Origin: a virus
Strand: one strand, 5' to 3'
DNA: 27,538 bases
IMG/VR virus record: IMGVR_UViG_3300046001_003510
Span: 1-27,538 of that record
Below are positions 1 through 27,538 of the stretch, piece after piece (the stretch's first letter is position 1; each line of letters opens with the position of its first letter). The translations under genes were made by a program, and so were the position numbers. The notes under the pieces are model-generated. The model worked only from the letters and a program-made list of their open reading frames with translations, did no database searches and had not been told where the DNA came from.

Positions 1-584
1 GACTTGCCAATATCAGCATCCAACAGATCTCTAGTACGATTGAGAGTAGCATCCAATTCAACTGTAGATTTAACTGCACCTAACGCATTGTTAGTTTGCA
101 CAGCTTGTTGAGTAAAAGATTGCAACTCAGTTACACGCTTACTAATAGTCTGTGCTGTAATACTAGCAGCTTCAGCTGATTTAACACTAGGCTCAAGATC
201 AAACTGTGCTGCTACCCAGTTGATAGGATCATCTAAGAATCTAGCATTGACATTTGATTCCACTCGCTTAGCTGCTTGGATAGAGTTATCAGCAGCAACT
301 CTTAATGCTTTACCATAATTAGTGATAGCCTCAGTACTATCGTTCATATTAGTACCTACAGCACTAGCAGCAGCGAAGTTGTTCTGAGCAGTTTTCTGTT
401 GACGAAGTAACTCACCCTGTTGCATAAGCACAGAGTTATCTTTAGCAGCCTCCATTGACTTGATAACATCAACAGAGGTTCTTCTTTCCTCAGCTTGTAT
501 GGACTTTACAACTTCACTGTTCTGTTTGATCTCAGTGTTACGTCTATCCAACAATCTCATCAACTCATCATTATCAATAGTCAT
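1..584 (-). CDS. Coiled-coil virion-type protein, C-terminus cut by window edge
   Basis: The reverse strand is open from an ATG at 584 to the window edge, giving the first 194 residues of a longer protein. It starts MTIDNDELMRLLDRRNTEI and is rich in Ala, Gln, Asn, Ser and charged residues with no Cys, consistent with long helices or coiled coil (for example residues 30-75, EERRTSVDVIKSMEAAKDNS). The start lies one base after the stop of the 998-aa gene and has the ribosome-binding block TAGGGGAATA five bases before the ATG's neighbour, as two other virion genes here do. I see no catalytic motif. From its place after the tail and lysis genes I infer an internal virion (ejection) protein, as podoviruses often carry large helical ones near the end of the late operon. 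The function is not established from sequence. Confidence 0.75.
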   Translation of the reverse strand, partial: MTIDNDELMRLLDRRNTEIKQNSEVVKSIQAEERRTSVDVIKSMEAAKDNSVLMQQGELLRQQKTAQNNFAAASAVGTNMNDSTEAITNYGKALRVAADNSIQAAKRVESNVNARFLDDPINWVAAQFDLEPSVKSAEAASITAQTISKRVTELQSFTQQAVQTNNALGAVKSTVELDATLNRTRDLLDADIGK

Positions 585-585
585 T

Positions 586-3582
586 TTATTCCCCTAACAT
601 AGATGGGTTAAATTCGAATTTTCTAGCAACAGTCTTAGCAATTACCCAGCACAATGATCTGCCAGTATAGTACACTGCGTGATCAATGAATGATGGTGCC
701 AAGTAGTGACCAGCAGGGAAAGCAGCAATGTGTTTAACAGCAGCTGTAACTATGAACTTAAGCACACGACTCACTACACTAGATGGATGTTTTCTCATGT
801 ACTTAACTGCAGGCACCGCCCAGATATAATATCCAGCACGTTCTTTCATACTATAGAACTGGAAGTTCACATGACTCTGGCGATGCAATCTCAAGTCCAT
901 CTTACCTTGTGCAAGGAGTTCAGTGCACAAGATAGTACCACCTTTAGCTTTAGTAGCAGTAGCTTGTGTCTGTTGTTGCTGGTTAGATGTTGCAGTCTGG
1001 AACAGATCAGTTGTAACCTCACCCTTGTTATTAGTGGCAGTGGACTGGCTAGCACCGATAGTATTAGTACCTGCACTAGTTGTGGAACTTGCACCAATGT
1101 TCTGAGTAGACTCACCTGATGTGCTGCTAGACTGGCTACTTGTAGAACCACCAATATTCTGAGTGTTGCTAGTAAGTCCAACAGATCCACCAATGTTTTG
1201 ATAGTTAGTGGAGCCACCAATGAGTTGAGTTACATCCACACCACCAATGTTCTGCACACTACTGGAAGCACCTGTTACTTGGCTAGAGTTAGATCCACCA
1301 ATAGACTGGTTAGTAGTAGAGCCACCGATATTCTGAGTACTATTAGTTGCACCAATCAGTTGCTCACTAATGGTCTTACCAACAGTAGTTGTAGAGTCAG
1401 AGCCACCGATGTTTTGATACCCACTAGTAGCACCAATGTTCTGTGTATTTGTGGAGCCACCAATGTTCTGAGTACCAGTCTGTGAAGTAGTGCTAGCACC
1501 AACTTTACTTGTGCCTTGAGTAGCACCAATGTTCTGAGTGCTAGTTGTTGACCCAATGTTTTGAGTGCTATTGATAGCTCCCAAGTTTTGAGTAGTACTA
1601 GAGCCACCAATATTTTGAGTGCTAGTATTACCACCGATGAGTTGAGTAGTCTCACTTGCGCCAATGTTTTGTGTGCTAGTATTGCCACCAATATTCTGTG
1701 TACTGCTAGTACCACCGATATTTTGAGTACTTGTACTTCCACCGATATTCTGGGTACTAGTGCTTCCACCAATATTTTGATAGTTGGAAGTAGCACCAAT
1801 GTTTTGAGTTGTATTGGTTGCACCGATGTTCTGAGTTGTAGTACTACCACCAATTAACTGTTGAGTCTCTACATCACCAAGAGTGTTAGTAGTCTTTGCT
1901 CCACCAATCTTCTGGGAAGTAGTACTACCGCCGATAGCTTGTGAACTTGTAGATCCACCAACTGTGCTAGTACCACTTGTAGCACCAATGTTAGTAACTT
2001 GGTTGCCACTGCTTGTGCTGGTACTGCCACCGATGTTAGTTGTGGAGTTATTGAAGCCACTAGTAGCACCGATGTTTTGGATGTTATTAACAGCTGCAAT
2101 ATTCTCAACTCTAGTGTTAGTGCTACCTGATGTTGTGCCACCAATAGTATTAACTGTAGCAGCGCCACGAACAGCAACCTCACCAGCAGTACGAGCTATC
2201 AGATCATTCACAAGCAATGTCTTAGCTGAGGAGTTGTAACCACCACTGGCATTAGCGCCACTAGTAACTGCCTGCAAGCCTTTGTTACCTTCAAGGATCT
2301 GAGCCACCAATCTATCAGTAGCAGTCTGAGTCAGCATTGTTTGTGACACATCAGTTCTACCACTAGTGAATGCACTGTTAATATCAGTAGTTGTGTTCTG
2401 TCTGGCTTCAGTGGTGCTAGTGTTCTGTGACGCCGCAGTACCAGTGCTGCCAGTTTGAGTGTTAACCGAGCCAGAGTTTACAGTTGTATTGTTTTGCGCG
2501 GTATTATTCTGGGAGGCTGCGGTTGCATTAGTGTTGGTGGAACCAGAGTTAGTAGTAACGTTATTGCTACCGCTGTTAATGAGTTCATTAAGACTCCCTG
2601 AAGTTTCGCTTGTGTTAGTAGAACCCAGCACCTTGTTGACATTAACACTGCCACTATTGATACTAGTATTTTGTGAAGCAGCTGTGCCTGTAGTATTTAC
2701 GGACGCAGCAGTGCCCCCAGTATTCTGGGAACCTGAATTGACATTGGTGTTAGTACTGCCACTGTTACTTGTAGTATTAGTGGAGCCTGCTGTGTTCATA
2801 GTGTTGACACTGCCACTGTTCACATTGGTGTTAGTGCTACCAGCAGTGCTGCTTACATTTGTGCTACCACTGTTGACATTAACATTCTGAGAGCCACTGT
2901 TGATGTTAGTATTGGTAGTTGCAGCTGTGTTGTTAGTGTTAACTCCACCACTGTTAGTGTTAGTGTTCATACTTGCCAGCGTACTATTGACAGTCTCATT
3001 GCCACTGTTAACAGTCATTGCGTCAGTAGTGTTAACAGAGCCACTATTAACATTAACATTCTGGGAAGCATTAGTGCCTGTAGTATTCTGTGAACCAGAA
3101 GTACTTGTAGTGTTAGTGCCACCAGAGTTAGTGGTAGTATTCAATCCACCTGAATTGCTGCTTGTGTTGACTGAGCCACTAGTAACAGACTGATTGTTTG
3201 AGCCAGAGTTACTAACATTGACAGTATTGCCTGAGTTGCTAACTGTGTTAGTAGACGCGCCTGTGGAAGTCTTGTTAGTACTGCCACTTGTGCCACCAGT
3301 GTTCTGTGATCCAGAGTTAAAGTTCAGCCCTGTGTTGGTATTAGCAGAACCAGAGTTGGTGGTAGTTGCATTGGTGTTAGAGTTGTTGCTAGTAGTGTTA
3401 GTTGACCCTGAGTTTAACACAGTGTTTACAGTACTATCTGTACGTCCTGAGTTAATAGTGTCAATAACATCAACCGAGCCACTCGTAGTTGAGTGACCTG
3501 TCTTGGTTTCCTCAGAACTACCAGACTGTTTCGAGTTGTTCTTATTGGCTTCTACTGATGCGCTAAGACCGAATAATGCCAT
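586..3582 (-). CDS. 998-aa virion protein with two arrays of nine-residue repeats
   Basis: Residues about 35-405 are an Asn/Ser/Thr/Gly array with unit [N/T]-[S/A]-[G/A]-S-x-N-[T/V]-x-x. Residues about 475-850 are a second array with unit [N/L]-I-G-[G/A]-x-x-x-T-Q. Between them (about 406-472) is a non-repetitive, probably globular segment containing GLQAVTSGANASGGYNSSAK and LLVNDLIARTAGEVA. The last about 118 residues (from ILCTELLAQG, through GYYIWAVPAVKYMR, to the end) are a Cys- and aromatic-containing hydrophobic domain. From memory, the middle and C-terminal segments resemble unnamed parts of large podovirus virion proteins; this needs a profile search. The gene sits between the lysis genes and a coiled-coil gene and starts MALFGLSASVEANKNN at 3582. 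Its low-complexity coding DNA creates many spurious ORFs on both strands. A structural, fibre- or solenoid-like role is inferred; enzymatic activity is not apparent. Confidence 0.85.
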   Translation of the reverse strand: MALFGLSASVEANKNNSKQSGSSEETKTGHSTTSGSVDVIDTINSGRTDSTVNTVLNSGSTNTTSNNSNTNATTTNSGSANTNTGLNFNSGSQNTGGTSGSTNKTSTGASTNTVSNSGNTVNVSNSGSNNQSVTSGSVNTSSNSGGLNTTTNSGGTNTTSTSGSQNTTGTNASQNVNVNSGSVNTTDAMTVNSGNETVNSTLASMNTNTNSGGVNTNNTAATTNTNINSGSQNVNVNSGSTNVSSTAGSTNTNVNSGSVNTMNTAGSTNTTSNSGSTNTNVNSGSQNTGGTAASVNTTGTAASQNTSINSGSVNVNKVLGSTNTSETSGSLNELINSGSNNVTTNSGSTNTNATAASQNNTAQNNTTVNSGSVNTQTGSTGTAASQNTSTTEARQNTTTDINSAFTSGRTDVSQTMLTQTATDRLVAQILEGNKGLQAVTSGANASGGYNSSAKTLLVNDLIARTAGEVAVRGAATVNTIGGTTSGSTNTRVENIAAVNNIQNIGATSGFNNSTTNIGGSTSTSSGNQVTNIGATSGTSTVGGSTSSQAIGGSTTSQKIGGAKTTNTLGDVETQQLIGGSTTTQNIGATNTTQNIGATSNYQNIGGSTSTQNIGGSTSTQNIGGTSSTQNIGGNTSTQNIGASETTQLIGGNTSTQNIGGSSTTQNLGAINSTQNIGSTTSTQNIGATQGTSKVGASTTSQTGTQNIGGSTNTQNIGATSGYQNIGGSDSTTTVGKTISEQLIGATNSTQNIGGSTTNQSIGGSNSSQVTGASSSVQNIGGVDVTQLIGGSTNYQNIGGSVGLTSNTQNIGGSTSSQSSSTSGESTQNIGASSTTSAGTNTIGASQSTATNNKGEVTTDLFQTATSNQQQQTQATATKAKGGTILCTELLAQGKMDLRLHRQSHVNFQFYSMKERAGYYIWAVPAVKYMRKHPSSVVSRVLKFIVTAAVKHIAAFPAGHYLAPSFIDHAVYYTGRSLCWVIAKTVARKFEFNPSMLGE
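587..596 (-). promoter_or_regulatory. Ribosome-binding block TAGGGGAATA before the left-edge gene
   Basis: The block TAGGGGAATA stands two bases before the ATG at 584. The identical ten bases with the identical spacing occur before the genes starting at 7963 and 10673. The stop codon of the 998-aa gene is formed inside and just after the block, so translation of the two genes is probably coupled. Confidence 0.6.
1033..2160 (-). repeat. Tandem 27-bp coding repeat, consensus unit NIGGSTSTQ
   Basis: This stretch encodes residues about 475-850 of the 998-aa protein. The dipeptide I/V/L-G recurs every nine residues (27 bases). From residue 540 to 693 there are 17 consecutive steps of exactly nine, and from 706 to 796 ten more. 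The few breaks are mostly 13 residues (nine plus four). Base-level copies are diverged in the third codon position, so the array is old or under selection for the protein, not a fresh expansion. Confidence 0.9.
2368..3480 (-). repeat. Tandem 27-bp coding repeat, consensus unit NSGSTNTNV
   Basis: This stretch encodes residues about 35-405 of the 998-aa protein. The unit [N/T]-[S/A]-[G/A]-S-x-N recurs at steps of exactly nine residues from 89 to 179 (ten steps) and from 192 to 354 (18 steps), with breaks of 13 or 15 residues. The period is the same as in the second array of the gene, but the consensus is different. TAAS and NSGS variants of the unit are interspersed. Confidence 0.9.
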
Positions 3583-3595
3583 GATGTGCTCCTAA

Positions 3596-4117
3596 TTATT
3601 TACTTCCATTGTTGACTGGTGGGATTAGTGGGTCTGCTTGCATCTTACCTCTGAAGAAGCTAGCGACACCTAATATACTACCCCAAGCAATCCATATAAA
3701 TTCTGGTACTACTGGTGGTGTTATCTTAAGCAAGGGTAATATGAAATAGCATCCGAAGATAGTAACACCAAATAGATAGCCATTGAATGGGCGCCAAGTG
3801 TAAGTAGCCCAATGCTCACTAGCTGCTTCTGCTTGCATAGTCTTGTTGACTTCCATAACTACTGAAGCATTCAAGGCTTCTATCTCAGCAAGGTGTTTGT
3901 ACCCTAACGCTAAGCAGTGAGCTTTGTATTCCATTTCAATCTTCTGGAGTTCTACAACCTTCTCAGGATTGCCAAGCATTCCAGATACAGTAGCAGTTAC
4001 AGCCTCAGGAGATACTCCTAACTTGGAGGCTACAAATCCTGCAACTCCTGCACCTAGTGGACCTCCTAATGCTGTACCTATCCAAGGCAGTACTGACTTA
4101 ATGATATCCATATTCAT
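3596..4117 (-). CDS. Holin-like protein (3TM / GTA holin type)
   Basis: I choose ATG 4117 (173 aa, MNMDIIKSVLPWIGTALGG) because AAGGAG lies seven bases upstream; a longer frame to 4153 has no such site. An N-terminal Gly/Ala-rich segment (about residues 8-35) is followed by a helical, charged stretch (about 55-100). Then comes TWRPFNGYLFG, leading into two hydrophobic segments (about 107-128 and 137-155). The RPFNGY-type turn before paired membrane helices is typical of the 'holin of 3 TMs, gene-transfer release' family as I know it. The role would be to permeabilise the inner membrane and release the endolysin at the end of infection. The gene starts one base after the stop of the preceding 102-aa gene, in a lysis cluster with an M15 peptidase. 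The family assignment is from motif memory. Confidence 0.7.
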   Translation of the reverse strand: MNMDIIKSVLPWIGTALGGPLGAGVAGFVASKLGVSPEAVTATVSGMLGNPEKVVELQKIEMEYKAHCLALGYKHLAEIEALNASVVMEVNKTMQAEAASEHWATYTWRPFNGYLFGVTIFGCYFILPLLKITPPVVPEFIWIAWGSILGVASFFRGKMQADPLIPPVNNGSK

Positions 4118-4118
4118 G

Positions 4119-4427
4119 TTACTTCTCCTTAGGCTTTGGTGTTTGCTCAACAATAGTTAACAGCTTGGTTAACATAACCAGCTGGTCTGTTTGCTTGCTA
4201 TTGATACTGTCAATCGTAGTCTTTATAACTTTATTCTCTTCTTGAATACGAGTGATCTTTTCATCCTGATTAGTATTGACGTTATCAATGCTGTTAAGTT
4301 TGATAGCACCAATGGCTACTAGCCCAAAGACCCATATAGCAGTCTTGGCTACTCCAATCCATTTAGTGATAGTATCAATGTTAGAGTTTCCAGCAGAGTC
4401 TAAAGTTATATGGGTTTTAGTAGTCAT
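4119..4427 (-). CDS. Single-TM coiled-coil protein of the lysis cluster (spanin-like?)
   Basis: This 102-aa protein has one hydrophobic segment at about residues 23-44 (WIGVAKTAIWVFGLVAIGAI). It is followed by a hydrophilic heptad-like stretch rich in Asn, Gln, Glu and Lys (about 50-95), ending in PKPKEK. That layout (short N-terminal tail, one membrane helix, helical C-terminal domain) fits an inner-membrane spanin. The position between endolysin and holin supports a lysis role, but I found no lipoprotein partner, so a minor holin or antiholin is equally possible. Oddly, no Shine-Dalgarno sequence is visible before the ATG. Only 14 bases separate it from the endolysin stop, so translation may depend on coupling. 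Confidence 0.6.
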   Translation of the reverse strand: MTTKTHITLDSAGNSNIDTITKWIGVAKTAIWVFGLVAIGAIKLNSIDNVNTNQDEKITRIQEENKVIKTTIDSINSKQTDQLVMLTKLLTIVEQTPKPKEK

Positions 4428-4441
4428 GGCAGTAGATGAAA

Positions 4442-4918
4442 TTAGTTAATGGGAGTGCCCGTAGAGGTTGTTAGTCCAGTAGCATAGTTACCTGATTTTA
4501 GTAAGGATAACACTTGACCTCTTGGCTTACCGCTAAGGATTGCAAACGATATGTGTATCCAAGTATGTTCAAGAATTAACTGATCAAACTTAATAAGATC
4601 TTTATTAGCTACTAGGATCTTACACACTTCTGCTGGAGTGCCAGCTGTAGGACATACCCAATCTACTGCCTCACCTTTAGTGTGCTGGCTACTAGGCTTA
4701 GACCCTACTGCTAGGTTAACCTCTGGGGAACGATACCAAGAATTAATCTTGATACGCTTACCTAATAGCTTGCGTACTACTTCCATGTGAGCAGCAGTCT
4801 TGAGAATAACTTCAAAGGTTGCATTGTCTGGAGTGTTGTCAAGTTTAAGTGCTTTTGCTGTATCACTCTTAGTTGCTTCAGCTAATGTAAAGTGTGGGCT
4901 TAGAAGAAAGGCAGACAT
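4442..4918 (-). CDS. Endolysin: peptidase M15 (zinc D-Ala-D-Ala/L-Ala-D-Glu type)
   Basis: This 158-aa single-domain protein has no signal peptide or membrane segment. It carries the M15A signature: INSWYRSPEVN (residues 58-68), SQHTKGEAVDW (77-87, with likely zinc ligands His79 and Asp86) and LEHTWIHIS (116-124, with likely catalytic Glu117 and third ligand His122). The length matches stand-alone phage M15 endolysins of Gram-negative hosts, which lack a wall-binding domain. It would cleave peptide bonds in the peptidoglycan stem and needs a holin for export, and a holin-like gene lies just downstream. AGGAA seven bases before ATG 4918 supports this start. The first residues (FLLSPHFTLAEATKS) match the usual N-terminal 'hFTLxEht' element of the family. 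Confidence 0.88.
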   Translation of the reverse strand: MSAFLLSPHFTLAEATKSDTAKALKLDNTPDNATFEVILKTAAHMEVVRKLLGKRIKINSWYRSPEVNLAVGSKPSSQHTKGEAVDWVCPTAGTPAEVCKILVANKDLIKFDQLILEHTWIHISFAILSGKPRGQVLSLLKSGNYATGLTTSTGTPIN

Positions 4919-4926
4919 AATAGTTC

Positions 4927-5412
4927 CTATAGTTGTACAAATGGCAGGGATATGTTGGAGATAAGCTCAGTGGAAGTTAATGCAAACCCTAGGCATTGAT
5001 TAGTTTTACCTACACCAACAGGCTTAGTAGTTGTGACATCCCCACCAGAGCTATCGGAGAGATAGTAGTAACTTCCTACAGTTAGCCCAGTTAATAGGTT
5101 ATTGTTACCAGTGGTTATAAATATCCCCCAATCACCAGCAGCGATTGTGTTCAGGGAATAGCCTACAGCAATCTTGGTGTTATTGGCGGCATTAGCTTTC
5201 TGTACCTTACAGAGTCCAGCATCCAGCACTACTGAGACATATTGCCCAGCTGTAATTGCTTCCAGTGCTTTAGCTACAAAGCGAGTAGAGTCACTAAGGA
5301 TCTGTTGGTTAATATTGATAGCATTATAGATACTCCTGAGTTCATCAAGAGTAGCTAAGTCTGCATGGAATGGTTGTGCTGGTAGCCCAGAGTTAATAGA
5401 GTTGTTAGCCAT
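4927..5412 (-). CDS. Small structural protein with fibre-tip-like beta domain
   Basis: This 161-aa protein has a helical N-terminal third (about residues 18-52) and then a Gly- and Thr-rich beta stretch with ITAGQYVSVVLDAGLCKVQK (about 53-72) and LTVGSYYYLSDSSGG (about 109-123). The pattern 'Ltx-G-xYYLS-x-G-x-TTTxP-VG' is common in small capsid- or tail-attached phage proteins. I take it as a virion decoration or fibre-associated protein, without exact function. Its ATG at 5412 overlaps the stop of the 511-aa gene by one base (TAATG), so the two are translationally coupled. The only other local neighbour is the endolysin, eight bases downstream. Confidence 0.7.
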   Translation of the reverse strand: MANNSINSGLPAQPFHADLATLDELRSIYNAININQQILSDSTRFVAKALEAITAGQYVSVVLDAGLCKVQKANAANNTKIAVGYSLNTIAAGDWGIFITTGNNNLLTGLTVGSYYYLSDSSGGDVTTTKPVGVGKTNQCLGFALTSTELISNISLPFVQL

Positions 5413-6947
5413 TATCTTACTGCGCCTCCATCAGTAAATTTGAGTTCCAGTGAGTGCAAGTTAAAGCCACCTGATACAACTAGTGAATGGTTAATACCAG
5501 ATATATTACTATGATACCTGCGGTAGGTACCTACAGAAGTAGCAAGCACTGCAGCACTAGGAGTAGCATTAACCCCATCCAGTGTAGTTAACCAACTCAC
5601 AGTGATAGTACTGTTGGCACGGATACTTTCCAAGTGTGCTTCCTGCATGGTAATGAATCTATTTCTGTCCATCTGATACTTACCAAGTACTACAACACCA
5701 TAAGAGATACTGGTATCATATGCCATAACTGTAGCATATACAGTGCCATTTGCCTGCACCATAGCTACAGATCTGCGAGGAGTTTCAATAACAACTGATG
5801 ATGGATATGTAAAGTCAAAGCAATCAGCATGATCTATCTTTAACTTACCCCAGCGAGCTAGTGCAAAGTCATACAAAAGTGCATGAGTTAGAGTACTGAT
5901 GCCATAGCTAAGTATAAGATAACGATTACCAATCAGTGTAATCTTCTTGCGCATAGGTGAGCCAAGAGTTACCTGTGTGAATAGATTGGTAGTTTCATCA
6001 AAGTCTTCGAACTGGCTACCTGCCAAGAAGTCAGTAACTTGTGGGAATATAACACTGCTATTTTGCATGGAGATTTCCTGCAAGCCAGCTGTGGTATATG
6101 CATAGTGGTTAGTACTGTTGCCATCGTAGGCTACAAGAGATGCAGAGCTTAAGCCACCAGCGCCAATAACTTCTCTAAAGGAGAATGGAAATTGTGCGTT
6201 GTTAGTGAACTGTGCTGCTACCGCATTCTTCTTGGTATATACAATAAAACCATTGTTCTGAGGCAGGCAAGTAACAATAGTACCTTTGGACTCTTGTACA
6301 CCTTGTGATCCAGCACCTGTAACTAGGGAAGGAGTAAAGTCCGTGGGATCTATATTGGATGACCAGAATACTGTGTTCCCTGTCCATGCAACTAGATAGC
6401 CACTAGAGGCACAGATGCCTATAATGTTAGCTGGTGCTAGTCCTGTGAGAGTTACAGGGTCTAGAGTGTTAGTACCAAAGTTGTAGGTATAGCATCCAGA
6501 CTTACCAAAGAAGATGTAACTTACACCATTCACATGGGCTACAGATACTTCATAGCCAGCAGCAGGTGCAGCATCCGTAGTACGTAACCAGCCACTACCA
6601 ACAGAAGGTAACACATAGTTCCTGCCACTGGTAGTGCTGTTAAAGATAGCTACGTTGTCTGAGTCATCCCGTAGAGTAAAGGTATCATTGAATGTGTTAT
6701 CAGTGTCAGCTGGAGGTGCTGCTAACTGCAAGTATCCTATAGAGCTAATACCAGCATCAGTAGGTACAACATTGTGGCAATAGTACATCTGTGGAATACC
6801 GATATCTCTATCTTTATTCCTAGTACTATTAGCCTGTCTACTGTAGTTCTGATCTTGCCCAGACATGATAATAGTCTGTCCTTGGAACTCAGATAGCAGT
6901 GGAAATTCAGCAGCTACAAGGTTAGCTCGGTAGGTTAATTGGCTCAT
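5412..6947 (-). CDS. Tail nozzle-like / DNA-stabilisation tail protein
   Basis: This 511-aa protein is almost entirely beta-rich, with repeated short motifs expected of a beta-propeller, for example VNGVSYIFFGKSGCYTYN (about 140-157) and VFWSSNIDPTDFTPS (about 200-214). Near the N-terminus, IPQMYYCHNVVPTDAGISS (about 51-69) is a segment I recall from tail proteins of many uncultured podoviruses. P22 gp10 and T7 gp12 are the functional parallels: proteins closing the head-tail channel and forming the tail hub. No enzymatic motif is visible. It lies between the tailspike and a 161-aa structural gene. AGGTG six bases before ATG 6947 gives the start. The exact homology class is uncertain. Confidence 0.7.
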   Translation of the reverse strand: MSQLTYRANLVAAEFPLLSEFQGQTIIMSGQDQNYSRQANSTRNKDRDIGIPQMYYCHNVVPTDAGISSIGYLQLAAPPADTDNTFNDTFTLRDDSDNVAIFNSTTSGRNYVLPSVGSGWLRTTDAAPAAGYEVSVAHVNGVSYIFFGKSGCYTYNFGTNTLDPVTLTGLAPANIIGICASSGYLVAWTGNTVFWSSNIDPTDFTPSLVTGAGSQGVQESKGTIVTCLPQNNGFIVYTKKNAVAAQFTNNAQFPFSFREVIGAGGLSSASLVAYDGNSTNHYAYTTAGLQEISMQNSSVIFPQVTDFLAGSQFEDFDETTNLFTQVTLGSPMRKKITLIGNRYLILSYGISTLTHALLYDFALARWGKLKIDHADCFDFTYPSSVVIETPRRSVAMVQANGTVYATVMAYDTSISYGVVVLGKYQMDRNRFITMQEAHLESIRANSTITVSWLTTLDGVNATPSAAVLATSVGTYRRYHSNISGINHSLVVSGGFNLHSLELKFTDGGAVR

Positions 6948-6958
6948 AATGCACCTGA

Positions 6959-7963
6959 TTAAACAGAGAATACTTGGGAGTTTGCACCGACTTTAGTTAC
7001 AGTGTTAGTGCCATTGTTGGTACTTACTTCATACATAAAGCCATTGTAATTAGGAGTACTGCCAGATACAACTTCTCGGAATCCGAAGCTAGTATTACCA
7101 TTAGCAATGCACTGGTTAATACGAGAGTTCTGCACATCTCCTTCTAGGCGGAAACCATCCACAGCATTAGAGTTTGCAATACACCCTGATACTGTAACTC
7201 TTTCAGTAGTCTGTAACTGGAAGCCACTGAGAGTATTACTATTAGCTACGCAGCCAGTGATAGTTACATCAGTAATATTCTTCGTTCCAAGTCCTTTAAC
7301 TAAGAAGCCTTGTCCTGTGAGTCCTGTGCATTTGCAGTTAGTTACAATAACCACTGAAGCTGCACTACCTGCACTGGCTATATTCACTCCAACTCCTGGA
7401 CTTGCTGCCACATCACAGCGATTGATATCCAAGCAGTCCAGAGTAATAGATCCACCTTGCTGGATAGTTATACCAGAGCCAGTAAAGGAAGTAATTCTGC
7501 ATGATTGTACCAGTACCTTAGACAAGGAAGCACCTGTGATATTGATACTATCACCTTTAGTGTTCTGGATAAGTACATCCACTAGAGAGCTAGAGATGGA
7601 ATTAACCATGTAGACTGAGTGGAATCCACTGCCTACTTGATTGTTCTTATTACCATCAATGCATAGATCTCGTAAGTGGGAATCAGACCCCATAGTCAGA
7701 AAGATAGAGTTAGTAAGGGGCTTTAACTTAAGAATACTCAAGTCCCCTGCACCAAAGATAATGGCGTTGGCAGGAACAGTAATAGCTCCCATAATGAATG
7801 TACCTACTGGGATAAACACAGGTAAGCCTGTACCTAGGGCAGTTACCATAGCCGCAGTATTATCTGTTACTCCATCACCTGCAGCACCAGCAATATCTAG
7901 CAAACTTACAAAGCCTAGATTATCCTGTGTGGCAAATGTTGAGCCTTTAACTTTAGTTACCAT
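6959..7963 (-). CDS. Tailspike-like right-handed beta-helix protein
   Basis: This 334-aa protein starts with a short adaptor segment followed by a pectate-lyase-type entry: GAAGDGVTDNTAAMVTAL (about residues 27-44), then LPVFIPVGTFIMGAITVP. From about residue 100 to 300 there are successive coils with Asn/Gly/Thr stacks such as DVTITGCVANSNTLSGFQLQ and ERVTVSGCIANSNAVDGFRL. These are the repeating rungs of a parallel beta-helix, as in phage tailspikes and capsule depolymerases. I cannot assign catalytic residues, so receptor binding without hydrolysis is possible. It is short for a tailspike. The ribosome-binding block TAGGGGAATA lies two bases before the ATG. Confidence 0.78.
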   Translation of the reverse strand: MVTKVKGSTFATQDNLGFVSLLDIAGAAGDGVTDNTAAMVTALGTGLPVFIPVGTFIMGAITVPANAIIFGAGDLSILKLKPLTNSIFLTMGSDSHLRDLCIDGNKNNQVGSGFHSVYMVNSISSSLVDVLIQNTKGDSINITGASLSKVLVQSCRITSFTGSGITIQQGGSITLDCLDINRCDVAASPGVGVNIASAGSAASVVIVTNCKCTGLTGQGFLVKGLGTKNITDVTITGCVANSNTLSGFQLQTTERVTVSGCIANSNAVDGFRLEGDVQNSRINQCIANGNTSFGFREVVSGSTPNYNGFMYEVSTNNGTNTVTKVGANSQVFSV

Positions 7964-7965
7964 GT

Positions 7966-7975
7966 TATTCCCCTA
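7966..7975 (-). promoter_or_regulatory. Ribosome-binding block TAGGGGAATA before the tailspike gene
   Basis: TAGGGGAATA stands two bases before ATG 7963, identical in sequence and spacing to the blocks before 584 and 10673. Confidence 0.6.
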
Positions 7976-7977
7976 AA

Positions 7978-8397
7978 TTATTTATCAGTTTCATACGTAG
8001 CTGCAAGCCTGAATAAGTCATCAAGCTGCTCATCTGTTTTATTTAACACCTGCCCAAGCACTGCAACTAATGGGTGTGCACGCTTAACAGTACCAGCACG
8101 TGTCCAGATGATTCTAGCTTGATCACCTTCTGTGCCCTGTAAGTTAGCAATGAAGTTATCTGCGTACTTAAGTGAGCCTTCATTGTACAGAGCCAGCGAT
8201 GCCTGTAACATTGTAACTGACTCAGGCACAGGAGGCTTAACTACTGGCATAGTTACTTCTGAGTCATCCAAGGAGACCATATAAGTTTCACCAATTACTG
8301 TGAATGGTAACAGTGCATCGTCACACATTAGTCCTAGAGGTAAAGTTACTACAGACTTATAAGGTCCAAAGGTATTGTTAGGTGTTATGACTATCAT
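7978..8397 (-). CDS. Tail-fibre companion protein (assembly-like C-terminal domain)
   Basis: I choose ATG 8397 (139 aa) because it overlaps the stop of the 759-aa fibre gene (ATGA) and has GGAG eight bases upstream; a GTG three codons earlier is less likely. The C-terminal half (about residues 60-139) has VTMLQASLALYNEGSLKYAD, then a DQARIIWTRAGTVKRAHPLV stretch and LNKTDEQLDDLFRLAATY. From memory, this arrangement is widespread in short proteins encoded just after phage tail fibres, often annotated as fibre assembly or tail proteins. The N-terminal half is a beta-rich segment (MIVITPNNTFGPYKSVVTLP). Coupling to the fibre gene supports joint function. Confidence 0.7.
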   Translation of the reverse strand: MIVITPNNTFGPYKSVVTLPLGLMCDDALLPFTVIGETYMVSLDDSEVTMPVVKPPVPESVTMLQASLALYNEGSLKYADNFIANLQGTEGDQARIIWTRAGTVKRAHPLVAVLGQVLNKTDEQLDDLFRLAATYETDK

Positions 8398-10673
8398 GCT
8401 ACACACTCCACTTTAGTAATAGTTCCAGATGATGAATTGTTTTGCCACACTTGTGAGGTTGTTATTCCAGACCAGCAAGTAGCAGCTGTTTGTACGTCAT
8501 CATATGTGATAGACATTCTAGCTGATACAATAGGGAATCCGTTACTAGCACCTAACATAAAGTACTTAGTATTGGATTCCACAGTTACTTGGTGGCTATA
8601 ACTTGTGTTAGCTACCCTTGTTGGACTAACTCTACCGTACGCATTAGAGCCTAGCATGAACACTGTGGAGGTATTAGCTACAGCTGCCACAGCCATTAGG
8701 GATCTAAGTAACACTGGAGTAGCTGTTGTGCAATCAATTGTATAGTACCCATAAAGAGCACCAACATTGGTCTGTGCAACACAGTGGGCATAGTTACCTA
8801 CAACATTCAGACAAGTACGAGTAGCTCCAAGTACACTACCCACAGAAATAGCAGAACTAACAGAGCAGGTACCAGCTGAGTCAGTAATAATTCTTGTGTT
8901 GTTAGAGGCACCTTGGGTAAGTACCAATATCTTAGTAGCACTGATAACTATAGCATCCATCAGTGCATCATTGGCGGTAGCTCTAACCACTGAGTTTATG
9001 GTGGCTGTTGTGCCAGAAAGGTTCACAATTGCATCGTAGTTAGTAGCAGTGCCATTCATGCTAAATGACATATACCAGCGACCACTTCCAAGAAGTATTA
9101 ACTTCTGGATTACTGAGCCATTTGATGCACCTGTAATAAACTGAGCTAGTGTGCCTGCTGTAAGTGTAGAACCTGACACAGTATATGGAGTTACATACAC
9201 GTAGCCAGTACCTGCTACTGTAGTATCTGAAGTGCTTGCTGCAATTATCACTGAACCTGTGCCACTGTAACCTATATAGACAGAGTCACTGTTACCAATG
9301 GTATCAACACTGGAAGTTCTAACTGCTGCTCCGATAGTAACTGTGGTGCCACTAACAGTCATTGCTCGCAGTTCCCAGAAGCCACCTGTAACTCCATAAC
9401 CAATAATAAAGGAAGTACCTACTGTTATAAGTGGTGCAGGGCTACTAACTTGGTTAGTTACTATCAGTGTAGCAGCCAGTGTAGCTGTGGCAGCTGTGTT
9501 AACTGTAATGGTGTTGCCACTCAAAGAGAGTACTACAGCTTCAAAGGCAGTGCTTGTGTTAGAGCAGCTAGCTACAAGAACCCTATCAGTAGTCACAAGT
9601 GTAGCTCTTAACATTGGGCTACCAACAGCACGAATCAATACTACTGTGCCAAAGGTATTAGTAACACGATTGTATATGACCCCATAACCATTGGAGGATA
9701 TCAGCAGTTCCCTGTTAGCACCTACATCAATACACACTTGCACACCATTGGAGCCAAAGTTAGTATTAGCCAGAGATGCTGTACCTGCAATCAGAGTGTT
9801 ATCTCCAATGCTCCAGGTACCAGCAGCACTTGCAACTACAAGACCTATTTCACATGTAGTGTACGCAGCTACAAAGCCTATAATATTACCAATGGAATTC
9901 ACTAACTTTACAGGATATCCACCTGCGTTAGTTACTTGGTATAGTGAACTTCTTGGTGACATACTTGATGCATTAGGCAATGTTACAGACTGCCCATATC
10001 CTGTGGAAGTTACCTCCAGCAATGTTGGGGTAGTTGTGAGAGTATAACTTGCAGCTGTTTGCACTGCATTGGTAATAACTCCATCTACCCCACCCACACC
10101 ACTTAACAACACATTCCAACTAGCAAAAGTACCAGATCCACCGATGACTCTAACATCTACAGTGAGTGTAGTGCTGGTGTAACTAACAACAGGACCACTC
10201 ATGTAATCAGTGGAATCCGCGGTAGCTGCTATTATTACCCAGTGCCCAGCTTCAAATAACTTATCAGCTTGAATAGTAAATACTTTAGTTCCTGTACCTA
10301 CAGTAGTGCTGGTGAGAGAGGAAGCAATAAATCCTGCAGCACTGTTAGCGTAGCCAGCAGCTAGAGCAGCAGACATCTCAGCAGACTGGGCAGCAGTACC
10401 ACCAATAAAGCCACGGATAACTACTACATCTCCAAGATCTGCAGGAGTTACTAGTGTTACTGTAGAGTTGGAAGTCTCAGTGAAGTCCACTCCAATAAAT
10501 TGTGAGACACCATTGATCTCTACAATTAGAGAGCCTGAACCTACTTGGTAAGAAAATGCAGATAAGTTAAATACAGTCTGCGCTGCTGTAGCTACAAAGC
10601 GTTGTGCCTTGTATGTGTTATCAGCATTGGCGGTAGACGCTATTGTTACACCTGCTTGCCAGATTGAAGTCAT
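8394..10673 (-). CDS. Large tail fibre / receptor-binding protein
   Basis: This 759-aa protein has an N-terminal adaptor-like domain with YKAQRFVATAAQTVFNLSAF (about residues 21-40), followed by SLIVEINGVSQFIGVDFTET. That pattern is common at the base of phage tail fibres. The remainder (about 100-759) is Ser/Thr/Gly/Val-rich beta structure with no obvious catalytic motif, ending in GTITKVECVA. From about residue 300 there are propeller-like repeats, for example GTSFIIGYGVTGGFWELRAM and ATKILVLTQGASNNTRI. The gene is followed by an overlapping small companion and then a beta-helix protein, so this phage appears to carry two host-recognition proteins. The start is supported by TAGGGGAATA two bases before the ATG. 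Confidence 0.78.
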   Translation of the reverse strand: MTSIWQAGVTIASTANADNTYKAQRFVATAAQTVFNLSAFSYQVGSGSLIVEINGVSQFIGVDFTETSNSTVTLVTPADLGDVVVIRGFIGGTAAQSAEMSAALAAGYANSAAGFIASSLTSTTVGTGTKVFTIQADKLFEAGHWVIIAATADSTDYMSGPVVSYTSTTLTVDVRVIGGSGTFASWNVLLSGVGGVDGVITNAVQTAASYTLTTTPTLLEVTSTGYGQSVTLPNASSMSPRSSLYQVTNAGGYPVKLVNSIGNIIGFVAAYTTCEIGLVVASAAGTWSIGDNTLIAGTASLANTNFGSNGVQVCIDVGANRELLISSNGYGVIYNRVTNTFGTVVLIRAVGSPMLRATLVTTDRVLVASCSNTSTAFEAVVLSLSGNTITVNTAATATLAATLIVTNQVSSPAPLITVGTSFIIGYGVTGGFWELRAMTVSGTTVTIGAAVRTSSVDTIGNSDSVYIGYSGTGSVIIAASTSDTTVAGTGYVYVTPYTVSGSTLTAGTLAQFITGASNGSVIQKLILLGSGRWYMSFSMNGTATNYDAIVNLSGTTATINSVVRATANDALMDAIVISATKILVLTQGASNNTRIITDSAGTCSVSSAISVGSVLGATRTCLNVVGNYAHCVAQTNVGALYGYYTIDCTTATPVLLRSLMAVAAVANTSTVFMLGSNAYGRVSPTRVANTSYSHQVTVESNTKYFMLGASNGFPIVSARMSITYDDVQTAATCWSGITTSQVWQNNSSSGTITKVECVA

Positions 10674-10674
10674 A

Positions 10675-11289
10675 CTATTCCCCTACACCTGTAATGTTAC
10701 TAGTTAATATTGCTTGCAACTCATTCATAGCAAGACTGTTGTTGAATTGTGCGCCTGCATTGTCTCGTAATACCCCACCTTGTACAATTGCCGCAGCTGC
10801 ATAGATAATAGCATCTGGGAACTCATCAGCTATCCAACTGCTGTAAGTCTCAGGAGTACCAACTTCTGGATTCTGGTAGATACCGATGTTGCAATACTGG
10901 ATTGCTGTGGAGGATCTTAAGTTAATAGATGATCCAGCAATGTAAGCAACATCATTGCGTGTTTGTTGGTAGCTATCAAGTACCTGCTCAGGTGTAATTA
11001 TAGTAAAGAATGGACCCATACCATACTCAGGATATGCAGCTTCTGTTGGGTCAAACTTACGTACAACCTTTAATGCACGATAGCGAGGGAACAGAGTTCT
11101 ATATTCAATGCTTTGCAAATAATCTGAAGTTGTAAATTGGAGTGCTACTTCCAACAAATCTTTTGCAAAGAAGTCCTTACGATGCATCTGTAAAGTGGCA
11201 GACTTCACTGCACTCGTAGTTTGAGCGATAAGCTCTCTATGGTTAGTTATAGAGTACACACCTTCTAATAGTGTAGCGAAGTCTGTCAT
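10675..11289 (-). CDS. Putative head-tail adaptor protein
   Basis: This 204-aa protein begins MTDFATLLEGVYSITNHREL, followed by LIAQTTSAVKSATLQMHRKD and FFAKDLLEVALQF. These are amphipathic helices and a segment I have seen in podovirus proteins encoded between capsid and tail genes. The middle part (about 60-150) is mixed alpha/beta with many aromatic residues, and the C-terminus (about 165-200) is helical. Size and position (after the capsid, before the fibres) fit a connector or adaptor ring protein such as P22 gp4 or T7 gp11, but no diagnostic motif proves this. The Shine-Dalgarno site is weak (AAAGAAAA before ATG 11289). Confidence 0.6.
   Translation of the reverse strand: MTDFATLLEGVYSITNHRELIAQTTSAVKSATLQMHRKDFFAKDLLEVALQFTTSDYLQSIEYRTLFPRYRALKVVRKFDPTEAAYPEYGMGPFFTIITPEQVLDSYQQTRNDVAYIAGSSINLRSSTAIQYCNIGIYQNPEVGTPETYSSWIADEFPDAIIYAAAAIVQGGVLRDNAGAQFNNSLAMNELQAILTSNITGVGE
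10676..10685 (-). promoter_or_regulatory. Ribosome-binding block TAGGGGAATA before the tail-fibre gene
   Basis: TAGGGGAATA precedes ATG 10673 by two bases. The stop codon of the upstream 204-aa gene is formed by the end of the block plus one base, which links termination and restart. Confidence 0.6.
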
Positions 11290-11325
11290 GATTTTCTTTC
11301 TGTTGATGTTAATTACTACTAGGTA

Positions 11326-11796
11326 TTACTTAGCTTTTGGACCTGCAACAATCTTAGTTGCTGCTGGAGCTGTAGGTAACACTGATGCTGTCGGTGCTGG
11401 TGCCACAGGAATATCACCACTGTTACTACCAGCCATACCATCGGATACAGTTGTAGAGTTAGCGATACCTTCTAACTTACCTGAGAAGATGGAACTGCCA
11501 CGATCATTTGTTTTGTCCAATGCAGCAGCTTGATTAGCTAAGTATTCTTCAATAGCTTTAGCCTTGAGTTCTGCCAGTGGATCAACATACTTGGTATCTA
11601 CAGTAACACGATCTGGGTTAACATAGATATGTGGATGACCTGCTGCAACTTCTGCATTGAGTTCATCAATTTCTGCTTGGATGTTAGTTAAGAACTCACC
11701 ATTAAGAAAATGGAAGTCTTTACCTTTAGCAGATGTAAAGCGTGAATAGCCAAGAGAATTCTGAAACGCGTGAAATACTGTTGGTGATGTTGACAT
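11326..11796 (-). CDS. Conserved head-region protein, function unknown
   Basis: This 156-aa protein has an N-terminal part (about 1-60) containing GKDFHFLNGEFLTNIQAEID and LNAEVAAGHPHIYVNP. A helical, Ala/Glu-rich segment (about 70-95) follows, and the tail is low-complexity Pro/Ala/Thr (about 125-156) ending in AGPKAK. The 'kG-xx-xFxnGxf-T-xxxxEixxL' start is familiar from small proteins encoded after podovirus capsid genes, but I know no assigned function. GGAG seven bases before ATG 11796 gives a good start. It lies 90 bases after the capsid gene, across a hairpin-forming spacer, so its expression may be set separately from the capsid. Confidence 0.65.
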   Translation of the reverse strand: MSTSPTVFHAFQNSLGYSRFTSAKGKDFHFLNGEFLTNIQAEIDELNAEVAAGHPHIYVNPDRVTVDTKYVDPLAELKAKAIEEYLANQAAALDKTNDRGSSIFSGKLEGIANSTTVSDGMAGSNSGDIPVAPAPTASVLPTAPAATKIVAGPKAK

Positions 11797-11844
11797 GATA
11801 ACTCCGTAATTTGATTGATACTACTGGAAATAACTAGGGGGAAT

Positions 11845-11869
11845 GGCAGTTTGAGAACTCTGCCAAACT
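11845..11869 (-). promoter_or_regulatory. Two mutually exclusive hairpins between capsid and 156-aa gene
   Basis: In the transcript direction the spacer can form AGTTTG/CAAACT (outer arms 11864-11869 and 11848-11853) or GGCAG/CTGCC (11860-11864 and 11845-11849), which share bases. No uridine run follows, so this is not an ordinary intrinsic terminator. It could be a partial terminator, an RNase processing site or an mRNA-stabilising stem below the abundant capsid message. The stems are seen directly; the function is inferred. Confidence 0.45.
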
Positions 11870-11886
11870 AGATACACCAGTAAGTA

Positions 11887-13107
11887 TTAACCTACTGCGG
11901 CAGCTGTCAAGTTATAGACAATTGCATTTGCTGGTGGGTTCTTAACTACGCAAGTCATTTCAGTAGTTAATGTGCCACCGACTGCATCAATACCATTGTC
12001 GCTAACATCACCTTGCTCTTGGTTGAATTCCTTGCTTTGTGTCTTACGATCACCAAGGTAAGCTGTACGGAAGGTAGTCAAATCAACTACTACTGCCATC
12101 TTAGCCCAAGAAGTGTTAGAGTTAAACAATGGATGCTCGATAACACGGAAGCTACCACGTGATGTTTTAAAGCTAGAGAATTGCAGACCCCAGCTAGTTT
12201 GACCATCAGCAATGAAGTAAGTACCATTCAAGCGACCGATGTTGTTAAGTACTCGCTTAGCTGCACCCCCTACGAACATAACACGCTCGTTAGCAACTTT
12301 AGGATCAGTAGCCTGATTAAAGACTGGATCCAAGAAGCCTTCTAACTGTGTGTAGTTAGTAGTACTGCCAGCAGTGTTAACGTTAGGAGTAACGTAGAGA
12401 CTTGGGTAGTAAGAGAGATTACCAACAATGTTAATCAAGCCATCCATAGTACGGAAAGGTTGACCATTGCGAGTACCTTGTGACTTCTGACCGAAGAACA
12501 GAGCTTTCTCAATATCTGCCGCATGGAAGCTAGCACAGTCTTGACGTGACTCTTGTACATTGGTATCACCAGCAATCATCATAGTTGCACGGATTGTATC
12601 AGAGATAGCCCAAGTGTTACGGAAGATCTGGGTTAAGTTAGTTACACGCACAGGGTTGATGATCAGTGAGTTAGGACGCAAAGATGATTCTTCGTATGCG
12701 TTACCCACTTGGTAAGCAGCAACTGCAGACAAAGCAGCTTGAGCACTGACAGAGCCAACAGCACGAGTTACAGAAATCTGAACAGCTGAGATAACTGCAT
12801 TGATGATGATGTTTTCTTTAGTGCTGTCGATCTGCAAGATCATACCAGGCAACAAGTTAGCAGTAGATACTACTGGCAATGTTGTGTCGCCAGCTGCAAT
12901 GTTAGCTGACAGTACAAACTGTGGAAACAACATAGTTTTAGTGAAGAAGCCATGCTCAGTTGCAACAGCTGTTTCGCTAGTTAACATGGAAGTCATACCG
13001 AACAATGGAGCTGAGCCATTTGGCATGAGACGAGTAATCATACCAGCAAAACTCTTGGCGGCTAAGTCTTGGGTAAGATTGGTAGTATTAAAGGTACCTG
13101 CACTCAT
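11887..13107 (-). CDS. Major capsid protein
   Basis: This 406-aa protein follows scaffold and decoration-like genes and has the usual length and layout of an HK97-fold capsid protein of podoviruses. The N-arm (1-60) is followed by a beta-rich insertion at about 67-135 (ANIAAGDTTLPVVSTANLLP, with TRAVGS near its end). The core includes FRNTWAISDTIRATMM, EKALFFGQKSQGTRNGQP, ERVMFVGGAAKRVLNNIGR and a C-terminal GTLTTEMTCVVKNPPANAI. The C-terminal segment reminds me of the SU10-like/DUF5309 capsid family; this is memory, not a search. The arginine codons I read are CGT or CGC, consistent with very high expression. AAGGA nine bases before ATG 13107 supports the start. A 68-bp spacer separates it from the gene upstream. 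Confidence 0.85.
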   Translation of the reverse strand: MSAGTFNTTNLTQDLAAKSFAGMITRLMPNGSAPLFGMTSMLTSETAVATEHGFFTKTMLFPQFVLSANIAAGDTTLPVVSTANLLPGMILQIDSTKENIIINAVISAVQISVTRAVGSVSAQAALSAVAAYQVGNAYEESSLRPNSLIINPVRVTNLTQIFRNTWAISDTIRATMMIAGDTNVQESRQDCASFHAADIEKALFFGQKSQGTRNGQPFRTMDGLINIVGNLSYYPSLYVTPNVNTAGSTTNYTQLEGFLDPVFNQATDPKVANERVMFVGGAAKRVLNNIGRLNGTYFIADGQTSWGLQFSSFKTSRGSFRVIEHPLFNSNTSWAKMAVVVDLTTFRTAYLGDRKTQSKEFNQEQGDVSDNGIDAVGGTLTTEMTCVVKNPPANAIVYNLTAAAVG

Positions 13108-13175
13108 GATTATATTCCTTAGAAAAAATGAGATTTAAATTAAGATGCTTGGAACTGTTGGTGGTTAGATCAATA

Positions 13176-13829
13176 TTAGATCAGTGTTTGACCAATACCT
13201 TCAACCAGCACTGTTGGAGAGAAGCTGATAGCAACATTGGTAGATGTGGCATTAGCATTACCAGACATTGTTACGCCTGTACCTGGTTGAACACTGATGA
13301 TTGTTGTACCTTGCAAGCCATTGACCGCATTGGTTACAACCATACCTACACTTAACAAGGAAGTTTCTTCCAGTGTCATTCCAGTAATAACAGCAGAGGC
13401 ATTTGTTGTGTTGGCAGTGATGTTCTGTGCTGGTGTGCCATTAGTAATGGTTACCAACATTTCCTTACCAGAGGAAGCTGCAATAGCGCCACGAGTTACA
13501 GTCACACCAGTATTGGCAGTAGCTGCAATTGTAGTTGCATTGGCAGTTGTAACAATCCACTGGCAACGGAAGCTAGTACCAGCTTGGATACCGATATTAC
13601 CAATACCAGAGCCTAACGCAGCTACAATATTAGCAGCAGTGTCGATAGTATCAGTTGCAGGAGCAGCAGGGCTACGCAGGATAAAACCTGCAGCCAGCAT
13701 TGCACCAGTTACAGTAATTGCAGTAGTAGCGATAGTTGCAGGAATTGCTTGAGCTGTAGAGTAAGTGTCACCCTGAGCTATTTGACGCTGAAATGCGCCG
13801 TCGTAAATTACAGGCTTAGTGAGTGCCAT
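13176..13829 (-). CDS. Putative capsid decoration protein
   Basis: I use ATG 13829 (217 aa, MALTKPVIYDGAFQRQIAQG) because GGAAA lies just upstream; the longer frame begins at TTG. The protein is a Thr/Ala/Ile/Gly-rich beta structure. The segment AAGFILRSPAAPATDTIDTA (about 44-63), then GTSFRCQWIVTTANATTI, and VTVTRGAIAASSGKEMLVTI further on are typical of proteins that bind the outer surface of phage heads or carry a fibre-like jelly-roll. The place immediately upstream of the major capsid gene supports an abundant head component. No catalytic motif is seen. A tail or head-fibre role is an alternative. Confidence 0.6.
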   Translation of the reverse strand: MALTKPVIYDGAFQRQIAQGDTYSTAQAIPATIATTAITVTGAMLAAGFILRSPAAPATDTIDTAANIVAALGSGIGNIGIQAGTSFRCQWIVTTANATTIAATANTGVTVTRGAIAASSGKEMLVTITNGTPAQNITANTTNASAVITGMTLEETSLLSVGMVVTNAVNGLQGTTIISVQPGTGVTMSGNANATSTNVAISFSPTVLVEGIGQTLI

Positions 13830-13875
13830 GATATTTCCAATCAAATAAAGAGTTAGATTACGGAAGCCACAACTG

Positions 13876-14625
13876 TTAGGAATTTAAAAAGCGAGACCAG
13901 TCAGTTAAGTTAGCTTCTTGTTTTTTACTGCTAGCTTGTGCCTTAGGTTGGTTAACAGCATTAGCCATACTTTCAATATAATTGATAGCCATTGACTGTA
14001 ACTCAGTAGCAGAAGCATTCGGGTATTTAACTTGAAACTGGTTTCTAGCAGCATCAAGCAAGGGTGCGTAAGTTGGGTTGGAAAATACAGGGTTGACTTC
14101 ACGGAGACCGTTCTTAACTTGCATGTCACGGAATCGAATATCTAAGCTATCATTTTGTGCAAAGTTCTTCTTCTCCAATGCACCTTCAATTAGCTTAGTT
14201 GTAGCCATTACAGATTGTGCGTAACCAGCTTGTGTTGCTGCGTTAATCATATCTTGCATGGCATTAATAGCTTCTTGTCCTCCAGCATTGATGGCAGCCA
14301 TTTGTTCTGGAGTTACATTTTGCTTAAAGTTCTGCTGGCGTGCAGTCTCTAATAACTTCTCATGTGAGACATTAAATAGTGGCTGCCCTGTACCTGAAGG
14401 ACTAATGTTGCTAGTGTCCCATAAGTCCGCGAATTGATTTTCTGAGGATGCAGGATTTGATGCAGCTGTTGGACTACTAGCAGGAATAGTTCCATTAGCA
14501 GCTGTTGCAGAGTTTGTTAGTGACGCCATTGAAGCAGCTGCATTCTCTGGGATATTTCCAGGAGTTGGAGCTTGTGGACGTTGTGCGACTGGTGCATTAC
14601 CAAAGAGTGTGTGCATTACTGACAT
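13876..14625 (-). CDS. Putative scaffolding protein
   Basis: This 249-aa protein is polar and largely disordered or helical. Residues 10-75 are Pro/Ala/Ser/Thr/Asn-rich. A helical region follows with TARQQNFKQNVTPEQMAAIN (about 91-110) and AINAMQDMINAATQAGYAQS. The tail is basic and polar, with PKAQASSKKQ before a short NLTDWSRFLNS end. There are no cysteines or membrane segments. Location between portal and capsid genes, composition and length match scaffolds of podoviruses, which guide procapsid assembly and bind capsid protein through a charged C-terminus. This identification rests on synteny and composition. CGGAG eight bases before ATG 14625 defines the start. Confidence 0.65.
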   Translation of the reverse strand: MSVMHTLFGNAPVAQRPQAPTPGNIPENAAASMASLTNSATAANGTIPASSPTAASNPASSENQFADLWDTSNISPSGTGQPLFNVSHEKLLETARQQNFKQNVTPEQMAAINAGGQEAINAMQDMINAATQAGYAQSVMATTKLIEGALEKKNFAQNDSLDIRFRDMQVKNGLREVNPVFSNPTYAPLLDAARNQFQVKYPNASATELQSMAINYIESMANAVNQPKAQASSKKQEANLTDWSRFLNS

Positions 14626-14695
14626 GATGATTCTCCGAGTTTAAGTTAAGATACTACAGTGGGATACTACTAGGTGGGTACTACGGTTGTGGGTA

Positions 14696-15028
14696 CTAAG
14701 TAAAGATGCTACCAACAGTACGAGTAACTACTGTACCATTGTCTTGTTCAGCAATACTGGCTGCGCTATCTAAATGTTCTTTAGTTACTTGATCATTCAT
14801 AGCTAACAGCCATTCAATGAAATCTATCTTACCGCGATAGTAAGCTTCTGCTTGTACAAATGCAGGGATGTTGTTAGGATCAACTACTAGTGCTAACTTG
14901 GACTCAGCAGCAATAGATAGCTCATTGCGAACTACCATCACATTAGCAGGTGATAGCATGTAACCAGCTGTGAGTTCTTCTTCACTTAACTGGTAGGAAG
15001 TAAACTTATTAGGTACTTGGCTTGACAT
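14696..15028 (-). CDS. Conserved small protein between portal and scaffold genes
   Basis: This 110-aa, acidic, largely helical protein contains YQLSEEELTAGYMLSPANVM (about 12-31), VVRNELSIAAESKLALVVDP (about 32-51) and AFVQAEAYYRGKIDFIEWLL (about 56-75). Small proteins of this type, starting with a 'LxxeElxxG' element, often sit after the portal gene in podoviruses, but no function is known to me. It starts two bases after the portal stop, with AAGGA inside the end of the portal gene, so the two are coupled. A head-assembly cofactor is a reasonable inference only. Confidence 0.65.
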   Translation of the reverse strand: MSSQVPNKFTSYQLSEEELTAGYMLSPANVMVVRNELSIAAESKLALVVDPNNIPAFVQAEAYYRGKIDFIEWLLAMNDQVTKEHLDSAASIAEQDNGTVVTRTVGSIFT

Positions 15029-15030
15029 GA

Positions 15031-17058
15031 TTATCCTTGTAATACTCGTGATTGGGTTGAGTTAGATTGCTGCTGTGTTGCTGCTGCTTGCTCACTTGCT
15101 AGTGTTCCTGGAACATAACCATACTGTTGAGGCACTGGCATTGGAGGATATTGCTCAGGCTTAATTTGTGGGTTATCTTTAACCAGCTGCATTACAACTT
15201 GCTGCCACTGTCCAACAGCAGACTCATATGCAACTTGTGGCTGAGACTTCTCAAACTCTTTAAGCTCTGCACCTTGTGTTTTCATCAGATAAGAGAACAG
15301 CTGTGGAATATTGTAACCAGCACCAATAGCTTGTGACTGTCCAATAGTCTGCATAGCTACCATCATAATATCACTGTTGATCAGCTTATCTGCAGGAGTT
15401 AAACCATCTGATACTTTAAAAGCCATAACAGCTTTACGGAGTTCGATAGGATCAATCTCTACTTGCTTGTTAGTAGCTGGAGAGAAGTAACTTACACCAC
15501 CTTGGTATTGAAGAATATTAGTCTTAATAATTTCCTTCAGTGGAGTAAACAACTGTGCTTCCAGTAACATACTAGTCATCTGATCTCTGCCATTTGCATT
15601 GGACATTACAGAGTCAAACTCTGATTGTGTCTTATTACCTTTAACAAACTGACCTTGCTTAGCTGGATTAGAGCCACTGATCTGATTAGCGTACTGGTTA
15701 AGGAAACCAATCTTCTGCATAACAAACTGTGATTGATCATCACGGAATGGAATAGGATAGTAGGCTTCAGATAGTGGCTTACCATAAGCAGCTGGTCTTA
15801 CTGGTATCTTAGCAGATGGATTGGCACTGTTAATATTAGCTTCTGTAACTCTAGAAGGATCATACAAGCCACGATCAGCAATAGCTCTGCGAGATGCTGC
15901 AATCATACTGTTAACTAATGCGCTGTTAACTTGCTGGATTGGCGCCACATTAGTAGCAAGTGATTTGGTCTGATAAGTTAAACCATCTTCACTAGGCTGA
16001 GAGAATAACACAGGAATATAGCCATGTGCATTAGTGAGGCGCTCAGCATAGATAAGTACTTGGTGGTTAACAATGATAAACTTCCACACTTGTGGAGTGT
16101 TAGCAGATGGCACTTTAAGACCAAAGTCAGAAGGTAAGATACGACCATATAAAGTAGTAACTTCATACAGATTCTTGTACTCAATACCTCCATTGCGCTC
16201 ACCATCTAATCCAGCCCATGCAAGCCAGTTAGTACCAGAGCGAATATCTTTATTAAGTAATGCGCTTGGGTTAATGTTTGGAACATAGAAAGATTCAATG
16301 CCCATACCACCAACAGTTGTAGCTCCCATGCCACTAGCAAATGCATCCGGAATGTTAGCTACCATCTTATCAGGCAAGTTAGCTAGGAACTGCTTAAGAG
16401 CAATTCTAGACATAAGTTCTGTCTTACCTGCGTACTCACCATGTGAGTGGATCATACTAGGTGGAACTCTTGTATCAAAGAAAGTGTTATATAGATCCCA
16501 GCGCTTGAGACAGTTACCTTCCCAGATAACTTCTTTAGGCTTACCTTGCATACCATTAGCGAAAGTAATATCAGAATCCAGTGCTGCTGTAACTTTACGA
16601 TCCCATGTAACTTCCAGTGCGGATAAGTTATACTTAAATCCATCACGGAATACCATCATAAGTTCTCTAGTCCAGCCACCACGGATACTATTCTCTTCAA
16701 CTACAGTTTCCATTTGCTTAGCTTGATCAGCCCACATAGGAGCTGCAACTACGCCAAACAATGGAGTACCTTGTAGGAATACAGAAGACTGGTAAACTAC
16801 AGCAGCTTCCACCTGTGGCATAACTACAGGGATAGTGAAGTTTTGGTATCTTGTAGGATCACCAGAGCGATTAACCAATTTGGCTCGCTGATTCTCCTTA
16901 GTTATATCCTGCTCACGCATATACATTAGATCAACTTCACGCATCTGCTCTCTTAAGTTCCATTGCTGGTTTAAGAGATTATAGCACTGGCGATGGAACT
17001 GGATAATACCTTCTTGTGATTTCTTTGGTATTATCATTGGGGTGGCTGCTTGTACCAT
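15031..17058 (-). CDS. Portal protein
   Basis: This 675-aa protein follows the large terminase and a small gene, as portal genes usually do. The N-terminal region has LLNQQWNLREQMREVDLMYM (about 28-47), the helix with 'R-x-x-xE-x-D-x-xY' that begins many podovirus portals. It is followed by PVVMPQVEAAVVYQSSVFLQ (about 76-95). The middle contains QVNSALVNSMIAASRRAIAD (about 379-398). The C-terminal about 100 residues are Gln/Pro-rich (ASEQAAATQQQSNSTQSR near the end), consistent with a flexible or barrel end. It would form the dodecameric DNA channel at one capsid vertex and dock the terminase. The Shine-Dalgarno site is weak (GAAAGA before ATG 17058). Length fits large podovirus portals. Confidence 0.8.
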   Translation of the reverse strand: MVQAATPMIIPKKSQEGIIQFHRQCYNLLNQQWNLREQMREVDLMYMREQDITKENQRAKLVNRSGDPTRYQNFTIPVVMPQVEAAVVYQSSVFLQGTPLFGVVAAPMWADQAKQMETVVEENSIRGGWTRELMMVFRDGFKYNLSALEVTWDRKVTAALDSDITFANGMQGKPKEVIWEGNCLKRWDLYNTFFDTRVPPSMIHSHGEYAGKTELMSRIALKQFLANLPDKMVANIPDAFASGMGATTVGGMGIESFYVPNINPSALLNKDIRSGTNWLAWAGLDGERNGGIEYKNLYEVTTLYGRILPSDFGLKVPSANTPQVWKFIIVNHQVLIYAERLTNAHGYIPVLFSQPSEDGLTYQTKSLATNVAPIQQVNSALVNSMIAASRRAIADRGLYDPSRVTEANINSANPSAKIPVRPAAYGKPLSEAYYPIPFRDDQSQFVMQKIGFLNQYANQISGSNPAKQGQFVKGNKTQSEFDSVMSNANGRDQMTSMLLEAQLFTPLKEIIKTNILQYQGGVSYFSPATNKQVEIDPIELRKAVMAFKVSDGLTPADKLINSDIMMVAMQTIGQSQAIGAGYNIPQLFSYLMKTQGAELKEFEKSQPQVAYESAVGQWQQVVMQLVKDNPQIKPEQYPPMPVPQQYGYVPGTLASEQAAATQQQSNSTQSRVLQG

Positions 17059-17097
17059 GGGAGTCTTTCGTATGAGTTATGTTACAGGATTGATTGT

Positions 17098-17463
17098 TTA
17101 AGATATCAATGACTTCATTACATCTTGTGCCATTTCAAAGAATGGATCTTTTGCTAAACCTTCTTTCTTGCGCTGTGCTTCTTCAGCATCAAGTTTTTGC
17201 TGTGCTATAAGTACCTTGATGAATTCGGATTCTGCTGGGTTATCTGATTGCATAGCCATTCCTGCCATATCTATATTAGTCTGAGTATTACGAGCTGCTG
17301 TTTCTTTGATAGTATTATCTATCTTTGCCTTCTTAGCAGCTATACCTGCAGGAGTTAAGTTGAAGTCAATTTGAGCATCAATCATATCAACCTTATCCAT
17401 CTTGCCACCATCAAAGGTCATACCTGCAAATGGATCTAGTGTTAGTAAGTTTAATTTTTGCAT
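17098..17463 (-). CDS. Small helical protein between terminase and portal, unknown
   Basis: This 121-aa protein has an N-terminal segment LNLLTLDPFAGMTFDGGKMD (4-23), followed by a long helical stretch rich in Ala, Lys, Asp and Glu (about 38-112) without cysteines or membrane segments. I do not recognise it. AAGGAG eight bases before ATG 17463 is a strong ribosome-binding site, and the gene begins 12 bases after the terminase stop, so it belongs to the packaging/head transcript. The 39-bp spacer to the portal gene shows no clear signal. A packaging or head-assembly accessory role is an inference from position. Confidence 0.65.
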   Translation of the reverse strand: MQKLNLLTLDPFAGMTFDGGKMDKVDMIDAQIDFNLTPAGIAAKKAKIDNTIKETAARNTQTNIDMAGMAMQSDNPAESEFIKVLIAQQKLDAEEAQRKKEGLAKDPFFEMAQDVMKSLIS

Positions 17464-17475
17464 AGTAGTTACTCC

Positions 17476-19065
17476 TTAATATACACAGTTATCTTCAATG
17501 ACACTAGCTCCAGAGAATTCCATCTCATTGACATCATTGAAGGCTACCATATGTTCACCAAACTCTGCAACACAACGAGACATATAAGTTAGTACATCTA
17601 GTATGTTATCAGTGTTATCTGTTTTCATTGGGTTAAAGCCCAGTATTTCTATTGTTACTTCAGGCATGCATTCTGGGTGTACTTCAATCTCTCCAGCTGG
17701 CAACTGCTTGAACATAGTCATAATTCTGTGGTTCTTAGAGTATCTACCTGGGTGGATCTCTACAACTTCAATACCAGTAATTCCTAGCTGCTGACATATA
17801 AAGTTAAACCAGTAGCACAGTGATGCTTGGTAGGCTACAGATTCAATCACTACTAACTTACAGTTATTCTCCAGACAGTAAGTTAGTGCTTGTCTTATAG
17901 TATCACCAGGACTTAGCTTTTTATTTGTTAGTTTCCTCATTACTGGTATGGAGGAGAACACTTCGTTATAAGAGATTGCAGTACTGTCGGAGTTAACCTT
18001 GTTGTTAGCAGGATCAATTAAAACAAACTTACCATCAGGAATACTATCATCTGGGCGAGTATATTTAGGTATCTTACTAAAGTCCACTAAATTATTAACA
18101 GAAGCATTCTCATCATTTAGTACTTCAGAGTAGAATATCTCTGGTCTGCCCATTGCTAAGTCATTCTGGAACTCTTTCTTTAACTGTTCAATAGGCTGTA
18201 ACTCTTCCCACAGACTTGTTCCATCTGAGAGAATACCACCAGCAATAAACTTAACCCAAGTAGGATTAGCCTTAAGTCTCTTGAGTAATGACCACTTGGT
18301 AGGGTACATATTAGCAAGGAAGATATATAGGCAGCCAGTAGGAGATTTGGCTTTCATAGCAGTACCTACTAACCACTTCTCTAAGTTAGTACTGAGGATT
18401 TCACTATCTGCTGTTTCTCTAGATTGGATATCATCAAAGATCATTACATCTGGGCGAGCATTCTTAATATTAAGTCCCCGCATAGAACTGCCAGCACCAA
18501 GAGCTGCAAGGATAATATTACGGCCTCTATAGCCAAACTTCTTAATCTCCTGTGTATCCTTCTCAATACCAAGTCTCCAGTCACCGAACACAGCTTTAAT
18601 ATTAGGCTCTTCTAACATATCAATTACGTCGGAGAGAGTATTCTCTGCCTTAGCTGCGGTGTCATTAATTACAAGTATGAACTGTTTCTTGGTGAATAGG
18701 ATACAGTAGAGGATGAAGAGTTTAATTACTGAGGTCTTACCAAAGCCACGAGGTAAGCCAATTGCAAGCTGGCTAAAGTCACGGGCTTTATGTACAAATG
18801 ATACTAGCCATAGCCAGATGGAGATAAATACTGGAGGAAAGCAGAACTTAAATACTAGTGGCATGGAGAGTCCAGCTAAGAAGTCTAAGCTAGTTCTTGC
18901 TAGTTCTGAGACCTGATCAGTCTTAAATACTGCCTCTGTTGGTCCACTATCTTCCATTTCACCATCTAAGTTAGAGTCTAATTCTATATGCTTTAACTTC
19001 TCTAACTGGGTGGCAGTAGTACCTAACTCACCATCGGTAAGTATGCCTAGTAATTTATCTGACAT
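17476..19065 (-). CDS. terL: Terminase large subunit (packaging ATPase and nuclease)
   Basis: I choose ATG 19065 (529 aa, MSDKLLGILTDGELG) because GGAAG lies eight bases upstream; an in-frame start 18 codons earlier lacks support. The ATPase domain has Walker A GLPRGFGKTS (103-112), Walker B VMIFDD (207-212) and a likely coupling segment YIFLANMYP. The nuclease domain has the RNase-H-like acidic series LIDPANN (Asp351), VIESVAY (Glu407) and DNTDNILDVL (Asp480). It cuts concatemeric phage DNA and drives it into the prohead through the portal. The first codons overlap a 53-aa gene by 11 bases, with the small terminase upstream. I cannot deduce the packaging strategy (pac, cos or terminal repeat) reliably from this sequence. 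Confidence 0.93.
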   Translation of the reverse strand: MSDKLLGILTDGELGTTATQLEKLKHIELDSNLDGEMEDSGPTEAVFKTDQVSELARTSLDFLAGLSMPLVFKFCFPPVFISIWLWLVSFVHKARDFSQLAIGLPRGFGKTSVIKLFILYCILFTKKQFILVINDTAAKAENTLSDVIDMLEEPNIKAVFGDWRLGIEKDTQEIKKFGYRGRNIILAALGAGSSMRGLNIKNARPDVMIFDDIQSRETADSEILSTNLEKWLVGTAMKAKSPTGCLYIFLANMYPTKWSLLKRLKANPTWVKFIAGGILSDGTSLWEELQPIEQLKKEFQNDLAMGRPEIFYSEVLNDENASVNNLVDFSKIPKYTRPDDSIPDGKFVLIDPANNKVNSDSTAISYNEVFSSIPVMRKLTNKKLSPGDTIRQALTYCLENNCKLVVIESVAYQASLCYWFNFICQQLGITGIEVVEIHPGRYSKNHRIMTMFKQLPAGEIEVHPECMPEVTIEILGFNPMKTDNTDNILDVLTYMSRCVAEFGEHMVAFNDVNEMEFSGASVIEDNCVY

Positions 19066-19216
19066 AAGTTTTACTTCCTTGTGTGATGGTGGAAACCTTA
19101 GAAGCTTCCAGAGATGCAAGCATGTTGTTAAGTAATGCTAATGCACGCTGTGAGTTAAGTTGCATCTGTGGCGTGATTACAGGAGATAACTGTGTTGGGG
19201 TTGGTAACTTGCACAT
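19055..19216 (-). CDS. 53-aa protein between small and large terminase genes
   Basis: The frame runs MCKLPTPTQLSPVITPQMQL, NSQRALALLNNMLASLEASK and ends in SKTYVR. It has a near-ideal ribosome-binding site (AGGAG seven bases before the ATG) and fills almost all of the space between the terminase genes. Its last codons overlap the start of the large terminase gene by 11 bases in another frame, an arrangement typical of translational coupling. A single amphipathic helix at about 20-40 is the only structure I can suggest. No family is recognised. It is short enough to be missed by annotation with a 60-residue cut-off. A terminase accessory or head-assembly role is inferred from position only. 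Confidence 0.65.
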   Translation of the reverse strand: MCKLPTPTQLSPVITPQMQLNSQRALALLNNMLASLEASKVSTITQGSKTYVR

Positions 19217-19252
19217 GATAGCTCCTGTCATTAGGTTAATTGTGCTTGCAGA

Positions 19253-19798
19253 TTAGATAGTTAACAGATCTGCAGAGGTTATTGTTTTTAACTCATCGCC
19301 AGTGTAGGAAGCAGCAAGAGTGTGTGATGGTATAGTTGTGAGAGTCTGATCGCCCGCATGGATAACTTGGTTATTGATATTAGTAGTGAACTTTTGTATC
19401 AATACTTGTGGCATAACAAGTTGTACTACAGTGTTTTGTGCTTGGATCTGATCAGGAGATGATGCTCCTCTACGCTTGGCACCATTTATAACTTGTACTG
19501 CCTTCAATAACTTCATAGGATCCATAGCTATGAATGGCAAACAGTCCTTAAGCTTATCAAGTAGCTTATCTTCCATCTCATCATACTTGTTATCTGTAAT
19601 ATTGTGCTTTTCTAGAGCATGGAACCTTAATTCCGCTACTTTAGATGTAAATTCTGGGTCACTTAATAGCTGGGATATTCTGGATACTGAGACTCCACAA
19701 GCAGCAGCTACTGATTCTGGTGGAATTCCAGAGCCTAATAGGTGCAATGCACGTTCATCGGTGCTATTTAGTGCTGAGTTATTCTTGGAGGTTGCCAT
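19253..19798 (-). CDS. terS: Putative terminase small subunit
   Basis: I choose ATG 19798 (181 aa, MATSKNNSALNSTDERAL) with GGTGAG just upstream; the longer frame from 19882 adds 28 hydrophobic residues with no start signal and would begin upstream of the candidate promoter's transcript start. Residues about 17-55 form a helix-turn-helix: LLGSGIPPESVAAACGVSVS, then RISQLLSDPEFTSKVAELR. This is how many small terminase subunits recognise packaging sites. A helical middle (about 60-110, with DKLLDKLKDCLPFIAMDPMK) fits the oligomerisation core. The C-terminal part is beta/polar and would contact the large subunit. It is the first gene of the late operon and lies upstream of terL. A transcription regulator is the alternative, but position favours terminase. 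Confidence 0.72.
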   Translation of the reverse strand: MATSKNNSALNSTDERALHLLGSGIPPESVAAACGVSVSRISQLLSDPEFTSKVAELRFHALEKHNITDNKYDEMEDKLLDKLKDCLPFIAMDPMKLLKAVQVINGAKRRGASSPDQIQAQNTVVQLVMPQVLIQKFTTNINNQVIHAGDQTLTTIPSHTLAASYTGDELKTITSADLLTI

Positions 19799-19839
19799 GA
19801 TCTCACCAGTTGGGTAGTTAATTAGGGATAGTGGAGAGA

Positions 19840-19868
19840 ATATTAACATAGGGAGGTAAGTAATACAA
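19840..19868 (-). promoter_or_regulatory. Candidate sigma-70 promoter of the late operon
   Basis: On the minus strand TTGTAT (19863-19868) and TAATAT (19840-19845) are separated by 17 bases. Transcription would start near 19833, about 35 bases before the chosen start of the small terminase gene. The -35 hexamer is the same as in the divergent plus-strand promoter. Confidence 0.5.
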
Positions 19869-20045
19869 CTAGAGGATTGCAAAGTGAAGTTATTATTACT
19901 GGAGAGTAGTTGAGATTTGTAAAAAATTTAGAGAAATAAATTAGTGTATTTAGGACTACACGCGCGGACGAAAATAAAAAAGGTCTATCCCCCCACTTCA
20001 GCTTTGCTGATATATTAGGAATATATTCTAAGTATATTTAAGGTA

Positions 20046-20064
20046 GTGAATGAGAATCATTAGC
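20046..20064. promoter_or_regulatory. Fur-box-like palindrome
   Basis: The 19 bases GTGAATGAGAATCATTAGC agree with the classical Fur box at 15 of 19 positions, including the perfect inner dyad AATGA-GAA-TCATT. They lie about 75 bases upstream of the candidate plus promoter and about 180 bases upstream of the minus one, so this is not a standard operator position. The dyad is seen; binding by Fur is a hypothesis. Confidence 0.3.
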
Positions 20065-20138
20065 ATCTGGATTGCTGCATTGCACAATAGATAGTTAGTA
20101 GATAGTAGTATTTATTTGCATGGAAGGTATAAAGTATC

Positions 20139-20167
20139 TTGTATTAGTGCCGTTAATGGTATATGAT
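20139..20167 (+). promoter_or_regulatory. Candidate sigma-70 promoter of the 75-aa gene
   Basis: TTGTAT (20139-20144) and TATGAT (20162-20167) are 17 bases apart. The start point would be near 20174, leaving a leader of about 40 bases with the ribosome-binding site GTAAGGA before ATG 20216. Confidence 0.5.
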
Positions 20168-20215
20168 GATGTTGTAGTGATGTTCAACAGTAGTATTTTA
20201 TAAGGGGTAAGGATC

Positions 20216-20443
20216 ATGAGTAAGTTATTCAATGCAGTAGATAAGGCGATCAAGGAAGTATTTGCAAGCTATGCAGTCGTGGATAGTAACGGTACTAGGC
20301 AATTGACATACACTCTCAAAGGTGCAAAGTCTTGGCTTCCATACTGTGCAAGTGACCGTGGTACGTGCGTAATTAGTAGGAAGAAAAAACAAGTAGTTTT
20401 AAGGTATTGGAAAAGTAACGATGTAGGACATATTTATTTATAG
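20216..20443 (+). CDS. 75-aa basic protein, unknown function
   Basis: This is a short basic protein (about 14 Lys/Arg) with no membrane segment. It starts MSKLFNAVDKAIKEVFASYA and has a likely beta-rich centre (TRQLTYTLKGAKSWLPY, residues about 27-43), two cysteines (about 44 and 50, in CASDRGTC) and a basic end with SRKKKQVVLRYWKS. AAGGA precedes the ATG. It is the first plus-strand gene after the divergent control region and is followed by its own promoter for the next gene, so it may be made early in infection. Nucleic-acid binding is suggested by charge only. I do not recognise a family. Confidence 0.6.
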   Translation: MSKLFNAVDKAIKEVFASYAVVDSNGTRQLTYTLKGAKSWLPYCASDRGTCVISRKKKQVVLRYWKSNDVGHIYL

Positions 20444-20454
20444 TATGTTATAAT
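20425..20454 (+). promoter_or_regulatory. Candidate extended -10 promoter of the 220-aa gene
   Basis: A perfect TATAAT (20449-20454) is preceded by TG at 20446-20447, an extended -10 element. A weak -35 AGGACA (20425-20430) lies 18 bases upstream. The promoter overlaps the end of the 75-aa gene. The transcript would start near 20461. Confidence 0.55.
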
Positions 20455-20490
20455 TCAACTGTTAGGTCATTCTCTGCGAGTGGCTTAACG

Positions 20491-20505
20491 GGTGAATTAT
20501 TCACC
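20491..20505. promoter_or_regulatory. Dyad GGTGAATTATTCACC in the leader of the 220-aa gene
   Basis: This is a perfect 7+1+7 palindrome about 30 bases downstream of the inferred start point. AGTGG (20479-20483) and CCACT (20504-20508) can form an alternative stem around it, and a related half-site (TCATTCACTTTAA) follows at about 20523-20535. It may be a repressor operator or a leader hairpin controlling the ribosome-binding site at about 20537. Confidence 0.4.
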
Positions 20506-20546
20506 ACTTAATTTATTATTATCTCATTCACTTTAAGGAAATTAAC

Positions 20547-21209
20547 ATGTCTATCGTATCTAATGTTCACAACATCACCGCTTATGTTCCTACCGTGACT
20601 AAAGCATTCACAGGACAAAGACTTAGTGTTATCTATTGGAAAACTGGTAAGGATGGAGTTAAGAAGGAATCTAAATGCGTTTCAATTCCTAAAGTTACAG
20701 GAGTTACACCAGATGAATTGCAAGCTATGATCCCCCAGGTATTGGAACTGATCACCACAACACAAAACAAGATCATCCGAGAACTGGTAGATGCTGGTAA
20801 GAGTTTTGTGAGTGATGAAGATATTAGCGTGGCTAAGTGTATCGCTTATATGCAAGAGGTGGGAACATCTGAAAACTCTGTGAGATTGACTAAAGATACT
20901 CTTGGCGAGTGGTTTAACTCCAAGTTAGCTGATAGCTTAACACTCTTACTTGCTGATAAATTCGGTATTGGCGATACAATGAGTGCTGAGCAAGAGATGA
21001 TGCTAACTGCTACAGTCAATGCATTCAAGAGTAAGATTGTAGGTATTGCCAATCCTAACACCAAGTATGCAGAGAAAGAAGTTGGTAGCATTAAGAATGC
21101 GATTGCAGCTAGTAATGATAGCGAAGATCCTATTGTGGGTAAGTTAGTGGAAAGACTTGACAAGATGCTGATCAAGGTAGAAGAGATTAACCTTATAGAT
21201 GTATTATAG
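20547..21209 (+). CDS. 220-aa protein of unknown function
   Basis: This 220-aa, mostly helical protein starts MSIVSNVHNITAYVPTVTKA. Its N-terminal about 60 residues look beta-rich (GQRLSVIYWKTGKDGVKKES, about 23-42). The rest is helical with few aromatics and two cysteines (43 and 97). A long polar helix at about 150-195 includes a Lys/Glu-rich SGS-free segment, and the C-terminus LVERLDKMLIKVEEINLIDV is amphipathic. AAGGA eight bases before the ATG gives a strong start. It has its own promoter and a strong terminator immediately downstream, so it forms a single-gene unit. Such units are typical of highly transcribed early phage genes or accessory proteins. No family is recognised. Confidence 0.7.
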   Translation: MSIVSNVHNITAYVPTVTKAFTGQRLSVIYWKTGKDGVKKESKCVSIPKVTGVTPDELQAMIPQVLELITTTQNKIIRELVDAGKSFVSDEDISVAKCIAYMQEVGTSENSVRLTKDTLGEWFNSKLADSLTLLLADKFGIGDTMSAEQEMMLTATVNAFKSKIVGIANPNTKYAEKEVGSIKNAIAASNDSEDPIVGKLVERLDKMLIKVEEINLIDVL

Positions 21210-21230
21210 TAGTTAGTTATAAGTTATTTG

Positions 21231-21296
21231 ATTCATAGGCAAAATAACCTGTTTGGCGATTTATCCTGTTTGGTTATTTTGCCTGTGAATTTTTTT
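21231..21296 (+). terminator. Strong intrinsic terminator with 19-base arms
   Basis: The arms ATTCATAGGCAAAATAACC (21231-21249) and GGTTATTTTGCCTGTGAAT (21272-21290) pair over 19 positions with one G-U, and seven T follow (21290-21296). The 22-base loop region holds half of a direct repeat CCTGTTTGG (21248-21256 and 21265-21273). It ends the 220-aa gene's transcript 22 bases after its stop. Confidence 0.85.
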
Positions 21297-21333
21297 CGAC
21301 CTCCCATTTTGACCCCCCTTTTTGCTCCCTCCC

Positions 21334-21369
21334 ACTAAGTTATAGATACACACATACCTATAACTTAGT
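21334..21369. promoter_or_regulatory. Perfect 12-bp inverted repeat
   Basis: ACTAAGTTATAG (21334-21345) and CTATAACTTAGT (21358-21369) are perfect complements around a 12-base loop. No T-run follows on either strand, so an operator, an RNA stem or a replication-associated dyad is more likely than a terminator. Confidence 0.5.
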
Positions 21370-21635
21370 ATCTACCTATATATGCATTCCATGCGAGTGT
21401 ATATATAAGTATAGTATAGTAGGGTAGTATTTTTATTTTCAATTTTGATACCCCTAAATATAGACCCATCGAACTCTAGAGAGTTATACAGATGCTTTGC
21501 ATCACATATTACATAAGGATATAAGATAGTAGTCACATAGGAATGGTAAGTTATGGACACATGCAACTGTATAAGGTTAGCAGGTAGGGAAAAATGCACC
21601 CCGAAAAACAGGGGTGGACATTCACGGGTAAAATC

Positions 21636-21679
21636 GGTAAAATAACCAATTAGGTTTTTTTGCCTATTTTTGTTTATTT
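21636..21679 (+). terminator. Second terminator-like hairpin, related to the one at 21231
   Basis: GGTAAAATAACC (21636-21647) and GGTTTTTTTGCC (21653-21664) pair except for one T-T mismatch, with loop AATTA. They are followed by the T-rich TATTTTTGTTTATTT. The arms are variants of the core arms of the 21231-21290 terminator. It may stop read-through before the next gene cluster, or act as a terminator on both strands. Confidence 0.45.
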
Positions 21680-21726
21680 CCTGTAAGCAACATTGATTTT
21701 TTAACAACCTCAGTTTCACTGAGTAG

Positions 21727-21738
21727 TATCAATTGATA
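21727..21738. promoter_or_regulatory. Palindrome TATCAATTGATA upstream of the 142-aa gene
   Basis: This perfect 12-bp palindrome lies 31 bases before ATG 21770 and next to another small dyad, CTCAGT-TTC-ACTGAG. The position suits an operator for the gene cluster that follows. No clear -35/-10 pair could be fixed in this stretch. Confidence 0.35.
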
Positions 21739-21769
21739 GTAACAACTAATATAAAGGAGTATCTATATC

Positions 21770-22198
21770 ATGAGCAGTAAAACAGTTCCTAAGTTTCGTC
21801 CATATTTATCTGAACCAGAATTATATTTAATTAGTTCTCTATTGGATAAATACAGGAATGAATTAAACCACTCGGAAATAGAACTATCATTAGCTAATAC
21901 AGCACTGAGGGCGATACAAAAAACCTATATTAATGCATCTACAGGTACAACACCTAGTTATATTCAACCTCCTAAACTTAGTATTGAAGAGAAACTAGGA
22001 CTAACACCAAGCGAATTTCCAGCAATAGAAAGAAAACCGAATACAGGAGTTAAAACACTAAGCGATGCAGAGAAGTTAGAATTGATGTCCCCTGTAGAAC
22101 GTGCGGAATACTGGATACAATTTAATAGGGATAATTTCGGTATGGAACCAAGTCAACAGGAATTGGATCAGTTAGAACATTTAAGGAGTAACTCATGA
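21770..22198 (+). CDS. 142-aa protein of unknown function, first of the helicase cluster
   Basis: This hydrophilic protein starts MSSKTVPKFRPYLSEPELYL. Its N-terminal half is helical with a heptad look (LISSLLDKYRNELNHSEIEL, about 20-39). A Pro-containing linker (about 62-90, including PPKLSIEEKLGL) leads to a helical end with SPVERAEYWIQFNRDNFGME. AAGGAG ten bases before the ATG is the ribosome-binding site. The stop overlaps the next start (ATGA). It opens a cluster of four tightly spaced genes ending in a helicase, so a replication role is possible by association. I do not recognise the family. Confidence 0.65.
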   Translation: MSSKTVPKFRPYLSEPELYLISSLLDKYRNELNHSEIELSLANTALRAIQKTYINASTGTTPSYIQPPKLSIEEKLGLTPSEFPAIERKPNTGVKTLSDAEKLELMSPVERAEYWIQFNRDNFGMEPSQQELDQLEHLRSNS

Positions 22199-22398
22199 TA
22201 CTAGATACAACTGAGAAGTCCCAGCTTCTATACTTTCTACATATAGCAGGACTACGGCTAACACAGCAAGCGCAACAAGCCACAACTACTAGAAGTGTAG
22301 TCAATAAGGATTTAGAACTGTTAAACTCCTTATATAAAGCAGTTAGTGCAGTGGATACCAATAACATCAGTAATGATCAACAACAGCAATTATTCTGA
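22195..22398 (+). CDS. 67-aa protein of unknown function
   Basis: This small helical protein begins MILDTTEKSQLLYFLHIAGL and ends in a Gln-rich tail (NDQQQQLF). The centre (about 22-37) is rich in Thr, Gln and Arg (LTQQAQQATTTRSV). AAGGAG seven bases before the ATG, and the four-base ATGA overlap with the preceding stop, indicate translational coupling. No membrane segment or motif is seen. It may partner one of its neighbours. Confidence 0.6.
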   Translation: MILDTTEKSQLLYFLHIAGLRLTQQAQQATTTRSVVNKDLELLNSLYKAVSAVDTNNISNDQQQQLF

Positions 22399-22412
22399 GG
22401 AAGGAAACTAAT

Positions 22413-23543
22413 ATGAAAGCACTATGCGCAATAAGTGGTATAAGTTACAGCGTAGAACATCTACCTAAGTATCTAATACTATCTAATCGTGAAACTCATC
22501 ACCCTATGTTTGATGCAAGCTATTCACAGTTAGAACAACTTGCAATCCAATGGCAAGATGGAAAACTAACTAGTACCGAATCCTATCTCTTATACTTGGC
22601 ACTATTCAATAAGACTGGACTAGTACAATTCCGCACCAACGCAGTAATGACCGATCTAACAGATAGTATTGTAGCTCAGAGCTTACCAGCATTATTTAAT
22701 ATTGTAGATACTATTCTATATGCAGGTAGTGAGAGGGCGAAAACAAAGTATCTCATGCCTACGTATGTTATCTCCAGTAATACCAATGACTTATCTAATA
22801 CTAAATACTGGATCAATAACTGGGTGTCCTGCCATAAGGAATACCTATCTGGTTATAAATCCTCCAGTATTAGAGATAAGCTGGAACAGAAGGAATCAGT
22901 ATTGGAAGTATACATTAAAGATAAATCCAAAGATGTATCTCAGTATGCAATGCAACTAGCTAGCTGGGCAGAACTAGCAGGAGACTTTAAATCATTAGAA
23001 AGAATCGTGTGTGATGCTAGTAATAATGATCGCCCTATATCTCTTACTGTGTATTGGAAGCGTATCATCTGCCAGTGTGCAAAGAAACAAGATGTATTTA
23101 CTATTGATGATGAAGAGTTAGACTATCTCATCGAATACTTTGAAACTTGTATAGATGTAGTAGCTGCTGGTATCTTTGGACATACTCTATTAAGTGTACT
23201 ACGTAGTGCCCAAGCAACTAAGAAAGCACTATTTGATCTGGGTGATATAGATGTAGGTGTGCGTGGTACTGTGTATAAGGTATTAGATGATGCAGAAGTA
23301 GAAGATAGTAACAAGATAGTACTCATTAATAGCGCTCCATTGTATGAACCAAGACCTAATGAGTATCCTTCCCGCTTGCACTACTTACGAGCAAAGACTA
23401 AGTGGGATATGGCACAAAGATATAAGTTAAGTGACAGTATTCGTGCTGATATAGAGAATGAACTGATAGATTCACTAGTACCAACTACTGCATCTATAGC
23501 AACAACAACACCAGTAACACCAATAAATGAAAGTGATATATAA
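22413..23543 (+). CDS. 376-aa protein of unknown function next to helicase
   Basis: This 376-aa, mainly helical protein starts MKALCAISGISYSVEHLPKY. Features include a hydrophobic N-terminal beta segment, FDASYSQLEQLAIQWQDGKL (about 33-52), a Lys/Glu-rich centre (about 145-175), seven cysteines without a zinc-finger spacing, EYPSRLHYLRAKTKWDMAQR (about 317-336) and a Thr/Pro-rich disordered tail. No nucleotide-binding or nuclease motif is visible. The constant order upstream of the helicase, with two bases between the stop and the helicase start, suggests a replication or helicase-loading function, but this is inference from context. AAGGA before ATG 22413 gives the start. Codon use includes AGA and CTA, unlike the capsid and 247-aa genes. 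Confidence 0.7.
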   Translation: MKALCAISGISYSVEHLPKYLILSNRETHHPMFDASYSQLEQLAIQWQDGKLTSTESYLLYLALFNKTGLVQFRTNAVMTDLTDSIVAQSLPALFNIVDTILYAGSERAKTKYLMPTYVISSNTNDLSNTKYWINNWVSCHKEYLSGYKSSSIRDKLEQKESVLEVYIKDKSKDVSQYAMQLASWAELAGDFKSLERIVCDASNNDRPISLTVYWKRIICQCAKKQDVFTIDDEELDYLIEYFETCIDVVAAGIFGHTLLSVLRSAQATKKALFDLGDIDVGVRGTVYKVLDDAEVEDSNKIVLINSAPLYEPRPNEYPSRLHYLRAKTKWDMAQRYKLSDSIRADIENELIDSLVPTTASIATTTPVTPINESDI

Positions 23544-23545
23544 TC

Positions 23546-25417
23546 ATGGAAACATTAGCAGAGAAACTAGCCAGACTAAAAGCTGGTATGCAAGTAACAC
23601 CTAGTGCTCAGAAGTTACTAGCAGAAGTTAGTACTCAGGTACTTAGTAGTGCCTTAGCACCGACACCAACAACGGCAGCAGCAACTCCAGCAGCAGCAAC
23701 TAAGCAACATGTACCAACTACTGCACAATTAAAACTACAGCAGCTACTAGCAACTAGAAAGAATGCAAGTACTGTATTAACTACAACACCAACAGTAATA
23801 GCAACAGCGGTAGCAAACACATTGCCTAATAGTGATGTAGTGGAAGAAATCAGCAACACTCACTCCAACAATACTTCCCTTACAGGTATTGACAAATCAG
23901 GATCTGTAATTCAATACAATGAAGAACAACTAACCTTTATTGATACTGTAACTAAGGGCGAATCTTGTATCTTAATTGGTGCAGCTGGTACTGGTAAGAC
24001 TACTTGTATGAGGGGCGCAGTAAGCTCACTAATTACATCTGGGCTAGTACCTGCAAATACTGGAATGGATGGACATAAGTACTTACCACCTAATACATCT
24101 GGTATAGTTATGGTCTCCTTTACTCGTCGTGCTGTATCTAATCTTCGTAAAGCTATGAGTGAGGAACTTAAAGCTAACTGTCTAACTATACATGCATTAC
24201 TAGAGTATGAACCACAGTACTTTGATGTAATGGATGATGAGACAGGTGAAACTAGATCTACTATGCGCTTTGAACCTACTAGGAATGCATTTCGCCAACT
24301 ACCATATGGTATCAAAGCAGTAGTTATAGATGAAGCATCTATGGTTAGTACTGAGTTATTCGCAGAACTAGTAGCTGCATTATCTCCTGATACTCAATTC
24401 ATCTTCCTAGGTGATATACAACAGTTACCTCCTGTATTTGGTGCTGCTATCTTAGGTTATAAGATGTTAGAACTAAAGACTGTGGAACTAGTGCAAGTAT
24501 ATCGCCAAGCATTAGAATCTCCTATCATTAGATTGGCACATCGAATACTATCTGGCAAGCCTATACCTAGAGATGAGTACGAGGAGTGGAAGTTTCCTAA
24601 CCAACTAACTATTCACCCTTGGAAAAAGAAACTCGATGCAGAGATAGCACTATTAACTATCGCTAAGTTCCTAACTACTGCATATGATAATGGTATGTAC
24701 AATCCTGAGGAGGATATGATACTAATCCCCTTTAACAAGGCATGTGGTACTTTGGAACTCAATAAGCATATAGCTAACTACATTGCTCGCAAGAACAAAG
24801 CTGTAACTTATGAGATCATTGCAGGCTTTAATAAGCACTATCTAACAGTAGGTGATCGGGTTCTGTATGATAAAGAAGATGGCTTGATACTAGGCATTGA
24901 ACCTAACAACATCTATTCAGGACTATTACCTCAGCCAGCTAGTAATATGCTAGACTACTGGGGTTGTATACAGCAGGATGGTACAGAATCACAGCATCAT
25001 CTAACTGAAGTAGATAGTGATGCAGAGTTAGATCTACTCCTTAGTATGAGTGCTGGTAGTGATGATGAAGATCGAGTACGCAAAGCAAGTCACAAGGTTA
25101 AGATCTTACTATTGGATAGTAATCGTGAGATAGAAATAGATACAGCAGCTAGCTTTAATGGTATGCTCCTATCTTATGCACTAACTGTACATAAGTCCCA
25201 AGGCTCCGAATGGAGAAAGGTGTTCCTAATGTTACATCAGTCTCACAACACTATGTTACAACGGGAACTGTTATATACAGCAGTAACAAGAGCTAGAGAG
25301 GAGTTATATGTTATATGTGAACCTGAATCATTCACTAAAGGTATAACCTCTCAGCGTATCAAAGGTAATACTCTTGCTGAGAAGGCGGAGTACTTTAAGG
25401 GAAAATCCCAGCAGTAA
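23546..25417 (+). CDS. SF1B (RecD/Dda-like) DNA helicase
   Basis: This 623-aa protein has the full helicase set: Walker A GAAGTGKTT (145-153), Ia MVSFTRRAVSNLRKAM (189-204), II VVIDEASMVS (259-268), III FLGDIQQLPPV (287-297), VYRQ (318-321), V ALTVHKSQGSEW (545-556) and VI LYTAVTRAREELYVI (576-590). The spacing and the GD-x-x-QLPP element mark the RecD2/Dda/Pif1 group, 5'-3' helicases that act in phage replication and recombination. Residues 1-115 are Ala/Thr/Val-rich and probably disordered, an unusual extension for Dda-type proteins. Residues 440-520 hold an acidic insertion. The Shine-Dalgarno site is weak, and the start lies two bases after the previous stop, so coupling is likely. A gene symbol is not assigned. 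Confidence 0.9.
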   Translation: METLAEKLARLKAGMQVTPSAQKLLAEVSTQVLSSALAPTPTTAAATPAAATKQHVPTTAQLKLQQLLATRKNASTVLTTTPTVIATAVANTLPNSDVVEEISNTHSNNTSLTGIDKSGSVIQYNEEQLTFIDTVTKGESCILIGAAGTGKTTCMRGAVSSLITSGLVPANTGMDGHKYLPPNTSGIVMVSFTRRAVSNLRKAMSEELKANCLTIHALLEYEPQYFDVMDDETGETRSTMRFEPTRNAFRQLPYGIKAVVIDEASMVSTELFAELVAALSPDTQFIFLGDIQQLPPVFGAAILGYKMLELKTVELVQVYRQALESPIIRLAHRILSGKPIPRDEYEEWKFPNQLTIHPWKKKLDAEIALLTIAKFLTTAYDNGMYNPEEDMILIPFNKACGTLELNKHIANYIARKNKAVTYEIIAGFNKHYLTVGDRVLYDKEDGLILGIEPNNIYSGLLPQPASNMLDYWGCIQQDGTESQHHLTEVDSDAELDLLLSMSAGSDDEDRVRKASHKVKILLLDSNREIEIDTAASFNGMLLSYALTVHKSQGSEWRKVFLMLHQSHNTMLQRELLYTAVTRAREELYVICEPESFTKGITSQRIKGNTLAEKAEYFKGKSQQ

Positions 25418-25458
25418 CCTAGCAGTACCAACACCAATCCTAACCTAAAGGAATCAAT

Positions 25459-25617
25459 ATGAAGAACCTAACTAAGAAACAATGGACAGCAGCAATCCTC
25501 CTGTTCCCTGTAGTAGCACCACTAATAACACTAGGCTTTACTCTTGCACTATTGAAGGATGCGTATACCTTCGGAGCTGCATGTTATGTGAACTTCTCTT
25601 GCTGGATAGATGAGTAA
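25459..25617 (+). CDS. 52-aa single-pass membrane protein
   Basis: The frame reads MKNLTKKQWTAAILLFPVVA, PLITLGFTLALLKDAYTFGA and ends in CYVNFSCWIDE. A basic N-terminus (three Lys in seven residues) precedes a hydrophobic segment at about 11-32, which predicts the N-terminus in the cytoplasm. Two cysteines near the C-terminus would then face the periplasm and could pair. AAAGGA six bases before the ATG is a good ribosome-binding site, and the gene lies 41 bases after the helicase. Small membrane proteins in phage early regions often alter host envelope or exclusion functions, but no function is shown here. It is below usual length cut-offs. Confidence 0.6.
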   Translation: MKNLTKKQWTAAILLFPVVAPLITLGFTLALLKDAYTFGAACYVNFSCWIDE

Positions 25618-25645
25618 GAACTGTAATATAACAAATAGAGGGATA

Positions 25646-25673
25646 CAAGAACCAACTTGAAAAATAGTTCTTG
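25646..25673. promoter_or_regulatory. Inverted repeat CAAGAAC-N14-GTTCTTG over the -35 element
   Basis: The arms (25646-25652 and 25667-25673) are perfect complements, and the right arm covers the first bases of the TTGACG -35 hexamer. A protein bound here would block or help RNA polymerase. It could also form a stem in read-through RNA from the helicase unit. Confidence 0.4.
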
Positions 25674-25699
25674 ACGCCCTCTCTAATATACGTTAAGAT
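25671..25699 (+). promoter_or_regulatory. Candidate sigma-70 promoter of the 247-aa gene
   Basis: TTGACG (25671-25676) and TAAGAT (25694-25699) are 17 bases apart, the best -35/-10 pair in the window. Transcription would start near 25706, giving a leader of about 75 bases before ATG 25780. Confidence 0.6.
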
Positions 25700-25779
25700 G
25701 TATGCACTCGATAACAAAGAGTGATCACCCAAACCCAGTACTTACAATCCTGTAATTACTAACTAATCGGAGAAATACC

Positions 25780-26523
25780 ATGTCAAATCAAGACAACGCA
25801 ACAACAGCAACAGAAACTACTGATGTACAAATGCCAGCGGTGGCTACTACAGGTGCAGTACAACCTGTGTTAACTGCTGAGCAGAAAGCAGAACACTTTC
25901 TTACTATCAAAGCCAACTTCAATAGTAAGGTTGATGTAGTAGAAACAGCTTTCCACTTCCGCAAAACAGTGGATGAAGCAACTAAGATCGAAACTAAGCG
26001 TGCATCTGTGTTGTTACCATTACCAACACCAAGTGTAGAAGGTTTAATTGATATTATCCAGAACGGCGGCAAAGGTTTGGATCTGTTGATCGAAGCAGCA
26101 CAAGGTATTGTTATTGAACAAGCTCGTGAATACATCAATAACAACGAAGATGTAACTAGCTTAAACTTCCCATTTGCAATGTTAGATTGGAACACTATCG
26201 CTAACTTGCCTAAAGCTGATCGCCGTGGTGGTGGTATCTCTAAAGAAGTATGGGATGAGTTCGCTAAAGATTATATCTTGGTGATGCCAGCATTGATTAA
26301 CAAGTCTTCAGAAGCTGTAACTATGGCGACTAAGATCTTCTTAACTAAGTTCGCTAATGTTAAAACTAACAAGGCGATTATCAGTAAGTTGAAAGACTAC
26401 TTGGCAATCTACATTAACAACACTGCTCGCGGTGAAGAATTTGTAGAAGCTGTAGAGTGGTTGAATAAGAAAGCAGATGTGTTGATTGCTACAGGTGAAG
26501 AAAACTTGTTGAACGCACTGTAA
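25780..26523 (+). CDS. Probably abundant 247-aa early protein, unknown function
   Basis: Residues 1-32 are Thr/Ala/Asp-rich and disordered. The rest is helical with conserved-looking stretches LDWNTIANLPKADRRGGGIS, then KEVWDEFAKDYILVMPALIN (centre), KIFLTKFANVKTNKAIISKL and AVEWLNKKADVLIA near the end. From memory, the centre resembles an uncharacterised protein family common in environmental phages; no function is known to me. All arginine codons (six read) are CGT or CGC, unlike the nearby helicase and 376-aa genes, which use AGA. Together with the strong promoter and GGAG before the ATG, this suggests high expression. Single-stranded DNA binding or a replication accessory role is possible from position. 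There is no OB-fold signature that I can see. Confidence 0.75.
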   Translation: MSNQDNATTATETTDVQMPAVATTGAVQPVLTAEQKAEHFLTIKANFNSKVDVVETAFHFRKTVDEATKIETKRASVLLPLPTPSVEGLIDIIQNGGKGLDLLIEAAQGIVIEQAREYINNNEDVTSLNFPFAMLDWNTIANLPKADRRGGGISKEVWDEFAKDYILVMPALINKSSEAVTMATKIFLTKFANVKTNKAIISKLKDYLAIYINNTARGEEFVEAVEWLNKKADVLIATGEENLLNAL

Positions 26524-26889
26524 TTCTGGCGAATTAGGCTACCAGTCCTAACACATAATACTGGTACTTAGCACTTAGATGAGTAGTCATTGCAGCGGGA
26601 ACTGTAAAGTATGAAAGTTAAGTGCTATTTTAAATACTCATTACCATGCATCATGATTGTGTAGTGGGTATTTAAAATAACAGTAGTAACACAAGCTGTT
26701 GTTATCCAGATGACTGCGCATTGTAACTGGATGGTAACATGGATGAAATATTCCTGCGCCAAAACAAAAAAGATAAGAGTCCAACTTACTGTATGACTCA
26801 AGCAAGGATCGTACCTTGGAATGGTTGAAATAGTTATAAATTAAAACTGTTAAAAACTCTGTAATACGAACAACACATTTGGAATAATT
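26524..26889 (+). ncRNA. 366-bp non-coding region with many potential stems (candidate RNA)
   Basis: No good gene lies here; a 29-codon frame at 26739-26828 has only a weak ribosome-binding site. Complementary arms seen are TACCAGT/ACTGGTA (26540-26546, 26560-26566), TAGCACTTA/TAAGTGCTA (26569-26577, 26619-26627) enclosing TTGCAG/CTGTAA (26590-26595, 26602-26607), a 16-base pair of arms around TATTTTAAATA (26624-26639, 26666-26681), ATCCAG/CTGGAT (26704-26709, 26727-26732) and CAAGG/CCTTG (26803-26807, 26814-26818). GCGCA in one loop (26716-26720) can pair with TGCGC (26755-26759) as a pseudoknot. No T-run follows any stem. It may be the 3' UTR of the abundant 247-aa message, a small RNA, or operators. 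The stems are seen; an RNA role is inferred. Confidence 0.4.
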
Positions 26890-27144
26890 ATGGCTAACAT
26901 GTATGATGACATATGGAGTAAGTTAAAAGCTAAGGGAACGTGCAGTGTTGCTGCTCACCCTGTATTCCAACGTCGTGTTATTCATGCAGTTATCAATAAG
27001 AAATACTATGATGAAGGGTTCAAGTTAATGCTATTAGAAAAGCACCAGACTTGTAAGTTATCATATGTACGTACTGCCAGTAAGATAGTATTCACACTTA
27101 CTACCCACATTCACTATGCAACACTAACACACGAGGAGTTATAA
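26890..27144 (+). CDS. 84-aa basic protein of unknown function
   Basis: This small basic protein, MANMYDDIWSKLKAKGTCSV, has an N-terminal helix followed by FQRRVIHAVINKKYYDEGFK (about 26-45), two later cysteines-free beta segments (LSYVRTASKIVFTLTTHIHY, about 57-76) and an acidic end. Two Cys (18 and 55), three His and many Lys/Arg are present without a metal-finger spacing. GGA precedes the ATG by eight bases. The stop overlaps the next start as TAATG, placing it first in a coupled series of at least three genes. I do not recognise it; nucleic-acid binding is only a guess from its charge. Confidence 0.65.
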   Translation: MANMYDDIWSKLKAKGTCSVAAHPVFQRRVIHAVINKKYYDEGFKLMLLEKHQTCKLSYVRTASKIVFTLTTHIHYATLTHEEL

Positions 27145-27416
27145 TGGCACAGCATAATACAGAAGTTGTGAAGTTAACAGGTAAGATTGTAGCACGCAGT
27201 AAAGCAGCAGTGTTATTTGCAATCTTCCCTGAGGATCTTTGCTTGGATCAAGAGGAGTTCTTGGAATGTATCAAAGCTAAGAATCCAGATGTATTACAAG
27301 AGTGGATTCCTCTCTCACAAACTAAAAGCATTCATGAGACCTTTAGTATTGTAACAGAAACATTCGATACTATCGTTATCACCCAATGGATTGCTAAGAC
27401 TAAAGGATTAGTATAA
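27144..27416 (+). CDS. 90-aa protein of unknown function
   Basis: This protein, MAQHNTEVVKLTGKIVARSK, starts with a beta-like segment followed by AAVLFAIFPEDLCLDQEEFL (about 21-40), a helix-rich middle (CIKAKNPDVLQEWIPLSQTK) and a C-terminal beta segment (TFDTIVITQWIAKTKGLV). It is acidic overall, with a charge opposite to the preceding 84-aa protein, to which it is translationally coupled (TAATG with GAGGAG upstream); the two could form a complex. No family is recognised. The stop again overlaps the next start by one base. Confidence 0.65.
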   Translation: MAQHNTEVVKLTGKIVARSKAAVLFAIFPEDLCLDQEEFLECIKAKNPDVLQEWIPLSQTKSIHETFSIVTETFDTIVITQWIAKTKGLV

Positions 27417-27538
27417 TGGATACATTAAACAATCTCTTGGATTCAAATGCACAAGGTGTACTAGTTAAAACCTCCAATACTAATAGCTTAGATGCTAGAG
27501 AGTTGGAGGTTTTGTCCATCAAGGGTAAGATTGCAGAG
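27416..27538 (+). CDS. Start of a further gene, cut by the right window edge
   Basis: An ATG at 27416 overlaps the preceding stop (TAATG) with AAAGGA upstream. The frame is open for 41 codons to the edge: MDTLNNLLDSNAQGVLVKTS, then NTNSLDARELEVLSIKGKI. Nothing diagnostic is visible in the fragment. Inside it lies a perfect 11-bp inverted repeat (27467-27477 and 27503-27513), described under findings. Confidence 0.65.
   Translation, partial: MDTLNNLLDSNAQGVLVKTSNTNSLDARELEVLSIKGKIAE

Follow-up and report, generated by a model that had tools for sequence, protein, structure and literature searches.

Two long arrays with the same nine-residue period and different consensus make up most of a 998-aa open reading frame on the minus strand of the viral contig IMGVR_UViG_3300046001_003510, and they raise the question of whether they are two repeat modules or parts of one structure, and what such a protein would do for the phage. 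The window considered here is the whole stretch of 27,538 nucleotides, in which the ORF starts with an ATG and occupies positions 586–3582. A second IMG/VR contig (IMGVR_UViG_3300046002_002841, 43,001 bp) carries the same gene at unchanged length, with 2 mismatches in 11,582 shared bp. The gene, its parts and its neighbours are as follows.

586–3582, minus strand: coding sequence of the 998-aa repeat protein (P0001), an ORF found as the same gene on contig IMGVR_UViG_3300046002_002841
3484–3582, minus strand: N-terminal segment, residues 1–33, without the unit pattern (from reading the sequence)
2356–3483, minus strand: arm I, residues 34–409, 38 levels of the N-S-G-S-x-N-T type (from unit anchors)
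2344–2355, minus strand: neck strand, residues 410–413, predicted beta (AlphaFold2, the same in two runs, modest pLDDT)
2167–2328, minus strand: core, a predicted helical hairpin, residues 419–472, kept in relatives (AlphaFold2 and relatives)
2146–2157, minus strand: neck strand, residues 476–479, predicted beta partner of 410–413 (410 + 479 = 889; AlphaFold2)
1018–2145, minus strand: arm II, residues 480–855, 38 levels of the N-I-G-G-S-T-S-T-Q type, mirror-spaced to arm I (from unit anchors)
625–933, minus strand: C-terminal helical domain, residues 884–986, the 'CTEL' module, predicted with pLDDT of about 60–85 (AlphaFold2 and comparison)
1–584, minus strand: start of the next late gene, second of a trio (559 aa on the longer contig)
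3596–4153, minus strand: upstream neighbour, a 3TM holin (Pfam GTA_holin_3TM, 4e-8)

The period itself is not in doubt. Identity at lag 9 is 0.37 in array I versus 0.165 in shuffles (z 10.4) and 0.38 versus 0.137 in array II (z 13.7), which confirms the preliminary description of two period-nine arrays of different consensus around a non-repetitive segment, the latter covering about residues 410–479 (∼70 residues). Array I follows the consensus N/T-S/A-G-S-x-N-T-x-x and array II N-I-G-G/A-S/T-x-S/T-T-Q; both arms are rich in Ser, Thr, Asn and Gly, with few alanines and neither proline nor His. In array I, the exact nine-residue runs extend over 10 and 18 steps, and in array II over 18 and 10, so that of the run lengths first reported (10, 18, 17 and 10) only the 17 has to be corrected, to 18. 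The breaks, then described as mostly 13 or 15, do include these sizes, and also 19 and, at the far end, 11. Long ORFs on other frames of the arrays, for example 1198–1485 (+) and 1356–1853 (−), are spurious and result from the repeat composition.

The preliminary description knew no named repeat family with either consensus, and searches of Pfam, PHROG, NCBIfam and PDB sequences and with Foldseek bear this out. The whole protein has no match at E ≤ 1 in Pfam (0 families), PHROGs or NCBIfam, array I has none in the PDB sequence search, and the AlphaFold model has none in Foldseek at E ≤ 0.001. Likewise, tblastn of the full protein and of the cores against phage records, and a search of genome contigs with the core, returned no match, while an IMG/VR pattern search for array II returned only this phage. 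A PDB match of array II to a LIM-domain protein (4.7e-6) is absent with the full-length query and is probably compositional. The RTX nonapeptide beta-roll also has a nine-residue period with a Gly pair, in a GGxGxDxUx consensus with a calcium motif; however, the GGxGxD calcium motif is absent from both consensus sequences found here, NSGSxNT and NIGG/ASTSTQ.

While the first reading of the arrays captured their periodicity, it overlooked that the breaks are placed in mirror-image order about the core. Counted outward from the core, the steps in both arms are 15, 9, 13, 15, 9×18, 13, 9×10, 13, 19, 13 and then 11. A blind list of anchors, obtained with a simple pattern and drawn up before the idea of pairing, reads 24, 13, 15, 9×18, 13, 9×10, 13, 19, 13 in array I from the core to the N-terminus (the 13 after 9×18 was printed as 7+6, owing to one false anchor) and 9, 13, 15, 9×18, 13, 9×10, 13, 19, 13 in array II from the core to the C-terminus. 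A unit-profile scan recovers the blind anchors, splits the 24 of array I into 15+9, gives array II a first step of 15 and places one more step, of 11, at the far end of each arm. The 34 blind steps are identical in mirror order, which is true of 1 in 40,347,120 orders of the same multiset; with the two core-proximal steps, before the extra 11 is added, the 36 steps are again identical (1 in 876,506,400). At level k, an arm I unit at residue a corresponds to an arm II unit at residue 887−a. All step sizes are odd, and the insertions therefore comprise even numbers of residues. Such spacing supports the regular fold with fixed-size insertions that had been suggested, and speaks against the accompanying idea that four extra residues are looped out: the other arm has an equal insertion at the same level, so both strands are lengthened together.

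Our data show that residues of the two arms covary in the same mirror register only. Arm I triplets ending in GS face a position-4 G of arm II in 18 of 21 cases, and other triplets face A or another residue in 14 of 16 (18/3 versus 2/14, Fisher P = 1.1e-5), while the same test in 16 shifted registers gives P ≥ 0.16. In terms of mutual information, the strongest register is the antiparallel diagonal i+j=889 (mean z 2.9, compared with 0.87 for the best other register). When the order of arm II units was permuted, none of 4000 permutations reached the observed total (z=7.0); without the Gly corner z is 4.8, and for the regular nine-runs only it is 6.1. Charges are rare in the arms, and three opposite pairs, E196–K693, K317–E572 and E326–K563, satisfy i+j=889 exactly, and like charges are nowhere paired in this register. 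Of 380 registers, only 4 have two or more opposite-charge pairs, and 887, 889 and 891 are among them. The commonest pairs over 37 levels are G–G (28), N–Q (27) and S–I (26), with D–N replacing N–Q at both ends. Both ends also share a cap, SGRTD opposite NTIG (residues 45–49/840–842 and 407–411/478–480).

This covariation is drawn from one protein, and two short-armed relatives, which share ancestry with it near the core, serve as a check. L014 and L015 (343 and 350 aa, with 59 and 64% identity in the core) have arms of the same unit types, with three levels and a spacing of 18, 15 on either side of the core. The pair table learnt on the 998-aa protein selects the expected registers in them, 227 and 235 (z 4.6 and 5.4), which makes them a partly independent check, given the common ancestry. 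Because mirror spacing and mirror-register covariation coincide, the arms are complementary halves of one structure: arm I and arm II almost certainly pair with each other, antiparallel, in one register, level by level.

AlphaFold2 was run twice, with 10 and 11 aligned sequences. Both runs place a single strand pair, 410–413/476–479, at the neck of the helical hairpin with modest pLDDT; it is antiparallel with the sum 889, which is the register given, independently, by the covariation. The monomer model that had been recommended as a check thus yields the neck pair at 889 and the helical core, but the arms have pLDDT below 50 and no strands, a failure that we attribute to the lack of relatives. 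A beta state of the arms is nonetheless likely from the odd spacings, the composition and the antiparallel covariation; odd steps and even insertions fit the alternation of residues along a strand. Most simply, the protein would be a long antiparallel beta-ribbon rod with the helical hairpin at the tip and the helical C-terminal domain at the base. Fully extended, at about 0.33 nm per residue, the rod would reach at most about 120 nm, and coiling of the ribbon at the Gly corners would make it much shorter.

As to what such a rod would be for, the gene neighbourhood is informative. The 998-aa gene is the first of a trio that follows the lysis genes (998, 559 and 1668 aa), and relatives have the order tail genes, endopeptidase, holin, core protein, a protein of ∼550–670 aa and, on contigs of sufficient length, a giant of ∼1650 aa. 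This giant is related to PaP2 gp25 (phrog_16165, 6e-33). In this phage its gene lies at the opposite, left end of the longer contig (IMGVR_UViG_3300046002_002841, 8–4999), and ∼40 codons from its start are repeated at the right-hand end (42878–42997), so this contig is probably a complete or near-complete circularly permuted genome. In PaMx41 the same slot and its neighbours, three slots in all, are labelled 'structural protein'. The protein had been called a virion protein from the outset, and gene position and relatives make a place in the virion very probable.

The ejection trios of T7 (gp14-15-16) and P22 (gp7-20-16) are also three adjacent late genes, normally with the smallest first and the giant last (PMC8954989), and the present trio and those of the relatives likewise end in a giant. 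In contrast to T7 gp14 and P22 gp7, the first protein here has 998 aa rather than about 200, and no homology to them can be recognised in its core. T7 gp14-like proteins range from 181 to 240 aa, with a variation of less than 30% (PMC8954989). Comparison of the core with named DNA ejection proteins (hhalign, phrog_4287-type) gave a probability under 3%, which is not significant, and profile comparison with PaP2-type and VS-ABTNL-3-type proteins aligned one and the same small motif, again without significance. For this reason the ejection role is argued from position, and on that basis we moderately favour it. Known occupants of the slot, PaP2 gp23 and PaMx41 gp22 (phrog_16266), similarly precede virion structural and giant genes and have S/T/N/G-rich flanks about a central segment, but at 305 aa they lack nine-residue arrays and a 'CTEL' domain, and no mirror register is detectable in them.

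The core is matched by 14 IMG/VR loci, namely this phage, the two short-armed relatives and eleven others; those of the eleven that were read have the core without long arms and at most a short neck. No clear mirror register was seen in armless relatives or in the PaP2, Tiera and EBPR proteins. One locus, L098 (5824–6666), has flanks rich in S/T/N/Q on either side of the core, with no clear nine-residue units or mirror register, and is possibly an intermediate form.

Taken together, we prefer to read the protein as an out-and-back paired rod that most likely serves an uncultured short-tailed phage as its first ejection-type virion protein, and give this a probability of about 0.65. Arm I (34–409) would lead away from the base, hairpin 419–472 would form the tip, and arm II (480–855) would return antiparallel, placing residue i beside 889−i over 38 levels, with the C-terminal helical domain (884–986) and both termini at the base. 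The two arrays would differ as the complementary strands of one ribbon, with G–G, S–I and N–Q opposite each other and G/A on one strand tuned to G/A and S/T on the other. Rod length would then be set by the number of paired units, any insertion in one arm being matched in the other. Delivered on infection, the protein could form or guide the outer part of an envelope conduit and reach further into or across the envelope. A more speculative version, which we regard as improbable, is that hairpins of several ejected subunits (∼375 residues per arm) zip side by side into a very long beta-walled tube or rod, which would extend the stubby tail across the envelope by a length counted in paired nine-residue units; the two complementary but non-identical arrays would then define a new repeat class.

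In phage T4, the chain of gp37 turns back at the tip. The protein is a needle of antiparallel strands that carries the tip (PMC9659904), and its trimer coordinates seven iron ions along the needle (PMC6957217). The protein described here resembles it in its probable out-and-back antiparallel strands with the tip at the turn, as judged indirectly from mirror-register covariation, and is unlike the iron-containing trimer in that its arms have no His, are built of nine-residue units, which gp37 itself lacks, and are encoded at another gene position. In the streptococcal antigen I/II stalk (SpaP, SspB, BspA), two different repeat regions flanking the tip domain intertwine intramolecularly; the SpaP stalk exceeds 50 nm and BspA has an asparagine seam (PMC7732690). 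Here too, different repeats on either side of a tip would pair into a long stalk. However, antigen I/II is a cell-wall adhesin that combines an alanine-rich alpha helix with a polyproline helix, in contrast to proline-free nine-residue units in a phage, and no sequence match between the two was found. Paired stalks of the out-and-back or intertwined kind are thus already known (antigen I/II, PMC7732690; T4 gp37, PMC9659904), while the libraries searched contain no match to a stalk of two complementary nine-residue arrays of this consensus.

The main rival is a surface needle of the T4 gp37 kind, that is, the same paired rod outside the virion as a fibre or tail needle, oligomeric (for example a trimer of hairpins with six strands) and presenting the helical tip to the host. 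T4 gp37, a six-stranded antiparallel needle of a phage (PMC9659904), is its precedent; a long rod is suited to outward reach, related C-terminal modules end collagen-like fibre proteins of other phages (L083, L086), and some PaP2 relatives have the slot annotated as 'hemagglutinin'. Nevertheless, the gene stands directly before the 560-aa and giant genes and at a distance from the phage's own spike-like gene (beta-helix/pectate-lyase-like, 6959–7963), the arms have no His metal motif, and most core-bearing relatives have no rod at all. We consider a surface location possible, at roughly one chance in four.

Much less credit is due to the view that the arms are disordered S/T/N/G/Q-rich tethers around a folded core, with periodicity as a by-product of repeat duplication. 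It accords with the low-complexity composition, with AlphaFold2 pLDDT below 50 in the arms and with the S/T/N-rich flanks of same-slot proteins of PaP2, Tiera and EBPR podovirus 3, but it leaves mirror spacing and mirror-register covariation unaccounted for. Moreover, the arrays are not recent DNA repeats. TRF reports the main array as 27-bp units that match at only 66%, conserved Ser positions mix AGY and TCN codons, and synonymous differences between units are near saturation (pS 0.72–0.79 in arm I and 0.66–0.71 in arm II), with non-synonymous differences about half as frequent. Near units are no more alike than far ones, contrary to what recent duplication predicts. Since residues are conserved despite saturated synonymous sites, it is the amino-acid pattern that is under selection.

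Equally hard to sustain is the suggestion that each arm is a beta-solenoid of its own, with the mirror spacing due to lateral packing of the two. Some beta-solenoids do have a nine-residue period with Gly corners and N/Q columns, and all three features are present in the consensus here. Against this, neighbouring units of one arm show no in-register covariation at lags 1–7, coil stacking sought as covariation at other registers or within arms was not seen, and the signal between the arms follows a single antiparallel diagonal, one residue after another. A reading as two separate modules, or as one solenoid per array, accordingly gives way to arrays that pair as complementary halves. Finally, an inverted repeat in the nucleic acid (a DNA or RNA hairpin) would also yield a mirror order, with no tool result in its favour, and is refuted as its cause by base complementarity, which in the mirror register does not exceed that of other registers of the same codon phase and is maximal at an unrelated offset.

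The paired rod shows that two arrays of seemingly separate repeat families can form the two strands of a single structure, and that one metagenomic sequence is enough to demonstrate such pairing, through mirror spacing and covariation between the arms. In this fibrous architecture, length can be read from the number of levels, which is 3 in two relatives and 38 here. The same test can be applied to other low-complexity phage proteins and offers a way to approach those virion proteins of short-tailed phages that are least understood.

The C-terminal domain has a distribution of its own. The helical 'CTEL...GYxxWAxPxV' module (625–933, minus strand; residues 884–986) is also found at NC_021864.1 38808–39122 and in L083, L086, L018 and L090, as a mobile end piece on HMO-2011 gp49, collagen-like fibres and tape-measure-like proteins; among the carriers scanned, the module had no Pfam match. 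Two core-bearing relatives, L103 (5294–7234) and L105 (5842–7494), end in a SDGEFVLSADTV-type domain instead of CTEL. In HMO-2011 gp49 a domain of the SDGEFVLSADTV type (SEGEFVMPADVV) is N-terminal, and CTEL is C-terminal.
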